Source: Chloroflexota bacterium
Lineage (GTDB): Bacteria > Chloroflexota > Anaerolineae > Aggregatilineales > Phototrophicaceae
Direction: 5' to 3'
NCBI GenBank assembly: GCA_016223085.1
Contig: JACRPS010000004.1
Span: 62,001-126,000, forward strand
Length of the DNA stretch: 64,000 bases
Of this stretch, positions 1 through 64,000 are shown piece after piece. Both the position numbers and the translations under genes were made by a program. Under the pieces are notes generated by a model, which had not been told where the DNA came from, made no database searches, and saw only the letters and a program-made list of their open reading frames with translations. The first letter of the stretch is position 1. Every line of letters begins with the position of its first letter.

Positions 1-14
1 AACTATCTCGCATC

Positions 15-36
15 GGTCTGAAGTGACGATCAGACC
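15..36. promoter_or_regulatory. Short inverted repeat upstream of the first ABC operon
   Basis: GGTCTG at 15-20 and CAGACC at 31-36 form a perfect 6-bp inverted repeat with a 10-bp spacer, 40 bp upstream of the binding-protein start. It may be an operator or a leader hairpin for the operon that begins at 76. The strong Shine-Dalgarno AGGAGG lies at 60-65. The repeat is short enough to be chance. Confidence 0.3.
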
Positions 37-75
37 CCTATCCGCAACCCTTATTTTTTAGGAGGCACTGTTCGT

Positions 76-1326
76 ATGAAGAAGCATTTTGTTCTGGTGG
101 CGGCTCTCGCCCTGCTGCTGACCGCTGTTCTGCCAGCGGTAGCACAGGATCAGACCCTCGAAATCTATATCACCGGCCTGACCGAAGACACCATCAAGTG
201 GTTCAACGAAGTAGCTTTCCCCGCGTTTGAAGCTGACCACCCCGGCGTGCAGCTTGAAATCCTGACTGGCGGCTGGGGCGAATTTGACGCCACTGTCGCC
301 GGCTGGATCACCACCGGGGACGGCCCGGAAATCGTCTATCTTGGCTCGGAATACGCTGCGACCTTCGGTGACCTGCTGGCCGACCTCGACCCGTACCTAA
401 AGGACTGGGAGGAACTTGACCAGTTCCTGCCGGCGGCGCTAGAAGCTGTCACCTGGGACGGCCACCTGCGCGGCCTGCCCCTGCTCATGAGTCCCCGCCC
501 AGTGTTTTACCGCACCGATCTGGCGGCAGACCCGTCGGTTATCCCGCCGCTGACCTTCGCCGATGCGCTGGAATTTGTGAAGGCCAACAGCGCGGTCGAA
601 AACAACGCCATGACCAGGATGGGCTTCATGGACATCGGCAGTGGCCTGTTCGATGACCAGGAATTTATCGCCTACATCTGGAGCGCGGGCGGCGAACTGT
701 ACAACGAAGACGGCACGAGCGCCTTTGACAGCGAAGCGACCGCCGAAGCGTTGAAGTTCATGTACGACCGCCGCCGGATTATGATGCCGGATGAAACAAC
801 TGCCGGCCTGCCCCCATTTGAGGGTGTGCCGATTGCCTCCGGCAACGTCGTCAGCGGTATCTTCCCGATGTGGAACATGCCCGCCACAACCGACCCCTTG
901 TGGGAAAACATTGTCGCTGCGCCCTATCCGGCGGGCGAAAACGGTGAACCGCTGATTCAGGTGTTTATTGACTGGCTGTCCGTCCCAGCTTACGTCGAAG
1001 ACCCGGCACTGGCCGTCGAATTCCTGAAGTTCATCACCAGCAAGGAAAACGCGATTGAACTGAGCAAGGTTGCCGGCTTCACCCCGGTTCGCACCGACGC
1101 CTGGGAAGAACTGAAGGCCAGCAACCCGGTCTGGGCGAAGCTGCTAGACCTGGCCGTTGAATATGGCCGGCCATTCTCGGACATCCGTGCCAGCGCTGAA
1201 CTACGCCCGCTGATCCGCGAACAGGTGGCGCTGTACATGTCTGACCAGCAGAGTCTGGAAGAAACCCAGCAAATGCTGAAGGAAGAATACGACGCCATCC
1301 TGGAAGACAACGGCTATCTGGACTAA
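76..1326 (+). CDS. Sugar ABC transporter substrate-binding protein
   Basis: Extracytoplasmic solute-binding protein (416 aa) of the MalE/UgpB-like family that delivers a sugar to the two permeases encoded next. The N-terminus is a classical Sec signal peptide (KKH, a hydrophobic core, then AVAQD), with likely cleavage after about residue 23. The mature part has the usual mixed alpha/beta body with repeated aromatic residues. The start at 76 is fixed by a perfect AGGAGG ten bases upstream. It heads an operon with permeases, a hexosaminidase, a GH18-like hydrolase, ROK proteins and a SIS protein, so an amino-sugar oligomer (GlcNAc/chitobiose or a peptidoglycan fragment) is the best substrate guess. 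That guess is inference from neighbours. Confidence 0.93.
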   Translation: MKKHFVLVAALALLLTAVLPAVAQDQTLEIYITGLTEDTIKWFNEVAFPAFEADHPGVQLEILTGGWGEFDATVAGWITTGDGPEIVYLGSEYAATFGDLLADLDPYLKDWEELDQFLPAALEAVTWDGHLRGLPLLMSPRPVFYRTDLAADPSVIPPLTFADALEFVKANSAVENNAMTRMGFMDIGSGLFDDQEFIAYIWSAGGELYNEDGTSAFDSEATAEALKFMYDRRRIMMPDETTAGLPPFEGVPIASGNVVSGIFPMWNMPATTDPLWENIVAAPYPAGENGEPLIQVFIDWLSVPAYVEDPALAVEFLKFITSKENAIELSKVAGFTPVRTDAWEELKASNPVWAKLLDLAVEYGRPFSDIRASAELRPLIREQVALYMSDQQSLEETQQMLKEEYDAILEDNGYLD

Positions 1327-1348
1327 ACTCCTCTGCCATAAATATCTC

Positions 1349-1378
1349 GTAGGGGCGGGTTTAGAAACCCGCCCCTAC
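1349..1378. repeat. 30-bp palindromic hairpin between binding protein and permease genes
   Basis: Perfect inverted repeat with 14-bp arms GTAGGGGCGGGTTT and AAACCCGCCCCTAC separated by AG. It lies 23 bp after the binding-protein stop and 34 bp before the permease start, on the same strand. An identical 30-bp element occurs at 42912-42941 in the same position of another ABC operon. There is no T-run after it, so it is more likely an RNA-processing or stabilising hairpin, or an attenuator, than a full terminator. Confidence 0.9.
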
Positions 1379-1412
1379 CTCCCCATTCAACATTGTTTGA
1401 GAGGTATTAGCG

Positions 1413-3371
1413 ATGGATGTAAGCGCACAGGCACGCCTGGAAAACCTGCTGTGGGCGATTGGAACGGCTGCCTTTATTGTGATCGGCAGCGTTCTGGTCG
1501 GGCAGGCAGCGAAGATGATTGCCCGATGGCGCGGTCTGTCCACCAGCGACCAGCGCAAGGTGTTCTGGGGGTTTCTATTTGCCGCCCCCTGGATTATCGG
1601 ATTTGTGATCTTCGTGCTGGGGCCGGCGCTGGCGTCACTCTACTACAGCTTTACCGACTATAAACTGGGCAAGGAGATGAACTGGACCGGGCTGGAGAAC
1701 TACCGCGAACTGCTGCTGGGGGCAGGCGCACAGGGGCGGCGGTTTTCGCAGGCGATGTTCAACTCCTTTTATTACATGGCCGTCGGCGTCCCGCTGCAAA
1801 TTATTACTTCACTGGGCATGGCGATGCTGCTCAACAATCAACTGCGCGGCATTCGGCTGTTTCGCCTGATCTTCTACCTGCCAGTGATTCTGGCGGGCGG
1901 CCCGGCGGCGCTGCTGGCCTGGCGCTACATGCTGGCCGGCAATGGCGGTTTTATCAACGTCACGCTGCAAAATCTGGCGGATAGTTTCTTTTTATTTGAC
2001 TGGCTGTATCGTGGCTTTATTTTTACGGTTGAAGCCTTTAACAGTTTTTACGCCGGCATTGCGGGTGGCGACCCGATTGGCCCATTTAAATACGCTGTCC
2101 CCGCACTGATCGGCGCGCTGGTACTGCTGTCCATCGCACGCGGCGAGTGGACACCCGCCAAACGTGCCCGCGCCTGGCTGGTGGCGGAACTGATCGGCGC
2201 AACCATCATTGTGCTGCTGGCGGCGCGCGCGCTGGTGGCCGACCCGCTTGACCCCGGCCTGCTGCTCGGCAGCGGCGCGCTGGCGGCGGCTGGCGCATTC
2301 ATTGCCCACATGCGCGGCGAAACGCGCCGCTTCCACCTGTGGACACTAATCCCGCTGGCGCTGGCGGCGGTTGGAATCGTTATTCTGATGACGTTCGGCA
2401 GCGACGCGGAACGGTCGCTGTATGTTCTGGCGCTGCTGGCGGCGGCTGCCCCGCTGGTGCTGGTTTATATCACGCGCACGCCGATGAAAAAACGCCGGCT
2501 GCTGGGCGCTGGCGCGGCATTACTGACCGGCATCATTATCGTGCGTCTTATCCCCGGCCAGTTGGACGGCGGTCGGCTGGCGGTGCTGCCACAGTACCTG
2601 ACACTGCAATCAGCCATCGCTCAACCGGATAATCTCGATTACCTGAACGAAGGTTTTGCCGCCACTACTCCCGCTGCCCTGTGGCTGTATGGCCTCGTCG
2701 CGCTGGTGCTGGGCGGTCTGTCTCTGGCGGATAATCGCTACCCACGCACGGCGCGAACGATAGCACTGGTGTCGCTGGCCGCGTTCGGCCTGATTGCCGT
2801 GAGCGCAGCGATAGACGGCGTACGCTACTTCCAGGCGTACAATCAGATCGCTGCCGCTACCGGCGAACAAAATTATCATTTCGCGCAGTTCAACGCCGCT
2901 ACCGCCCAGTGGCCGGACAAAAACCGCGTGCCGCTGTGGATGACAAACGAGTTGTGGTCAAAACCGTCACTTATCCTGATTACCATGTGGAGTTCCGGCG
3001 CGGGTATGTTGATTTTCCTGGCGGCGCTTAAGGGCGTACCACGCGCATTCTACGAAGCCGCCGAAGTGGACGGCGCGAATCGCTGGCAGAAGTTCTGGAA
3101 GATCACCCTGCCGATGATCTCTCCAGCCATGTTCTACAACGTGGTTATCGGCGTGATCGCCGCGCTGCAAACCTTTGACACAATCTACATTCTACGCACG
3201 CCTCAGACGGAAGATGACCTGGCTTCAGCGGCCTTTTTCCTGTTCAACCGCACTTTCCGCCAGTTGGAAATCGGCCAGGGTGCGGCAGTATCGTGGATAC
3301 TGGCGGGCATTATCGTCCTGCTAACCGTGCTGCAGTTCCGCTATAACAAGTGGGTTTATTACGAGGCATAA
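1413..3371 (+). CDS. Sugar ABC permease (MalF type) with large internal membrane insertion
   Basis: Integral membrane permease of the binding-protein-dependent sugar family, 652 aa against about 300 for normal relatives. Residues 1-185 match the usual N-terminal half (PWIIGFVIFVLGPALASLYYS, then FRLIFYLPVILAG). Residues about 509-652 carry the C-terminal half with the EAA loop (EAAEVDGANRWQKFW near 546) that contacts the ATPase. Between them, residues about 190-508 are an extra block with several hydrophobic segments separated by short charged loops (for example MKKRRLL), probably eight or so membrane spans. The block sits where a normal permease has a short periplasmic stretch before its WxS segment. 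No stop or frameshift interrupts it. Its stop overlaps the next start by one base (TAATG). Confidence 0.88.
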   Translation: MDVSAQARLENLLWAIGTAAFIVIGSVLVGQAAKMIARWRGLSTSDQRKVFWGFLFAAPWIIGFVIFVLGPALASLYYSFTDYKLGKEMNWTGLENYRELLLGAGAQGRRFSQAMFNSFYYMAVGVPLQIITSLGMAMLLNNQLRGIRLFRLIFYLPVILAGGPAALLAWRYMLAGNGGFINVTLQNLADSFFLFDWLYRGFIFTVEAFNSFYAGIAGGDPIGPFKYAVPALIGALVLLSIARGEWTPAKRARAWLVAELIGATIIVLLAARALVADPLDPGLLLGSGALAAAGAFIAHMRGETRRFHLWTLIPLALAAVGIVILMTFGSDAERSLYVLALLAAAAPLVLVYITRTPMKKRRLLGAGAALLTGIIIVRLIPGQLDGGRLAVLPQYLTLQSAIAQPDNLDYLNEGFAATTPAALWLYGLVALVLGGLSLADNRYPRTARTIALVSLAAFGLIAVSAAIDGVRYFQAYNQIAAATGEQNYHFAQFNAATAQWPDKNRVPLWMTNELWSKPSLILITMWSSGAGMLIFLAALKGVPRAFYEAAEVDGANRWQKFWKITLPMISPAMFYNVVIGVIAALQTFDTIYILRTPQTEDDLASAAFFLFNRTFRQLEIGQGAAVSWILAGIIVLLTVLQFRYNKWVYYEA

Positions 3372-4285
3372 TGATGGCGACTGTTACCACCAACGCCCAA
3401 CTGTCTGCCCTGCCCCGGACGGCGCAGCCAAACCTGTTCCTGCGCATCGTGCGGGCGATTGACCCACGCGCGCTCATCCTGTATGCCATTCTGCTGGCGG
3501 CGTCGCTGTTTTTCCTGTTCCCGATGGCGTGGATGGCCGGTACGTCACTCAAAACCATCGAGGAAGTCGGCCAGCCGCAGTTGAACCTATTGCCCGCCAA
3601 CCCCCAGTGGGACAACTACGCCAAGCTGCTGCGGGAAGAAACCTTCTACCGCGCCTACACCAACAGCGTCTTTGTGGTCACGCTGGTACTGGTTGGCACG
3701 GTCACTTCGATTGCGCTGGTAGCTTATACTTTCAGCCGATTGGAGTGGAAAGGGCGCGGCATCGTCTTTGCGCTGATGATGGGCACGCTGATGCTGCCCG
3801 CGCAGGCCACGCTCGTGCCACAGTACGTGCTGTTCCATAATCTCGGCTGGATTCGCACCTTCAATCCCATCACCATCCCCGGCTTTTTTGCCGGTGGCGC
3901 GGCGCTGGTGTTTCTGGTGCGGCAGTTTATGCTGAGTATTCCGCGCGAACTGGACGAGGCAGCCATGATTGACGGCGCGAACCCGCTGCAAATCTGGTGG
4001 TATGTCATCATGCCGCTGTCGCGCCCGGCGATTGCGACCATCACCGTCTTCCTGTTTGTCGGCCAGTGGAACAACCTCATCAACCCGCTGATTTACCTCC
4101 AGCGTGCCGAACTGTTCACCATGCCCATTTACGTCGCGCAGAAAAACAACCTGCAGGAGTCGCCTATCCCCTGGCAGGACATCATGGCTGCCAGCGTGTT
4201 GTTTGTTATCCCGGTACTGGTTGTCTTCATCCTGACACAGCGGTATTTCGTTGAAGGCATTACGATGACCGGCACGAAAGGCTAA
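3371..4285 (+). CDS. Sugar ABC permease (MalG type)
   Basis: Second membrane subunit (304 aa) of the importer, carbohydrate permease family. Six transmembrane segments are visible and the EAA signature DEAAMIDGANPLQIWWY lies in the loop before the last two. The start at 3371 is chosen because ATG overlaps the TAA of the upstream permease and GAGG precedes it; an in-frame ATG at 3350 lies inside the upstream gene. No nucleotide-binding subunit is encoded here, so the importer must borrow a shared MsmK/UgpC-type ATPase from elsewhere in the genome, as is common in this family. Confidence 0.92.
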   Translation: MMATVTTNAQLSALPRTAQPNLFLRIVRAIDPRALILYAILLAASLFFLFPMAWMAGTSLKTIEEVGQPQLNLLPANPQWDNYAKLLREETFYRAYTNSVFVVTLVLVGTVTSIALVAYTFSRLEWKGRGIVFALMMGTLMLPAQATLVPQYVLFHNLGWIRTFNPITIPGFFAGGAALVFLVRQFMLSIPRELDEAAMIDGANPLQIWWYVIMPLSRPAIATITVFLFVGQWNNLINPLIYLQRAELFTMPIYVAQKNNLQESPIPWQDIMAASVLFVIPVLVVFILTQRYFVEGITMTGTKG

Positions 4286-4292
4286 TTCAATC

Positions 4293-5810
4293 GTGACCCA
4301 GTTGATGCACAGCTTTCGGGGTTTCACGCCGCCACCCGCCGTCCTTGACGGAGTGCGGCGCGGGGAGATCGCTGCTTTCTGCCTGTTCGCTTACAACTTT
4401 GAATCGCTGGAACAGTTCCGCGACCTGACGGTGCAACTGCATCAGGCTGCGCGCGAGGGCGCCTGTCCCCCGCCGCTGATCGGCACCGATCAGGAAGGTG
4501 GGCAGTTGATGGCGCTGACCGGCGGCGCAACCGAACTGCCGGGCAATATGGCGCTGGGCGCGACTCGTTCGCCGGAACTGGCGCGACAGGCCGGGCGCGT
4601 GCTGGCGCGGGAACTGCTGGCCGTTGGCTGCAACCTGAACTTCGCGCCCGTGCTCGACCTGAACAACAACCCGGACAACATCGCTACCGGCATCCGTTCC
4701 TTCGGCGCAGACCCGGCGCTGGCGGCAGAACTGGGTAACGCCCTGATCGCCGGGATGCAGGCCGAAGGTGTGCTGGCGACGGCCAAACACTTCCCCGGTC
4801 ACGGCGACACCTCAACCGACTCCCATTTTGACGTGCCGGTGATAGACAAATCGCTGGCGGAGATGGAAGCCCTCGAACTGCAACCGTTTGCGGCGGCGAT
4901 TTCAGGCGGCGTGGCCGCCATTATGTCGGCGCACATCCGTTTCCCCGCACTCGATGCGGAGGCCGTTGCTACGGTGTCGCGCCCGATTCTCACCGGCCTG
5001 CTGCGGGAGAAGCTGGGTTTTAACGGCCTGATCTTAACCGACGCAATGGACATGCAGGCTGTTAACCGGCTGGGCACGCGCGAAAGCATCCGCGCCGCGC
5101 TGCTTGCCGGGGCTGATCTGGCGCTGCTCGGCCACCTGCCGGAACAAATCGAACTGACCGCTGAAATGCGCCCGCTGTTCAACGCGGCGTCGCTGGAACG
5201 CATCGCCCGCGCTCGCGCCGCCCTGCCGCAGACCTACCCCGCGCTGGACGTGATCGGCTGCGCCGAACATCAGCAAATCGCGCAGGCCATCGCCGACACT
5301 TCGATCACCCTGGTACGTGACGATGGCCGGCTGCCGCTGCGCCCCGGCGCGGACACGACGATTGCCGTCATCACCGTGCGCCCGGTTAACCTGACCCCCG
5401 CCGATACGTCATCATCGGTTCAGATTGGCCTCGTCACTGACGTTCAGGCGCGACACGCCCGCGTCACGGCGCTTGAACTGCCCTACGGCGCATCGGATGA
5501 AACGGTCGCGTCCATTGTGAATGCCGCCCTGTCCGCCGACGTAGTGATCGTTGGCACGTTGGCCGCCGACCGTGACCCGGCACAGGCCGCGCTGGTGAAC
5601 GAACTCCACGCGCGTGGCGCTGCGCCCATCGTCGTGGCGCTGCGAACGCCATATGATCTGCGCGCCTTCCCGCAGATCGAAACCTACCTGTGCGCTTACG
5701 GCATCCGCCCGGTTACGACGGAAGCGGTCGCCCGCGTCCTGTTTGGTGAGATCCCCGCGCGCGGCGTGCTGCCCTGCCCCATTCCCGGTCTCGAACAGGT
5801 GCGCTCATGA
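4293..5810 (+). CDS. nagZ: GH3 beta-N-acetylhexosaminidase (NagZ-like)
   Basis: Glycoside hydrolase family 3 enzyme (505 aa) expected to release terminal N-acetylglucosamine from chito-oligosaccharides or muropeptides. The NagZ hallmark KHFPGHGDTSTDSH is present (residues 165-178), with the Asp176-Ser-His178 acid/base dyad specific to NagZ-type enzymes. The likely nucleophile is Asp250 in LTDAMDM. Residues about 330-505 form a second, C-terminal GH3 alpha/beta domain, as in the two-domain Bacillus type rather than the short Gram-negative type. There is no signal peptide, so it acts in the cytoplasm on imported substrate. GTG or ATG start a few bases after the permease stop indicates operon membership; its 3' end overlaps the next start by four bases. 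Confidence 0.9.
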   Translation: MTQLMHSFRGFTPPPAVLDGVRRGEIAAFCLFAYNFESLEQFRDLTVQLHQAAREGACPPPLIGTDQEGGQLMALTGGATELPGNMALGATRSPELARQAGRVLARELLAVGCNLNFAPVLDLNNNPDNIATGIRSFGADPALAAELGNALIAGMQAEGVLATAKHFPGHGDTSTDSHFDVPVIDKSLAEMEALELQPFAAAISGGVAAIMSAHIRFPALDAEAVATVSRPILTGLLREKLGFNGLILTDAMDMQAVNRLGTRESIRAALLAGADLALLGHLPEQIELTAEMRPLFNAASLERIARARAALPQTYPALDVIGCAEHQQIAQAIADTSITLVRDDGRLPLRPGADTTIAVITVRPVNLTPADTSSSVQIGLVTDVQARHARVTALELPYGASDETVASIVNAALSADVVIVGTLAADRDPAQAALVNELHARGAAPIVVALRTPYDLRAFPQIETYLCAYGIRPVTTEAVARVLFGEIPARGVLPCPIPGLEQVRS

Positions 5811-6838
5811 AGGCCTTGCTGCTGGCGTTGGTATGGCTGGCGCTGTCTGGCACAGCCGTTGCTGCTCAGGATACGCCGCGCTCCTGGTGCGTGTCCGTGT
5901 GGCATCCTTCACCCGGCACCATCGGTGGCGATGAATCGATTCGCGCCAACACCGATGTCATTAACATCGTGCATCCCTTCTGGTACTCGCCGACCACCGA
6001 TGGCACAATCTACGCGCACCCCGGCCTGGAAGACCCACAGCAGGTTGCCGAATGGCGCGACCTGGGGCTGACGATCATCCCATCCATTCCCAGCAGCGTG
6101 TTTGAAATGCTGTCGCCCGCTGAAACTCGCGCCTTCCACGTGCAGCAGATTGTGGAACTGGTCGAGCGATTCGATTACGACGGCATTGACGTTGACTACG
6201 AAGGCTTTCCGGTCAGCACCCGTGACGATTTTTCGGCCTTCATTGAAGAACTGGCGGCTGAACTCCACGCACGCGGCAAACTGCTGACGATTGCCGTCCA
6301 CGCCAAAACCGACGACACCGGCACCGGGCCGGGCGCAGCCGCGCAGGATTGGGAGCGCATCGCCCCGGCGGTGGATGTGTTTTCGATCATGACTTACGAC
6401 TACACCAATCGAAACGAAGCACCTGGCCCGATCAGCCCGACCGATTGGGCGCTGGACGTACTGGCCTACGCCGAGTCCGTCACCGATCTATCGAAAGTGC
6501 GGCTGGGGCTGCCGTTCTACGGCTATAGCTGGAAGCGCAATCGTCCACCAGCGATAACGGTAAGCTGGGAATCGATTCAACCGGTGATTCAGTCGTTTAA
6601 GCTGGAAGTTCAGCGCGACCCCGGCGGCGACGCTTACGCGGAACTGAACGCGCGCGGCCTGCCCCGGCAAACATTCTATTTCGCCGATTCTGCCGCGCTG
6701 GAGTATAAATTGGAGCAGGTGTTGGCCACTTACCCCGACATCGGCGGAGTCGCGATCTGGGGCATTGGCGGCGAAGACCCGGCTAACTGGGACGTATTAC
6801 GGGCGGCCCGCCCGTCCAACTGTTATTTATCACCATGA
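5807..6838 (+). CDS. Exported GH18-like glycosyl hydrolase
   Basis: Protein of 343 aa with a signal peptide (MKALLLALVWLALSGTAVAAQ) and a single GH18 (beta/alpha)8 catalytic domain of the YdhD/spore-germination type. The GH18 signature DGIDVDYE ends at Glu132, the expected catalytic acid, and a later MTYDYTN matches the conserved strand 6 motif. It is therefore probably active on beta-1,4-linked GlcNAc polymers such as chitin or peptidoglycan, outside the cytoplasmic membrane, feeding the importer upstream. It overlaps both neighbours by four bases (ATGA), so translation is coupled. The exact bond cleaved cannot be read from the sequence. Confidence 0.85.
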   Translation: MKALLLALVWLALSGTAVAAQDTPRSWCVSVWHPSPGTIGGDESIRANTDVINIVHPFWYSPTTDGTIYAHPGLEDPQQVAEWRDLGLTIIPSIPSSVFEMLSPAETRAFHVQQIVELVERFDYDGIDVDYEGFPVSTRDDFSAFIEELAAELHARGKLLTIAVHAKTDDTGTGPGAAAQDWERIAPAVDVFSIMTYDYTNRNEAPGPISPTDWALDVLAYAESVTDLSKVRLGLPFYGYSWKRNRPPAITVSWESIQPVIQSFKLEVQRDPGGDAYAELNARGLPRQTFYFADSAALEYKLEQVLATYPDIGGVAIWGIGGEDPANWDVLRAARPSNCYLSP

Positions 6839-7977
6839 AACCGTTGAAGGCCACCCGCGAAAACCTGCGCCGTCACAACCGCCAGCTCTTGCTGCGCGCG
6901 GTGTATACCGGGCTGGCGGACAACCGCGCCGCGCTGGCGCAGGAAACCGGGCTGGCGAAACCAACCGTTTCCGATCTGATCGGCGAACTTATCAGCGAAG
7001 GGCTGCTGGTGGAAGGCGGGCTAGGCGAATCCACCGAAAGCGGCGGCAAACGTCCGACGCTGATTAAGTTCGTGCCGGAGGCGCGGCAGGTGATCGGCGT
7101 ATCACTGGACAACGGGCGCGCCTTTGGCGTGCTGTGCAATCTGGCAGGGCAGGTTGTCGCGCAGCACATGGCTGAACTGGATGGCGCTCAGGGCGATGAG
7201 GCGTTGGCTATCCTCACCGATGTGATGAACGGCCTGATCGCGCAGTTGGACGCGCCGCTGCTGTGTATCGGCGTGGGCGTTCCCGGCGCGGTGGACACGG
7301 CCAGCGGTGTGATTCTGGAGTCGTACCCACTGGGCTGGCGGCGTCTGGCGCTGGCGGAACGGCTATCCGCTCACTACGAAGTGCCGGTCTATACGGGCAG
7401 CAGCGCCGAACTCACGGCGCTGGCACAGTACGCCTTTGGCCTTAACGGTGACGATCAAACCCGTAATCTCGTCACCCTGCTGGTCACGAACAGCATCGAG
7501 GTTGGCATCACACTTAATGGTGTAACCTACCACCAGGGCGGTGACATCAGCGCCCTGCGTGCAGCTGACCGGCTGGATGCACTGCTCGGTTGGACGGCGG
7601 TGCAGCAGCGCGCCGCCGACCTGCGGCGGCAGCAGCCTAACTCCACCCTGCCGGAAACCGGCCTGACTTACATGCACATCCATTACAGCGCCATCAATGG
7701 CGACCCGGCAGCGCAGCAGTTGTGCGAAGAACTGGCGGAGCATCTGGCGCAGGTTATGGGCTGGATTATAGGTCTGCTCCGGCCCGACCACCTGTCGCTG
7801 GTCGGCCCAATTGTGAATCTGGGCGAGGGCTTTTTACAGCGCGTAGTGGCAAAAACTGAAGCCATGCTCTGGCCAGAAGTCGTGCGCCCGGTCGTATTTT
7901 CGCTGGCCTATTCCGGCAATCTCAGCGCCATTGGCGCGGCGGCGCTGGCACTGCACCGTGAACTGGACATCTTATGA
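6835..7977 (+). CDS. ROK-family transcriptional regulator
   Basis: Regulator (380 aa) with an N-terminal winged helix (residues about 10-65: NRAALAQETGLAKPTVSDLIGELISEGLL) followed by a ROK domain. NagC/Mlc-type relatives repress amino-sugar operons until they bind the sugar ligand. The ROK zinc motif CxCGxxGCxE, present in the ROK kinase at the end of this operon, is absent here, so ligand sensing may be altered. It overlaps the neighbouring genes by four bases on each side. It is the obvious candidate for local control of the operon. Confidence 0.88.
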   Translation: MKPLKATRENLRRHNRQLLLRAVYTGLADNRAALAQETGLAKPTVSDLIGELISEGLLVEGGLGESTESGGKRPTLIKFVPEARQVIGVSLDNGRAFGVLCNLAGQVVAQHMAELDGAQGDEALAILTDVMNGLIAQLDAPLLCIGVGVPGAVDTASGVILESYPLGWRRLALAERLSAHYEVPVYTGSSAELTALAQYAFGLNGDDQTRNLVTLLVTNSIEVGITLNGVTYHQGGDISALRAADRLDALLGWTAVQQRAADLRRQQPNSTLPETGLTYMHIHYSAINGDPAAQQLCEELAEHLAQVMGWIIGLLRPDHLSLVGPIVNLGEGFLQRVVAKTEAMLWPEVVRPVVFSLAYSGNLSAIGAAALALHRELDIL

Positions 7978-8822
7978 GTACCCGGCGCCCTCTGGCGATT
8001 TTCACCAACAACCCCTACGAAGTCTTTCAGCGCGACGTGATTCAGGGCGTGCAGGACATCGCCGCGCAGCGCGGGTTTACGCTATCGGTTGTGCAGGTCA
8101 GCGCGCCACCCCACCGCCTGGACGATTTGCCGCTGGACTGGCAGCGGCTGGCGGGCGCGCTTGTAGTCGCCAACTGCCTGCCGGATGATCTGCTGCGCGC
8201 GCTACACGCGGGTGGCCTGCCGCTGTCGCTCATCAGCCACCAGGTACCCGGCGCGGTGATTCCCGGCGTCATGCCGAACAACCGTCAGGGGATTTCCGTG
8301 CTGATGGAGCATCTCGTTGTTGCCTGCGGCTGCACCAGGCCGGTATTTATCCGGGGGCACATGGGACAAACGGACGGCATCCAGCGCGAAATGGCCTTCC
8401 GCCAGGAAGTCATGCGCTATAATCTGTCCGTCCCGCCGGAACATTATTTACCCGGTGAGTTCACACCAGCTATTGCTGCCGAGTCTATTACGCGGTTTCT
8501 CCAGACCAGGCCAGATTTTGACTCGGTGCTGGCCGCCGATTACCTGATGGCCGAAGCCGCCATGCGCGCACTGCAAGCAAGGGGCTGGCGTGTGCCGGAG
8601 GACGTGGCAGTGGTCGGTTTTGGCGACGGGCCGGAAGCGGCGCAGGCCGGGTTAACTACTGTCGCCGCCGACGTAGTGGAACTGGGACGGCGGGGCGCAC
8701 GCCAGTTGATCGGCCAGATCGAAGGCTTACGGATTCGCGGGCTGACATTGCTGAGCACAGAACTGGTAGAACGCGCCACCACCCAGCCAAAGAGGAAAAC
8801 CGATGTCCTATCTGGAACGTGA
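7974..8822 (+). CDS. LacI-type sugar sensor without DNA-binding domain
   Basis: Protein of 282 aa that matches the periplasmic-binding-like (type 1) effector domain of LacI/GalR regulators, from the first strand (RPLAIFTNNPYEVFQRDVIQGVQDIA) to the final VPEDVAVVGFGDGPEAAQAGLTTV segment. The usual N-terminal helix-turn-helix (about 60 residues) is missing, and there is no signal peptide, so it should be a cytoplasmic sugar-binding protein. It starts with ATGA overlap to the ROK regulator. One possibility is that it works with that regulator as a split sensor; another is a regulator that lost its DNA-binding half. Its end overlaps the next gene by 20 bases. Confidence 0.75.
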   Translation: MSTRRPLAIFTNNPYEVFQRDVIQGVQDIAAQRGFTLSVVQVSAPPHRLDDLPLDWQRLAGALVVANCLPDDLLRALHAGGLPLSLISHQVPGAVIPGVMPNNRQGISVLMEHLVVACGCTRPVFIRGHMGQTDGIQREMAFRQEVMRYNLSVPPEHYLPGEFTPAIAAESITRFLQTRPDFDSVLAADYLMAEAAMRALQARGWRVPEDVAVVGFGDGPEAAQAGLTTVAADVVELGRRGARQLIGQIEGLRIRGLTLLSTELVERATTQPKRKTDVLSGT

Positions 8823-9840
8823 GATCAACGAACAGCCGGAGGTGTTGCGCCGCCTGCTGGCGGAGGAATGGAGCAACGTCAGCGCGATTGCCCAGGCTAT
8901 CCGGCACTTTCAGCCGACCTTTGTCTGCATCGCCGCGCGCGGCACGTCGGATAACGCCGCGCGTTATGCCCAGTATACGCTGGGCATCCATAACCGCCTG
9001 CCGGTGGCGCTGGCTGCGCCATCCATTCATACCCTGTACGAAGCCCCGCCCGATCTCTCACGCGCATTGGTGATCGGCATTTCGCAGTCGGGGCAGTCGC
9101 AGGATGTGCTGCGCGTGGTGACGGATGCGCAGCAGCAGGGAGCACTCACCGTCACGATCACCAATGACTCGGCCTCGCCGATGGCGCAGGCGGCGCAGCA
9201 TCACCTTGCGCTGCTGGCCGGTGAGGAAGTGAGCATTGCCGCCACCAAGACGTATACGGCGCAGTTGATGGCGGTCGCCATGCTGGTGGCCGCGCTGGCC
9301 GACTCGGACTCGCTGCGTGCCGAACTGCAGGCGCTCCCGCAGCATGTCAGCGAAACGCTGCGCCAAGGAGAAGCGATTGCCCACTGGGCAGAACGTTACC
9401 GCTACATGACCAGCTTCGTCGCTATCGGGCGCGGCTATAATTACTGTACTGCCTTTGAAATCAGTCTGAAGATCAAGGAATTGTGTTACGTCACCGGCAG
9501 CGGCTACAGCGAAGCCGATTTCCTGCACGGGCCGATTGCCCAGGTGCAGCCCGGTTTCCCCGTCATCGTGATCGCGCCGACCGGCAAAACACTGCCGGTG
9601 ATGCTTGACTTCTGCCCCCGGCTGAAAGAACGGCAGGCCGAAGCCATCGCCATTTCCGACGATGACCGGGTGCTGGCTGCCGCGCGGCAGCAGGTGCGTC
9701 TGCCGTCCGGCATCCCGGAATGGCTCTCGCCGCTGGTGGCGGTTGTGCCGGGGCAGATGTTTGCCATGTACCTGGCGCAGGCCAAGGACCACGAACTGGA
9801 CCGACCACGAGGCCTGACAAAAGTCACCATTACGCGATGA
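8803..9840 (+). CDS. Double-SIS sugar-phosphate isomerase/deaminase (GlmS C-terminal or NagB-II type)
   Basis: Protein of 345 aa with two SIS domains (first about residues 35-165 with ARGTSDNAARYAQY and GISQSGQSQDVL; second about 200-330) and the C-terminal DRPRGLTKVT tail typical of glucosamine-6-phosphate isomerases. The glutaminase domain of GlmS is absent, which fits glucosamine-6-phosphate deaminase of the NagB-II/AgaS group, converting GlcN-6-P to fructose-6-P. The conserved IKELCYVTGSGYSEADFLHGP segment is present. The start at 8803 lies within the end of the upstream gene. In this operon it would finish the route from imported amino sugar to glycolysis; NagA deacetylase is not encoded nearby. 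Confidence 0.87.
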   Translation: MSYLEREINEQPEVLRRLLAEEWSNVSAIAQAIRHFQPTFVCIAARGTSDNAARYAQYTLGIHNRLPVALAAPSIHTLYEAPPDLSRALVIGISQSGQSQDVLRVVTDAQQQGALTVTITNDSASPMAQAAQHHLALLAGEEVSIAATKTYTAQLMAVAMLVAALADSDSLRAELQALPQHVSETLRQGEAIAHWAERYRYMTSFVAIGRGYNYCTAFEISLKIKELCYVTGSGYSEADFLHGPIAQVQPGFPVIVIAPTGKTLPVMLDFCPRLKERQAEAIAISDDDRVLAAARQQVRLPSGIPEWLSPLVAVVPGQMFAMYLAQAKDHELDRPRGLTKVTITR

Positions 9841-10778
9841 CTGCTTCCGATCTCGCACTCGGCATTGACATTGGCGGCACCAAAATCGCCTTCGCGCTGG
9901 TGAACCGAGCAGGCCGCGTGCTGGCCGAAAACCGGATTCCCACGCAGCCAGCCGACGGCGTCCGCGTCACCTTTGATCGCATCGCCGGTGCGGCGCGTCA
10001 CCTGCTGGAACAGGCCGCGCAGCCATTTGCTGGCATCGGCGTGGGCAGCCCCGGCATCATTAACCCGGTCACCGGTGTATGCCAGCATGCGGTGAACCTC
10101 GGTTGGGCCGATGTGCCCATCCGTGACGAACTGCAACGCCGGCTGCCGCTGGACGTGCCGATTCTGGTTCACCACGATACCAACGCCGGAACGGTGGGCG
10201 AATGGGTATTTGGCGCGGCGCGCCAGGAAGCTAACTTTGTCTACCTCGCCATTGGTACAGGGTTGGGCATGGGCGCGGTCAGCGATAACCGGCTGCTGCT
10301 GGGGCGCGGCTTCACGGCGATGGAATTCGGCCATGTTTCGCTCGACCCAAACGGGCGTCTATGCACCTGTGGCACGCGCGGCTGCGGCGAGATCTACATC
10401 TCCGGCGTGGGACTGCTGGCGGGCTACCGCGAACACGCACCCCGTTTTCCGGATAGCTCACTGGCCCAGCAGGGCAACGTAACCGTCAACGACATCGTGA
10501 CCGCGCTGTATGCGGGCGATCCGCTGGCGTTGGCGATTGGCGAGGAAGCGGCGGACAAACTTACGGCGATCACCGCGTACTGCGTTGGCACGCTGTCGCC
10601 CGGCCTGTTTGTAATCGGCGGCGGGCTGGGACTGGCACTCTACGACTGGCTGCTGCCCCGGCTGGAATCCGGCGTGCGCGCCCGCACTTTACCCGGCACG
10701 CACGCGCAGTTGCGCTTCGCCCGGTCACAGGTGACAGCCAGCGCTGCCGGGGCTGCCGCGCTGGTATGGCAGCAGTAA
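9837..10778 (+). CDS. ROK-family sugar kinase (glucokinase/N-acetylglucosamine kinase-like)
   Basis: Cytoplasmic ATP-dependent sugar kinase of the ROK family (313 aa). The N-terminal phosphate-binding motif LGIDIGGTKIAFAL, the probable catalytic Asp in HHDTNAGTVGEW, and the zinc motif CTCGTRGCGE are all intact. The start at 9837 uses ATGA overlap with the SIS gene; an upstream in-frame start at 9720 would lie inside that gene. The operon points to N-acetylglucosamine (GlcNAc to GlcNAc-6-P) as substrate, but glucose cannot be excluded from sequence alone. Confidence 0.9.
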   Translation: MTASDLALGIDIGGTKIAFALVNRAGRVLAENRIPTQPADGVRVTFDRIAGAARHLLEQAAQPFAGIGVGSPGIINPVTGVCQHAVNLGWADVPIRDELQRRLPLDVPILVHHDTNAGTVGEWVFGAARQEANFVYLAIGTGLGMGAVSDNRLLLGRGFTAMEFGHVSLDPNGRLCTCGTRGCGEIYISGVGLLAGYREHAPRFPDSSLAQQGNVTVNDIVTALYAGDPLALAIGEEAADKLTAITAYCVGTLSPGLFVIGGGLGLALYDWLLPRLESGVRARTLPGTHAQLRFARSQVTASAAGAAALVWQQ

Positions 10779-10790
10779 ACCGTTTCTGGT

Positions 10791-10814
10791 AGGGACACGA
10801 TATATCGTGTTCCT
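10791..10814. terminator. Palindrome between convergent operons
   Basis: AGGGACACGATA paired with TATCGTGTTCCT: 12-bp arms with one mismatch and a perfect 16-bp core. It lies 12 bp after the ROK kinase stop and 14 bp before the end of the convergent DUF4380 gene. It belongs to the GTAGGG hairpin family seen elsewhere in the window and probably acts as a bidirectional 3'-end structure. Confidence 0.65.
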
Positions 10815-10828
10815 TCACCGTGTCTTTT

Positions 10829-11749
10829 TTACCCCGGACTCAGCGCCGTCTGTATTCTCGGCAGCACATTCTGGCGCACATCGGCGTCGTTTTGCGGCTC
10901 GGCCACGTCGCGGAACAGCCACCAGTGTTCGACATGTTCCACCGCCGCGCCGGGTTCGAGTATAACCACCGGCCCCAGCGTTTCCAGTTCCAGCATGTCG
11001 CTATTGGTGAACACTTCGACACTGCTGCCTTTGTCAGGGTAGACCGCGCCCGGCACGGTGCGGTGTGTCTTCACAAACAGGTGGCCGTGATTGGCATAGG
11101 CCAGCCAGCCCTCAGCACTGCCCAGGCCAATCTTCTGCGGCGCGCCGCCCGCCTGCTGTTGCAGCAGAATATACTGCCGCCCCCATGTCCAGCGCGGATC
11201 GCTCATATCCACATATGCCCACAGCACCAGGTTGCCTGTTGGCAGCAGGTCTTCGGGATGCGTGCCGCGTGGCGGCAGCGGAATGATCGCCCGCCCGCCA
11301 CCGGCCATGACCGACAGCGACCAGGGCGCCAGTTCAACCGGCCACACACCGGTATTGCGCAGCCGGTGAACAAGCTGAACCTGGGTCGCATCTGCCGCCA
11401 GCGAGATGTCCATCTCTTTCTGAATGTGAATTGTCTCGTTTTCCGGTGTCTGAATGACTCGCGCAAAGCCATCGTGAGGCTCGAACTGCACCGGCACGTT
11501 GTCCGGCGCATTGGTACGACCATCAATCTCCGGCGCGTGCCACAGGCGGTGACCACCGTAAAGCTGCCACGTATCGCCGCCCATCAGCCCAAGCGCCCGC
11601 GGGTCTTCGTAAAACTCATTCGCCTCGCCGGGGAAACCAAACCGAATGATACGGGGCCCCACGTCGGTCATCACCACCAGCTCAACCTGACCGTTTGCCA
11701 GCCGGTAGCAGTTTGGCCAGCCGTGATAATGGATTTTTTCGATGTTCAT
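10829..11749 (-). CDS. DUF4380-like protein (aldose-epimerase fold)
   Basis: Cytoplasmic protein of 306 aa that resembles the DUF4380/galactose-mutarotase-like beta-sandwich group (TDVGPRIIRFGFPG near the start, then GGHRLWHAPE and WSLSVMAGGGRAIIPLPPRG). The start at 11749 (MNIEKIHYHGWPNCYRL) is preferred over an upstream ATG at 11791 because homology-like sequence begins there. It is the last gene of the GH94-GH9 operon, so a role in handling the released sugar or oligosaccharide is plausible. No catalytic assignment can be made. Confidence 0.7.
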   Translation of the reverse strand: MNIEKIHYHGWPNCYRLANGQVELVVMTDVGPRIIRFGFPGEANEFYEDPRALGLMGGDTWQLYGGHRLWHAPEIDGRTNAPDNVPVQFEPHDGFARVIQTPENETIHIQKEMDISLAADATQVQLVHRLRNTGVWPVELAPWSLSVMAGGGRAIIPLPPRGTHPEDLLPTGNLVLWAYVDMSDPRWTWGRQYILLQQQAGGAPQKIGLGSAEGWLAYANHGHLFVKTHRTVPGAVYPDKGSSVEVFTNSDMLELETLGPVVILEPGAAVEHVEHWWLFRDVAEPQNDADVRQNVLPRIQTALSPG

Positions 11750-11830
11750 CGGGTTGCCTTCCGGGTGAAAAAAGAACGCCGGAACGATCATACCACCGTC
11801 CCGGCGTTCGTGGATATAACCGGTCTGCTG

Positions 11831-13645
11831 TTACCGGAATGCCTGCGCATCGAGATAGGCCGCCACCCACACCAGCGGCGCGTTCCAGTTAATCGTGACC
11901 TCGTTGGTTGACCACGAGCCAATATCGTCCAGATAGCGGCGCGCCGGCGGTCGCTTCATCAGGTTCGCCTGCTGCGCCACCGGGTCGGTCGGATTGGCAT
12001 TCGGCCCACCCGCGACCACTCCAGGGGGCGGCGGCGGAAAACCTGCTTCCGGCTGGTTAGCCCAGAAGCGGTGGTGCGGGTGCTGCACCACGTTTGTGCC
12101 GTAGCCGGTGATAAAGCTGAACGCAAGTGCGTTGCGCCCCAGCAGGTAATCCATGCTTTCAGCCACGCCATGCAGATAGCGCGCGTCACCCGTGAAGTCG
12201 TAAGCCAGCGCCAGGATAATCGCGTTATTGAGCACGTCCGAATTCGACCCCCAGTAATACACGTTGGGGCGCAGTGACACACGGTAGCCCTCACTGCCCA
12301 TGATGGCGAGAGAACGGTCGGCAACCTCGACAATCTGCCCCTGCAGCGCGGCAATCTCATCATCGGACAAACAGTGGGACAGCAACGCCAGCGAGATCGT
12401 GCCCAGCGCCGCCGTGCTGCCCCAGTTCATCGGCGCGGCGTCCTGTGTCAGACCGCCAGGGAAATGCTGGAAGAACGGAGACGCTTTGACAAACTCGCGG
12501 TACTCATCCTCGCGCGTGGTGATAAACAGTTCCGCCGCCGCCCAGTAAAATTCGTCGTCCACGTTCGGGTCGTCGTAGTTGCCGCCGCCCTGGCCGGGGA
12601 TGTTGCCGTACACGAAGATCGGGTTGTCGTTGGCCGCACGCCAGGCTGTTTTGGCCGCCTGCAAACACCGTTCTGCGAAGGCCGCGTCCATGTCCTGCCA
12701 GATGCGCGCGCACTGCGCCGCCGTCGCCGCCAGGTTCAGTGTGGCCGCCGTCGAAGGTGGCATCAGCGAGCGGCCTCGTCCCGGCGCATGGTTATCTACC
12801 ATCGTCGGCGGCAGCAGGGGTATGCCTGACCAGCGTTCGTCATGCAGCTTGTGGTGAACCATGCCCGCCTGTAGCTGGCCGTCCGGCACCTGCATCGCCA
12901 GCAGGAAGTCCATCTCCCAGCGCGCTTCGTCGAGGATATCCGGTACGCCGTTACCGCTTTCCGGGATGGTCAGCGAACTATCGCCAAAGGCGTCCGGCAG
13001 CCGTTCGTACAGGTTGTGCAGCGTCCACACGGCAATCCCACCGTTAACCACGTATTTGCCATAGTCGCCGGCGTCATACCAGCCGCCGCGCGCGTTGAGT
13101 GTGTAGTCGCAGCCGTCCCACTGCGTCCCCTCGGCATCCCATCCCTGAAAGCAGGTCACAGCCCCGTCGCTCAGGTGTCCGGCAGGCCGCGACCAGCTAC
13201 CCGCGTATTGCTCGTCCAGAGCGATTCCACTGCGGTTGAGATAAAAGTAGCGCAGCGCGTCCACTTTAAGCTGACGGTACAGGTCGCTGCCGATGCGGAA
13301 TGGTACACTGCGAACCTCATCCATAACCAGAATATAGGCGCCGGGCGTGGTAACGCTGGAGAAATCAGCGGTTAATACCCAATCGCCGCTGGCCTCATCG
13401 AGCTTGCCTGATGCAGTCGTGCCTTCGGCAACAATGGTCTGCGTCACAGCATCCAGCAGCGACCAGCGCACGGCCTGATCGCCCGTACCCGCCAGCATCC
13501 CGTATTTAGGCGCATCCGGCAGGTAGCCCACCTGATTTATGCTCACGGTACGGCCTGCGCTCTGCGCGTGTGCAGTCCATTCACTCCCCATTGGATGCCC
13601 CCCTACCAGCACCAGCAGCGCCAATGACCACAGCCAACGTCGCAT
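11831..13645 (-). CDS. Exported GH9 cellulase with N-terminal Ig-like domain
   Basis: Glycoside hydrolase family 9 enzyme (604 aa) expected to cleave beta-1,4-glucan outside the cell. A signal peptide (MRRWLWSLALLVLVGG) is followed by a CelD-type Ig-like domain (about residues 32-120, INQVGYLPDAPKYG) and the (alpha/alpha)6 catalytic domain. GGWYDAGDYGKYV holds the two conserved aspartates Asp191 and Asp194; the catalytic acid is Glu582 in NEVTINWNAPLVW. HHRFWANQ, a conserved GH9 His motif, is also present. No carbohydrate-binding module or dockerin is seen. It follows the cellobiose phosphorylase gene by 25 bases, giving a cellulose to cellobiose to glucose-1-phosphate route. Confidence 0.92.
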   Translation of the reverse strand: MRRWLWSLALLVLVGGHPMGSEWTAHAQSAGRTVSINQVGYLPDAPKYGMLAGTGDQAVRWSLLDAVTQTIVAEGTTASGKLDEASGDWVLTADFSSVTTPGAYILVMDEVRSVPFRIGSDLYRQLKVDALRYFYLNRSGIALDEQYAGSWSRPAGHLSDGAVTCFQGWDAEGTQWDGCDYTLNARGGWYDAGDYGKYVVNGGIAVWTLHNLYERLPDAFGDSSLTIPESGNGVPDILDEARWEMDFLLAMQVPDGQLQAGMVHHKLHDERWSGIPLLPPTMVDNHAPGRGRSLMPPSTAATLNLAATAAQCARIWQDMDAAFAERCLQAAKTAWRAANDNPIFVYGNIPGQGGGNYDDPNVDDEFYWAAAELFITTREDEYREFVKASPFFQHFPGGLTQDAAPMNWGSTAALGTISLALLSHCLSDDEIAALQGQIVEVADRSLAIMGSEGYRVSLRPNVYYWGSNSDVLNNAIILALAYDFTGDARYLHGVAESMDYLLGRNALAFSFITGYGTNVVQHPHHRFWANQPEAGFPPPPPGVVAGGPNANPTDPVAQQANLMKRPPARRYLDDIGSWSTNEVTINWNAPLVWVAAYLDAQAFR

Positions 13646-13670
13646 CAGGCTCCCTCGGTGTTCCGTTTAC

Positions 13671-16112
13671 CTAGCGCAGCAGCACCACCACCTCGCAGGC
13701 TGGTTTATCCGTCACCGGTACCACGTTACCTGCGATTGGCTGCCCATCTACCGACAGCGCCACCGTGTTACCCGGCCCATCGCGTCGCACCGTGATGTCG
13801 TAGCGTGTCCCCCGGAACCGGCGTGTTACCTGAAATCCCGGCCACGAGGCAGACACAACCGGCGCGATGTACAGGCCGTCATAACCAGGTCGAACACCTA
13901 GAATCCAATGAGTGATGGCAACGTAATTCCAGGCGGCTGTCCCGGTCAGCCAGGAATTTTTGGCTTCACCGTGGGTAGCCGCGTCGCGTCCGGCGATCAT
14001 CTGCGCGTAGACGTAGGGTTCGCAGCGGTGGACGTCGCTGATCGCCTCCCGCGCCGACGGATTGATGCGCGTGTAGTAGTCAAACGCCGCGTCACCCCGC
14101 CCGACCATCGCTTCCGCAATCATAATCCAGGGATTGGTATGGCAGAAGATGCCGGCATTTTCCTTGTAACCCGGTGGGTAGGACGAGATTTCACCGAGAT
14201 GCAGATAATACCGGGAATAGGCCGGCTGCTGGAGAATGATGCCGTGCGGCGTTGCCAGCCGGTCATGCACCGCATCCAGCGCCTGCCGCGCGCGGCCATC
14301 ATCCAGGCCGATGCCGGCCATCACGCAGATGCCCTGCGGTTCGATAAAAATCTGCCCTTCCTCACAGGCCGCCGACCCGATCACGTTACCATAATCGTCA
14401 TAAGCGCGGCGGAACCACGCTCCATCCCAGCCCTGATCGCGGATGACCGCTTCCATAGTGCTGGCTTCGTCCAGGTACACCTGCCCGGCGGCTTCGCCGC
14501 CATAACAGCGCCGGGCGATCTCCGCCATCTCTTTGGCCGCCAGCACAAACAGCCCGGCGATCAATACCGACTCGGCGGTTTTTCCATCCTTATTCGTCGT
14601 TGTCTGGAAGGATTCACCCGGCTCATCGGAGAAGGTGTTGAGGTTCAGACAGTCGTTCCAGTCCGCGCGCCCGATCAACGGCAGGCCGTGCGGCCCAATC
14701 CGGTCAAGCGTGTAACCGATGCTGCGCCGCAAATGCTCGTACAGGGGCTGTTCCGTGCCCGGCTGGTTATCAAACGGCACGTCCTCGTCCAGAATCTGCC
14801 AGTCGCCTGTTTCCTTGAGGTACGCGGCAACCCCCAGCACCAGCCACAGTGGATCATCGTTAAAATTGCTGCCGACGGCGTGGTTGCCGCGTCTGGTCAG
14901 CGGCTGGTACTGGTGATACGCGCCACCATCCGCAAACTGGGTCGCTGCGATGTCGAGAATCCGTTCCCGCGCGCGGGCCGGAACCATGTGGACAAAGCCG
15001 AGTAAATCCTGATTCGAGTCGCGGAAGCCCATGCCCCGCCCTACCCCGGATTCGTAACCGGAGGCCGACCGCGACAGGTTAAACGTCACCATACATTGGT
15101 AAGCGTTCCAGATGTTCACCATCCGGTTGGTATGCTCATCCGGCGTCGTCGCCTGATACACCTCCAGCAGTCCGTTCCAGTACTGCCGCAGCACAGCCAT
15201 CGCCTGCTCAATCACCTCGGATTGCAAATACCGGGCGATCACCGGCTTTACCGTTCGTTTGTTGATCGTCTGGGACTCCGGCGGGTCGAACTTCTGGTTG
15301 CGGGGGTTTTCGTGATAGCCCAGCACGAAATTGACGGTGCGGCACTCGCCATGCTGGAGGGTGAGGGCGACGTGGTGCGAACCAATCGGCGCCCAGCCGT
15401 GTGCTATCGAATTGCAGGACAAGCCCCGTTCGACCACTTCAGGATGGTCAAAGCCCCGGTACGGGCCGAGAAACGCATCGCGCGAGGTGTCAAACCCGGC
15501 CAATGGCTCTGAACAGGCGAAGTAAGCGAAGTGGTCACGCCGTTCGCGGTATTCGGTTTTGTGGTAAATCACACCGTCTTCCACCTCAACCTGACCAATA
15601 CTGTAATTGCGCTGGAAGTTGGTCATATCGTCGTAGGCATCCCACAGGCAGAACTCTACCAGCGAAAACAGCGAAAGCTGTGCTGGCGTCTGGCGGCGGT
15701 TGGTGATGCTGATCTGCCATACTTCCAGCGTCTCGCCCAGCGGAACGAAGTAGCGCACACTGGTTTCAATGCCAGCATACAGCGAGGTGATGGTGGTGTA
15801 GCCCAGACCATGCCGGCAGGTATAGCTGTGCAGCTTGCGGCGCACCGGCTTCCAGGTCGGCGACCAGTATTCTCCACTCTCGGTGTCACGCAGGTACAGG
15901 TAGCGCCCGCCGTCATCCATCGGCACGTTGTTATACCGATAGCGGGTTAGCCGCCGCAGCCGCGCATCACGGTAAAAGGAGTAGCCGCCGGCGGTGTTAC
16001 TGATGATTCCGAAGTAGGCCTCGCTGCCCAGATAATTCAGCCAGGGCAGCGGTGTATCCGGTTTGGTAATGACGTATTCGCGCCGCGCATCGTCAAAATA
16101 GCCATAACGCAT
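13671..16112 (-). CDS. GH94 cellobiose phosphorylase
   Basis: Cytoplasmic disaccharide phosphorylase (813 aa, the usual length) that splits cellobiose with phosphate to glucose-1-phosphate and glucose. The N-terminus (YGYFDDARREYVITKPDTPLP, then AGGYSFYRDARLRRLTRYRYN) is closer to cellobiose than to chitobiose phosphorylases from memory of both families. Substrate-binding Arg364-Asp365 lie in GFRDSNQDLLGF. The general acid is expected to be Asp487 in the ADWNDCLNL motif. It is the first gene of the operon with a GH9 cellulase and a DUF4380 protein. A CelR-type operator and a promoter lie 116-171 bases upstream. Confidence 0.92.
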   Translation of the reverse strand: MRYGYFDDARREYVITKPDTPLPWLNYLGSEAYFGIISNTAGGYSFYRDARLRRLTRYRYNNVPMDDGGRYLYLRDTESGEYWSPTWKPVRRKLHSYTCRHGLGYTTITSLYAGIETSVRYFVPLGETLEVWQISITNRRQTPAQLSLFSLVEFCLWDAYDDMTNFQRNYSIGQVEVEDGVIYHKTEYRERRDHFAYFACSEPLAGFDTSRDAFLGPYRGFDHPEVVERGLSCNSIAHGWAPIGSHHVALTLQHGECRTVNFVLGYHENPRNQKFDPPESQTINKRTVKPVIARYLQSEVIEQAMAVLRQYWNGLLEVYQATTPDEHTNRMVNIWNAYQCMVTFNLSRSASGYESGVGRGMGFRDSNQDLLGFVHMVPARARERILDIAATQFADGGAYHQYQPLTRRGNHAVGSNFNDDPLWLVLGVAAYLKETGDWQILDEDVPFDNQPGTEQPLYEHLRRSIGYTLDRIGPHGLPLIGRADWNDCLNLNTFSDEPGESFQTTTNKDGKTAESVLIAGLFVLAAKEMAEIARRCYGGEAAGQVYLDEASTMEAVIRDQGWDGAWFRRAYDDYGNVIGSAACEEGQIFIEPQGICVMAGIGLDDGRARQALDAVHDRLATPHGIILQQPAYSRYYLHLGEISSYPPGYKENAGIFCHTNPWIMIAEAMVGRGDAAFDYYTRINPSAREAISDVHRCEPYVYAQMIAGRDAATHGEAKNSWLTGTAAWNYVAITHWILGVRPGYDGLYIAPVVSASWPGFQVTRRFRGTRYDITVRRDGPGNTVALSVDGQPIAGNVVPVTDKPACEVVVLLR

Positions 16113-16227
16113 GATGATTCTGTCCTTGTTCGCTCAATCCCCGATGTTCAGGCTGGTGTACCTGTCGGGTATCAGAACGAAGCATTGGCCGCCTACCCCG
16201 CTGCTTCGACACCGGCCAGCACTTAAT

Positions 16228-16243
16228 TTGGGAGCGCTCCCAA
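16228..16243. promoter_or_regulatory. CelR-type operator
   Basis: Perfect 16-bp palindrome TTGGGAGCGCTCCCAA. Its central 14 bases TGGGAGCGCTCCCA equal the site bound by the LacI-family cellulase regulator CelR in actinobacteria such as Thermobifida, which is released by cellobiose. Here it lies just downstream of a predicted -10 box and in front of a GH94 cellobiose phosphorylase and GH9 cellulase. The cognate regulator is not in this window. Binding by a CelR homologue is inference. Confidence 0.85.
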
Positions 16244-16253
16244 CCCTGATCTG

Positions 16254-16283
16254 AGTATAACACGAAAACCACAGCGACAACAA
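16254..16283 (-). promoter_or_regulatory. Predicted sigma-70 promoter of the GH94-GH9 operon
   Basis: On the minus strand TTGTTG (16283-16278) and TATACT (16259-16254) are separated by 18 bases. The operator at 16228-16243 begins about 10 bases downstream of the -10 box, where a bound repressor would block transcription. Confidence 0.55.
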
Positions 16284-16514
16284 AACCCGGCCCTAAGCTA
16301 TATACAGCCAATCAATCTTCTGCTTTGTGACGCGATGGTTGAAGTACAATGAAAACATGCGGCGCAGTTTGACAGGTGTTGCTGAATGCTGCCGGAACTG
16401 ACTGCCCGGTTGGCGACTGCCTTTCGCTCACCATCGCTGCCGCACTCTTTTCCAGCAAACCGTTTCGAGTCTGTAACGTTGGCGCACGGATGACGGTATA
16501 TCAAGCAAGACAAC

Positions 16515-16540
16515 GGAACATCACGTGCGGCGGCGTCTGA
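16515..16540 (+). promoter_or_regulatory. Possible ECF autoregulatory promoter
   Basis: GGAAC at 16515-16519, the common ECF -35 element, is followed after 16 bases by TCTGA at 16536-16540. This lies 33 bases upstream of the GTG start of the ECF sigma gene. ECF sigmas often transcribe themselves from GGAAC-type promoters, but the -10 match is weak. Confidence 0.35.
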
Positions 16541-16573
16541 CGTTGTAAACGTACAACCGGAGAACTAGCCATC

Positions 16574-17152
16574 GTGTTGCAACCGCCGACCAGTCTGGAA
16601 CGCACGATCCGAAAGGCACAGAGCGGAGATGAACAGGCGATCGCATCTCTTTATCAGGGATACGCGCAGAAAATCTACCGTTATATTGCCTATCGCGTGC
16701 CGCCAGAGGATGCGGAAGATTTAACCGGGGAAGTTTTTGTTAAAATGGTTGAAGGGCTTCCCACCTACCGCATCACGGAAGTTCCGTTTGAAGCCTGGCT
16801 GTATCGTATTGCGGCAGCGCGGATAGCCGACTATTACCGGCGCAAAAAGCGCCGGGTGGAAGTGGAACTGGACGAACAAACGCCGGAAGCCGAGGCGCAG
16901 CCGGAAGAACAGCTGCTGGAACAGCAGGAAATCGAGGCGCTGCGCGAGGCGCTCCAGCAGCTAACACCGGAGCAGCAGTCCATCTTGATCCTGCGGTTTG
17001 TCGAACGCAAAAGCCACGAGGAAGTGGCAGCGATGTTGCAGCGAAGTGTATCCGCCGTCAAAACCATCCAGCACCGCGCGCTGACGCATCTGGCGCAGGC
17101 CCTGGGCACCCGGAAGGAATCGCGTCACTACCTGCGAGGCAGCCATGATTGA
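16574..17152 (+). CDS. ECF-type RNA polymerase sigma factor
   Basis: Sigma-70 family factor of 192 aa with region 2 (about residues 20-90; YRYIAYRVPPEDAEDLTGEVFVK and PFEAWLYRIAAARIADYYRRKKRR) and region 4 (about 118-175; LTPEQQSILILRFVERKSHEEVAAMLQRSVSAVKTIQHRAL). Region 3 is absent, as in ECF factors. GTG at 16574 is preferred, with CCGGAG upstream. The stop overlaps the start of the next membrane protein by eight bases, the usual arrangement for a sigma and its membrane-bound antagonist. The inducing signal is not known; an envelope stress or surface polymer signal is likely from the partner's extracellular SH3 domain. Confidence 0.9.
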   Translation: MLQPPTSLERTIRKAQSGDEQAIASLYQGYAQKIYRYIAYRVPPEDAEDLTGEVFVKMVEGLPTYRITEVPFEAWLYRIAAARIADYYRRKKRRVEVELDEQTPEAEAQPEEQLLEQQEIEALREALQQLTPEQQSILILRFVERKSHEEVAAMLQRSVSAVKTIQHRALTHLAQALGTRKESRHYLRGSHD

Positions 17153-18404
17153 GCACGAATCCGATGCAGGGCAACTCGCCGACCGTCTGGATGCTGCGCT
17201 GCCACCCCACCAGCACACGATCAATGACCTCAACGGTGACGAACGGGTGAATGCTGCCGCCCGGCTGGCTGCTGCCCCGCCGCCGGAACTGTCGCCGGAA
17301 GCGATGGCGCGGATGCAGCAGCGGGTTCTGGAGGCCGCCCGCCAGCAGCGTGCCCAGCAACGTATCATCCATTTTCATATGCCGCTGGCGTTGCGCTGGG
17401 CTGCCGTGTTCCTGCTGGTTTTCCTGGGCATGAGCGCCACGATACCCGCTGCCGCCGGCAGCCTGCCGGGTGATGTACTGTATCCGGTAAAGCGTGGTTA
17501 TGAATCGGTGGAACGCCTGTTAGCCGTATCGCCCGATGCAAGAGCCGAAGTGTATCTAACGCAGGCCGGGCGCCGGCTGGACGAAGCGCAGGGGTTGCTG
17601 GCACGGAATCAGTTCGATGTACAACTGCTGCATGAAGCGCAGACCGGGATTGCCGAAGCGGCGCAGAACTTTGCTGCCACATCACCGGATGTGCAGGCCC
17701 AGATTGAGGTCCGCGCGGCGCAGCTTGCTCGCAGTGCGGCAGATGTAGCGCAAGCCGCCGCCGCTGCCGGTCTAGTTGCACCTGACGAAATTGGCGATCT
17801 GTTGCCAGCGCCGACCGCTGCGCCAACGGATGCGCCGCTGCCAACCGATATGCCAGCACCAACAACCAGCCCGACAGACCTACCGACAAACACACCCCCG
17901 GCAACGCAGACGGCGGTACCGACAGTTACGCCGCCATCTACCGCTTCCCCTACGCCGGATACTGTGCTGCCAACCGCCGAATCTGGCACTGTCATTGCGG
18001 GCAGCGCCGTGAATGTCCGCAAGGGGCCAGGGACAGAATTTGAGATCATTGCGGTTTTGCAGCCCGGCACGATTGTGCAGATCATCGGCAAAAGCGAAGC
18101 TGGCGATTGGGAGCATATCCGTCTGCCAGATAACCGCGCCGGATGGATTTCGGCAGCACTGATTGGTAACGACGCGGCAGCGGCGCAGCCGGGGAATCCC
18201 AACCAGGTGGGTGGCGGTCGGAATAACCAGAACTGCGACCATCCCGGCAATTACTGCAACGCGCCCGGGCAGGAGAAAAATAACATACCGGGCAATAACG
18301 GCTCGCAGCCGGGACAGGGTGGCAACCCCGGTAACGGGCCGCCGGAGAACCACCCGGGTGGGGGTAACCCATCGGACAAGCCACCAAAGGACAAGGACAA
18401 GTAA
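17145..18404 (+). CDS. Membrane DUF5667/SH3 protein, probable anti-sigma factor
   Basis: Protein of 419 aa. Residues 1-80 are cytoplasmic and could hold the ECF sigma; no zinc anti-sigma HxxxCxxC motif is seen. A transmembrane segment (about 82-103, RWAAVFLLVFLGMSATIPAAAG) is followed by a DUF5667 domain (about 105-205; GDVLYPVKRGYESVERLLAVS). Next come a Pro/Thr-rich linker (about 215-280), a bacterial SH3 domain (about 283-340; VNVRKGPGTEFEIIAVLQPGT, ending GWISAALI) and a Gly/Asn/Pro tail ending DKPPKDKDK. The eight-base overlap with the sigma gene supports a sigma/anti-sigma pair, but that function is inferred. The tail resembles that of the secreted protein at 27471-28769. Confidence 0.8.
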   Translation: MIEHESDAGQLADRLDAALPPHQHTINDLNGDERVNAAARLAAAPPPELSPEAMARMQQRVLEAARQQRAQQRIIHFHMPLALRWAAVFLLVFLGMSATIPAAAGSLPGDVLYPVKRGYESVERLLAVSPDARAEVYLTQAGRRLDEAQGLLARNQFDVQLLHEAQTGIAEAAQNFAATSPDVQAQIEVRAAQLARSAADVAQAAAAAGLVAPDEIGDLLPAPTAAPTDAPLPTDMPAPTTSPTDLPTNTPPATQTAVPTVTPPSTASPTPDTVLPTAESGTVIAGSAVNVRKGPGTEFEIIAVLQPGTIVQIIGKSEAGDWEHIRLPDNRAGWISAALIGNDAAAAQPGNPNQVGGGRNNQNCDHPGNYCNAPGQEKNNIPGNNGSQPGQGGNPGNGPPENHPGGGNPSDKPPKDKDK

Positions 18405-18427
18405 CTGGCGCTTCCACCACCCTTCCA

Positions 18428-18452
18428 ACCCGACGCGGGTAGTTTGTTTTTT
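18428..18452 (+). terminator. Intrinsic terminator of the ECF operon
   Basis: ACCCG-ACG-CGGGT stem-loop at 18428-18440 followed by AGTTTGTTTTTT. It lies 24 bases after the stop of the DUF5667/SH3 gene. The stem is only 5 bp, but the T-run is good. Confidence 0.6.
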
Positions 18453-18468
18453 AGCGCATGACACAAAA

Positions 18469-18494
18469 GAGCGGCGCCGGAAGCGGCGCCGCTC
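18469..18494 (-). terminator. Hairpin terminator of the sulfur cluster (minus strand)
   Basis: Perfect 11-bp arms (GAGCGGCGCCG and CGGCGCCGCTC) around a GAAG tetraloop. On the minus strand it is followed by TTTT, so it should terminate the transcript that ends with the rhodanese gene at 18550. Confidence 0.65.
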
Positions 18495-18524
18495 TCGTTA
18501 TGTGATGATTTTGACCCAACTACT

Positions 18525-18553
18525 GTAGGGGCGAACCGGCGGTTCGCCCCTAC
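18525..18553. repeat. GTAGGGGCG-type palindromic hairpin
   Basis: Perfect 13-bp arms GTAGGGGCGAACC (18525-18537) and GGTTCGCCCCTAC (18541-18553) around GGC. The right arm runs into the rhodanese gene: its CTA at 18550-18552 is the TAG stop codon of that minus-strand gene. Confidence 0.85.
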
Positions 18554-19017
18554 GACCCTGTTACCGTCGGATAGCCCTGCGCCTGCCACTCCCGCAAGCC
18601 GCCAGACATACTCGTCACCTGGGTAAAACCAGCCTGCCGCAGGATGTCGCGCCCCTGCTGGCTGCGATTGCCGGAACGGCAGACAACCACCACTTGCCGG
18701 TCGCGCGGCACTTCGTTCACGCGGGCGCTCAGTTCACCCAGCGGAATCAGCGTCGAGTCGGGCACGTGGAATTCCGTCCATTCTTCCGGCTGACGCACGT
18801 CGAGGATAAATGCCCCTTCGTCGCGCATCGCTACCGCCTGCGCCACCGAAATTTCGGCCGGGAGATTGTTCACTTCCAGCACGGCTGTACCGCGATTGGT
18901 TAACTGCGACACTGCAAGCGCCGCGATAATCACTACCGCAACCACTGCCAGGCCAATCCACAGCCATTTTGTGTTTGTCTGCCGTTGGGCAGCCTGTTTT
19001 GATCTGGCTTTGCTCAT
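18550..19017 (-). CDS. Membrane-anchored rhodanese-domain protein
   Basis: Protein of 155 aa with a short basic N-terminus, one transmembrane helix (about residues 18-40, KWLWIGLAVVAVVIIAALAV) and an outward-facing single rhodanese domain. The active-site loop CRSGNRS is intact, so persulfide/sulfurtransferase activity is plausible. The start at 19017 (MSKARSKQ) is chosen because AAGGAG lies just upstream; an upstream ATG at 19053 lacks this. It is the last gene of a minus-strand cluster with a persulfide-dioxygenase-like protein, other rhodaneses and a sulfite exporter. Its stop codon lies inside a palindromic repeat. Confidence 0.85.
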   Translation of the reverse strand: MSKARSKQAAQRQTNTKWLWIGLAVVAVVIIAALAVSQLTNRGTAVLEVNNLPAEISVAQAVAMRDEGAFILDVRQPEEWTEFHVPDSTLIPLGELSARVNEVPRDRQVVVVCRSGNRSQQGRDILRQAGFTQVTSMSGGLREWQAQGYPTVTGS

Positions 19018-19095
19018 GCTGTCTCCTTCGTGTGCTGCGTTCAATCGTAACACGTTATTGGTGCTGACACACGGTCAGCGGGAAGGCCGCGCCCC

Positions 19096-19293
19096 TCAGA
19101 GACCGGTCGAACAACTGCTGCCGGCGCTGGACGAACCGGACGAACTGCCTTTCATAGCAAAGGTGGACAGCTTCTTACGCGGGCGTGGGTTGCCGCAGTT
19201 CGGGCAAACCACGTCGTTCACCGCAGCGGCGCTGCGCACCAGTTTTTCAAACGGCTGCCCGCAGCCGGGGCAGTCAAACTCGTACAAAGGCAT
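19096..19293 (-). CDS. FmdB-family zinc-ribbon protein
   Basis: Small protein of 65 aa beginning MPLYEFDCPGCGQPFE, the hallmark of the FmdB putative regulatory family. Two CxxC pairs (CPGC and CPNC) form a zinc ribbon, followed by a Ser/Gly-rich tail ending in SSCSTGL. Family members are common near formamidase and sulfur genes, but the molecular role is not established. It lies between the DUF302 and rhodanese genes on the same strand. Confidence 0.88.
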   Translation of the reverse strand: MPLYEFDCPGCGQPFEKLVRSAAAVNDVVCPNCGNPRPRKKLSTFAMKGSSSGSSSAGSSCSTGL

Positions 19294-19301
19294 CTTCGAT
19301 G

Positions 19302-19709
19302 TTACTCCTTTAGGCTGGCGGCAACCCGTTCCAGGCGCTCACGGGCTTCTCTGGCAACGGATTCCAGTTCCGGTTTATTGATGACGCCGAGCATACTCAG
19401 CGGGTCTACCAACGATACTTCGATCAATCCATCCTCTGCCTGCGCGACCGTCACGTTGCACGGCAGTAGCAGGCCCACTTCCGGCGCGGCGCTGAGAGCA
19501 CGGTAGGCCAGTGGCGGATTGCACGCGCCGAGGACTTTGTATGGGCGGAAGTCCACGTCCAGCTTCTTTTTGAGCGTTTCCTTCACATCAATTTCGGTTA
19601 ACACGCCGAAACCTTCCGTTTTCAGCGCCTCCGTTACCCGCGCAAGGGCCGCTTCGTAAGTAGTTTGCAACCGTACCGTGATGCCAAGTGTTGGTGTCAT
19701 TGTGTCCAT
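19302..19709 (-). CDS. DUF302-domain protein
   Basis: Protein of 135 aa matching the DUF302 fold: an N-terminal strand-helix (TTYEAALARVTEALKTEGFGVL), the conserved YKVLGACNPPLAYRALSA segment and LLPCNVTV. DUF302 proteins occur near thiol/sulfur and heavy-metal genes and may bind small ligands, but no reaction is known. The start at 19709 is fixed by GGAGG ten bases upstream; longer in-frame options lack it. Single-strand neighbours on both sides suggest co-transcription with the MBL-rhodanese gene. Confidence 0.87.
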   Translation of the reverse strand: MDTMTPTLGITVRLQTTYEAALARVTEALKTEGFGVLTEIDVKETLKKKLDVDFRPYKVLGACNPPLAYRALSAAPEVGLLLPCNVTVAQAEDGLIEVSLVDPLSMLGVINKPELESVAREARERLERVAASLKE

Positions 19710-19725
19710 ATCTTTCCTCCCCTGT

Positions 19726-21120
19726 TTAATTTCGATCCAGCGGCAGCCCGCTTTGCAGCCACCGTGACGTGCCGCCGCGCACGTTATACACGGTGGCAAA
19801 ACCCTTCTGTCCCAGCAGCGCGGCAGCGGACTGGCTGCGGCTGCCGCTAGCGCAAATCACGGCCACCGGCTGCGATGGGTCAAGCTCATTTACACGCCCC
19901 ATCAGTTCGCCCAGTGGTATCAATTCGGCGCCCGGCACATGCCCCTGCGCGTACTCCCAGGGTTCGCGCACGTCAATCACCAACGGGCGGCTGCCGTTGC
20001 CACGTTCGATCAGTTCGTACAGTTCACGCGGTTCGATGTCGCGCACGTCGCCACTGGTGACGGGCAGGCCCATCGCTTCCCACACATCGAGGCTGTCAGC
20101 CAGGTAGCCGATCACGTTATCAAAACCGACGCGCGCCAGACTGAAGACCACGCGGCGGTAATCCGCCGGGTCGGCCAGCAGCAGCACAAGCGGCACTTCC
20201 GGCGGCAGCACAAAGCCGACACGGTTGCTCAACTGGTCATCCAGTGTCAAATGAACCGAGCCGGGGATATGTTTTTCTACGTAGTCCGCCTTCGGGCGCA
20301 GGTCGAGCAGCGCCGCCCCGCGCCGGAAATGCGGCAGCGACTCGATGACGGTCAGCGGCTTCAGTTTCACTTCACCCAATGGCTTTGGGCCGCGCCGGTT
20401 GGCCGCCTTGATACGTTGATGATTACCCGGCTGCTCCGGCAGATCGCGCGTGGCGAAATCCACAAACTCGGCTTTATCACGAGGCTCCAGCGCCGGATTG
20501 TGCTGGCGCTCGTAGCCGATGGTACTGACGCGCACCGATCCAATGGATTTGCCACACAGCGACCCCGCGCCGTGTCCCGGATAAACCAGTACACCATCGT
20601 CCAGTGTCAGGTACTCATGGTTGAGCGTATCGTGCAGGTGGCCGGCCAGCTCGCGGGCGGCTTCCACGCCCACCAGATCAGGCCGTCCGGCATCGCCGAC
20701 AAACAGCGTATCCCCAGTGAGCGCCATCCAGGGCTGGTCGCCACGTGTGGTATCGGCTATCAGCAGCGTCACGCTGTCCGGCGTATGGCCGGGGGTAAAC
20801 CGAACGTGGAGCCGCACGTTGCCCAGTTCCAGCACTTCGCCGCCCCGCAGCGGCTGGTGCGGGAATTCTGCGCGTCCGGCTTCGTGCACGTAAATCGTCG
20901 CGCCGGTGCGCTGCGCCAGGTCGGTATTGCCGGATACATGATCGGCGTGCAGGTGCGTTTCGATAATATGTGTGATCGTTAGACTGCGCTCGGCAGCCGC
21001 ATCCAGATACTTCTGCACGTCGCGGTCAGGGTCCATCACTGCCGCCACACCCTTCGCCTCGCACCCCACCAGATAGGAGGCACAACCCAGGCCGTCCACA
21101 AAAAACTGCTGGATATACAT
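19726..21120 (-). CDS. Persulfide dioxygenase-like MBL-fold protein fused to two rhodanese domains
   Basis: Cytoplasmic protein of 464 aa. The N-terminal metallo-beta-lactamase domain (residues 1-250) holds the metal motif THLHADH (55-61) and the ETHE1/BlrB-like layout, suggesting glutathione- or thiol-persulfide dioxygenase activity giving sulfite. Two rhodanese domains follow. The first (about 265-355) has no cysteine at its active-site loop (LLLADPADYRR), so it is likely structural. The second (about 365-464) keeps CASGSRS. Start at 21120 is supported by GAGGTGG upstream. With TauE/SafE next to it, the product sulfite could be exported. Confidence 0.88.
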   Translation of the reverse strand: MYIQQFFVDGLGCASYLVGCEAKGVAAVMDPDRDVQKYLDAAAERSLTITHIIETHLHADHVSGNTDLAQRTGATIYVHEAGRAEFPHQPLRGGEVLELGNVRLHVRFTPGHTPDSVTLLIADTTRGDQPWMALTGDTLFVGDAGRPDLVGVEAARELAGHLHDTLNHEYLTLDDGVLVYPGHGAGSLCGKSIGSVRVSTIGYERQHNPALEPRDKAEFVDFATRDLPEQPGNHQRIKAANRRGPKPLGEVKLKPLTVIESLPHFRRGAALLDLRPKADYVEKHIPGSVHLTLDDQLSNRVGFVLPPEVPLVLLLADPADYRRVVFSLARVGFDNVIGYLADSLDVWEAMGLPVTSGDVRDIEPRELYELIERGNGSRPLVIDVREPWEYAQGHVPGAELIPLGELMGRVNELDPSQPVAVICASGSRSQSAAALLGQKGFATVYNVRGGTSRWLQSGLPLDRN

Positions 21121-21130
21121 CGTCACCACC

Positions 21131-21889
21131 TCACCCTAACAACTTCGGTAGATTGTCAACCAGGAGAAAGAACGCCAGCGCCATCACAAACACGGCGAAC
21201 GTGCGACGCAGCCGGTCAGCGTGCAGCCGGTTAGCCAGCCGCGCACCGGTGAACGTGCCCGCCAGCCCGGCGATCACAAACACGGCGATCAACCCCAGGT
21301 CCAGCGGCACGCCACCCAAATGTCCCAGGAAACCCGCCAGACTGTTCATGGCGATCACCACCAGCGATGTGCCGATGGCCTGCTGAATGGGTAGGCCGAC
21401 CAGCATCACGAGCGCCGGGACGATCAAAAAGCCACCGCCAACCCCTAGCACACCCGTTAGCAGACCGACACCCGCGCCGCTGACCAGCAGCCTGACCAGA
21501 TTCACCGGCTTCCCTTCTTCACAGTCGGCGTGCCGCCGTGTCAGCATCAACAAGCCGACAACCAGCATCAACCCGGCGAACACCACCAGCAGCAGCGTCG
21601 GCGGAAATAGCTTCGACAGCCCTGCTGCCAGATACGAAACTACCATACCCACCCCGCCAAACAGCAGCGCCACGCGCCAGTTGAGCGTCCCATGCGCCCG
21701 GTGGAACATCACCCCTAGCGCGCTGTTCGCGCCCACAATCGCCAGCGACGTAGTTACGGCCACCTGCGGCGTCTGCCCGATCAGGTACACCAGCGCCGGG
21801 ACGGTCAGGATGGAACCACCGCCGCCGAGCATCCCCAGCAGCGCCCCGATGCCAAACCCCAGGCCAAGGCTTAAGGCCAGGGTTTCCAT
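21131..21889 (-). CDS. TauE/SafE-family membrane transporter (sulfite exporter)
   Basis: Integral membrane protein of 252 aa with about eight transmembrane helices and the paired family motifs [19 protein letters not shown] and [19 protein letters not shown]. TauE/SafE proteins export sulfite and related anions. It starts at 21889 with its ATG overlapping the stop of the upstream rhodanese gene by one base (TAATG), and ends ten bases before the MBL-rhodanese start. The three genes thus look like an export/oxidation unit for sulfane sulfur. Confidence 0.9.
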
Positions 21890-22236
21890 TATTTGCCCGG
21901 CTTCACTGGCAGACCGGCGCGCTGCCAGGCGATCATGCCGCCGCCCAGGTTGGCGCTGGTAAAGCCGGCGCTGGCAAGCTGACGCGCCGCCACGCCGCTG
22001 CGTGACCCCGACCGGCACACGCACAGAATTTCCCGGTCACGCGGCAGTTCGTGCAGGCGAGCGCTCAGTTGGTCAAGCGGAATCAGCTTCGCACCCGCGA
22101 TATGTCCGGCGCGGAACTCCTCCGGCTGGCGCACGTCCAGTAAAAACGGTGGCTGGCTGCCCCGCAGCCGGGCCTGCGCTTCCGCCGGCGTGATGTTCAC
22201 GGTGCTGCTGCCAAACATCTGCTTCAACAAGTTCAC
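21889..22236 (-). CDS. Rhodanese-domain protein
   Basis: Single rhodanese domain (115 aa) with intact catalytic loop CRSGSRSG. The first about 15 residues ([20 protein letters not shown]) look like a short amphipathic lead. It is the first gene of the minus-strand sulfur operon. Its promoter must lie in the 116 bp shared with the divergent LysR gene, which contains an inverted-repeat operator. Confidence 0.9.
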
Positions 22237-22309
22237 AATGCCTGCTCCTCACTTACCCGAGTTATGCCCATATTCTGGCATGATTTTGCTTGGCAATGCA
22301 GCGCCAACG

Positions 22310-22340
22310 ACTTATAATCAGCTATAAGTCAACACTTATA
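22310..22340. promoter_or_regulatory. LysR operator in the divergent sulfur-cluster promoter
   Basis: ACTTATA (22310-22316) and TATAAGT (22323-22329) form a perfect 7-bp inverted repeat with a 6-bp spacer; a third copy, ACTTATA, follows at 22334-22340. It lies 13-43 bases upstream of the LysR start and about 75 bases from the divergent rhodanese start, the usual place for a LysR recognition and activation site. Confidence 0.7.
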
Positions 22341-22352
22341 ACAGGACCGGCG

Positions 22353-23324
22353 ATGCTTAATCTCTACAAACTTGAAATCTTCCGGATGGTGGTCGAAGCG
22401 GGCAGTTTCAGCCGCGCCGCCGACCGGCTGTACCTCTCGCAGTCGGCCATCAGCCAGCACATCCAGGACCTGGAAGCCAGCCTGGGCACTCGGCTGTTTG
22501 AACGTGGCCCGCGCGGCGTCCGGCTGACACCCGCAGGCGCCATCTTGCAGGAATACACCCGCTGTATCCTCAATCTGCTGGCAGAGGCGGAAAATGCGGT
22601 CATGAATGTCGAGGAAATCAGCAGCGGCCAGTTGCGCATTGGGGCGACGCCGGGCGTCGGTGGCTACCTGCTGCCGGAATGGATTCAGACGTTCCGCACC
22701 CGCTATCCCCATCTCGTGGTGTCGCTGCAAACCGATGTTACGGCGCGGATCACGGCGGCGCTGCTGAACCGCACGCTGGACATCGGCTTCATCGAGGGCG
22801 AACTGGACGAAGATGATACGCTGGCGGCGCTGGTGCTGGAAAGCGTGCCGCAGCGGGTAGTGGTCGGGCACAATCATCCCTGGTACGGCCAGACAAGCAT
22901 TGCCGTCACGCAACTGCGCGGGCAGCCGTTCATCGTGCGCCCGCCCCACAGCCAGACGCGCATCTGGCTGGAGCAGATGTTGAACCGCTACAACATCGAA
23001 CCGGTGATTGCCGCCGAACTGGACAGCCCGGAAGCGATCAAACAGGCGGTCATCGCCGGCATGGGTATCTCGATTTTGCCGGAGTACGTCATCCGTCGGG
23101 AACGCGAACTCCGGTTGCTGAACGCCATTGAAGTAGCGGACGCCGATCTCCGGCGCGACCTCAAGCTGGTGTGGGCGCAGCGCCAGCCGCTGAATCCGAT
23201 TGTGCGCGCCTTTATGCTCCATCTGTCGAGTCAGTTCCCGCAGGTGTTAAAACCGCTGTCGGCGTTCCCGCCGCCGCGCGTCGATTCTGGCATCAGGCCG
23301 GTAACGGACACGTGTCCGCGCTGA
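22353..23324 (+). CDS. LysR-family transcriptional regulator
   Basis: Regulator of 323 aa with an N-terminal winged helix-turn-helix (residues 3-62; FSRAADRLYLSQSAISQHIQDLEASLGTRLFER is the classical LysR signature split here for reading) and a two-lobed co-inducer domain (about 90-295). It is transcribed away from the sulfur operon and shares a promoter region with an inverted repeat, so it probably controls that operon and itself. The start at 22353 (MLNLYKLEIF) has AGGACC upstream. The inducer, perhaps a sulfur metabolite, is not evident from the sequence. Confidence 0.92.
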   Translation: MLNLYKLEIFRMVVEAGSFSRAADRLYLSQSAISQHIQDLEASLGTRLFERGPRGVRLTPAGAILQEYTRCILNLLAEAENAVMNVEEISSGQLRIGATPGVGGYLLPEWIQTFRTRYPHLVVSLQTDVTARITAALLNRTLDIGFIEGELDEDDTLAALVLESVPQRVVVGHNHPWYGQTSIAVTQLRGQPFIVRPPHSQTRIWLEQMLNRYNIEPVIAAELDSPEAIKQAVIAGMGISILPEYVIRRERELRLLNAIEVADADLRRDLKLVWAQRQPLNPIVRAFMLHLSSQFPQVLKPLSAFPPPRVDSGIRPVTDTCPR

Positions 23325-23385
23325 CACACTTCTGATGTGAAACGGGTACAGTGAACTGAGCCGATATTCATCAGGAGATGCTGCC

Positions 23386-23628
23386 ATGCCCTATCAGAAC
23401 GTCCGTGATCTACCGGAAGCCCTCCGTGAACACCTGCCGGAACACGCTCAGGAAATTTATATGGAAGCCTTCAACAGCGCGTGGGAGCAGTATGACGAGC
23501 CGGAAGAACGCCGGGGCGACGCCACGCGGGAAGAAACCGCGCATAAGGTTGCCTGGGCCGCTGTGAAGCGCAAATACGAAAAAGACGAGGCGACTGGTCG
23601 CTGGCGTGCCAAGGACACCCGGCCATAA
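23386..23628 (+). CDS. chaB: ChaB-family protein
   Basis: Small acidic/basic protein of 80 aa that matches ChaB along its length: MPYQNVRDLPEALREHLPE at the start and AFNSAWEQYD in the middle. ChaB is listed as a cation-transport regulator in E. coli, but its real role is unclear. CAGGAG lies upstream of the start. It lies alone between LysR and a convergent pair of genes. Confidence 0.85.
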   Translation: MPYQNVRDLPEALREHLPEHAQEIYMEAFNSAWEQYDEPEERRGDATREETAHKVAWAAVKRKYEKDEATGRWRAKDTRP

Positions 23629-23703
23629 ATCAAGCCTGGAATGAGCGCCATTGTTCCGGGCACGATCGCCCCTGACATTCAACATCATCGGTAAGGTTTT
23701 TGC

Positions 23704-23727
23704 AGGGGCACAAGGCCTTGCGCCCCT
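23704..23727. repeat. Palindromic hairpin of the AGGGGC family, convergent intergenic
   Basis: AGGGGCACAAGG and CCTTGCGCCCCT pair over 12 bp with one mismatch. It lies between the ends of chaB (+) and the gene at 23758 (-), consistent with a shared 3'-end structure. Confidence 0.65.
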
Positions 23728-23757
23728 ACCGAACGTGATCGTCAAATGACATGAGCG

Positions 23758-24174
23758 TTAAGTGGCCGCCCGGACCGTCTGTTTCAGCGCCTCGCTGAAG
23801 GCCTGCACCTGTTCCAGCGGCATGTACGGGAACAGAAAGCGGTACTGGTTGATGCTGGTCTGGAACTCGACGACCGGCACGGCCACATCCGGCGACAGAT
23901 TTTCCGTCGTCAGGTTCACATCGTGGATGTCGCCGGCATCCACAAACGCGCTGCGCTCCTCGACCGCCAGTTCGCTCAGCGGCGTCTGCTCAATCCGCCG
24001 TTCGCTCTTTTCGATCTCCGTCAGCCCGTTTTCGCTGGTGTGATTGGGCAGGTAGCCCGGCAAATCCTCCACGCTGCCGGTATGCAGCACGTACAGGCCA
24101 AAGTCGCGCAGCACCAGCGTGCAGACATGTTCGAAGCCATCCGGCAGTCGGCTGACCACACGATCAAGCTGCAT
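23758..24174 (-). CDS. Hypothetical protein
   Basis: Protein of 138 aa that I do not recognise. It has no signal peptide, membrane segment or cysteine-rich motif. The middle is acidic (LTEIEKSERRIEQTPLSELA) and the last 50 residues look like an alpha/beta end with NQYRFLFPYMPLEQVQAFSE. The start lies one base after the stop of the PRC-barrel gene, so the two are translationally coupled and probably work together. Confidence 0.7.
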   Translation of the reverse strand: MQLDRVVSRLPDGFEHVCTLVLRDFGLYVLHTGSVEDLPGYLPNHTSENGLTEIEKSERRIEQTPLSELAVEERSAFVDAGDIHDVNLTTENLSPDVAVPVVEFQTSINQYRFLFPYMPLEQVQAFSEALKQTVRAAT

Positions 24175-24175
24175 G

Positions 24176-24832
24176 TCACTCCTCCTGATAGGCGCGGAGG
24201 GTTTTCAGCAGTTCCGCCCGCACACTCAAATACACCGTATCTTCTTCGATGTTACTCACCCACTCCATCGGGATGCGCTTGCGCTCGGTGAAGATCAAGC
24301 CCTGCGAGATGATAAACGAGGTGGCACGATCGCCTTCCGGCTCGGTCAAAACACGCTCGATATTGCCCACGTGTTCCCCGTCGGCGCTAATCACCTTCGC
24401 CCCTTCGGCCAGCGCCACCGTGTCGTCCGGGATATTCTGCTCCGTATCCACCACACGCGGCGGATAATACGAGGGGTAGTTCATGCTGTAGCCAATCCAG
24501 CCGGCCACCGGCGGATAGGGATACAGCGGCGGCGCGTAATCGGCAGGATAGGCTGCCGCGCTCGCTTCTTCATCGTTCAGCGGGATATAATGCACCTCCT
24601 GAAACGGGGGCAGCTTATCGAGATCACCCGCGTCTTCCCGCAGCGTCACCCGGTCTTGGGTCGCTGACGCGATCAGATTGATCGGCACAACCTTATCTTC
24701 CGCGAACAGAAACCCCTGACGCACGACGATATGAGTCACCTCTTTCGTCCGGGGTTCAATCACCACCCGGTCCACGCGCCCAACTTCCTGCCCATCGTGA
24801 GTGACCACACTCACGCCCTGTTTGAACTGCAT
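24176..24832 (-). CDS. PRC-barrel domain protein (two domains)
   Basis: Cytoplasmic protein of 218 aa with two PRC-barrel repeats. The first (residues 1-75) reads VVTHDGQEVGRVDRVVIEP then THIVVRQGFLFAEDKVVP; the second (about 120-195) reads ALAEGAKVISADGEHVGNIE then FIISQGLIFTERKRIP. They are joined by a Tyr/Pro-rich linker (YPADYAPPLYPYPPVAGW). PRC barrels are adaptor domains found in photosynthetic, RNA-processing and stress proteins; this free-standing tandem form is often stress related. No enzymatic role can be given. Confidence 0.88.
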   Translation of the reverse strand: MQFKQGVSVVTHDGQEVGRVDRVVIEPRTKEVTHIVVRQGFLFAEDKVVPINLIASATQDRVTLREDAGDLDKLPPFQEVHYIPLNDEEASAAAYPADYAPPLYPYPPVAGWIGYSMNYPSYYPPRVVDTEQNIPDDTVALAEGAKVISADGEHVGNIERVLTEPEGDRATSFIISQGLIFTERKRIPMEWVSNIEEDTVYLSVRAELLKTLRAYQEE

Positions 24833-24932
24833 CTCGGACTCCTTTCCAGCAATCCGTGTATGCCTTCAACCTAAGCACGAGGACATAAGAACGGCGTAAG
24901 TGTTCGGTAAATGAGTTGTCAGGCAGTTCTAC

Positions 24933-27152
24933 TCAGGCGTGAGCGACATCCAGCGCATGCAGCGCCAGCAGCAGGTATTCCTGCCGTCCCACCCCACAGT
25001 CGGTCAGGCGGTCGGCGCACTCGTTGAGTACGGCGCGCGCGCTGACCGGCACTACCTCCGCCGGTAGCAGCCGGATAATCTGCACCAGGAGCGCCACACC
25101 CTGCTCAAAGTCTTCCCTCGCAAACACGTGCGCGTTTTCCTGCAATAGCGTCTGCACCTCCAACGGCACCACCCCATTCAGGTGTTTGTACGTCGCCATC
25201 AGGGCCTGCGAGATCGCCGTGCCCTTGTCCTGCCGCATGTGCCGCAGTAGCCGGATGAACGGGTGTTCCTGTCCAATGACTCGGGCGACGGCCAGCGCCA
25301 GTTCCAGGCGCGCGCCTTCATTTTCCGTCTTTTTCAGGATATCCAGCAGCGTGGGGATCGCCGCCTCCGCTTTCAGGTTGCCCAGCGCGGACGAATACGC
25401 GATGCGTAGCCCTTTGTCGGTTTCCGTTTGCAACCGTTCGATCAAAACCGGCACCACACTCTGGTCGCCCAGCGTCCCAAGTGCCCTGGCGCAGTGGGCG
25501 CGAATCGAGCGGTACTCGGAGTCCAGCCCATGCCGAAGCGAGGTGCGCGCCTGTTCATCACCCATCCGCCCCAACGCCCAGGCCGCCACGACGCTTAACG
25601 ACAGTTCCGTCCCGTCCAGAATATGGCAGAGCGCATCTACCAGCCGGGGGTCGGAATCCATCCTGGCAATCGAGATAATCGCCTCGAAACGCACGTTGAA
25701 GCGTGGATCGCGCAGCGCCTCCAGCAGTTCGTCTACGGTCAGTGGGCTTTTGGTCTGCCCCATGCGCTCGGTCATCACGACCGTTGAGCGCTCATCCTTG
25801 GCGCGGTAGTAGCGGAAAACCGACTCCAGCGCCAGAATCGGATTGCCGTGAATAAACATACCGGCGAACTCACCAACACTGACCGGGCTGTCGGCCTGAA
25901 CGCGGCGGAAAATCAGCGCGCTCACCGCAGTCAGGATGAGACCAAACACAAACAGTGGGAAAAACGGGTCAATCGTGAAGATCAGGAATTGGCCGGAGAG
26001 GCCAGCGGTAAGATCGAGTACGCTACCACCGGCAACCTGGCTCAAACCGCCGATTAAGCCCATCAGCGCGTAATACACTGACATATATTCGGTCTTTTTC
26101 TCGCCGGGCACGACCTTCACGTACAGCAGCCGACCGGAGCCAATCGCCCAGGCGATGTCGGCGCCGCCGTTCACGGCAGACACCGCCAGCGCCACCGGCA
26201 GGCTCAACGCCGATTCGCGCGGCATGAGCAGCCACGCCAGCGGCATCAGGATTTTAAGGTACAGGCCGGAAAGCAGCAGGGGCTTGCTGCCGTACCGGTC
26301 GGCTGCCCAGCCAACCAGATAGGTCGCGGCCAAACCGCCGAGGGTCGCTGCGATATTCAGCAGCACCACCTGGCTGTCGCTTAAACCGACCTCGCGGCTC
26401 ATAAACAGCGGCAGGAACGACCCCATCGGCGTTGACCCGATCACCAGCACGCTTAAACCGATGACGTACATCAGGAAGTTCCGGTCACGCAGCACCTTCA
26501 GTAAGTTGCCATAGGACACCTGCACCGCGCGGGTGGGCGCGCCGCCGGGAATGTGGGTCGCCGACCAGACACCGATCAGGCCGAAGACCAGCCCGACCGC
26601 AAACAGCAGCAGAAAGCGGTCAATGCCCGCCGACAGTCCCAGCACGAAGCTGCCAAACGCCAGCGAAGCGATGCCGGTCAGCCGCATCATGATGTCGTTG
26701 AGCGCGGAATAGCGGCCTCGTACCGAATTCGGAATGAACTCGTGTGCCCAGGGATACATGCCGGTTTCGCCAATCGCACGGCACAACGCAAATCCACCGA
26801 TAATAAACGCGATGTAAGCCGTCAACGCTGCCGGGCCAAACTGCGACAGCACCCAGGGCACCAGCAGCAGGCCAGCGGCAAAAATCTTCCGAACGCCCCA
26901 GAAGGTGACAAACGTCCGTTTATAGCCAAAGCGCGGCACAACCGGCGCGATCACCAGGGCGATCAGGCCGGTGAACGGCACCAGCGACAGCAGAAAACCG
27001 ATCTCGGTATTGTTGAGCTTCAGCTCGCTGAGGAACAGGATAAACGCCGGACCAAAAAATGTCAGGACGCCAAAAACGTTGTTGGCCGCGTATAAGGCGA
27101 TATACCAGGGTAAACGTCGGATTTTTTCCGCATTGGTCAGTTCTTGACTCAT
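24933..27152 (-). CDS. MFS transporter fused to C-terminal HEAT repeats
   Basis: Protein of 739 aa. The first about 430 residues are a 12-helix major facilitator (NAEKIRRLPWYIALYAANNVFGV, then GFALCRAIGETGMYPWAHE). The last about 290 residues contain HEAT-like helical repeats (TVDELLEALRDPRFNVRFEA; RSIRAHCARALGTLGDQSVV; GLRIAYSSALGNLKAEAAIP), probably cytoplasmic. A HEAT domain on an MFS transporter is unusual and could dock a partner. The start at 27152 (MSQELTNAEK) is preferred to an upstream ATG at 27251, which would add an unlikely extension. The substrate is unknown. Confidence 0.85.
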   Translation of the reverse strand: MSQELTNAEKIRRLPWYIALYAANNVFGVLTFFGPAFILFLSELKLNNTEIGFLLSLVPFTGLIALVIAPVVPRFGYKRTFVTFWGVRKIFAAGLLLVPWVLSQFGPAALTAYIAFIIGGFALCRAIGETGMYPWAHEFIPNSVRGRYSALNDIMMRLTGIASLAFGSFVLGLSAGIDRFLLLFAVGLVFGLIGVWSATHIPGGAPTRAVQVSYGNLLKVLRDRNFLMYVIGLSVLVIGSTPMGSFLPLFMSREVGLSDSQVVLLNIAATLGGLAATYLVGWAADRYGSKPLLLSGLYLKILMPLAWLLMPRESALSLPVALAVSAVNGGADIAWAIGSGRLLYVKVVPGEKKTEYMSVYYALMGLIGGLSQVAGGSVLDLTAGLSGQFLIFTIDPFFPLFVFGLILTAVSALIFRRVQADSPVSVGEFAGMFIHGNPILALESVFRYYRAKDERSTVVMTERMGQTKSPLTVDELLEALRDPRFNVRFEAIISIARMDSDPRLVDALCHILDGTELSLSVVAAWALGRMGDEQARTSLRHGLDSEYRSIRAHCARALGTLGDQSVVPVLIERLQTETDKGLRIAYSSALGNLKAEAAIPTLLDILKKTENEGARLELALAVARVIGQEHPFIRLLRHMRQDKGTAISQALMATYKHLNGVVPLEVQTLLQENAHVFAREDFEQGVALLVQIIRLLPAEVVPVSARAVLNECADRLTDCGVGRQEYLLLALHALDVAHA

Positions 27153-27242
27153 CGGGGAATCTGCTTTGTTTACTGAAGACCAATCACCACACACAAGGGT
27201 ATTGTAACGCGCTGCGGCAGGCAATGGTACGAATGCCGGACT

Positions 27243-27258
27243 CTGTCCCACTGGACAG
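27243..27258. promoter_or_regulatory. Small inverted repeat upstream of MFS-HEAT gene
   Basis: CTGTCC-CACT-GGACAG, perfect 6-bp arms, about 90 bases upstream of the minus-strand MFS start; a second repeat TGAAAGT-N8-ACTTTCA follows at 27268-27289. Either may be an operator or a leader hairpin. Confidence 0.3.
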
Positions 27259-27382
27259 CACCGTTAGTGAAAGTCGTAAAAAACTTTCAGCGAGCGTAAC
27301 GTTCACCGGTCAAACACGGTAGAATCTACATAGTTGGGGATAAATTCACAACTATCAGCCATGTTAAATGAAAAGTTAATGT

Positions 27383-27395
27383 TATAATCTATAAT
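27383..27395 (+). promoter_or_regulatory. Tandem -10-like boxes for the secreted SH3 gene
   Basis: Two perfect TATAAT hexamers at 27383-27388 and 27390-27395, about 80 bases upstream of the start at 27471. No good -35 hexamer is visible at the usual distance. Confidence 0.45.
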
Positions 27396-27470
27396 AGGAA
27401 TCAATGGATCAAGAGTATACGGTCGGTAGCGCCGTTTCCAGCTACTGGCAAGAGTTGCAGGATGGGTCTT

Positions 27471-28769
27471 ATGAAACACCTTCGCCTGTTCATCTGGATT
27501 GTTCTCCTGGGCCTCATGGTTTCACCCACGTTTGCCGCGCTTCTCAGCGAGGAGTGCCCGGCGTTGGTCCAGCAGGCTTTGCAAGCCACCGATCAACTGT
27601 GCGATGGTACAGGGCGCAACCAGGCCTGTTACGGCCACGCCCGGCTGGATGCGCAGTTTCACGCTGATGGACCGTCCTTGACCTTCGACCAGCCCGGCGA
27701 TCTGGTGGACGTGACTGCGATTCAGTCGCTGCACCTATCGCCGATGGAGATCGCCACCGGCAACTGGGGCGTGGCACTGATGCGCCTCCAGGCGAATCTG
27801 CCGGCCTCGCAGCCCAACGATGTCACGCTGCTCACCTTCGGCGATGTCAAAATCCAGAACGCGGTAAAGCAGCCAACGCGGTTAACAGTTGTCACAGGCA
27901 GCGATTATGTGAATGTCCGGCTGCTGCCAACCGTGCGCGCCGGTGTGGTGGAATCACTCGCGCCCAACCAGACCGTGACGGCGGTCGAACGGGTGGCGGA
28001 TAATTCCTGGCTGCGGGTGGAAGTCCCGGACAGCGACATTACCGGCTGGGTGAATGCCTCGCTGCTGGTGCCGCAGGGGGATATCAACACCCTGAACGTG
28101 GCCGAACCTCGCCAGCCGTATTACCGACCGATGCAGGCGTTTTACTTCGAAAGTCATGACGACCAATCGGCCTGCCCGGAAGTGCCAACCAGCGGGCTGC
28201 TCATCCAGACGCCGGAAGGTGTGGGGGAAGTCAAGTTGCTGATTAATGAGGTGAATATCCAGCTTGGCTCCACTGTCTTTTTTGAAACGCAGCCAGGTAA
28301 CGTGCTGACTGTATCCACGCTGGAAGGCCATGCCCGCGTCGAGGCACTGGGTGTGGCGCACACGGCTGTCGCTGGTACGACTGTCCAGGTGCAGCTTGAC
28401 GAAACCATGAAACCGGCATCGCCGCCCAGCCTGCCGGCCTCGTACGATGATACCCGGCTGAAGAATCTGCCGGTCGGCCATCTCGACCGTCCGGTAGCAG
28501 TGCATCCTCCGCTCACCGGGCAGGAACTGGCCGAGGTGATTCGCAGCGAGCAGGAAGCGATTTGCTGCGAGCAGAATGAAGGTAATGGCAATTCGCCAAA
28601 TAACAACTGCCCCGGCAACAGTTGTGAAAACAATCCAAACCGCAGCGGTGATAACTGCCCCGGCAACAGTTGCGAAAACAACCCCAACCGCAGCGGTGAC
28701 GACTGTCCCGGCAATAGCTGCGATAATGGCAACAAGGACAAAGATAAGGACAAAGACAAGGATAAGTAA
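27471..28769 (+). CDS. Secreted SH3/FecR-like protein with Cys/Asn repeats
   Basis: Protein of 432 aa with a signal peptide (KHLRLFIWIVLLGLMVSPTFA), a conserved N-terminal module (ECPALVQQALQATDQLC then NQACYGHARLDA), an SH3-like domain (about residues 140-205; YVNVRLLPTVRAGVVESLAP, ending GWVNASLLVP) and a FecR-like beta segment (about 235-310). The C-terminus has two and a half 16-residue repeats of NCPGNSCENNPNRSGD and ends in alternating Lys-Asp. It is a paralogue of the protein at 53067-54557; both sit beside a kinase-STAND-WD40 gene, so it may be the extracellular partner. ATG at 27462 is an alternative start. Confidence 0.82.
   Translation: MKHLRLFIWIVLLGLMVSPTFAALLSEECPALVQQALQATDQLCDGTGRNQACYGHARLDAQFHADGPSLTFDQPGDLVDVTAIQSLHLSPMEIATGNWGVALMRLQANLPASQPNDVTLLTFGDVKIQNAVKQPTRLTVVTGSDYVNVRLLPTVRAGVVESLAPNQTVTAVERVADNSWLRVEVPDSDITGWVNASLLVPQGDINTLNVAEPRQPYYRPMQAFYFESHDDQSACPEVPTSGLLIQTPEGVGEVKLLINEVNIQLGSTVFFETQPGNVLTVSTLEGHARVEALGVAHTAVAGTTVQVQLDETMKPASPPSLPASYDDTRLKNLPVGHLDRPVAVHPPLTGQELAEVIRSEQEAICCEQNEGNGNSPNNNCPGNSCENNPNRSGDNCPGNSCENNPNRSGDDCPGNSCDNGNKDKDKDKDKDK
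28605..28721 (+). repeat. 48-bp tandem coding repeat
   Basis: Two full 48-bp units (28605-28652 and 28653-28700) and a partial third (28701-28721), each coding for a 16-residue unit with two cysteines, (N/D)CPGNSC followed by an Asn-rich stretch. The units differ at synonymous positions, so they are not a very recent duplication. A Lys-Asp tail follows to 28766. Confidence 0.9.
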
Positions 28770-28834
28770 CGACTCTTTTGGGATGCCAGGAAAACAGCCG
28801 CCACCAGCATATGAACCGAGAGGGAAAAATCGGA

Positions 28835-29338
28835 ATGCAGGAGAGTAAACTCTGCATTTTCTGCCTGCACGAAAATGCCTCTGACGCAACCGAGTGTTCC
28901 CAGTGTCATGCACCGTTCCAGACCGACATGCGCACGCCCGTGGTCCCCTCGGAAATCGCCGATCTACTGGCGCTGGATAACGCGGTGAAGGCTTACCAGA
29001 AAACGGTCAGCAAAACCGTCACGCTCCATGTCGTGAGCGAGAAAAACCCGCTCTTTGTCCCGTTTACCGGGCGGGTAATCCTGGGACGCAGTCCGAACGA
29101 AGATGACTCCCAGTTAATTGATCTGAAACCCTTCCGGGCGCATCTGCTGGGGGTATCCCGCCAGCACGCCGCCTTAATGATTACTGACGAGGAATGTCTG
29201 CTCGAAGACCTGAACAGCATGAACGGCACCTGGGTGAATGAAAACCGGCTGTCGCCACACCAGCCAACACCCGTACAGGATGGCGACCTCATCCGGCTGG
29301 GATTACTGCTGATGTTCCTGTCGCGCCGCGCCGGTTGA
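28835..29338 (+). CDS. Zinc-ribbon FHA-domain protein
   Basis: Protein of 167 aa. Residues about 6-25 form a zinc ribbon (CIFCLHENASDATECSQC). Residues about 75-160 are an FHA domain with the phosphothreonine-binding features GRS, SRQHAAL and NGTWVNENRL. FHA domains read Thr phosphorylation, and a Ser/Thr kinase gene lies immediately next to it in convergent orientation, overlapping its last 36 bases. ATG 28835 has GAGGG upstream; ATG 28811 has no ribosome site. It follows the SH3/FecR-like gene by 65 bases, so both are likely co-transcribed. Confidence 0.87.
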   Translation: MQESKLCIFCLHENASDATECSQCHAPFQTDMRTPVVPSEIADLLALDNAVKAYQKTVSKTVTLHVVSEKNPLFVPFTGRVILGRSPNEDDSQLIDLKPFRAHLLGVSRQHAALMITDEECLLEDLNSMNGTWVNENRLSPHQPTPVQDGDLIRLGLLLMFLSRRAG

Positions 29339-32300
29339 TGCTTCGCAGCCGTCCGGGTACACTATCCCCCCCAGATAGGTGTCAACCTCTTGAGCAGTCA
29401 GCCGGCGGTTCGCCAGCGCGCAGGCGCGGTCCCGCCACGACTCCAGAGACACGTCCCAGGCGATTAGCGTCCGGTCGGTGCTGCCGGAAACAACCGTTTG
29501 CCCATCCGGGCTGAACGCCACACCGTTCACCCAATCCGCGTGCCCCACAAAACCCTCACCCAGCGGTCGTCCCGCCGCCAAATCCCACAGGATGACGCGA
29601 TCATCCGCGCCGCCGGACACAAGCCGGCGGCCATCGCTGCTAATCGCCGCGTCCAGCACGGCAGCCGTATGCGCAACCAGCGGCTGCCCCACCGGCTGGC
29701 CGCTGTCCACCTGCCACCGCATGATCGTTCCGTCCCGGCTGGCGGACACCAGTATTTGCCCGTCGGGGGTGAACGCCAGACTGGTGACATAATCGGTATG
29801 CCCCACCAGCGGGCTGCCAAGTGGCTCACGCGTGGCGGCATCCCACAGCAGCACACGGTTATCTCGCCCGCCGGACGCCAGCAACTTCCCATCCGGGCTG
29901 AACGCCACAGTCAGAACACCATCCTCATGTCCAGTCAACGGCGCGCCGAGTGCTGTTCCTGCTTCCACGTCCCACACGATCACCGTGCCATCGTCCGAGC
30001 CGGACGCCAGCAGCCGCCCATCCAGGCTAAAAGCCACGCCAAACACGGCGTTGCTATGCCCGACCAGCGGTTCGCCGCGTGGTTGGCGGGTGTTTACATC
30101 CCATAGCCGCACCGTCTGGTCGGCGCTCGCTGACGCCAGCAAGCGCCCATCGGGGCTGAAAGCCACCTTCGCCACCGGCCCCAGATGGCCTTCCAGTACC
30201 GCTTCAAGGCTGTGCCGCTGTATATCCCACAGCCGCACGGCATTGTCACGGCCATTCCGGTCACCGTCCGCCGACGCTACCAGCGTACCGTCCGGGCTAT
30301 AGGCCACGCTGGAAATCGGCTCACTGTAACCTTCAAAGACCTGCCCCAGCGTCCGGTAAGTCGGCGATACATCCCACAACAGCACCCTGCCATCGTCGGC
30401 GCCGGACACCAGTTGGCTGCCATCCGCGCTGAAGGCCACGCTCCACACCTTATCGGTGTTGCCCCCCAGCGCATCACCCACTGCCGCGCCGGTTGTCGCA
30501 TCCCACAGCCGGATGCTGCGGTCGTTGCTGGCCGTTGCCAGCAGCAGCCCGGATGGGTCGAAGGCGAGACTCGTCACCCAATCCGTGTGATCGGTCGTAA
30601 AGCGGAACAGCGGCTGTCCGGTGGTAACTTCCCATAGGATTATTTCGCGGTCCGCGCCGGACGAGGCGAGGATGCTGCCATCAGGACTGAAGGCCAGCCC
30701 AAATACCCAATTACGATGTTCCGGCTGAAGTTCGGCAGCCGGCTCACCGGTGTCCACCTGCCACAACCGCACCTGGCTGTCCGCACCGCCGGAAGCGAGA
30801 AGCCTGCCATCCGGCGAAAACACCAGCCGGTAGACAATATCGGCGTGTGCCTGCGGCAGTTCACGCAGCAATTCGCCCGACGCCGCATCCCACAGCACAA
30901 TCCCCCCATCGGCGCGCCCGGCGGCCAGCACACGTCCGTCAGGACTCACGGCCAGACTCCACACCGCCGCGCCCGCCTCAAGTGGTTGTCCAATGGCAGC
31001 GCCGGTGCTGGCATCCCACAACCGCACTGTGCCATCCTTGCTACCGGACGCCAACACGTCATTTGCGCCAAACGCAATGCTGTTCACAGCGTCCGTGTGG
31101 CCCTGTAGCGACGGGTAAGTCGGCTGGCCGCTGGCAACGTCCCAAACGATCACGCTGCGATCCCAACCGGCAGAGGCGATCAGATGGCTGTCCGGGCTGA
31201 AGGCTACCTCGCGCGCGCTGGCGCTGTGCCCGTGAAAAAAGCGGCTGAGGTGTGGCCGCGCCTGCAAGCCGGTCAGCAGGCTGTTGCGGGCTTCAAACGT
31301 GTCCGCCGCTGCCAGCGCCTGCACACTCAGCAGCAGCGACAGATCAAGCCGGTCAAGCTGTGTCAACGCGGTGACAGCCAGCGCCCGCGAACCCGATTCC
31401 TGTGCCTGAACATTCGCCCGATTACGTTCGACCAGCGCAAACAGGGCAAACGCCAGCGCAATCATCGAAAACACGGCCAGCGCCACCATTACGTACCGCG
31501 CCCGGCGCGCTGCGCGCTGCCTGGCCGCCAGACTGGCCGCAACATAGGCGTTTTCATCCGGCTTGAGCGCCAGCGACTTCCGCTGAACCAGCGCCTCGAA
31601 CTGCGCCAGCCGTGCCCCGGATGCCAGATAGCTGGAGTCGCGCCCGGCCTTCAGCCACTCGTCGGTCACGGCGGCCAACCGCTGCTCCACGCGCAGATCA
31701 TCACGGCTGGCCTCAATCCAGTCCTTCAACTGCTGCCATTCGCGGATGAGGGCTTCGTGCGCCAGTTCGACCGTCGGCGCGCGCGTGTTCGGTTCGTGGT
31801 CAAACGTCAGCAGGCGGAAGCGGGCGAAGGCTTCCATCACCCGCAGCATCACACCTTTGTCGCTGGCCAGCATCAGCACCTCCTCCTGGAGCGCCCGCCG
31901 CCGCGTGGCTTCCAGACTGTCGCTGATGTTCACCAGTCGCAAAAACAGTTGGCGCGCGGCCTCCTGCGCGGCTGCGTTAAGGCCAGCATAAATTTCGTCA
32001 GCCCGCCGCGCCAGCGCGCCGGAAATGCCACCGATAGCGCGATAGGCTTCAAGCGTGAGCGTGTTGTTCTGCTGCTTCTCGAACAGTTCGGTCAGGGCAT
32101 ATTGCAGCAGCGGCAAAGCGCCCGGCTCCTTATTGAGATCAGCGATAATGGCCGTGATCAACTCCTGCTCAACCGGAATCCCCACCCGTTCCGCCGGACC
32201 GCGAATGGCGTGAGCCAGTTCAATGGCGGACAGCGGCAGCACCACTTCCGTATAGCTTCGCATCAAATCGCCGAAACCGGGATACAGCAGCGGACGGTCG

Positions 32301-33760
32301 TAAAAATCGGCGCGCAGCGTGATAACCAGACGCAGGCGGCTATCCCGGCAGGTCACTGCCGTTTGCAGCGTCTGCAAAAAGTGTGCCCGTTCCGCCTCGG
32401 GGGTGAGCGTAAATACCTCCTCAAACTGGTCAATCAGCAGCAGCAGTTCGCCGTCGGCTTCCGGCAGCACCTGCTGCAAACAGCGGTGCAGGCCATCGTC
32501 GCCGGCGCGTAGCCGCGCGGGCAAATCCGGTAGCGGTTGCGCGGCAATTTTCAGCAGCACGGCCTGAAGCTCATCAAACGGGTGCGCGCCCGGCACGATC
32601 TGTCCAAAAAACCAGCGGTCACTGTCCTCAACAACGCCCTGCCGCAGTGCCGGGATCAAACCGGCGTTTGCCAGGCTGGATTTGCCGCTGCCGCTTGGCC
32701 CGACAATCGCTACAAACCGCCCGCCTACCCCTTCCTGCTCAAACCGCGCAGCCAACTGCTCGACCAGCTTTTCCCGGCCAAAGAAGTCACTGGCATCGGC
32801 TTCCTGAAACGGGCGCAAACCTTTATACGGATTAGTAGGCGGCTGGATATTCAGGTTCACCGTCGCCAGCCGTTCAGTCACAACCGGTGACCCCTGAACC
32901 TCCACTGCTGTCGGAAACAGAATGTTCGTCTCGGCCAGGCCGACCGACTGGCGGAAGTCCACCGCCAGTTCCAGCGGCGACAGATAACGCGCCCGGAACG
33001 ATTTCGCCGTCGCCCGCCAGATCACACGGTTGATACTCTCAGGTAGATCGGGCCGTGCCAGTTGCAGCGGCGGCACGGGTTCCATCAGATGCAGCCGCAT
33101 GATCTCGGTATCGTTCGCGCCGGTGAACGGCAGCCTACCGGTTAACAGTTCGTACAGGACGATGCCGAGGCTGTAAATGTCAGTCTGCGGGGTGATGGTC
33201 TGTCCGAGGATTTGCTCCGGCGGGGTATAAGGCGGCGACCCCAGCCGCAGTTCCTTCTGGTCAAGGCGGGACACGTCAATCAGCTTGATCGCAATGCCGA
33301 AGTCTGCCAGGTAGGCATTCCCCTCGTCATCCAGCAGGATGTTATCGGGCTTCAGATCGCGGTGGACGACGCCCTGCCGGTGCGCCACTGCCAGCGCCGC
33401 CGCGATCTGGTCGAGCACTCTCGCTGTTGTCACCGTATCCAATCCGCCCTGCTGGTTGAGCACCGCCCGCAGGCTGCCGCCGCGCAGCCAGCGCATCACC
33501 AGATAGGCGCCGTCAGGGTCGCGCCAGTAATCGTACAACGGCACGATATGGAAGTGTTCGAGGCGGGCGACCAGTTGGGCTTCCGCTTCAAACCGCCGGA
33601 TAAACTCCGGCTGGCTGGCATACTGCGGCAGAATGATCTTAAAGGCGACCTCGCGCCCAACCAGCACCTGATTGGCGCGATAAACGGCGCCGAAACCGCC
33701 CATATTGATAAGCTCCAGCAGTTCGTAGCCCTTGATCGTTCGACCGCGCAGGTCTTGCAT
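29303..33760 (-). CDS. Membrane Ser/Thr kinase-STAND ATPase-WD40 protein
   Basis: Giant protein of 1485 aa. An N-terminal Hanks-type kinase (residues 12-270) has the Gly loop GGFGAVY, Lys41, HRDLKPDN with Asp135, and DFG at 153-155. A STAND/NACHT-like P-loop domain follows, with the conserved NPYKGLRPFQEADASDFFGRE lead, Walker A GPSGSGKS (354-361) and Walker B LLLLIDQFEE (439-448). A single transmembrane helix (about 756-778) is preceded by Arg-rich sequence, so the C-terminus should be extracytoplasmic. About 843-1455 form 14 WD40 repeats (GH...W(D/E) pattern), enough for two seven-bladed propellers. It is a paralogue of the protein at 48385-52977. Confidence 0.92.
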   Translation of the reverse strand: MQDLRGRTIKGYELLELINMGGFGAVYRANQVLVGREVAFKIILPQYASQPEFIRRFEAEAQLVARLEHFHIVPLYDYWRDPDGAYLVMRWLRGGSLRAVLNQQGGLDTVTTARVLDQIAAALAVAHRQGVVHRDLKPDNILLDDEGNAYLADFGIAIKLIDVSRLDQKELRLGSPPYTPPEQILGQTITPQTDIYSLGIVLYELLTGRLPFTGANDTEIMRLHLMEPVPPLQLARPDLPESINRVIWRATAKSFRARYLSPLELAVDFRQSVGLAETNILFPTAVEVQGSPVVTERLATVNLNIQPPTNPYKGLRPFQEADASDFFGREKLVEQLAARFEQEGVGGRFVAIVGPSGSGKSSLANAGLIPALRQGVVEDSDRWFFGQIVPGAHPFDELQAVLLKIAAQPLPDLPARLRAGDDGLHRCLQQVLPEADGELLLLIDQFEEVFTLTPEAERAHFLQTLQTAVTCRDSRLRLVITLRADFYDRPLLYPGFGDLMRSYTEVVLPLSAIELAHAIRGPAERVGIPVEQELITAIIADLNKEPGALPLLQYALTELFEKQQNNTLTLEAYRAIGGISGALARRADEIYAGLNAAAQEAARQLFLRLVNISDSLEATRRRALQEEVLMLASDKGVMLRVMEAFARFRLLTFDHEPNTRAPTVELAHEALIREWQQLKDWIEASRDDLRVEQRLAAVTDEWLKAGRDSSYLASGARLAQFEALVQRKSLALKPDENAYVAASLAARQRAARRARYVMVALAVFSMIALAFALFALVERNRANVQAQESGSRALAVTALTQLDRLDLSLLLSVQALAAADTFEARNSLLTGLQARPHLSRFFHGHSASAREVAFSPDSHLIASAGWDRSVIVWDVASGQPTYPSLQGHTDAVNSIAFGANDVLASGSKDGTVRLWDASTGAAIGQPLEAGAAVWSLAVSPDGRVLAAGRADGGIVLWDAASGELLRELPQAHADIVYRLVFSPDGRLLASGGADSQVRLWQVDTGEPAAELQPEHRNWVFGLAFSPDGSILASSGADREIILWEVTTGQPLFRFTTDHTDWVTSLAFDPSGLLLATASNDRSIRLWDATTGAAVGDALGGNTDKVWSVAFSADGSQLVSGADDGRVLLWDVSPTYRTLGQVFEGYSEPISSVAYSPDGTLVASADGDRNGRDNAVRLWDIQRHSLEAVLEGHLGPVAKVAFSPDGRLLASASADQTVRLWDVNTRQPRGEPLVGHSNAVFGVAFSLDGRLLASGSDDGTVIVWDVEAGTALGAPLTGHEDGVLTVAFSPDGKLLASGGRDNRVLLWDAATREPLGSPLVGHTDYVTSLAFTPDGQILVSASRDGTIMRWQVDSGQPVGQPLVAHTAAVLDAAISSDGRRLVSGGADDRVILWDLAAGRPLGEGFVGHADWVNGVAFSPDGQTVVSGSTDRTLIAWDVSLESWRDRACALANRRLTAQEVDTYLGGIVYPDGCEASTGAARQEHQQ

Positions 33761-33829
33761 CGTTGCGTTTGCTCCGCCAGGAAAACTGTTATTCAGTATA
33801 TGACAGCAACATCATTGCCGCTACTGCGC

Positions 33830-33858
33830 TTGACAAAGCATTGGACACGGTCTATTCT
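33830..33858 (+). promoter_or_regulatory. Sigma-70 promoter of the TrmB-VIT operon
   Basis: Consensus TTGACA at 33830-33835, a 17-base spacer, and TATTCT at 33853-33858. The start codon lies 47 bases further on. Confidence 0.75.
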
Positions 33859-33871
33859 AAGACTAGTAGTC

Positions 33872-33883
33872 AGTTTTAAAACT
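33872..33883. promoter_or_regulatory. Candidate TrmB operator
   Basis: Perfect 12-bp palindrome AGTTTTAAAACT located 14 bases after the -10 box, between promoter and start codon; flanking AGTAGT (33865-33870) and ACTACT-like bases extend partial symmetry. The position predicts autorepression. Confidence 0.6.
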
Positions 33884-33904
33884 ACTATCGAGAGTTGAAG
33901 ACGA

Positions 33905-34687
33905 ATGGATCTGGCAGCCAGCCTGATGCAAATTGGCTTCACTGAGTACGAAGCCAAAATCTACCTTGAACTGCTGCGCGACAGCCCGGCCACCGGCTAC
34001 CAGTTGAGCAAAAACGCCGGCATACCGCGTTCGATGGTCTATGAGGCGCTGGGCCGGCTGCACAATCGCGGCGCGGTGCTGGAAACCCGCGACGAACGCG
34101 CCACGCTCTACCGCCCCCTGCCGCCCGATGTGCTGCTGAACGAGCACGAGCGCGAATATCAGAGTCTGGTGCAAGGATTGCGCGATGGTCTGCGCCAACG
34201 GTACACCACCGAAGACGAAGATCATCTGTGGTCCATCAGCGGTCGGCGCGCGGTGCTGTCCTACGCCAACCAGATGATTAACGGCGCGGACAGCGAAGTG
34301 CTGCTGGTACTGGCCGATGCTGATCTGGATGACCTGCGCCCGGCCATTCTCAAAGCCTGCGACCGGAAGTTGGCTGTCAGTGCCCTGCTGACCGGCAGCG
34401 GCGAACTCAACTGCGGCCAGGTGGCCTATCATCCACCGCTGGAAAGCGAACTGCAAAACCTGACTCAGGCGCTGATGGTGATTGTTGACCAGCGTGAAGC
34501 CCTGATTGCCAACACGCAGCTTGAAACGCGGGCGACCATCACCCGCAATCCTAATCTGGTGTTGATCGCGCGCCAGTTCGTCTGGATGGAGCTGTTCACC
34601 CAGCGCATTTATCACCAGCTTGGCGATGAACTGCTGGCCCGCCTCAGCCTGGAAGACCAGCAGATTTTTACCAGCCTGCGTCGGTAA
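33905..34687 (+). CDS. TrmB-family transcriptional regulator
   Basis: Regulator of 260 aa with an N-terminal TrmB winged helix (residues 5-75; GFTEYEAKIYLELLRDSPATG then GIPRSMVYEALGRLHNRGAV), a coiled linker and a C-terminal effector domain of phospholipase D-like TrmB type. TrmB proteins usually sense sugars or metabolic state. It is followed after 26 bases by a VIT-family transporter, so it probably controls that gene and itself through the palindrome at 33872-33883. Its effector is not predictable here. Confidence 0.9.
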   Translation: MDLAASLMQIGFTEYEAKIYLELLRDSPATGYQLSKNAGIPRSMVYEALGRLHNRGAVLETRDERATLYRPLPPDVLLNEHEREYQSLVQGLRDGLRQRYTTEDEDHLWSISGRRAVLSYANQMINGADSEVLLVLADADLDDLRPAILKACDRKLAVSALLTGSGELNCGQVAYHPPLESELQNLTQALMVIVDQREALIANTQLETRATITRNPNLVLIARQFVWMELFTQRIYHQLGDELLARLSLEDQQIFTSLRR

Positions 34688-34713
34688 TCCCGCCAGCAGA
34701 AAAGGAAAACAGC

Positions 34714-35463
34714 ATGGCCGTGAACCTCGGTTCGATGAACCAACACTATGACGATCAGGTGATCTACCATACCCACACCGACCCCCACCCACGTTCGTCC
34801 AGCCTATCCGACATTATCCTGGGCGGGCAGGATGGCCTGGTCAATGTGCTGGGAGTGATTCTGGGTGTGGCAGCGGCAACCAGCGACCCACGCATTGTTC
34901 TCGTGGCCGGGCTGGCCGCCACCTTTGCCGAGTCGGTGTCAATGGGCGCGGTGGCGTATACGTCCACGCTGGCAGACGCTGATTATTACGAAAGCGAAAA
35001 AACCCGCGAATACCGCCACCTGCACCTGTCGCCGGAAGTTGAGCGCGAGGAAATCCGCGAGATTTACCGTCAGAAGGGGTTCGACGGCAACCTGCTTGAC
35101 CAGATTGTGGACACGATCACGGCCAACAAGGATGTGTGGGTCAAGGTGATGATGGCTGAGGAACACCAGCTATCGCCGGTTGACCGTCGCCAGGCCGTCC
35201 GGTCGGCGGGCATCGTTGGCGTGGCGGCGGTGGTTGGTTCGCTCATCCCACTTGTTCCATTCATTGTGCTGCCGGTCGCGCTGGGCATCCCGGTTTCCAT
35301 CGTGATTTCGGCGCTCGTGCTATTCCTCGTTGGCGCGTACAAAGCCCGCGTCACAGTCGGACATCCCGGCAAAAGCGGCCTGGAGATGGCGGTCATTGGC
35401 ACGGTGAGCGCGTTGATCGGCTATGCCATCGGCCTGCTGCTGAAAGTGCCCACCGTCGGCTAA
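34714..35463 (+). CDS. VIT1/CCC1-family metal transporter
   Basis: Membrane protein of 249 aa of the vacuolar iron transporter family. The first helix region reads LSDIILGGQDGLVNVLGVILGVAAA, the usual VIT signature, with later helices rich in Gly/Ala/Val. A central cytoplasmic Glu-rich segment (about residues 90-130; EKTREYRHLHLSPEVEREEIREIY) resembles the metal-binding hairpin of VIT1, with several Glu residues. It should move Fe2+ or Mn2+ out of the cytoplasm. AAAGGA precedes the start. Confidence 0.88.
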   Translation: MAVNLGSMNQHYDDQVIYHTHTDPHPRSSSLSDIILGGQDGLVNVLGVILGVAAATSDPRIVLVAGLAATFAESVSMGAVAYTSTLADADYYESEKTREYRHLHLSPEVEREEIREIYRQKGFDGNLLDQIVDTITANKDVWVKVMMAEEHQLSPVDRRQAVRSAGIVGVAAVVGSLIPLVPFIVLPVALGIPVSIVISALVLFLVGAYKARVTVGHPGKSGLEMAVIGTVSALIGYAIGLLLKVPTVG

Positions 35464-35466
35464 CCT

Positions 35467-35494
35467 GTAGGGACACGGCATGCCGTGTCCCTAC
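35467..35494. repeat. 28-bp perfect palindrome (GTAGGGACACGGCA family)
   Basis: Arms GTAGGGACACGGCA and TGCCGTGTCCCTAC abut without a spacer, four bases after the VIT stop. It shares the GTAGGG...CCCTAC ends with other hairpins in the window but has a different core. It may act as the operon's 3' end. Confidence 0.85.
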
Positions 35495-35602
35495 AACCAG
35501 CTAGCCCCAGCCGGCAGTACCCATTACTGCCGGTTTTGATTTGTCGCTGGGGCAGGTTGTCTATATAATCAGGAGGCAGGGGAATACAAAAGGTACATAA
35601 CC

Positions 35603-36775
35603 ATGTCAACCATGACTTCGCGACAGCGGCTGCTGACCGCCCTCACCGGCGGCGTGCCCGACCGGCTGCCCGTGACCACGCACCACGTCATGCTGTCCTT
35701 TCTCGATAAATACCTGAACGGCATCAGCTATCACGAATTTTTCGACCGCTTCGGCCTGGATGCGCTTGTCTGGACCGTGCCCTACAAACCGGACACGGCG
35801 AAGGGGGAATACTTCGACCCCAACCAGACATTTATCCACCCGCTTGACCACACACACCGCGTTGTCTCCGACTGCTGGCGCATCGAAACCGAAACGCTAC
35901 CGGACACCGAATACCGCACCATACGCTACAACTTCGTCACCCCTAAAGGCACACTTTCGATGGTGCTGCAAGGCAACGAGTACACCGACTGGGTGGTTGA
36001 ACCGCTGGTGAAGGAAAAACGGGATATTGACCTGATCGCGGCTTACGTCACCCATCCGAAAGTGGATGTAGACGCGGTGAACGCCACTGCCGAAGCCTTC
36101 GGTGAGCGCGGCCTCGTGCGCGGCCACATCTGCTATTTTGACGTGTACGGCCAGCCCGGCTGCTGGCAGGACGCGGTCGAACTGGTCGGCACGGAACGCC
36201 TCATTATGGAAACTTACGACGACCCGGCCTGGGTACACGAATTAATTCGCATCCTCCAGGCGCGCAAGAAGACATTCATTCAATCGCTCAAGGGGGCGCG
36301 CTATGACCTGCTGGAACTGGGCGGCGGCGCGGCGTCCTCGACCGTGATTTCCCCACGCATCTTTGACGAGTTTGTTGCCCCCTACGACAGCGAATTGATT
36401 CGCATGGCGCATGATGTGGGGCAGCGCATCGTGTACCACACCTGTGGAGGTATGATGCCGTTCCTCGAACGACTGGCAGGAATGAACCCTGACGCGATGG
36501 AAACCTTCACGCCGAAGGACATGGGCGGTGACATGCGGCTGGCGGAAGCCAAGCAGCGCATTGGTGACAAGGTGTGTATGATCGGCGGCTTCGACCAGTT
36601 CCATTACTTCGTCGGCAGCACGCCAGAGCAAACGCGCGCCGAAGTGCGCCGCTGCTTTGAAGAAGCCGGGCCGGGCGGCGGCTACATCCTCAGCCCGTCC
36701 GATCATTTCTTCGACGCTGACCTAACCCTGCTGGAAGCCTTTGCAGACGAGGCGAAACATTGTGTTTATGCATAA
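35603..36775 (+). CDS. Uroporphyrinogen decarboxylase-family protein
   Basis: Protein of 390 aa of the URO-D/methylcobalamin methyltransferase superfamily (TIM barrel). SRQRLLTALTGGVPDRLPV is the typical start of the non-haem subgroup. The HxC motif is present in VYHTCGGMMP, but the later cysteine expected for a zinc methyltransferase site is replaced by serine/proline in YILSPSDHF. A porphyrin or cobamide-linked methyl role is therefore uncertain. It overlaps the next, related gene. It is unlikely to be true haem biosynthetic HemE. Confidence 0.82.
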   Translation: MSTMTSRQRLLTALTGGVPDRLPVTTHHVMLSFLDKYLNGISYHEFFDRFGLDALVWTVPYKPDTAKGEYFDPNQTFIHPLDHTHRVVSDCWRIETETLPDTEYRTIRYNFVTPKGTLSMVLQGNEYTDWVVEPLVKEKRDIDLIAAYVTHPKVDVDAVNATAEAFGERGLVRGHICYFDVYGQPGCWQDAVELVGTERLIMETYDDPAWVHELIRILQARKKTFIQSLKGARYDLLELGGGAASSTVISPRIFDEFVAPYDSELIRMAHDVGQRIVYHTCGGMMPFLERLAGMNPDAMETFTPKDMGGDMRLAEAKQRIGDKVCMIGGFDQFHYFVGSTPEQTRAEVRRCFEEAGPGGGYILSPSDHFFDADLTLLEAFADEAKHCVYA

Positions 36776-37928
36776 ACCGGAAGTGATCGAGATCGCCGTG
36801 CCATATGAGGAAATCGAGGCGCGGCGCGAGCGGGTGACAAAAGCGAAACGCTTTGAAACGCCGGACCGTGTGCCGGTCATCCCGGCCATCGGCCACCGCC
36901 TGATGATTCCGCAGACCGGCGTAAGTTTCCGCGATTATTACCGCAACCCGGAAACGATGCTGCGCGCGCAAATCCTGGGGCAGAAGTGGCTGATGGAAAA
37001 CGTTCGTACTGATGCTCACTCGATTACCGGCGCGTGGGTCGGCGCATGGACGGACTTCCAGAACACGTTTGAGGCCGGCAGCCTGGGTTGTGAAGTCGTG
37101 TTCCCGGATGATGACATCCCCTGGGTTGGGCCAGGCTGGGTCAAAACCGACGACGACCTGGGCCGCCTGGAAGCGATGGATTTTGTGCACAGCGGCATCA
37201 ACCAGAAACAGCTTGACTACCGCCGCGCCATGATGGCCGTCGCCGAGAAGTACCCCGTGCGCTTTCAGGGTGGGCCAATCTTCTACCCCGGCGCGAACCC
37301 GGCGCTGACACATACATCCGATGGCCCGTTTGGCGTGGCGGGAGACGTGATGGGGCAAACGGAACTGTTCACCGCCGTTTACGAAAACCCCGACTTCGTG
37401 CGCGAACTGCTTCGCATTGTCACTGACAAGCTGATTGAGTGGCTGGACTTCTGCTGGGAAGAAGAACGCCTGCCCACACCGAAAGACTTCGCCTGGACGG
37501 ATGATCTGGCCGTATCGTTATCAGCGAAATCCTTCCGCGAGCTGGTGCTGCCAGAAGAAAAGCGCCTGCGTTTCCACTTCGACGGCTGGCTCAGCCTGCA
37601 CATGTGTGGCAAAACCGACCATCTGCTGGAGATTTTCGTAGACGAACTGAAGATCAACGAGTTCCAGGGCTATGGCTATCAGGTTAATCTCGACCGCGTG
37701 GCCGAGGTGATGGGCGGGCGCGTCGTGCTGGTGGGTAACGTCAACCCCATGCTGATCTACAGCGGCACACCGGAACAAGTCCGCGAAGCAACGCGCCTGG
37801 TGATCGAAAAGCTGGCGCATTTTCGCGGCCTGATTATTCAGGACGGCAGCAATATCCCGCCCGGCACGCCCATCGAAAATATCAACGCCATGACCGAAGC
37901 GGCGGAGATGTACGGGCGACATGCTTAA
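36762..37928 (+). CDS. Uroporphyrinogen decarboxylase-family protein (second)
   Basis: Protein of about 388 aa, a divergent paralogue of its upstream neighbour. The HxC site reads SLHMCGKTDH; the later cysteine position reads QDGSNIPPGTP, with no cysteine. The Gly-x-Asn-x-Pro-Pro-x-x-Pro element is typical of methyltransferase-like URO-D proteins. GTG at 36762 is favoured by GAGG nine bases upstream; ATG at 36768 is nearly equal. It overlaps the preceding stop by 14 bases, so the two are coupled and may form a heteromer. Confidence 0.8.
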   Translation: MFMHKPEVIEIAVPYEEIEARRERVTKAKRFETPDRVPVIPAIGHRLMIPQTGVSFRDYYRNPETMLRAQILGQKWLMENVRTDAHSITGAWVGAWTDFQNTFEAGSLGCEVVFPDDDIPWVGPGWVKTDDDLGRLEAMDFVHSGINQKQLDYRRAMMAVAEKYPVRFQGGPIFYPGANPALTHTSDGPFGVAGDVMGQTELFTAVYENPDFVRELLRIVTDKLIEWLDFCWEEERLPTPKDFAWTDDLAVSLSAKSFRELVLPEEKRLRFHFDGWLSLHMCGKTDHLLEIFVDELKINEFQGYGYQVNLDRVAEVMGGRVVLVGNVNPMLIYSGTPEQVREATRLVIEKLAHFRGLIIQDGSNIPPGTPIENINAMTEAAEMYGRHA

Positions 37929-37932
37929 ACTG

Positions 37933-37958
37933 TAGGGCGGGTTTCGAAACCCGCCCTA
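37933..37958. repeat. 26-bp perfect palindrome (TAGGGCGGGTTTC arms)
   Basis: Arms TAGGGCGGGTTTC and GAAACCCGCCCTA abut, four bases after the URO-D stop and seven before the end of the convergent ferredoxin gene. It is a one-base-shorter variant of the GTAGGGGCGGGTTT element at 1349 and 42912. Confidence 0.88.
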
Positions 37959-37964
37959 TACCTT

Positions 37965-38237
37965 TCACTTCTCCAATTCACAGTCGGTACGCGCGAATGC
38001 GCTGCACAACAGCCGGTAGCCGTCGTCCAGTTCATAAGCGTCAATGTTGAGTTCGAGGACATAGTCCGGGTCATGCTCCACGCAGCCGGACAGCACCTTC
38101 GTGATACATGCCCGGCACGTCCCACTGCGGCAGCTATGAACCATGCCTATTCCGGCGCGTTCAGCCGCATCGAGGATCACTTCGTCCGGTTCGGCCTCAA
38201 ACTCCTGCTGGCTTTGCTTCAGGCGAACGACAGGCAA
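37965..38237 (-). CDS. [2Fe-2S] plant-type ferredoxin
   Basis: Small electron carrier of 90 aa. Cys36, Cys41, Cys44 and Cys78 give the plant-type spacing Cx4Cx2C...C (CRSGTCRAC and LLCSA). It is the last gene of an operon with two ferritin-like diiron proteins and starts three bases after the second one stops. A role passing electrons to those diiron centres is the simplest reading. Confidence 0.92.
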   Translation of the reverse strand: MPVVRLKQSQQEFEAEPDEVILDAAERAGIGMVHSCRSGTCRACITKVLSGCVEHDPDYVLELNIDAYELDDGYRLLCSAFARTDCELEK

Positions 38238-38240
38238 CGG

Positions 38241-39644
38241 CTATAACTCCTGCAGCACCGACTCGTCCGCCACCACCGGCGCCCAACGAATGTCCAGCCC
38301 GTCGTCGGGAATCTCAAACGTCATCGCCTCAACCACACCGTACAACCGTTCAAAAAACGGCGCGAGGGACGCTTCCGGGTCATCCTTGTGTACCGTCACA
38401 AAATCGGCCATGACAGCCCGTGCCTCGTCGGTCAGGCGCTTCAATTCGGCCTGCCCGGCGTTGTCATCGCCCAGCAGATGTTTCAGCCACTTAAAGCCAT
38501 AGCTGACGTGGATTGCTTCGTCCGCCCAGTCGTAATCCATGTCATGCGTGCTGCCGTCATCGCCCGCCGACTCCAGAATTCTGATTTCCGTCTGCTTTGT
38601 GCCGGAGCGCAGCAGCCCTTCTTCATAGTAGTATAGCAGCGCCAACCGCTGCGCCGGCGGCAGCGGCGCCATCGCCAGATATTGCGACCGGCCATAGGGA
38701 ATCAGGTCGGGCACGTTCCAGCCCCAGCCCTGCATGGCGCGGTAGCCCATCATGCTGTGGCGAGATTCATCCCAGGCCCAGCGCGCCAGATCAAGATAAA
38801 AATCCCAGGGCTGATCGTTGATTTCGTACAGCACGGAAGCCGGCACTTCCGCCGCCCAGATTTCGTTAAAGTGGCTGATGGCCGACCATACCTGCATCGC
38901 CACGCGCTTGTCCAGCGATTCAATGCGCTTCCAGGCCTGCGCCCCCGCCTTGTCGTACTTGTTCTCGTGCGGCAGGTGGTACAGGCTGGGACGGAAACGG
39001 TCGTCGCGCTGCGTCACGCGCGGAATTTCAAAGGCTGGCCGCCCGGCGCAGGGATGATCGCCGGGAGCAGGTGTTTTCTCTCCCATACCGTCGTAGCCGC
39101 CAATGCTGGCAAGGTACTGGCGCAGATAATCCCGCCACGCTTCCACCGACTCCGGCGCATCGAGCAGCGCCAGTTCCCGCATCCGTTCGATTTGCAGCCG
39201 CTTGTCCGCCACAATATGCCGCAGCGCGTAGGCGGTCGGCGCGTCGTTCAGCGGGTCGGCGCGGCGCAGATAATCTTCGTAAGCGTCCACCAGCGCGGGC
39301 AGCGCTATCTGGTACACACCGACGAGAAATTCGTTCAGGCTGGCCGCTTTCGGCAGTTCCGATGTGAAGGCCATTATATCCGGGTCGTACTTCTTATCCA
39401 CGTCGCGGCGCGGGTAGCGCAGTTCCAGTACACGGGTACGGAGCGCGTCGGCGTTGCGCGAGGTCTGCCACAGGTCGCCAGCGATCTGAAACTTGATTTC
39501 CACCGGGCTGGTTTTGATGAGCCAGCCCGCCAGCGCCCGCATGACCTGACGCTCGGCCACGTAGAAGCGTTTCAGCACGCGCGACGCATCGTTGACGCGG
39601 GTATGCTCCGGCGTCGTGCGCGAGGCAGGAATGACCTTAGCCAT
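38241..39644 (-). CDS. Ferritin-like diiron protein (second of pair)
   Basis: Mostly helical protein of 467 aa. Two Glu/ExxH ligand sets are visible: Glu266 (WAAE) with Glu293/His296 (WDESRHS), and Glu341 or 342 (YYEEG) with Glu376/His379 (DEAIH). This is the carboxylate-bridged diiron pattern of ferritin-like oxidases and oxygenases. Residues 1-180 form an additional helical domain. It is homologous to the gene just upstream (about 30% by eye) and overlaps it by eight bases. Possible roles are a two-subunit oxygenase or a dehydrogenase; the substrate is unknown. Confidence 0.85.
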   Translation of the reverse strand: MAKVIPASRTTPEHTRVNDASRVLKRFYVAERQVMRALAGWLIKTSPVEIKFQIAGDLWQTSRNADALRTRVLELRYPRRDVDKKYDPDIMAFTSELPKAASLNEFLVGVYQIALPALVDAYEDYLRRADPLNDAPTAYALRHIVADKRLQIERMRELALLDAPESVEAWRDYLRQYLASIGGYDGMGEKTPAPGDHPCAGRPAFEIPRVTQRDDRFRPSLYHLPHENKYDKAGAQAWKRIESLDKRVAMQVWSAISHFNEIWAAEVPASVLYEINDQPWDFYLDLARWAWDESRHSMMGYRAMQGWGWNVPDLIPYGRSQYLAMAPLPPAQRLALLYYYEEGLLRSGTKQTEIRILESAGDDGSTHDMDYDWADEAIHVSYGFKWLKHLLGDDNAGQAELKRLTDEARAVMADFVTVHKDDPEASLAPFFERLYGVVEAMTFEIPDDGLDIRWAPVVADESVLQEL

Positions 39645-40869
39645 GCCCGCCTCCCTGGTGCGACTCCAGCGCCATCTTGGCCTGCATCTTCACCGGCGTG
39701 TTTTCCATCAGCCAGGCTTCGGTACGCGCGGCGATTTCCTCCGGCGTTTCCTTGTAGCCATACGTCTCCAGCAGCACCGGCGTCCACTTCTTGCCCCAGC
39801 GGATATGGAAGTTCTCGTCGCTCCAGTCATAGCTGACCGCCGCCGCCGAAATCTCGTCCTCGATTTCCTCCCAGTGTTCGCGGTTGGTGCTTTTTTCCGG
39901 CATCCCGTTGGGTTCGATGACGGTGGTCAGCAGGGCGTACTGGTCAACGGCAGGCAGCGTCATCATCACATTGTAAATCTGCACCACCTGCGGCACGTCC
40001 TCAATCTTCAAACCCAACTGCTGCACCCGCACCTGCCCAAGCTGGCTATGGCGCACTTCATCCCACAGATGGCGCGACACATTGTACTGGTACTCCCAGG
40101 GCATTTCCGGCGTCATCCACAGAATGGAACCGAGCGTTTCCGCTGCCGTCATCTCGTTCAGATAGTGCTTGAAGCGCCACAGACGATGTGCTTCCGGCTC
40201 GGTTTTCCGGTCCGGCTCGACATCGGTAGACGGGTCAAAAATCGGCCAGCCCTTCATGCGCTGGCACTCCTTCCAGGGCAGCAGCAGCAGGTGATTTTCG
40301 GGCCGCTGCGGCGCGGACGCGGGTACTTCTGCGCCGGTCACGCCGCCATCTGCCGCCAGCAGCCCGGCGATGTAATCCCGCCATGCCTGCCAGCCGGGGT
40401 AATTCTGCTCAATTGTGGCGAAGAACCCTTCCGCCCAGGCCACCTGCCGTTCTATCGCCGGCAGCACCTTTTCTGTCGTCTTCACGGTTGGATTGTCGAA
40501 CTCGCTCCACGTCACTTCGGGATGGCTGCGGTACGCTTCCAGCAGCGCCTTTTTCACGACCAGGTACACCGTCGCAATAAGTTCGGCGGTGTTCTGCGCG
40601 TGGTCCAGTTCGCGCGCCAGTGTTTTCAACCCTTCGCTGATATTGCGTTCCGGCTGATACGTGCGGAGTTCGCGCAGGCGTTGGTACAGCAGATCGGCGG
40701 AGGCGCCGCTTTCCCAGACGTGTAACCCCATCTGGTTCTTCGCTTCCCACTCCGGCACACCCGGCAGCCAGCCCGCCAGCGTCCGCATACAGGCTTTTTC
40801 GAGAAAGGCGTAACGCTTCAGATACTCGGTATTCTGCTCAATCGTGATGTGACTCTTCTCAACCACCAT
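39637..40869 (-). CDS. Ferritin-like diiron protein (first of pair)
   Basis: Helical protein of 410 aa, paralogue of its downstream neighbour. Ligands are Glu244 (TAAE) with Glu271/His274 (WDEVRHS), and Glu352/His355 (SDENFHIRWG) with a Glu in the preceding helix. The start at 40869 (MVVEKSH) is chosen because GGAG lies nine bases upstream; earlier ATGs at 40887 and 40893 lie in that leader. Conserved diiron ligands in both paralogues differ from methane-monooxygenase-type pairs, where the beta subunit has lost them. Confidence 0.85.
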   Translation of the reverse strand: MVVEKSHITIEQNTEYLKRYAFLEKACMRTLAGWLPGVPEWEAKNQMGLHVWESGASADLLYQRLRELRTYQPERNISEGLKTLARELDHAQNTAELIATVYLVVKKALLEAYRSHPEVTWSEFDNPTVKTTEKVLPAIERQVAWAEGFFATIEQNYPGWQAWRDYIAGLLAADGGVTGAEVPASAPQRPENHLLLLPWKECQRMKGWPIFDPSTDVEPDRKTEPEAHRLWRFKHYLNEMTAAETLGSILWMTPEMPWEYQYNVSRHLWDEVRHSQLGQVRVQQLGLKIEDVPQVVQIYNVMMTLPAVDQYALLTTVIEPNGMPEKSTNREHWEEIEDEISAAAVSYDWSDENFHIRWGKKWTPVLLETYGYKETPEEIAARTEAWLMENTPVKMQAKMALESHQGGGHG

Positions 40870-40906
40870 GTTGTTCGCTCCTAACATTTCCAATCCTTGA
40901 CGGCAT

Positions 40907-40927
40907 GGGCGAGGCAGTGCCCCGCCC
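40907..40927. repeat. Degenerate GGGCG hairpin
   Basis: GGGCGAGGC and GCCCCGCCC pair with one mismatch around AGT, followed by CCTAC. It is a decayed member of the GTAGGGGCG family upstream of the ferritin-like operon. Confidence 0.5.
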
Positions 40928-40940
40928 CTACGTTACCACT

Positions 40941-41023
40941 GTGTTCTGAGCCTTTGCGTCTCCGTGTTACGTTTTGTCTTTCCCTCTGCCTCTTTGCCCC
41001 TTTGCAGCCTTGCGTTACGTTTT
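40941..41023. repeat. Pyrimidine-rich quasi-heptameric repeat
   Basis: The stretch repeats units like CTTTGCGT, CTCTGCC, CTTTGCC and CTTTGCAG, and contains GTTACGTTTT twice. It lies between the convergent-side end of the permease gene at 41028 and the ferritin-like gene. It has no coding potential. Confidence 0.5.
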
Positions 41024-41027
41024 TCTC

Positions 41028-41930
41028 TTATCCCTTCAACGCGCCCCGCGACAGACCGGAAATAATCATCCGCTGCCCGAACAGGATAATCAGCAGCACC
41101 GGGATAATCATAAATACGCTCATCGCGCTCATCATATCCCAGGGTTTGGTATAGGTCGAGCCGGGGTCGGTTAGTTCGGTTAAACCGACGCTGAGCGTTT
41201 TGGTATCCACGTTATGCGTGAACACCAGCGGGTACAGCAGTTCGTTCCAGCTAATGATGAAGTTAATCAGGAACATCGTAAACAGCGCCGGGCGCACCAG
41301 CGGCAGCACCACCCGCAGGATAATCTGTGCCGTGTTCGCGCCATCAATGTAGGCTGCTTCTTCGATCTCTGCCGGAATCTGTTTGATGAACGAAACCAAA
41401 GTCATGATCGTATACGGCAGCACCAGGCTGCTCATCAGGATAATCAGCCCGTGATGCGTGCTAATCATCTTAAACGTCTTAAGCGTCTCAAACATCGGCA
41501 CCAGCACCGCGATCTGCGGCAGCGCCACCGACAGAATCAGCACCAGATAGATGATGTTGCTGCCAGGGAATTTAATCCGCGCCAGCGCGTAGGCGGCCAT
41601 GCCTGCCGCGATCACCGACAGCGCCGACGAACCAATGGCAAAGATCAGCGAATTGCGGAAATAGGTAAAAAACGGCACCGCGTCCATCATCCGGTTATAG
41701 CTGTCCGCCGTCGGCGCGCTCGGCCAGTAGCGGGGCGGCACCTCAAACAATTCATTCGACGGGGTGATGGACGACACAAAGATGAAATAAAACGGCGCCA
41801 GCACGACCACCGCAAAAATCGCAAAACAGACATACAGCAGAATGCTCTGGCCGTGACGCTGGAGGAAGTTCGGGCGCACGGCGGCGGTGGCGGTATATTC
41901 ACACGGACGTGAGACAACATTGGTAGACAC
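41028..41930 (-). CDS. Sugar ABC permease (MalG type)
   Basis: Membrane permease of 300 aa with six transmembrane helices and the EAA loop EEAAYIDGANTAQIILRVVLP. GTG at 41930 (VSTNVVSRP) is preferred: AAGGGGCG precedes it, and a longer ATG start at 42044 would lie wholly inside the upstream permease gene. It is the last gene of the second sugar ABC operon (binding protein, MalF-type, MalG-type). No ATPase is encoded with it. Confidence 0.9.
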   Translation of the reverse strand: MSTNVVSRPCEYTATAAVRPNFLQRHGQSILLYVCFAIFAVVVLAPFYFIFVSSITPSNELFEVPPRYWPSAPTADSYNRMMDAVPFFTYFRNSLIFAIGSSALSVIAAGMAAYALARIKFPGSNIIYLVLILSVALPQIAVLVPMFETLKTFKMISTHHGLIILMSSLVLPYTIMTLVSFIKQIPAEIEEAAYIDGANTAQIILRVVLPLVRPALFTMFLINFIISWNELLYPLVFTHNVDTKTLSVGLTELTDPGSTYTKPWDMMSAMSVFMIIPVLLIILFGQRMIISGLSRGALKG

Positions 41931-41943
41931 GAATACGCCCCTT

Positions 41944-42873
41944 TCATTCCGACACGTCAAAGCGGCGGAACAGCCACAGGCCAATTGCGCCAACGACGGC
42001 GACAATCCCCACCAGCACCATGCCGATGGAAGCGGCATAACCATAATTCAGGGAATTGCTTTCCAAATAGATTTTCTGCGCGATGACGGTGGTGGAAAAC
42101 CCTGGCCCACCGCCGGTCATCAAAAACGGCAGGTCAAACACCGCCAACTGCCACACCACCATAAACATGCCGGTGGTGATAAGCAGCGGCATCAGCATCG
42201 GTATCGTGATAAACCGCAGCGACGTAAAGCGCGTAGCGCCGTCCACTTTCGCGGCTTCGTACAAATCCTGCGAGATACCTTGCAGCCCGGCCAGCAGCAC
42301 CAGCGCCACAAACGGCGTGCTTTTCCATACCGCTACGGAAATTACGGCCAGCTTGGCGTTGTACGGGTCAATCAGCCATTTCATCTGTACGCCCAGCCCA
42401 CGCCGGAGCAAGTCGGGTATCATGCCAAACTGGTCATCAAACATCCAGCGAAAGCCCAGCGCGGCGATCACCATTGGAATCGCCCAGGGGATGAGTACCA
42501 GCGTGCGTGATAGGGCCTTCAGGCGGAACGGCGCGTTCAGCAGATGCGCTACCGCCAGCCCCAGCGTAAGCTGTAAAAAAGTGGCAGCCACCACAAACAA
42601 CAGCGTGTAGCCAATGCTGGCGCGAACTACCGGGTCATTGGCAATACGCTGGAAATTGTTTAAGCCGGTGAAGACCGGGCCGTTGTGGTCAAAGGCCGGG
42701 TTGTATTTATGCAGGCTGAGGTAAGCGGTCTGGATAAACGGATAAAACGCGGTAAACGTTCGTAAAGCCAGCGCCGGAATAAGCAGGATAATCGCAATCA
42801 CATAAAATCGCTGGCGGAGAGTCAATCTGGCGAGTGGCGTTCGGAGTCGGCGCGGTAACGCAAGAGGGGTCAT
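41944..42873 (-). CDS. Sugar ABC permease (MalF type)
   Basis: Membrane permease of 309 aa, normal length for the family, in contrast with the 652-aa permease at 1413. The EAA loop reads YEAAKVDGATRFTSLRFITIP. The start at 42873 (MTPLALPRRLR) has GGA upstream; a longer ATG at 42951 would run over the hairpin at 42912-42941. It follows the binding protein gene after 83 bases and precedes the MalG-type gene by 13 bases. Confidence 0.9.
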   Translation of the reverse strand: MTPLALPRRLRTPLARLTLRQRFYVIAIILLIPALALRTFTAFYPFIQTAYLSLHKYNPAFDHNGPVFTGLNNFQRIANDPVVRASIGYTLLFVVAATFLQLTLGLAVAHLLNAPFRLKALSRTLVLIPWAIPMVIAALGFRWMFDDQFGMIPDLLRRGLGVQMKWLIDPYNAKLAVISVAVWKSTPFVALVLLAGLQGISQDLYEAAKVDGATRFTSLRFITIPMLMPLLITTGMFMVVWQLAVFDLPFLMTGGGPGFSTTVIAQKIYLESNSLNYGYAASIGMVLVGIVAVVGAIGLWLFRRFDVSE

Positions 42874-42911
42874 ACCAAAATTCCAGTTGGCTAAAGGTTT
42901 ATTTGGGGTGT

Positions 42912-42941
42912 GTAGGGGCGGGTTTAGAAACCCGCCCCTAC
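42912..42941. repeat. 30-bp palindromic hairpin, identical to that at 1349-1378
   Basis: Arms GTAGGGGCGGGTTT and AAACCCGCCCCTAC around AG, identical base for base with the element at 1349-1378. It lies between the binding-protein gene and the first permease gene of the second ABC operon (minus strand), the same relative place. Confidence 0.92.
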
Positions 42942-42956
42942 GATGATACAAACACC

Positions 42957-44273
42957 TTACTCGCCCAGGGCAGCGATCTGCTCCTGGCCGTACTTCAGCG
43001 CATCCGCCAGCGACAGTTGCTTGGTCAGGAACTGCGACGCGGCATCGTCCACAATCGTCTGCGCTTCTGCCACCCTCGGATGGAACGGACGTGCCGCTGG
43101 CACACCGGCTTCCGCGTATACGCCCATCGCCGTCACAATCGGGTTGTCCTGGCCTTCAAACGCTGACAGAATGGATGTGCGCGGCATGATGAACCACGAC
43201 TGCCCTTCGGCCAGCTTCGGCGCAATTTCGTTCGAGGTCAGGTACTTAATCAGTTCCTTCGCGCCATCCATATTCGGAGCAAAGGCCGGAATGGAGAAAC
43301 CCCAGCCGCCCCACCAGGCTTTGCTGCCTGCTGGTCCCGCCGGCGGCAGTTCAATCGTCAACTTCTCCGGCTTGAACCATTCCTTGTCGCCTTCGGCTAC
43401 GCCCTGGAAGAACGGCCACTGGCGCATAAACGCCACTTTATCGCCCATGTACAGTTGGTTCTGGGCCGTATAATCCTGGTTGAGCGCATCCTCCGGGAAT
43501 ATCTTGTGCGTGTAAATCATATCGTACAGGAATTGCAACGCCTCGCCGGTGGCTTCGTCGAAGGCGAACACATCCCCGCCGGACTGCGCCGTCAGGTACG
43601 CCACGTACACATACAGCAGCGCCGGTTTAATCAGGCCGTCAGTAGTGCCCCACACGCTGTTGGCGGGGTCGGCAAATTCCTTGCCAATCTCGACCATTTC
43701 CTCCCAGGTGGTGGGGGCTTTCAGATTCTTTTCGTCCAGCCAGTCCTTACGGGTGAAGAAGTAACCGATGGCAAACTCGTGTGGCACACGATACCGCTGG
43801 CCGTCGAAGCTGTGAAACTTCTCGATCTGCCCGCCCATGCTCTCCGGGAAATCATCCCAGGTTTCCTGCGGGATGACATCTTCCAGTGACAGCATGTACC
43901 CGGCGCGCATGAAGGTCGGCCCACTGTCGTCGGCATCGCTGACCACATCCACCGGGCTTTCGCCAGAGGCAAAGGCCGGAGCATACTTTGTCAGCATATC
44001 ATTCCCGCTGACCGGTCCACCTTCAAGCGTCACCGTCAGGCCAGTGTCTTTCTCAAAGTCTGGCAGAACCGCCTTGATGGCATCGTGAGCAAATTCCTGG
44101 ATGGCGAGGACAACGGTTTTGTTCTGGCGGATGACAGTCGGGGCGTAGATACCCTTTGCCAGTAACTGGCCGGGGCCGCTGGCGGCCAGCGCGGCGGCGA
44201 TGCTGCCCGCCGTCCCCTTCAGGAACGTCCGGCGCGACATCCCTTTAACGGAAACTTCCTTTTTGCTGTTCAT
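42957..44273 (-). CDS. Sugar ABC substrate-binding protein with Tat-like signal
   Basis: Solute-binding protein of 438 aa. The N-terminus SRRTFLKGTAGSIAAALAAS has the Tat consensus (S/T)RRxFLK, so it may be exported folded. The body fits family-1 sugar-binding proteins. The start at 44273 (MNSKKEV) has an AGGA upstream; a longer ATG at 44321 adds unlikely residues. It is divergent from the GH38 alpha-mannosidase gene over 130 bp with an inverted repeat, so a mannoside or mannosylated oligosaccharide is a reasonable substrate guess. Confidence 0.9.
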   Translation of the reverse strand: MNSKKEVSVKGMSRRTFLKGTAGSIAAALAASGPGQLLAKGIYAPTVIRQNKTVVLAIQEFAHDAIKAVLPDFEKDTGLTVTLEGGPVSGNDMLTKYAPAFASGESPVDVVSDADDSGPTFMRAGYMLSLEDVIPQETWDDFPESMGGQIEKFHSFDGQRYRVPHEFAIGYFFTRKDWLDEKNLKAPTTWEEMVEIGKEFADPANSVWGTTDGLIKPALLYVYVAYLTAQSGGDVFAFDEATGEALQFLYDMIYTHKIFPEDALNQDYTAQNQLYMGDKVAFMRQWPFFQGVAEGDKEWFKPEKLTIELPPAGPAGSKAWWGGWGFSIPAFAPNMDGAKELIKYLTSNEIAPKLAEGQSWFIMPRTSILSAFEGQDNPIVTAMGVYAEAGVPAARPFHPRVAEAQTIVDDAASQFLTKQLSLADALKYGQEQIAALGE

Positions 44274-44315
44274 AGATTGTCCAATCCTTGTCTCAATAAT
44301 TAGCCTATTTCCACC

Positions 44316-44337
44316 ATCCACTTTCGGAAAAGTGGAT
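44316..44337. promoter_or_regulatory. Inverted repeat in divergent GH38/ABC promoter region
   Basis: Perfect 9-bp arms ATCCACTTT and AAAGTGGAT around CGGA, midway between the divergent starts at 44273 and 44404. TATACT at 44355-44360 could be the -10 of the plus-strand gene. A shared operator is likely; the binding protein is unknown. Confidence 0.6.
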
Positions 44338-44403
44338 GATATTGTATAAACAACTATACTGTCGCTAGGGACATTTTGTCAACTTATTCAGGAGTGTTTT
44401 TTT

Positions 44404-47115
44404 ATGGTTCACTATCAGGCGACTCTGGTCAGCCATACCCACTGGGACCGGGCGTGGTACTGCACCTTTCAGGAATACCGTATCCGGCTGGTGAAGCTGG
44501 TGGACAAGCTGCTGGACATCCTGCGCGACCAGCCGGATTTCCGTGTGTTTATGCTGGACGGGCAGATGAGCGTGCTGGAAGATTACCTGGAAGCGCGCCC
44601 CGGTCAGGCCGCCGAACTAAAGGCGCTGTGCCGGTCAGGCCGGATTCAGGTCGGCCCCTGGTACGTGCTGGCGGATGAATTTCTGGTCAGCCCAGAGGCG
44701 TTGATTCGCAATTTGCAGGTCGGGCGACGCATGGGCGAGGAATTTGGCGGCGTGATGCCCATTGGCTACGTGCCAGATGGCTTCGGCCACATCGCGCAGC
44801 TACCCCAGATTCTGCGCGGCTTCGGGATTGATAACGCTTTCTTCTGGCGCGGTATGGGCCAGGAAGGTGACCGGCTGGGCACGGAATTTACCTGGTGCGC
44901 GCCAGATGGTTCTGGCGTGACAGCCATCCTCATGCCCTGGGGCTACCACAACGTCACCAACCTGGGTTACGGCATCCACTGGGGTGACGTGTCCGAGATG
45001 GTCTTTGACATGGAACTGGCGCAGGAAAAAATCGCCCGCGCAGTGGACAAACTGAAACCGATGGCAAATACCGACGCGCTGCTGCTGATGAATGGCATTG
45101 ACCACGCCGAACCGGAGCCGCGCATTCCCCAGATTATCGCCGAAGCCAACCGGCGTTTGTCCAACGTGACCATTAGTCAGGGCACGCTGGCCGATCATCT
45201 GGAGCGCGTTCGCGCCTCTGGCGTGGCGCTGCCGGAGTTCGAGGGCGAATTCCGCTGGGGGCGCTACTCGGAGATTTTGCAGGGAGTCTATTCGACCCGG
45301 ATTCACCTCAAACAGCAGAACCATGCCGGTGAAACGCTGCTGGAAAAATATGTCGAACCGATCACCGCGCTGGCGTGGCTGTCCGGCGCGGACGTGCTGG
45401 ACGGGACATCCGACCTGGTGAATCTGGCGTGGCACTGGCTGCTGCTCAACCACCCACACGACGATATTTACGGCAGCGGCATTGACGAAGTGCATCACGA
45501 AATGCTGTACCGCTTCAGCCAATCCCGCCAGATTGGCGAGGCGCTGGTACGCGATAACCTCCGGCTGCTGGCGCGGCAAATAGGCTACACGAAGCAACCC
45601 GGCACACCGATCATCGCTTTCAATCCGCTTGGCTGGGAACGCCGCGAGATCGTCGAGGCCGAAATTGACTTTGAATTTGACGACCCTACCGCCGGAGCTT
45701 TCCGTCTGGTGAACGGCGCGGGCGAGGTTATTCCGCATCAGGTCATCGGCGACGAAACCCGCTTCTGGATGGAAGTATTGAAGCCCAACCGCAAGCGCCG
45801 TGTTACCGTTCTGTTCCCCGCCAGCGTGCCGGCCTGCGGCTATACCACCCTCTACGCCCAGCCTGCCGGCGCTGCCCCTGCTCCATCGCTGGATTTGACC
45901 GTCACCGAACGCGGCGCTGAAAACGCCTTCCTGGCGCTGCACATTGCTGACGACGGTGGGCTGACCATCACCGACAAAACGACCGGCGAGACCTACGCCA
46001 ACCTCGGCCACTTTTACGATGTCGAAGACACGGGCGACGAATATACCTACTGCCCCTTCCCTAACGGCAGCCATGTTCTTAGCACAGCAGGCCATCCCGC
46101 TCGCATCACCCGCACCGAATCCGGCCCGTGCCGGGCCGCGTTCCGAATCGAATGGGAACTGTCCGTCCCGGCAGGGCTGACCGCAGACCGTCAGCGCCGC
46201 AGCGCCGAAACCGTGATACTGCCCATCGTATCGGAGGTACGAGTCTATGCCGGACAGCCGGGTGTGTATATCTTGACCCGTATCAACAATCAGGCTGGCA
46301 ACCATAAGCTGACGGTGAACTTCCCCATTGGCATCCGGGCACAACAGGCGCATGTGGACGAATCGTTTATGGTCGCCGTCCGCGACCTCAAACTGCCGGA
46401 CTCGACTGGCTGGGTGGAAGACCCCACGCCGCTGATGCACCAGCGCGCCTTCACCGATCTCAGCGACGGTCAGCGTGGTCTGGCGGTACTCAATCGCGGC
46501 CTGCCCTCGGTCGAGGTATACGAGGATGGCATGATTGCGCTGACGCTACTGCGGGCGGTGGATTGGCTCTCGCGCGATGATCTTTGGGTACGCCGCATCG
46601 CCGCCGGGCCGCTGGTGCCGACGCCGGGCGCACAGTGTTTCGGCGATTATCACTACAACTATGCCATCCTGCCGCATGCGGGCGACTGGCGCAACGTCTA
46701 CGCCGCCGCTTATGGCTACAACGCGCCAGTGCTGTCCCGCCGCGCCGATACGCACGCCGGGCTGGAACTGCGCGAGATGAACATCACCCGCGACGACCCT
46801 GCCCGAGTCATCAAAGCCGAATGGCCGCGCGGCGGCGTGCTGCCGGATACCCATAGCTTTATCACCGTTGCTGCACCTGAACTGGTCCTGAGCGCAGTTT
46901 ACCGCAGCGGCGACAGCCTGATTGTCCGATGTTACAACGTCAGCCGCGAACCGGTCAGCAGCAGCATCACCGCCGGTTTTCCGGTAAAAGCCGCCTATCG
47001 CGTGGACATGGCCGAAAAGTATCGGGCGACTCTGCCGGTGCAGGATAAGCACAATATTCCAATCTCGCTTCGCGGTGGCGAAGTTCTGACGCTCAAGCTG
47101 ATGCCGGAAATCTAA
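44404..47115 (+). CDS. GH38 alpha-mannosidase
   Basis: Retaining alpha-mannosidase family GH38, 903 aa, close in length to mannosylglycerate hydrolases. The zinc-binding start SHTHWDRAWY (His11, Asp15 region) and the nucleophile Asp125 in GYVPDGFGHIAQLPQI are intact; HPHDDIYGSGIDEVHHEM supplies a later zinc His. The remaining two-thirds form the GH38 middle and beta-sandwich domains. No signal peptide, so it acts in the cytoplasm on imported substrate from the divergent ABC importer. CAGGAG precedes the start. Confidence 0.93.
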   Translation: MVHYQATLVSHTHWDRAWYCTFQEYRIRLVKLVDKLLDILRDQPDFRVFMLDGQMSVLEDYLEARPGQAAELKALCRSGRIQVGPWYVLADEFLVSPEALIRNLQVGRRMGEEFGGVMPIGYVPDGFGHIAQLPQILRGFGIDNAFFWRGMGQEGDRLGTEFTWCAPDGSGVTAILMPWGYHNVTNLGYGIHWGDVSEMVFDMELAQEKIARAVDKLKPMANTDALLLMNGIDHAEPEPRIPQIIAEANRRLSNVTISQGTLADHLERVRASGVALPEFEGEFRWGRYSEILQGVYSTRIHLKQQNHAGETLLEKYVEPITALAWLSGADVLDGTSDLVNLAWHWLLLNHPHDDIYGSGIDEVHHEMLYRFSQSRQIGEALVRDNLRLLARQIGYTKQPGTPIIAFNPLGWERREIVEAEIDFEFDDPTAGAFRLVNGAGEVIPHQVIGDETRFWMEVLKPNRKRRVTVLFPASVPACGYTTLYAQPAGAAPAPSLDLTVTERGAENAFLALHIADDGGLTITDKTTGETYANLGHFYDVEDTGDEYTYCPFPNGSHVLSTAGHPARITRTESGPCRAAFRIEWELSVPAGLTADRQRRSAETVILPIVSEVRVYAGQPGVYILTRINNQAGNHKLTVNFPIGIRAQQAHVDESFMVAVRDLKLPDSTGWVEDPTPLMHQRAFTDLSDGQRGLAVLNRGLPSVEVYEDGMIALTLLRAVDWLSRDDLWVRRIAAGPLVPTPGAQCFGDYHYNYAILPHAGDWRNVYAAAYGYNAPVLSRRADTHAGLELREMNITRDDPARVIKAEWPRGGVLPDTHSFITVAAPELVLSAVYRSGDSLIVRCYNVSREPVSSSITAGFPVKAAYRVDMAEKYRATLPVQDKHNIPISLRGGEVLTLKLMPEI

Positions 47116-47133
47116 TCCGACATGCTTCACCAC

Positions 47134-47155
47134 AGGGGCGCATTACCGCGCCCCT
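47134..47155. repeat. Short AGGGGCGC hairpin after GH38 gene
   Basis: AGGGGCGC and GCGCCCCT, perfect 8-bp arms around ATTACC, followed by ACCC. It lies 18 bases after the GH38 stop and may aid 3'-end formation; same family as the other GTAGGGGCG hairpins. Confidence 0.65.
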
Positions 47156-47175
47156 ACCCTTCCCTTACTCAGCAG

Positions 47176-47205
47176 TTGACAGAATACCTGTTCCTCTTTT
47201 ATAGT
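47176..47205 (+). promoter_or_regulatory. Sigma-70 promoter of GntR-LacI regulator
   Basis: Consensus TTGACA at 47176-47181 and TATAGT at 47200-47205 with an 18-base spacer. Confidence 0.75.
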
Positions 47206-47226
47206 TAAAGGTATAGACCTTTAACT
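47203..47226. promoter_or_regulatory. Operator of GntR-LacI regulator
   Basis: Perfect 10-bp inverted repeat AGTTAAAGGT-ATAG-ACCTTTAACT that overlaps the end of the -10 box and the transcription start. This position predicts autorepression by the GntR-type protein encoded 30 bases downstream. Confidence 0.8.
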
Positions 47227-47255
47227 GATGCCCTGTACAAATCCGGGATTTTATT

Positions 47256-48380
47256 ATGTCAATCCTGCTTGATAAAACCAGTCCTGACGCTCCTCCGCTG
47301 CACGTTCAGGTTGCCGCCATCCTGAAGGAGCGCATCCAAAGCGGCATCTGGCCGAACGGCAGCAGCCTGCCGTCCGAGAAAGAACTGTGCGCGGAGTTCG
47401 GCGTGGCGCGCGGCACGGTGCGCCAGGCGTTACAGACGCTGGAAAAAGAGGGCTACCTGCGCCGGGAACAGGGGCGCGGCACGTTTGTGAAGCTGAACGA
47501 CTATGCCGGCGACAAACTGCAATCAAAGCGACTGGCCTTCGTCGTGCCCTATGTGCGTGATTCTTCGGTCCCGACCGTACTGATCGGCTTCCAGCAGGTG
47601 GCCGAGCAGGAAAACTTCTCCGTCATATTCAACCATGTCAACAATGACAGCCAGCAGCAGGAACGAGTCATCCGCAAGCTGATCGGCGAGAACGTCGCCG
47701 GTATCGCGCTCTATCCGGTTGATTCCGAGGACGTGCCGCTGGTTGACAGCCTGACACGCTCGCGTTTTCCACTCGTGCTGATTGACCGCTATCTGCGCGG
47801 CATCTCCAGTGATTACGTCATGACCGACCATTTTGGCGCGGCAATCCGGGGTACCCATTATCTGTTAAACCTGGGACACCGCCGGGTGGGCTTCGCCACC
47901 TGGCTGTCCCCGGCGGTCAGTATGGAGCATCGCTATCTGGGTTATATGCAGGCGCTGGCGGAGCGTGGTATCGCCTTCGACGAACGGTTAGTCTGCCGCG
48001 TGGAAGGTTATCCGATGATTGACCTGACGCCGCTGCGCGATTATCTTTCCGGCCCGGACCGGCCCACCGCTGTGTTTGCAGCCAATGACCAGATTGCGAT
48101 TGCGCTTTACCGGGCAGCGGCCTCGGTTGGGCTGTCTATTCCGGACGATTTGTCGGTGCTGGGCTTCGATAACCTCGATGTTACGTCGCACTTGGAACCG
48201 CCGCTGACGACGCTGGCGCAGCCATTCCTGCGCATTGGGCAGACCGCCGCCCAACTGCTGCTGCGCCGAATTGCCGGTGAAAACGACTACTTCGACCAGA
48301 TCACGCTGCCAGCGGAACTGATCGTGCGCAACTCCTGCCGCGCCTACGAGCCAGAATGGGCGGTAGCAGCAGCGCGTTAG
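47256..48380 (+). CDS. GntR-LacI hybrid transcriptional regulator (AraR-like)
   Basis: Regulator of 374 aa with a GntR winged helix (residues about 12-78; LHVQVAAILKERIQSGIWPNG then GVARGTVRQALQTLEKEGYL) joined to a LacI-type periplasmic-binding sensor (about 95-360; VLGFDNLDVTSHLEPPLTTL near the end). This domain swap is the AraR layout of pentose and other sugar regulators. It lies downstream of the GH38 gene and has its own promoter and a strong operator, so it probably controls itself and perhaps the mannosidase locus. Confidence 0.92.
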   Translation: MSILLDKTSPDAPPLHVQVAAILKERIQSGIWPNGSSLPSEKELCAEFGVARGTVRQALQTLEKEGYLRREQGRGTFVKLNDYAGDKLQSKRLAFVVPYVRDSSVPTVLIGFQQVAEQENFSVIFNHVNNDSQQQERVIRKLIGENVAGIALYPVDSEDVPLVDSLTRSRFPLVLIDRYLRGISSDYVMTDHFGAAIRGTHYLLNLGHRRVGFATWLSPAVSMEHRYLGYMQALAERGIAFDERLVCRVEGYPMIDLTPLRDYLSGPDRPTAVFAANDQIAIALYRAAASVGLSIPDDLSVLGFDNLDVTSHLEPPLTTLAQPFLRIGQTAAQLLLRRIAGENDYFDQITLPAELIVRNSCRAYEPEWAVAAAR

Positions 48381-48384
48381 ACGG

Positions 48385-51300
48385 CTAAATCGTCTGCGGG
48401 CCGAAGATCGGCGTAGGCGTCGGGCACAGCGGCGGCACGCCGTACAACTCGCGTTCCGCACACGTCAAGTCGCGCACGTAACGGTTGGCGCGGATCCAGC
48501 TTGCCAAATCGTCCAGCGACAGCGAAACCTGCCACAGCCGCATTGTCCCATCGCCTGAGCCGGACAGCGCGTAACGCTCATCCGGGCTGAAGACGACGCT
48601 GCGAATGTCGTCGGTGTGCCCTGTCAGCCGCCGCAGTTCCACGCCGGTCGCTACATCCCACAGCACAACGGTTCCATCCGCCGAGCCGGACAGCACGTAA
48701 CGGCCATCGGCATTAAACGCCACGCTGTACACCTGCGCGCTGTGTCCTTCATACTGGCGCAGGCGTTCGCCGGTTTCCACGTCCCACAGAATCAACGTAT
48801 TGTCGGCAGAACCGGACAGAACATACCGTCCAGTCGGGCTGAAGGCCACGCCGCGAATCCAATCGCTGTGCCCTTCAAAACGACGGATTTCGTCGCCAGT
48901 TGCCACGTCCCACAGAATCAGTAGATTGTCGAAGGCGCTGGAAATCAGGCGCGTACCGTCGGGGCTAAAGGCCACACCGGTAACGCGGAAGGTATGGCCG
49001 AACAAACGGCGAACGGGTTCGCCGGTCGCTACATCCCACAGGAACAGCGTGTTATCGCGCGAGCCGGAAGCTGCCAGCTTGCCATCCGGGCTGAACGCGA
49101 TCGCCCAGACACTATCACTGTGGCCGTTGCTCCGGTCGCCGAACCGCCTTACGATTTTGCCGGTTTCAACGTCCCACAGAATCAGCGTCAGATCGTCCGA
49201 GCCCGACAGCACAAAACGCCCATCAGGACTGAAAACGGCGGCGTTCACCGCCCCGCTATGTCCTTCCAGCCGCCGGACTTCCGTTCCGCTGGCAGCGTTC
49301 CAAAGTGTGAGCGTACCATCTTCAGATGCAGACAGCGTATAACGGCCATCGGGACTGAAGCCCACACTGAGGATAGTTCCCGTGTGTCCACCAAAGCGGC
49401 GCACCTCCGCCCCGTTGTCCAGGTCCCACAGGCGCACGGTAGCGTCCCACGATCCCGACAGGACCTGTTTGCCATCGGGGCTGAAGGCCACGCCATACAC
49501 CAGGAAGGTATGCCCGATGAAGCGGCGGATAATACGCCCCGTTGCCACATCCCACACGATAATCGAGTTGTCCTCACTGCCGGATACAAACGTCTGTCCG
49601 TCAGGGCTAAATGCGGCGCTCGTGACCCGCGAGGCATGGCCCTCGTAGCGGCGGACCGGCTGTGGGCTTTCAAAGCTCCACAAAATCAGCGTGCCATCCT
49701 CCGAAGCTGACAGCAGCCCGCTGTCATCCGGTGTATACGCCACACTCCATACTTCATTGGTGTGGCCGCTGCCATCCGCGCCGAAGGTCAGCAACGGTTC
49801 GCCGGCCTGCACGTTCCACAGTGTGATAACCCCATCCCTGCCAGCCGACAGCGCCGTAACACTGCTTTTGCTGAAAGCCACGTCAAAGATTGGGGCATTA
49901 CTCCGCATAGTGCGCAGCACATCACCCGTTTCAACGTCCCACAGCAGCAGCGCGCCATCTTCCGCGCCGGAAACAAGCTGTTCCCCGTCGGTGCTGAAGG
50001 CCGCGCTCCGCACCACGCTGTCGTGCCCTTCCAGCCGGCGCACCAGTTCGCCCGACTCAACGTCCCACAGCACCAGCGTTTTATCCGCCGACGCGGTGAG
50101 CGCCAGCCGGCCATCCGGGCTGAAGGCTACATCCCAAACCCAATCACTGTGCCCTTCCAGCCGATGCAGGATTTCGCCGGTTGCGACGTTCCACAGGATC
50201 GCGGTGCTGTCGCGCGAACCGGACAGCGCCGTTCGCCCATCCGGGCTGTAAGCCACGCTGGTTACGCGGTCGTTGTGCCCGACGAACACCTGGCGCGTAC
50301 CTGGGGCGAAGGCCGCTTCCGCCAGCGCGCGCATGGTTTGCGGCGTCGGTTGTTCGCTCCGGCTGGCTTCCAGTGCTAACGCCAGCGCCAGATCGGTATT
50401 GCCGCCGCTGAGCGCCAACTGCGAGCCGGAGGTGAGCGCCAGACTGCGGGCGCTGGCCTCGTTGGCGGCGGCAACGGCGGCGGCGGTGGCGGCATTATCG
50501 GCTTGCAGCAGCGCCTCGCCCTGCGCAACCGTGGCTGTTGCCGCGTTTTCCTGTGCCGTGCGGCTCTGGTTCAGGGCAAACACCGTCAGGACAAACGCCA
50601 CGACGGTGGCAACCGCCAGCACCGCTGCCAGCGCCCCCAGAAAACGGCGAGAACGCCGTTCCAGCGCGGCTTCTTTGGCACGACGGGCAGTTTCGGCGGC
50701 CTGCTGGCGCGCCCGTTCGTCCAGGCTGGCGCGCAGGTAATCCGCTTCGAGTTCCGCCAGCGCCAGATCGGTTTCCTTCGACCAGGCTTCAAACTGGTCC
50801 AGCCGCGCGCCGGACGCCAGAAAGCTGCTGTCCCGGTTGGCTTTGTGCCATTCTTCCGCCGCCGCCGCCAGCCGGCGCTGCGTGCGCAGCCCGTCGCGCG
50901 CGTCCTGCAACCAACCGCGCAGGCGCGGCCACTGGCGAATCAGCGCCTCGTGCGCTACCTCAACCGTCGGCGCGCGTGTCAGCGGGTCACGGTCAAACGT
51001 GAGCAGGCGGTATTTGCCAAATCGTTCGATCACCGCCTGCATTACTGCTGCATCACCTTCCAGCGACAGCAGTTCGTCCTGCCGGACGCGGCGGCGCGTG
51101 TCCTCTGCCCCATCGTTGAGCGTGACCAGCCGCAGAAAAAGCTGGCGCGCCGTTTGCTGTCCGGCGTCGTCCAGCCGGTTATACAGATCATCGGCCCGCT
51201 GCGCCAGCGCCCCGGCGATGCCGCCGATATCCCGGTAAGCGCGCACCGTCAGCCAGCGCCCGTCACGGCGCTCAAACAGCTCCGTCAGCGCATATTGCAG

Positions 51301-52977
51301 CAGCGGCAGCGCGCCCGGCTGTTCGCCCACATCCGCCACGATCTCCGGCACCAGCCCTCTTTCCAGTTGCAGTTGTGCGCGTTCCGCCGGTTCGACAATC
51401 GCCCGTTCCAGTTCATCGCGGTTCAGCGGCAGCACCACCTCGGTCGCTCCGCGTACCAGTTCGCCGAAGCCAGGGTACAGCAGCGGGCGGTCGTAAAAAT
51501 CGGCGCGCAGGGTGACGATCACCCGCAGGCGGCCAGTCGCGTCGCAGGCCGCCGTTTCCAGGATTTTGAGGAAGTGGCTGCGTTCGGCTTCATCAGCGGC
51601 CTGCGTGAACGTTTCCTCAAACTGGTCAATCACCAGCGCCAGTTCGGTATCCGGCGGCAGGGCGCGTTTGACCGCCCGGGCCAGCCCGCGTTCGTCCTCG
51701 CGTAGCTGCGGCATCAGACTGGCAGGCGGATTCACCGCCACCCGCAGCAGCGCCGCTTCCAGTTCTTCCAAAGGGTGCGCGCCGGGGGTCATCTCCACGA
51801 TGAACCAGTCTGCCGAACCGGGCAGCACGTTCTGCCGCAGCAGTGGCAGCAGCCCGGCCTTGACCACGCTCGATTTGCCGCTTCCGCTGGGGCCAACGAC
51901 GGCCAGAAAACGCGCCGCGCCATCGTCGCCGCTTAAGCGTTCTACCAGCCGCCGCGTCAGTGCCTCCCGCCCGTAGAAATCACCCGCGTCGGCTTCCTGG
52001 AACGCCCGCAGCCCTTTGTACGGGTTGACCGGCTCAACCGTTTCGGTTTCCAGTTCGGTCGGGAAAACGTGTGTCTGCTGCCGAATGTCTAAATCCGCGT
52101 CGGTCGTTTCGCTTTCCAGCAGCGCGCGGCGGAAATCGGCGTACAGCGCCAGCACGCTGGGATAGCGGTCAACTGGCGCTTTTTCGGTCGCCCTGGCGAT
52201 GACCAGATGCAGCGCGGCAGGCAAATCGGGCCGTTCCTCGTGCAGATGTGGCAGCGGCTCCTGCAGGTGGCGCGTGATGATGGTAGACAGTGGCAGCCCT
52301 TCATACGGCATCTTGCCGGTCAGGATTTCAAACAACATGATGCCCAGGCTGTAGATGTCGCTCTGCGGGCTGACCGACTGGTTGAGAATCTGCTCTGGCG
52401 ACAGGTAGTAGGGCGACCCCATCAGCCGCCCCTGTTCGTCCTCGGCGGCATACAGCGTGCCCAGATTGGCGCGGTCGAGCAAATCCTTGGCGATGCCAAA
52501 ATCGGCCAGATACGCATTGTGGTCGTCGTCCAGCAGGATGTTGTCCGGCTTCAGGTCGCGGTGGATGACACCGTGCCGGTGCGCCACCGCCAGCCCGAAA
52601 ACGATCTGCTCCACCAGCCGCCCCACGTCATGCAGCGGCCACGCGCCAGCCCGCAGCGCCTCGCGCAGACTACCCCCGCGCAGCCAGCGCATCACCAGGA
52701 AGGCACCGTTGGCATCGCGCCAGTAGTCGTACAGCGGAACGATGTGCGGGTGTTCCAGGTGCGCCACCAACTGCGCTTCGGCTTCAAAGCGGCGGATGAA
52801 CTCCGGCTCGTTGGCATACTCCGGCAGGATGACCTTGACCGCTACCTCGCGCCGCACCGCCGGCTGAAACGCCCGGTACACCGCGCCAAAGCCACCCTGC
52901 CCGATCACCTCTTGCAGTTCATAACCTTTGATGTTCTGTCCCGTCAGATTCGGCGGGGTCGCTAAAACTTCAGTCAT
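48385..52977 (-). CDS. Membrane Ser/Thr kinase-STAND ATPase-WD40 protein (second)
   Basis: Paralogue (1530 aa) of the protein at 29303-33760 with the same order: Hanks-type kinase (Gly loop GQGGFGAVY, Lys48, HRDLKPDN near residue 141, DFG), STAND domain (NPYKGLRAFQEADAGDFYGRE, Walker A GPSGSGKS, Walker B LALVIDQFEE), one transmembrane helix (RFLGALAAVLAVATVVAFVL, with basic residues before it) and 14 WD40 repeats to near the C-terminus. The tail ends LCPTPTPIFGPQTI after a CxxRE-type segment shared with the first paralogue. It follows its SH3/FecR-like partner gene on the same strand, with a hairpin between. Its stop lies four bases from the convergent GntR gene. Confidence 0.92.
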   Translation of the reverse strand: MTEVLATPPNLTGQNIKGYELQEVIGQGGFGAVYRAFQPAVRREVAVKVILPEYANEPEFIRRFEAEAQLVAHLEHPHIVPLYDYWRDANGAFLVMRWLRGGSLREALRAGAWPLHDVGRLVEQIVFGLAVAHRHGVIHRDLKPDNILLDDDHNAYLADFGIAKDLLDRANLGTLYAAEDEQGRLMGSPYYLSPEQILNQSVSPQSDIYSLGIMLFEILTGKMPYEGLPLSTIITRHLQEPLPHLHEERPDLPAALHLVIARATEKAPVDRYPSVLALYADFRRALLESETTDADLDIRQQTHVFPTELETETVEPVNPYKGLRAFQEADAGDFYGREALTRRLVERLSGDDGAARFLAVVGPSGSGKSSVVKAGLLPLLRQNVLPGSADWFIVEMTPGAHPLEELEAALLRVAVNPPASLMPQLREDERGLARAVKRALPPDTELALVIDQFEETFTQAADEAERSHFLKILETAACDATGRLRVIVTLRADFYDRPLLYPGFGELVRGATEVVLPLNRDELERAIVEPAERAQLQLERGLVPEIVADVGEQPGALPLLQYALTELFERRDGRWLTVRAYRDIGGIAGALAQRADDLYNRLDDAGQQTARQLFLRLVTLNDGAEDTRRRVRQDELLSLEGDAAVMQAVIERFGKYRLLTFDRDPLTRAPTVEVAHEALIRQWPRLRGWLQDARDGLRTQRRLAAAAEEWHKANRDSSFLASGARLDQFEAWSKETDLALAELEADYLRASLDERARQQAAETARRAKEAALERRSRRFLGALAAVLAVATVVAFVLTVFALNQSRTAQENAATATVAQGEALLQADNAATAAAVAAANEASARSLALTSGSQLALSGGNTDLALALALEASRSEQPTPQTMRALAEAAFAPGTRQVFVGHNDRVTSVAYSPDGRTALSGSRDSTAILWNVATGEILHRLEGHSDWVWDVAFSPDGRLALTASADKTLVLWDVESGELVRRLEGHDSVVRSAAFSTDGEQLVSGAEDGALLLWDVETGDVLRTMRSNAPIFDVAFSKSSVTALSAGRDGVITLWNVQAGEPLLTFGADGSGHTNEVWSVAYTPDDSGLLSASEDGTLILWSFESPQPVRRYEGHASRVTSAAFSPDGQTFVSGSEDNSIIVWDVATGRIIRRFIGHTFLVYGVAFSPDGKQVLSGSWDATVRLWDLDNGAEVRRFGGHTGTILSVGFSPDGRYTLSASEDGTLTLWNAASGTEVRRLEGHSGAVNAAVFSPDGRFVLSGSDDLTLILWDVETGKIVRRFGDRSNGHSDSVWAIAFSPDGKLAASGSRDNTLFLWDVATGEPVRRLFGHTFRVTGVAFSPDGTRLISSAFDNLLILWDVATGDEIRRFEGHSDWIRGVAFSPTGRYVLSGSADNTLILWDVETGERLRQYEGHSAQVYSVAFNADGRYVLSGSADGTVVLWDVATGVELRRLTGHTDDIRSVVFSPDERYALSGSGDGTMRLWQVSLSLDDLASWIRANRYVRDLTCAERELYGVPPLCPTPTPIFGPQTI

Positions 52978-53017
52978 AACCTTATCCTTAACGGATGACT
53001 GAAAACGATTTTGTGTA

Positions 53018-53037
53018 GGGACGAGACATCTCGTCCC
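53018..53037. repeat. GGGACGAGA hairpin between SH3 and kinase genes
   Basis: GGGACGAGA and TCTCGTCCC, perfect 9-bp arms around CA, preceded by GTA. It separates the secreted SH3 protein gene from the kinase gene in the same transcript direction. Related in sequence to the AGGACGAG element at 54601. Confidence 0.75.
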
Positions 53038-53066
53038 AGCGTTCTGCGTATGTTTTTGTTTCTCTG

Positions 53067-54557
53067 TTAGCAGTCACCCCAGATACAAGGTTCTGGAGGT
53101 GGCGGAGCATTATTGTTACTGCCTACCAATTCGACTCTAGGCTCCAATGTGAGTGACGTAGCGCCGGTGGTGCAGGCCACCTGACCGTTAACCAGTGCAT
53201 CCACGCCCCAGGAAAAAGTGGTTTCACCGCCTACTGTACTATTCAAGTCAATTACAAGGCTGGTATTCGTTCCGTTGGTGTTGAAGCTGGCGGCTAGCAC
53301 ATTCTGACTGTTGTAGATATTCACGCGGTAGTCCTGGATACCCTGCGCTGCATCCCAGTAAAACGGGATGCTTGCGGTTGCCACGCTGCCAAGCGGCGAT
53401 GTTGGTTTGAAACGGCTGCAATCCACCCCGGCAATATTGCTACTGGTCGTCTGACTCGCGCCACGACCGATTTCGGCCAGTACCGCCGATACCGCTTCCG
53501 CCGACGGCACCGCCAGCGGGGCATATACAATGCCCTCCGGCAGCGCGCCGGCCACCAGCGTGAACGCCTGCCGTTCCTCATCCGTGATCGGTCGCACGCC
53601 GCTGGCCGTCCCTGCCGCCGCCCGGCCATCCGCCGTCAGCGGCACGTCGAGCGTGAACCCCGGCGGCAGCGGCAGCCGGGTGACGCTGGTCGAGCCGCCG
53701 AGCGCGGTCACACGCAGCCTGCCGTCCACCACGCGCAGCGCGATGGTTGAATCAAAGCGAATCTCGACCCCATTAACCACCACACGGGCAGCAACCCCGC
53801 CCGGCGCTTGCATCACCAGCATTGCCGGCAGCGTATCGGCACATTCTGGGCTGTCCGCGCCAGTGCTGAGGATAAACGACTGCATGGACGAGTGGGTATC
53901 CGCGCCGATAGTTGGCAGGGATTCAATATCGCCCTCGGTAGCGGTGACAATCTGGCGGCTGATCCAGGCTGTCTGGCCGTCCTTCAACACGCGCACCCAG
54001 GCACCGTCCGGCGTACGCCCATCGGCCATGAGTTCGGTGCCAACCGGCGCGTTGCCCAGCACCTGAGCGTCCGTGCTGGGGGCGCTGCGCAGGTTCGCCG
54101 GGACAACTGACGTAATCGCTATCGCCTCGACCGGCGTAAAGGCCGCGTCCGCCGCCACGCCGTTCTCAAGCTGCACCTCGCCGAGCATCAACAACTTCAA
54201 ACCCTGTTCGGACAGGGCGCGCGGCACGTTGGCATGGACGTTGAGCAGCGCCAGTCCCCAACCATCGCCAGCAGAGTCCGGCAGCACGGTTTGAATGGTC
54301 TGCAAGTTCGTGAGTTCCAGCACATCGCCGGGTGAGGCAAACGAGGCCGGACTGCCATCCGCGAGCGTGGCCGCTGCTGACCGGCCAAAACAGGCACTGT
54401 TGCCGGGCGCGGCGGCGCAGGTCTCCGCCAGGCTGGAAAACGCTGCCTGCACTAGCGCCAGGCACTCCGATGGCTGCGCGCTGGTCAGCCCCGATGACAG
54501 CAGCAAAATGGTAACAACCGCCAACAACACTGGAAACAGGATTCGATAAATACGCAT
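53067..54557 (-). CDS. Secreted SH3/FecR-like protein (second)
   Basis: Protein of 496 aa, paralogue of that at 27471-28769. A signal peptide (MRIYRILFPVLLAVVTILLL) is followed by the same N-terminal module (ECLALVQAAFSSLAETC then NSACFGRS), an SH3-like domain (about residues 160-220; PANLRSAPSTDAQVLGNAPV, ending AWISRQIV), a FecR-like segment (about 235-320) and a C-terminal beta-sandwich-like region. It ends in a Pro-rich stretch with two cysteines (EPCIWGDC), not the Lys-Asp tail. Start at 54557 has GGAG upstream. It is the first gene before the kinase-STAND-WD40 gene. Confidence 0.82.
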   Translation of the reverse strand: MRIYRILFPVLLAVVTILLLSSGLTSAQPSECLALVQAAFSSLAETCAAAPGNSACFGRSAAATLADGSPASFASPGDVLELTNLQTIQTVLPDSAGDGWGLALLNVHANVPRALSEQGLKLLMLGEVQLENGVAADAAFTPVEAIAITSVVPANLRSAPSTDAQVLGNAPVGTELMADGRTPDGAWVRVLKDGQTAWISRQIVTATEGDIESLPTIGADTHSSMQSFILSTGADSPECADTLPAMLVMQAPGGVAARVVVNGVEIRFDSTIALRVVDGRLRVTALGGSTSVTRLPLPPGFTLDVPLTADGRAAAGTASGVRPITDEERQAFTLVAGALPEGIVYAPLAVPSAEAVSAVLAEIGRGASQTTSSNIAGVDCSRFKPTSPLGSVATASIPFYWDAAQGIQDYRVNIYNSQNVLAASFNTNGTNTSLVIDLNSTVGGETTFSWGVDALVNGQVACTTGATSLTLEPRVELVGSNNNAPPPPEPCIWGDC

Positions 54558-54600
54558 CACACCCACTCCCCACTCACGCCACCGACCCATCAAAGCCAAA

Positions 54601-54622
54601 AGGACGAGTTTGATCTCGTCCT
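54601..54622. repeat. AGGACGAG hairpin
   Basis: AGGACGAG and CTCGTCCT, perfect 8-bp arms around TTTGAT, followed by ACAG. It lies between the GNAT gene end (54660) and the SH3 gene start (54557) on the minus strand. Confidence 0.7.
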
Positions 54623-54659
54623 ACAGTTACAGATTACATGATATTGGATTTTCGCGCGA

Positions 54660-55256
54660 TTAGTGGTTCAAATTCTCAAACTCGTGGCGCAGCAGCCCGT
54701 AGAGGTAATCGCCACTGTAGCTGCCGTCCGCCCGTAACACCAGCTTCCGCGTTTGCCGCAGATGCCCCTCGCGCACGAAGCCGCAGCGTTCGGCAACGCG
54801 CCAGCTCCGCACGTTCATCTCGTTGCAGGCCAGCCGTACCCGGTGCGTGCCCATACCCTCGAATAACCAGGCCAGCACGGCGCGGACGGCTTCCGTCACA
54901 TAGCCCTGCCCTTCGTGATCCCTGTCCACGAAGTAGCCGATTTCGAACTCCGGCAGTTCCCAGTCCACCGGTCCGGCATAAATCTGCGCCGTGAAGGCTT
55001 CGGACGTTTTATCCCACGCCCCCCAGAAGAAGGCGTTCCGCGCTGCCCAGTCCGCCGCGAAGTTCCGCATCAGGATTTCTGCCTGGGCCGGCGTATTCAC
55101 CGACAGCGCCGGATTGCCTGCTTCATACGGCAGCAGATGATCTTTGTTGCGCTGGCACACTTCGTAGTAGGCCGCGCCATCGCCGGCGCGGTACGGGCGC
55201 AGGATAAGCCGTTCCGTTTCCAGTTGGTCAGGCAGATCAATCAGCATTTTGTGCAT
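54660..55256 (-). CDS. GNAT-family N-acetyltransferase (RimJ/RimL type)
   Basis: Acetyltransferase of 198 aa using acetyl-CoA. LETERLILRPYRAGDGAAYYEV is the usual RimJ/RimL start; the acetyl-CoA loop is DHEGQGYVTEAVRAVLAWLF, and NVRSWRVAERCGFVREGHLR is the conserved C-terminal motif. The start at 55256 (MHKMLIDLPDQ) has GGGGAG upstream. It follows the GH140-like gene by 16 bases on the same strand. The protein or small-molecule target is unknown. Confidence 0.9.
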   Translation of the reverse strand: MHKMLIDLPDQLETERLILRPYRAGDGAAYYEVCQRNKDHLLPYEAGNPALSVNTPAQAEILMRNFAADWAARNAFFWGAWDKTSEAFTAQIYAGPVDWELPEFEIGYFVDRDHEGQGYVTEAVRAVLAWLFEGMGTHRVRLACNEMNVRSWRVAERCGFVREGHLRQTRKLVLRADGSYSGDYLYGLLRHEFENLNH

Positions 55257-55272
55257 GGCTGTCGCGCTCCCC

Positions 55273-56604
55273 TTAGACTCCGCCGGGCACGTTAAAATCC
55301 CGCGCCGCGTCATCCAGCACCAGCACCCAGTCCGGGCCGCTGTCCGGGCTGGTAAACGTCTGCGTTTCCGTACGCAAAAACGTCCCGGCGTCGTCCGCTT
55401 CGCCCGTGCGCGGGTCGTACCACCACACCTGAAGCGTTTCGCCGGACAGCAGTGCCGTGCGCAGGGTGACGGTCTGACCGGCTTGCGGAAGATAGGCCAT
55501 CAGGTAACTGCCATCGGCATCGCGCGTCACTCGACGGTGGCTGGCGCGGTCGCCGGCATCTGAGAGCAGCGCCTCCTGCGCCGGAACGCGCGTCAGATAT
55601 GGGCGGGACAGCATCAGGTTTTTCAGGTGCATCATCTGCGCTGCGCCGGGGCGAGTGATCGCATCCTGCCAGGAGCGGTCAGGGATGTTAATCGGCGTTC
55701 GTTCGGGCGTGTAAAACTGCCACACCGCATGATGGCCGTAGGTGTGCCCACACGCCCCGGCGAAGACCGCGCGGTAGGCCTGCCTGCGCACGTCATAGTC
55801 ACGGAAATACCCATACTCCGGCAGCCACTGGCGCGTAAACGGATTGATCGGGTGATCTTCGTAGTTCGGCTCGCCGTCCAGCACCGGCTTGGTTGGTGTC
55901 CGATGATAATCCTGCGTGATGTATTCCCAGTTCGGCAAATCTGGCTCCAGATGACCGGACTGCCACATATTCACATCCAGCCAGTCATCATTATGGAAGG
56001 ACATGGACGAACCGCGACCGCCGTTGGGGTGATAGGTGATGAGCGCGTCTGACCCCAGCCCGTCGCGGATACCCGCTGCCAGTGCCCGCCAGACCGGCGC
56101 GTAATCCACCCCGTTCGCCTGCTCCGGGCGGTCGCCGCCGTTAATCCACAGGATATTGGGCTGGTCGCGGTAGCGGTTGGCCAGCCAGTGACCGTAGGCG
56201 CGGGCGTTCTCCGCGTTAAAAATGGCCGGCCCTCTACCCCACATCAGGTTTACTTTATCGCCCCAGGTTGGCAGCAGCCCCACGTAGATATCCCGTTCTG
56301 CCGCCATCTGGATGAGCGCATCCATGTGCCGGAAATAGGCTTCGTTCGGCGTGGTCGGGTCATTATCGTGAAGGGGTAGCTCGCCGTAGACATTCGGCGT
56401 GTTTAGGCCATCCAGTTCCGCCAGCGCCACCGCCTGCACCACGTTAAAACCGCGCTCCTGCCGGTTGTCCAGATAGAGTTCGGCATCTTCCAGCGAGCAG
56501 CGGTGGAATAATTCCCAGGCGGTATCGCCCAGCCAGAAAAACGATTCGCCGCTGTCAGTGACCAGAAAGCGCCGGTTCTCGCTTACTCGGATTCGTTCGA
56601 GCAT
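55273..56604 (-). CDS. DUF4038/GH140-like glycoside hydrolase
   Basis: Protein of 443 aa with a DUF4038 (beta/alpha)8 domain and a C-terminal all-beta domain (about residues 360-443), the layout of apiosidase-type GH140. [23 protein letters not shown] is the typical start. Likely catalytic acids are Asp in INGGDRPEQ and Glu in [11 protein letters not shown]. No signal peptide. It is divergent from the third sugar ABC operon, which may import its product or substrate; a rhamnogalacturonan-type or other plant polysaccharide is possible but not shown. Confidence 0.87.
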
Positions 56605-56682
56605 GATGTCTCCAGTTTGTGTGTCCGCCGTGCTGTCTGAATTGCGGCCTTATTGTACTCCGGCGCCGTCCATTCTTCGCAA

Positions 56683-56729
56683 TTCCCGCCGTTCGTGACT
56701 ATACTAGAATCGCATGGCGCTGGCGGGAA
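56683..56729. promoter_or_regulatory. Promoter region flanked by TTCCCGCC/GGCGGGAA
   Basis: TATACT at 56700-56705 is a likely -10 for the plus-strand binding-protein gene. It lies between TTCCCGCC (56683-56690) and its exact inverted copy GGCGGGAA (56722-56729), 31 bases apart, which could be paired repressor half-sites. No good -35 is visible. Confidence 0.4.
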
Positions 56730-56774
56730 AAACCGCGCGCTGAAAGTTAGTTTTATATGGCAAAGGAGTTTCCG

Positions 56775-58049
56775 ATGAAGCCCAAGAAGGTTATGTTACT
56801 GGCGGTCGTGGCGCTGCTGCTGGCGCTGTTTTCGACCGCCGCACTGGCGCAGGATGTCGTCGAACTGACGATGGGTTCCTGGCGCGTGGACGACGTGGCG
56901 CAGATGCAGGTCATTCTGGATGCGTTTACCGCCGAGCATCCCAACATCAAGATCACGTTCGACCCCACCAACCCACCGGACTACAACGCCACGCTGCGGA
57001 CGCAGCTGGAAGGCGGCACCGCGCCCGATCTGTTCTACCTGCGCTCGTATGCCACGTCGCGCCAACTGTTTGAAGAAGGCTACCTCGAGCCGTTGAGCGA
57101 CCTGCCCGGCCTGATGGAAAACTTCACGCCGGAAGCTCGCGCGCCCTGGTCAACCGAAGACGGCGTGCCCTACGGCGTGCCCTTTATCGCTGTGTCACAT
57201 GGCGTATATTACAACGTTGACCTGTTTAACGAACTCGGTATCGAAATACCGACCACCTGGGAAGAACTGATTGCCGCGGCGCAGCAGATCAAGGACGCGG
57301 GTTACGTGCCGTTTGCCAACGCCAGCGGTGACGAGTGGACGATTGCCGAAATTGTGTTTATGAACCTCGCGCCGAACTTCATCGGCGGCTACGAAGGCCG
57401 CCAGGCATACCTGAATGGCGAACGCTGCTTCAACGACCCCAACGCCGTCGCCGCGTTCCAGGCCGTCGCCGACCTCGCCCCCTTCCTGCCGGAAGGCCAG
57501 GAAGCCCTGACCTACTACGACAGCCAGCAGTTGTTTCTGATGGGCGAAGCCGCCATGTGGCTGGGCGGCTCGTGGGACATCCCGTTCTTCGAGAGCGAAG
57601 AACCCGATTTTGAGTGGAGTGTTTTTGCCGTGCCCGCTAAGGAAGGCCAGGAAATGCAGTACGTGACCTTCCACATGGACGCCGGCATGGGACTGAACTC
57701 CGCTTCCGAACACAAGGAAGAAGCGAAGGTGTTCCTGGAATGGATGACCACGCCGGAATTTGCCAAGCTGATGGCCGATAACCTGCCCGGTTTCTTCCCC
57801 ATCAGTAAGGAGCCGGTGACACTGGCGAACGAACACGCCAACACCTTCCTGGCGCTCAATGATGGGCGCGGGCTGGATGTGCGCTGGGCGTGGGAAGGCC
57901 TGCTGGACGGCCAGCCGGATGGTTACACGCTGATGCAGAACGGCGCGCTGGCCGTGATCGCGGGCGAACAGACACCGCAGGAAGCCGCCGACGCGCTCCA
58001 GGAAGGGCTGGCGCAGTGGTTTGAACCGGCCCAGAACTGCGCGCAGTAA
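56775..58049 (+). CDS. Sugar ABC substrate-binding protein
   Basis: Solute-binding protein of 424 aa with a Sec signal peptide (KPKKVMLLAVVALLLALFSTAALAQ) and the family-1 body (DLFYLRSYATSRQLFEEGY, MWLGGSWDIPFF). ATG at 56775 has AAAGGAG nine bases upstream; ATG 56757 is too close to any ribosome site. It is followed by two permease genes and a URO-D-like gene, forming the third sugar ABC set in the window. The substrate is unknown. Confidence 0.93.
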   Translation: MKPKKVMLLAVVALLLALFSTAALAQDVVELTMGSWRVDDVAQMQVILDAFTAEHPNIKITFDPTNPPDYNATLRTQLEGGTAPDLFYLRSYATSRQLFEEGYLEPLSDLPGLMENFTPEARAPWSTEDGVPYGVPFIAVSHGVYYNVDLFNELGIEIPTTWEELIAAAQQIKDAGYVPFANASGDEWTIAEIVFMNLAPNFIGGYEGRQAYLNGERCFNDPNAVAAFQAVADLAPFLPEGQEALTYYDSQQLFLMGEAAMWLGGSWDIPFFESEEPDFEWSVFAVPAKEGQEMQYVTFHMDAGMGLNSASEHKEEAKVFLEWMTTPEFAKLMADNLPGFFPISKEPVTLANEHANTFLALNDGRGLDVRWAWEGLLDGQPDGYTLMQNGALAVIAGEQTPQEAADALQEGLAQWFEPAQNCAQ

Positions 58050-58067
58050 CCAGCTATCGTTCCGCGT

Positions 58068-58098
58068 GCAGGGGTGATCGGCAGCCGGTCGCCCCTGC
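58068..58098. repeat. GCAGGGGTGA hairpin between binding protein and permease genes
   Basis: GCAGGGGTGA (58068-58077) and TCGCCCCTGC (58089-58098) pair over 10 bp with one G-T wobble. It lies 18 bases after the binding-protein stop and 20 before the permease start, the same place as the 30-bp elements at 1349 and 42912 in the other two ABC operons. Confidence 0.7.
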
Positions 58099-58118
58099 CC
58101 TGTTGTTGGGCAAATCTC

Positions 58119-59093
58119 ATGGCCGATACCGTGCTTCAACCCGTTCGCGTCCGTGAACAGCCTGCCGTCCGCTGGGACGTGCAGCGCCGCCGGACGTGGA
58201 TCCTGTTCCTCGTCCCGGCGGTCGCCGTTTATACTGTCTTTATGGCGTTCCCCCTGTTTAACTCGATGCGCCTCAGCCTGTACCAGGGCACGGGGCTGAC
58301 GCCGGAAACTTACGTCGGTCTTGCTAATTACACCGAGTTATTCACCAATCCACTATGGCGCGACCGCTTCCTGAATGCGCTGGGCAACACCTTTGTGTTT
58401 TTTGCCATCCACATGCTGGTGCAGAACACGTTAGGGCTGCTGTTCGCCACGCTCCTCAGCAACACCCGCCTGCGTGGGCGCAACCTCTACCGCGCGATTG
58501 TGTTCCTGCCAGCCACGCTGTCGGTGCTGGTGACGGGCTTCCTGTGGACGCTGATTCTCAATCCACGCTGGGGGATGCTCAACCAACTGCTGGAAGGCGT
58601 GGGGCTGGGCGCGCTGGCGCGTCCCTGGCTGGGTGACACGAATCTGGCGCTGCCGGTGATTTCGCTGGTCTCGTCATGGCAGTGGGTCGGCCTGCCGACC
58701 ATGATGTTCCTCGCCGGGCTATTAACCATCTCTGATGAGCTGCTGGAAGCGGCACGGGTGGACGGCGCCAATCCCTGGCAGGTGTTCTGGAAGATCAAAC
58801 TGCCGCTGCTGAAGCCGGTCATCGGCATTGTCTCGGTGCTGACGTTCGTCGGCAATTTCAATGCCTTCGACGTGATTTTTGCAATGGCCGGGGCGCGCGG
58901 CGAACCCGGTTATGCCACGGATCTGCTGGCGACCTTCTTCTACCGCACTGCCATCGCCGGCGAACACCCGGTCGCCGAACCGAATATGGGCATCGGCGCA
59001 GCGGTCGCCACCATCACGTTTCTCATCCTGCTGACCGGCGTCTCCCTGTGGCTGATCCTGGGCCGGGAACGTGACGAAGCTACCGCAGCCTAG
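58119..59093 (+). CDS. Sugar ABC permease (MalF type)
   Basis: Membrane permease of 324 aa, normal size, six helices, EAA loop LEAARVDGANPWQVFWKIKLP. The start at 58119 (MADTVLQPVRV) is chosen over an upstream ATG at 58074, which lies within the hairpin element. Third importer of the window. Confidence 0.92.
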   Translation: MADTVLQPVRVREQPAVRWDVQRRRTWILFLVPAVAVYTVFMAFPLFNSMRLSLYQGTGLTPETYVGLANYTELFTNPLWRDRFLNALGNTFVFFAIHMLVQNTLGLLFATLLSNTRLRGRNLYRAIVFLPATLSVLVTGFLWTLILNPRWGMLNQLLEGVGLGALARPWLGDTNLALPVISLVSSWQWVGLPTMMFLAGLLTISDELLEAARVDGANPWQVFWKIKLPLLKPVIGIVSVLTFVGNFNAFDVIFAMAGARGEPGYATDLLATFFYRTAIAGEHPVAEPNMGIGAAVATITFLILLTGVSLWLILGRERDEATAA

Positions 59094-59103
59094 GGGGCAC
59101 ACC

Positions 59104-59934
59104 ATGAGCAGACGTTTTCAACCGGGTATACTGGCCGCGCATGGTATCCTCATCCTGTGGTCATTGGTGGTGCTGCTGCCGGTGTGGACGATGCTGATTA
59201 ATTCGGTGAAGCCAAAGCGCGAAATCTTCCGCAATCCGTTTGGCCTTCCGTCAGAATTTAGCTTCGATGGCTACATTAACGCCTGGACGGCGGGCAAGTT
59301 TGACCTGTACTTCCGCAACAGCCTGATTGTCGCCATCGTATCGCTGCTGCTGGTGCTGTTCGTCGGCTCGCTGGCCGCCTACGCGCTGGCAAACTGGCGC
59401 TCACGCGTCTCCAGCTTCCTCTACCTGTACTTTATCGCCGGGCTGATGATTCCGATACGCCTCGGCACGATCAATTTGCTCCAGATCGTGCAGGCGATGG
59501 GCATGGCCGATAAACTCACCAGCCTGATTTTTGTCTACGTGGCGATGGGACTGCCGATTGCGACGTTTGTGCTGACCAGCTTCGTGCGCTCCGTACCGGT
59601 CGAACTGACAGAGGCGGCGCGAATTGATGGCGCCAGCGAGTGGCGCATTTATCGCTCAGTGACTCTGCCGCTGATTCGCCCGGCGCTGGCGACAGTGACA
59701 ATCTTCAACCTGCTGCCGATCTGGAATGATCTGTGGTTTCCGCTGATCTTCATCCGCAATCAGGAAGCCCGTACCGTAACATTAGGGGTTTCGTTGCTTT
59801 TTGGTCAATATCAGACGGACTGGACACGCGCCTTAAGCGCCCTGTCAATGGCTGCCGTGCCGGTGCTGATCGTCTATCTGCTAATGTCGAGCCAGTTCAT
59901 CAAGGGGCTGACCGCCGGGGCGTTGAAGGGTTAA
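59104..59934 (+). CDS. Sugar ABC permease (MalG type)
   Basis: Membrane permease of 276 aa with six helices and the EAA loop TEAARIDGASEWRIYRSVTLP. ATG at 59104 (MSRRFQPG) follows GGGGG; the longer ATG at 59071 lies inside the upstream gene. Four bases separate its stop from the URO-D-like GTG start, so the downstream gene is translated as part of the operon. Confidence 0.92.
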   Translation: MSRRFQPGILAAHGILILWSLVVLLPVWTMLINSVKPKREIFRNPFGLPSEFSFDGYINAWTAGKFDLYFRNSLIVAIVSLLLVLFVGSLAAYALANWRSRVSSFLYLYFIAGLMIPIRLGTINLLQIVQAMGMADKLTSLIFVYVAMGLPIATFVLTSFVRSVPVELTEAARIDGASEWRIYRSVTLPLIRPALATVTIFNLLPIWNDLWFPLIFIRNQEARTVTLGVSLLFGQYQTDWTRALSALSMAAVPVLIVYLLMSSQFIKGLTAGALKG

Positions 59935-59938
59935 AATC

Positions 59939-61126
59939 GTGAACAGCAAAGAACGCATGGCGCTTGCCATGCGCCACCAAACCCCGGACCGCGTGCCGGT
60001 GATGTGCCAGCTATCGCTGGGGCACTACTTCCTGAACCTGCGCGGTCAGTTGAAACCGTATGAAATCTGGTTCACCAGTGACGGCTTTGCCGAGGCGCTG
60101 CTGACGCTACGTGACCGCTACCGCTTCGATGGCATTCTCATCAACATTCCTGGACGCGACCCAAACTGGCTGCGGGACGTAGCCGCGCTGGACGAACGCG
60201 ACGACGGCGGCGCGGTCATTCGCTGGCGCGACGGTGGACGCACCATCGTGCCGCCGGACGACAATGCCCTGTACGAATCGGCCAACGAACCGGCCCGACC
60301 CGACTTCACGAGCTTTGATCCCGACACCGATTTTGACCGGCTGGACGAATACCCCGCCTATACCTGGGGCGTGTACCACACGCCCTTCCTGCGAGCCAAA
60401 ACGCCGGGGCTGCTGCTTCAGCCGCCGGAGTATTTTTTTAATACGATTGACCAGGTGCGCGCAGCAGCCGGTGATACTATATCGGTTCATGGCGAGGTGT
60501 TTTCGCCGTTCACGCACTTCCTGGAACTGTTTGGCTATCAGGAAGCCATGCTGGCGCTGGTGATGGACTCCGGCAGGGCTGAAGCGATTCTTGACCGGCT
60601 GGCCGATGCGTCTATCGCCTGGGGGGCGGCACAGGCACAGCGTGGCGCGGACGCGGTGCTGATCTCGTCCGCCTTCGCCGGCAGCGGCTTCATCTCCTCC
60701 GCCATGTACGCGCAGTTTGTGATGCCGTATGAGCGCAAGGTGGTGGACGCGCTGCACCACGAATTTCCCACTGTGCCGGTTTACACCCATACCTGTGGCC
60801 GCCTGGGCGACCGGCTGGAACTGCTGGCCGATTCGCGCACGGACGGCGTGGATACGCTCGACCCGCCGCCCCTCGGTGACACCGAGCTGGCCGACGCCAA
60901 GACGCGCATTGGCGACCGTCTGTTTATTAAGGGCAATATGAACGCCGTCGCGCTGCTGACCGACACCGAACAGCGGGTGATTGACCGCGCCTGCCGCGCG
61001 CTGGAAGCCGGCAAGCCGAACGGCGGGTACATCCTCAGCACGGCCTGCTCGGTTGCGCCGTGTGTTGAACCCTGGAAACTGGAACTGCTGGTTGATCTGG
61101 CAGACGAGCACGGACGCTACGACTAA
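59939..61126 (+). CDS. Uroporphyrinogen decarboxylase-family protein (third)
   Basis: URO-D/methyltransferase-superfamily protein of 395 aa. Unlike the two at 35603-37928 it keeps the complete set expected of a zinc thiol/cobamide methyltransferase: HTC in VYTHTCGRLGDR and later cysteines in STACSVAPCVEP. GTG at 59939 starts four bases after the sugar permease stop. Its coupling to a sugar importer suggests a catabolic methyl or decarboxylation step on an imported compound rather than haem synthesis. That is inference. Confidence 0.85.
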   Translation: MNSKERMALAMRHQTPDRVPVMCQLSLGHYFLNLRGQLKPYEIWFTSDGFAEALLTLRDRYRFDGILINIPGRDPNWLRDVAALDERDDGGAVIRWRDGGRTIVPPDDNALYESANEPARPDFTSFDPDTDFDRLDEYPAYTWGVYHTPFLRAKTPGLLLQPPEYFFNTIDQVRAAAGDTISVHGEVFSPFTHFLELFGYQEAMLALVMDSGRAEAILDRLADASIAWGAAQAQRGADAVLISSAFAGSGFISSAMYAQFVMPYERKVVDALHHEFPTVPVYTHTCGRLGDRLELLADSRTDGVDTLDPPPLGDTELADAKTRIGDRLFIKGNMNAVALLTDTEQRVIDRACRALEAGKPNGGYILSTACSVAPCVEPWKLELLVDLADEHGRYD

Positions 61127-61145
61127 ATATCCACGAAGGTTATAA

Positions 61146-61167
61146 GGGTGAGCCTGTGTGCTCGCCC
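61146..61167. repeat. Degenerate GGGTGAGC hairpin after third ABC operon
   Basis: GGGTGAGC (61146-61153) and GCTCGCCC (61160-61167) pair with one wobble, 19 bases after the URO-D stop. It may be a decayed GGGGCG-family hairpin that ends the operon. Confidence 0.45.
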
Positions 61168-61359
61168 CAATTGGTGTTTCCAGACCACAACGGCAGCCCC
61201 CGCGCCCTGACAGTGACACCGCCATTTTTACGCAATTCCGTAAATCATCAAGCCTCGCTCTCAATCACCCGGTTTATAATGATAGCGTTGAGAGAGTAAT
61301 TATAGTCTCTCGAGTGTTCATTTTTTCTTGATGAAGAGTGGTGGTTACGTCGGGCGCAC

Positions 61360-64000
61360 ATGGCATTCTCCATAGGTTTCAAACGGGTTGTGGTTGGCAT
61401 TGCGCTGACTTTGCTGGCGGCAGGTGGTTTAAGTATCCACCTCTCCTGGCCAACTGACACGCCGGTTATCCCGACGCTGATGGTACTGCCGACGCAGCCG
61501 GAAGCCGGTGCGCCCGTTTCGACCGTTGCTGCCGCGCCGCCAGTGGTATATACTCCTGTAACGCAGCCGACGGCCACGCTGGGTGTCCCGTCACCAGAGG
61601 CTGCGCCTATCCTGGCGACCCCGAACACCCCGGCGACCGTTCCCAATCAGATTGTCATTACGTTTCAGGCGTCAGCCTCCGCCAGCGATAAAGCGGCATA
61701 TGTTGCGGCGCTGGGCGGCACCATCGTGCAGGAGGTCACCGCGCTCAACAGCGTCGTTGTCAGCCTGCCAGCCGCGAACGCCGCGCTGCTCCCTGCCACT
61801 TCGATCATCGCCGCCAGCGAGCCGGATTATTACGCGGTTGCGCTGGGAGGCGAGGTGAACGATCCGCTTTACCCGCAGCAGTGGCACCTGCCGGTGATTG
61901 GCACGGCGGACGGCTGGGCTGCCGTAACGAGCGCAAGTCCTTCCGTCATTGTCGCCATCGTGGACAGTGGCATCTGCGCCGACCATCCGGATTTAGCCGG
62001 ACGTATCCTGCCCGGTTATGACTTCGTTGATCGTGACGGCCAGCCGCAGGACGCTCTGGGACACGGCTGCGGCGTCGCGGGCATTGTCGCCGCCAATGCC
62101 AGCAATGGCGAAGGCATCGCCGGTATCGCGCCCAACGTTCAAGTTCTGCCGCTGCGTGCGCTCGACTCGCGCGGAATCGGCACATATTCCAACGTGGCGG
62201 CGGCCATCGTTTACGCCGCCGATCACGGCGCAGCAGTCATTAATCTCTCACTCGGCGGTACGACTCCATCAGAGCTGCTACAAAACGCGGTGGATTACGC
62301 CATCGCCAAAGGCGCTCTCGTGATCGCAGCGGCGGGCAACACCGGCGGCGCCGTGCTGTACCCGGCAGCCTATGCGCCAGTGATCGCAGTCGCGTCAGTT
62401 GATTCCAGTTTGCAGCGCAGCCGCTTCAGCAGTTATGGGCCAGAGATTGATCTGTTTGCGCCGGGCGAAAACATTCTGACCACCAGCCACGACGGCGGCT
62501 ACCAGCCGATGACCGGCACCAGTTTTGCCGCGCCGCAGGCCGCCGGTATCGCCGCACTGGAACTGGCGCGCGGGCGGAACTTCATCCCAAACGGCGGTCT
62601 TCTCCGATTCACCGGCGAGGGTGCGCCCGTCGAGCCGACCGCAACTCTCCTTCCCACCACGCCCGCCGCGCCACCGTCTGCCCCGCTCATGCGCAACCCG
62701 GCAGCCGTTTATTGCCTCGATCTCGGCTACCGTTACGAAACCGTACCGGGCATCGGCGGCGGTGACGATGGCCTGTGTGTCTTCCCGGATGGCGACCGCT
62801 GCGAGCAGTGGGACTTTTACGCTGGCAAATGCGGGCAGGCCTATTCGTTCTGCGCCCGGCAGGGTTTGAACACCATCACGCTGAACCGCAGCGACAACTT
62901 CTCTCCGGCCTATGCCGCCTGCGCCGACGCTGCCGGCCACATCGTCGGCACGGTGAATGACCTGTCTGCGCTGGCCGACCGTGCCCAGGGCTGTTATGAC
63001 GGCGTTTGCCCACAGACCGCCGCGCCCGCCAGTCTTGATGTGCCAGTGAACCCGGCGGAAGACCCGGTTTCCCTGGTGCCCGTACCAGCATCGCTCGACT
63101 GGCGTAATTATCAGGGCGGCAACTGGCTGACGGCAGTTCGCAATCAGGGCAGTTGCGGCAGTTGCTGGGCTTTCGCAGCAGTCGGTGTGCTGGAAGCCGC
63201 GCTCAAGATCGGCGCGATCAATGCTGCCTGGAGTCCCGAACCGAATCTCGCCGAACAGTATTTGATTACTTCGGGTTGCGGTGCAGATGCCGGCGACTGC
63301 GCCGGCGGCTGGAGCCACCGCGCCCTCAATTTCATCCGCGATCACGGCATCACCGATGAAGTCTGTATGCCATACCAAGGACAGAACAGTCTGACCTGCT
63401 CCCCCACCTGCTCCGGCCTCACCCGCGCCGACCAGATTGGTTACAGCTACTGGCCGTCGGCGCAGTACATCAAACAAAACCTGGTAGCACGCGGACCAGT
63501 CGTGGTTTACATGCACATCGGCGGCACTTCCGGCGGCTACTGGGATAGCGGCGGCGTCTTCCGCTGCCGCCACGATGCTGCTAGTGACGGCAGCTATAAC
63601 ATAGACCACGCCGTCGTCGCCGTTGGCTACAATGACGCAGGCCGCTACTGGATCATCCGCAACAGTTGGGGCGCGGGCTGGAACGGGGACGGTTATTTTA
63701 AGGTCGGCTACAACGAGTGCAACATTGACAATACGTTTGTCGCCTATGCTCGACAGAATTTGCCGGCGCCGGCATCGCTGGAAGCGGACACTACGACCAC
63801 CGCAACCACCGCCCGCGTCACCTTTAGCTGGCAGGGAAGCCCGCTGCAGACCCGGTATAACTTCCGCATCACGACTGGCGCTGACCCGTCCAGTCCGCCG
63901 CTGGAGGATGCCTCCACCACCAACACCTACTACAGCTACACGTTCGACAGCCCCGGCACGTTTTACTGGCACGTCCGCAGCGCGGATGACAGCGGCGTGA
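61360..64000 (+). CDS. Subtilisin-DUF333-papain dual protease, truncated by window end
   Basis: One open frame of at least 880 residues runs without a stop from ATG 61360 to the window end. It has a signal/anchor helix (about residues 9-26), a Thr/Pro-rich linker and an inhibitor-like propeptide (about 90-165). A subtilisin S8 domain follows with Asp202 (VDSGIC), His235 (GHGCGVAG), oxyanion Asn327 (AAAGN) and Ser388 (GTSFAAP). A DUF333 segment comes next (about 446-545; NPAAVYCLDLGY and CFPDGDRCEQWDFY-like). A papain-type C1A domain (about 575-785) has Gln596, Cys602 (QGSCGSCWAF), His750 (DHAVVAVGY) and Asn768 (NSWG). A fibronectin-like beta region begins near 795. Both active sites look complete. 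It should be secreted or surface bound. Confidence 0.92.
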   Translation, partial: MAFSIGFKRVVVGIALTLLAAGGLSIHLSWPTDTPVIPTLMVLPTQPEAGAPVSTVAAAPPVVYTPVTQPTATLGVPSPEAAPILATPNTPATVPNQIVITFQASASASDKAAYVAALGGTIVQEVTALNSVVVSLPAANAALLPATSIIAASEPDYYAVALGGEVNDPLYPQQWHLPVIGTADGWAAVTSASPSVIVAIVDSGICADHPDLAGRILPGYDFVDRDGQPQDALGHGCGVAGIVAANASNGEGIAGIAPNVQVLPLRALDSRGIGTYSNVAAAIVYAADHGAAVINLSLGGTTPSELLQNAVDYAIAKGALVIAAAGNTGGAVLYPAAYAPVIAVASVDSSLQRSRFSSYGPEIDLFAPGENILTTSHDGGYQPMTGTSFAAPQAAGIAALELARGRNFIPNGGLLRFTGEGAPVEPTATLLPTTPAAPPSAPLMRNPAAVYCLDLGYRYETVPGIGGGDDGLCVFPDGDRCEQWDFYAGKCGQAYSFCARQGLNTITLNRSDNFSPAYAACADAAGHIVGTVNDLSALADRAQGCYDGVCPQTAAPASLDVPVNPAEDPVSLVPVPASLDWRNYQGGNWLTAVRNQGSCGSCWAFAAVGVLEAALKIGAINAAWSPEPNLAEQYLITSGCGADAGDCAGGWSHRALNFIRDHGITDEVCMPYQGQNSLTCSPTCSGLTRADQIGYSYWPSAQYIKQNLVARGPVVVYMHIGGTSGGYWDSGGVFRCRHDAASDGSYNIDHAVVAVGYNDAGRYWIIRNSWGAGWNGDGYFKVGYNECNIDNTFVAYARQNLPAPASLEADTTTTATTARVTFSWQGSPLQTRYNFRITTGADPSSPPLEDASTTNTYYSYTFDSPGTFYWHVRSADDSGV

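Follow-up and report, generated by a model that had tools for sequence, protein, structure and literature searches.

Toward its end, the window (the whole 64,000-nt stretch of Chloroflexota DNA analysed here) carries a gene, starting at position 61360, in which a subtilisin-type (S8) serine peptidase and a papain-type (C1) cysteine peptidase lie in the same chain with a DUF333 segment between them. The question raised by this locus is why two peptidases of different catalytic classes should be made as one polypeptide and whether, as an earlier note on this DNA proposed, one of them could mature the other. Studies of zymogen activation by another protease mostly deal with the two as separate proteins. 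The papain is only one of several second enzymes (“cargos”) found in this position, and the constant part, which the earlier note missed, is the S8 head. Chains with several protease domains (polyserases; PMC1435904) and proteins pairing a constant head with a variable cargo (PVC metallopeptidase toxins; PMC3482391) are already known, going by the available portions of these two papers. A literature search, with subscription papers and preprints outside it, found no description of one subtilase head combined with peptidases of several catalytic types that replace one another.

The protein encoded at 61360

The frame stays open for 986 codons with no internal stop, and its stop codon is at window-equivalent 64318-64320, 320 bases beyond the window (L009:461-3421). 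Its features are:

61360..64000 (+): whole gene of the S8-DUF333-C1 protein, continuing past the window to the stop at window-equivalent 64320 (986 aa)
61387..61443 (+): residues 10-28, hydrophobic segment, putative signal peptide or signal anchor (mean Kyte-Doolittle 2.11)
61471..61494 (+): residues 38-45, PTLMVLPT motif shortly after the hydrophobic segment
61606..61830 (+): residues 83-157, subtilase pro-domain, Fervidolysin_NPro-like (PF22148; strands and a helix, high pLDDT from about residue 91)
61858..62619 (+): residues 167-420, S8 subtilase head, thermitase-like, without about 35 C-terminal thermitase residues (D202, H235, N327, S388; C206, C237)
61975-61977 and 62068-62070: C206 and C237, beside the catalytic Asp and His, respectively
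62620..62688 (+): residues 421-443, Pro/Thr/Ala-rich linker (low model confidence)
62689..62994 (+): residues 444-545, DUF333 (444-489; PF03891), then a probable second, divergent copy (repeated pattern in the models)
62995..63081 (+): residues 546-574, second linker, the presumed place at which the papain would be freed (low pLDDT at 533-558)
63082..63741 (+): residues 575-794, C1 papain (Q596, C602, H750, N768)
63757..64000 (+): residue 800 onward, Ig/Fn3-like region, continuing past the window (PF25788, best stretch 913-982)

The earlier note had read the frame as free of stops from 61360 to the window end, with two intact peptidases in the order S8-DUF333-C1, and allowed for further domains past the window edge; the complete gene agrees on each point, with an Ig-like domain and then the stop in the part beyond. 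The profile search that it proposed detects both peptidase families, so an objection from a missing family fails. Along the chain, Pfam-A matches over the curated cut-offs are a Fervidolysin-type pro-domain (PF22148, 83-138, E 5.8e-6), Peptidase_S8 (PF00082, 195-403, E 3.9e-50, 171.2 bits against a cut-off of 21.8), DUF333 (PF03891, 444-489, E 5.3e-15), Peptidase_C1 (PF00112, 575-794, E 2.6e-41, 142.5 bits against 20.7) and Ig_Rha78A_N (PF25788, best stretch 913-982, E 2.1e-7). All eight active-site residues named earlier are present: D202, H235, S388 and the oxyanion N327 in the S8 domain, and Q596, C602, H750 and N768 in the papain, the latter four with counterparts in the aligned chains L122 and L123. 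At E ≤ 0.001 the papain is the single C1 match in its own genome, which has ten S8 matches. Apparent sugar ABC transporter gene sets, identified by eye, flank the gene (window 56757-59934 and L009:4771-7910) and have no evident connection with it.

For the whole protein, AlphaFold (53-row alignment) gives a model with a mean pLDDT of 73.7 and a pTM of 0.41. Its confidence is high in the pro-domain and S8 domain and intermediate in DUF333 and papain, whereas the linkers and residues 1-90 are modeled with low confidence. The best Foldseek match of the head model is thermitase (1thm, target length 279), with 243 columns at 1.2 A rmsd, 46% identity and E 1.5e-26. The head shares its catalytic residues and a subtilase pro-domain with thermitase and other S8A subtilases, but differs from thermitase in ending about 35 residues earlier, in having cysteines after DSGI and at HGC where thermitase has DSGID and HGT, and in being fused to a second peptidase. 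That the S8 domain is without roughly the last 35 thermitase residues follows from this alignment and agrees with the Pfam match, which stops at profile position 255 of 288. Four stand-alone short heads are equally short, ending 39-43 residues after the catalytic Ser, which argues that the short form is natural and not a by-product of fusion.

Modeled separately (pLDDT 81.4, pTM 0.67), the DUF333-papain part has its best papain-fold match in cathepsin C (1jqp; Z 27.7, 2.9 A, 220 aligned), and the papain sequence matches 3pdf by phmmer (E 7.3e-31). The fold and the Gln/Cys/His/Asn set are those of family C1, the nearest solved members being cathepsins C, X and K, but here a DUF333 segment stands in front, and Inhibitor_I29, a pro-domain common though not universal in C1 peptidases, is absent from the Pfam matches at E up to 1. 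In the predicted models the segment after DUF333 repeats the helix-strand-strand-strand-helix pattern of DUF333, and it is probably a second, divergent copy. Compared by sequence with solved structures, the DUF333 segment yielded nothing beyond designed proteins and marginal hits, and a literature search for DUF333 gave nothing relevant, the apparent match in the available part of PMC10318531 being to DUF3335. DUF333 may serve the papain as a pro-domain or exclusion domain; the structures returned by the fold searches were matches to the papain part.

Recurrence of the domain order, and papains without a head

The earlier note had also suggested looking for the same domain order in other genomes. 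When 61 relatives were searched with the whole protein, S8, DUF333 and C1 were found in one frame in two of them, G013, a member of the same genus whose contig starts within the S8 domain (61% identity across the matched region), and G041, from another family of the same taxonomic order (46% identity). Over 6500 bases G013 is identical to a contig from an Aggregatilineales bacterium MAG, and by the NCBI taxonomy the genus thus belongs to Chloroflexota, Anaerolineae, Aggregatilineales. An assembly artefact is unlikely given the same domain order in two other genomes, and chance, frameshift or misassembly was rejected as an explanation on this ground together with the 986 open codons.

Across all 154 genomes of the taxonomic order, the full DUF333-C1 module is found in four, with an S8 head in the window genome (G000), G013 and G041 and without one in G440. 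In a sample of 400 genomes from the phylum it appears only in G000 and G218, two other matches being without DUF333 by profile. A C1 match is present in 96 of 396 genomes sampled from the class; no S8 match was seen in the 53 C1 frames that were read, a set (50 loci, the window gene and its two relatives outside it) in which some loci were read twice and 12 frames are open-ended at the locus edge and could hide one. A widespread S8-C1 architecture is thus not supported, with none of the 53 C1 frames bearing an S8 domain and the DUF333-C1 module in just four of 154 genomes.

Headless DUF333-papain modules occur in four genomes (G218, G373, G217 and G440), so the papain does not require a fused subtilisin. 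The headless DUF333-C1 gene of G218 has an S8 gene immediately upstream, an arrangement that would invite a “Rosetta stone” interpretation as an operon; that S8 is of the full-length type, both by the tree described below and by its Pfam match (profile position 288 of 288), and the pairing was treated as coincidence. No S8 was seen in the fetched stretches around the modules of G373, G217 and G440. In G217 (L232), two headless DUF333-papain genes stand side by side. In a tree of C1 domains the DUF333-linked papains fall within one starred group of 15, together with six without DUF333, so the DUF333-papain looks like a ready-made module.

A constant S8 head with exchangeable second peptidases

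The head was searched in all 154 genomes of the taxonomic order, and every long frame of the short type was fetched, the criterion being frame length and not cargo. The resulting census comprises 38 chains with at least 300 residues after a short S8 head, 37 of them in the order plus L191 (G186, same class); three chains that end at contig ends (L256, L260 and L213) stand outside it. Cargo was scanned over the first 1000-1100 residues, and over the whole of L194. A second peptidase-like domain follows the head in 36 of the 38. In 30 it is over its Pfam cut-off: S8 in 19, C1 in three, M10 matrixin in three, trypsin-like S1 in two, M23 in two and astacin in one. The remaining six have weaker evidence, four being M23-like (L125 and L129 by sub-threshold Pfam matches, L201 and L206 by an HxH motif only), one carrying a metzincin motif (L128, HEMGHGFGFPH) and one a sub-threshold C39-like match (L208). 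No second peptidase was recognised in L194, a complete chain scanned whole, or in L261, which ends at a contig edge. Ig-like, Fn3, LRR and Big_7 domains are also found among the long chains.

Ten full-length S8 chains with C-terminal extensions, fetched from the same searches and not amounting to all full-length S8s, served as controls. None has a second peptidase (in L230, 1500 of 1809 extension residues were scanned); their extensions hold CAP, Kelch, CBM, SdrD_B or sub-threshold and Ig-like domains. In three full-length chains (L200, L228 and L229) the domains after the protease are of the CAP (SCP-like) type. The contrast is 36 of 38 against none of ten (Fisher p 1e-8), or 30 of 38 against none of ten (7e-6) if only matches over the cut-off are counted, although the rows are related, so that these values convey only its size. 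Short heads also occur alone: in 33 genomes of one genus (g17) there are stand-alone heads in frames of 394-475 aa, one of which (L225) was read in detail, and such heads without cargo imply a role for the head by itself. One further chain (L215:391-1659, minus strand) has a short head and only 71 more residues, in which inspection by eye suggests a dockerin-type repeat.

A tree of 57 S8 domains, from which L213, L262, L263 and L264 were left out as partial or of full-length type, separates 45 short heads from 12 full-length domains by a starred branch (98/93). The 33 genomes with stand-alone heads are represented in it by L225, and the S8 label of L260 depends on resemblance to L192 only. The same division is seen in a pair of cysteines, one four residues after the catalytic Asp (DSGxC) and the other two after the His (HGC): both are present in 43 of the 44 short heads covering the two positions and missing in the sole exception, L209, while neither is found in any of the 12 full-length domains. 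The positions of this pair (C206 and C237 in the window protein) suggest a disulfide next to the active site. The catalytic Asp, His, Asn and Ser are complete in all 44 short heads that cover them, whatever the cargo.

Among cargo-bearing heads, this tree requires no fewer than 14 changes of cargo class, where the minimum for eight classes is seven; the figure is the fewest changes that the head tree allows and not a firm count, the middle of the tree being poorly resolved, with 22 of 54 inner branches open and the bootstrap unsettled. Starred neighbors with differing cargo are found repeatedly: astacin in L199 and S8 in L216 (100/100), M23 in L206 and C39-like in L208 (100/98), S8 in L126 and metzincin-like in L128 (99/95), and M23 in L201 and L129 next to S8 in L253 (100/99). 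These changes, including those between starred sisters, are the basis for regarding the head as constant and the cargo as exchanged. Even if only starred branches are counted, the minimum is two changes for C1, four for M23 and five for S8, and the fusion in G041 may therefore be independent of that in G000 and G013. Cargo is also inherited, since its labels are clustered on the head tree (none of 200 shuffles gave a value as low).

These observations bear on two alternatives. The pairing could be coincidental, the product of functionless domain shuffling through Pro/Thr-rich linkers in large genomes, as the many mobile extracellular domains of the long chains would allow and as labels that are partly inherited along the tree, rather than random, might fit. 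The occurrence of a second peptidase in nearly all short-head chains and in none of the full-length controls speaks against this, even with related rows, and makes it improbable. A role as polymorphic lytic effectors, with the head as a releasing peptidase and the variable C-terminal enzyme directed against neighboring cells, is likewise improbable. The short-head chains do combine a constant N-terminal part with a variable C-terminal domain, an arrangement described, in the accessible text of PMC3482391, for the PVC metallopeptidase; cargo exchange is frequent, and M23 and papain folds can be lytic. In the short-head family, however, the head is a subtilase and most cargos are peptidases themselves, and the neighboring genes, inspected by eye, showed no recognisable toxin delivery system. 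The gene after the S8-C1 gene is a cation transporter-like ORF (also by eye), and the trypsin, matrixin and astacin cargos look like ordinary digestive enzymes.

All 45 short heads with an N-terminus have a hydrophobic segment (mean Kyte-Doolittle ≥ 1.8) N-terminal of the pro-domain. In G041 (L123) a TPR-like region occupies the first ~95 residues (Pfam TPR_19 at its cut-off), and because it precedes the segment, the latter would here be a true membrane crossing with the head outside. This would look like an additional cytoplasmic part of the tandem protease, for sensing or docking. Close to the presumed membrane segment, on its outer side, PTLxxLP(T/S) is found in 17 of 37 cargo-bearing heads with an N-terminus (among them L126, L127, L129, L192 and L252), and several others have a close variant of it. 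The six heads without cargo, one of which is cut by a contig end, do not have the motif. It is possibly a sorting or cleavage signal. Overall, the short-head chains of this order of Chloroflexota (Anaerolineae) make up a family of modular tandem peptidases that are secreted and probably tethered to the membrane.

The boundaries between linker and cargo are less uniform. “LA” followed by V or L stands at the boundary in five of 13 chains examined (L122, L123, L202, L204 and L128), and neither in the window protein nor in the headless G440 protein; as the motif was chosen after seeing four sequences and the boundaries were drawn by eye, it is only a lead, and no shared cleavage motif was established among the 13. 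Two S1 cargos begin with AVIGPDxR directly after the linker, which we take to resemble the mature N-terminus of Mpr-type enzymes.

Possible release and activation of the cargo by the head

For the chances that the head activates or releases the peptidase fused to it, after maturing itself and cutting a linker, an even balance seems the right estimate. The constant unit would consist of a hydrophobic anchor, a Pro/Thr-rich spacer, a subtilase pro-domain and a short, thermitase-like S8 domain with its cysteine pair, and a flexible linker would connect it to a second, exchangeable hydrolase, which in the window protein is the DUF333-papain. After export, the S8 head would mature itself in the usual subtilase way and then cut the linker of its own or a neighboring chain; the second peptidase would thereby be freed and activated, the head itself remaining on the cell.

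Maturation of one peptidase by the other, as the earlier note proposed, becomes more plausible with the same S8 head fused to many unrelated second peptidases. Activation is further favored by the retention of the head's active site whatever the cargo, by the specific pairing of second peptidases with the short head, by the start of the two S1 cargos right after the linker, and by the presence among the cargo types of enzymes that need a foreign protease (Mpr-type S1 and M23A). For the first of these, the available text of PMC10952608 and PMC3166918 describes activation of Bacillus subtilis Mpr through cleavage of its pro-part by the subtilase Bpr, one secreted peptidase thus activating another. 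That system consists of two separate genes acting in trans, whereas the window protein is one chain. For the second, beta-lytic protease (M23A) requires host extracellular proteases for its maturation, according to the accessible part of PMC8715609. The Mpr precedent is not absolute, as partial activity is kept in a strain without Bpr, and this counts against an activating role. So do the DUF333-papain modules without a head in four genomes, the stand-alone heads in 33 genomes of one genus, the many S8 cargos with a pro-domain of their own (for example in L126 and L205) that need no helper, the complete long chain L194 without a recognised second peptidase, and the failure to establish a shared cleavage motif.

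Another way to account for the same chains is that both peptidases stay joined and tethered and digest extracellular protein together, with complementary specificities, as a scavenging enzyme in which no processing takes place. Secreted hydrolases of all kinds serve as cargo, and a digestive enzyme of the surface or a biofilm would fit the linkers and the Ig-like, Fn3, LRR and Big_7 domains. Human polyserase-2 and -3, in the accessible part of PMC1435904, retain several protease domains per chain; polyserases resemble the present family in having several serine protease domains in one chain, released by processing in polyserase-1, and differ in that all are S1 domains, with no mixed catalytic classes and no cargo exchange. 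Joint digestion without processing is rather unlikely: a flexible linker is easily cut by a subtilase, specificities would often not be complementary with S8 enzymes making up half of the cargos, and M23 cargos may act on peptidoglycan rather than protein.

A broader form of the activation proposal, offered more tentatively, is that the clade is a general platform for activation in cis, in which evolution has time and again fitted a surface-bound short subtilase head with new peptidases, from at least six families in all, each of them harmless until freed. If this were true, prokaryotes would have in this platform a single-chain equivalent of zymogen cascades, one in which the cargo is combinatorial. 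Even if the proposed mechanism is wrong, the family remains an unusually strong, repeated pairing of secreted peptidases. If activation by the head does hold, the family would amount to ready-made self-activating protease constructs, and its natural series of C1, S1, S8, M10, M12A and M23 cargos could be used to test the head as a universal activator and could show what the head recognises and how two or more proteases stay silent until export.
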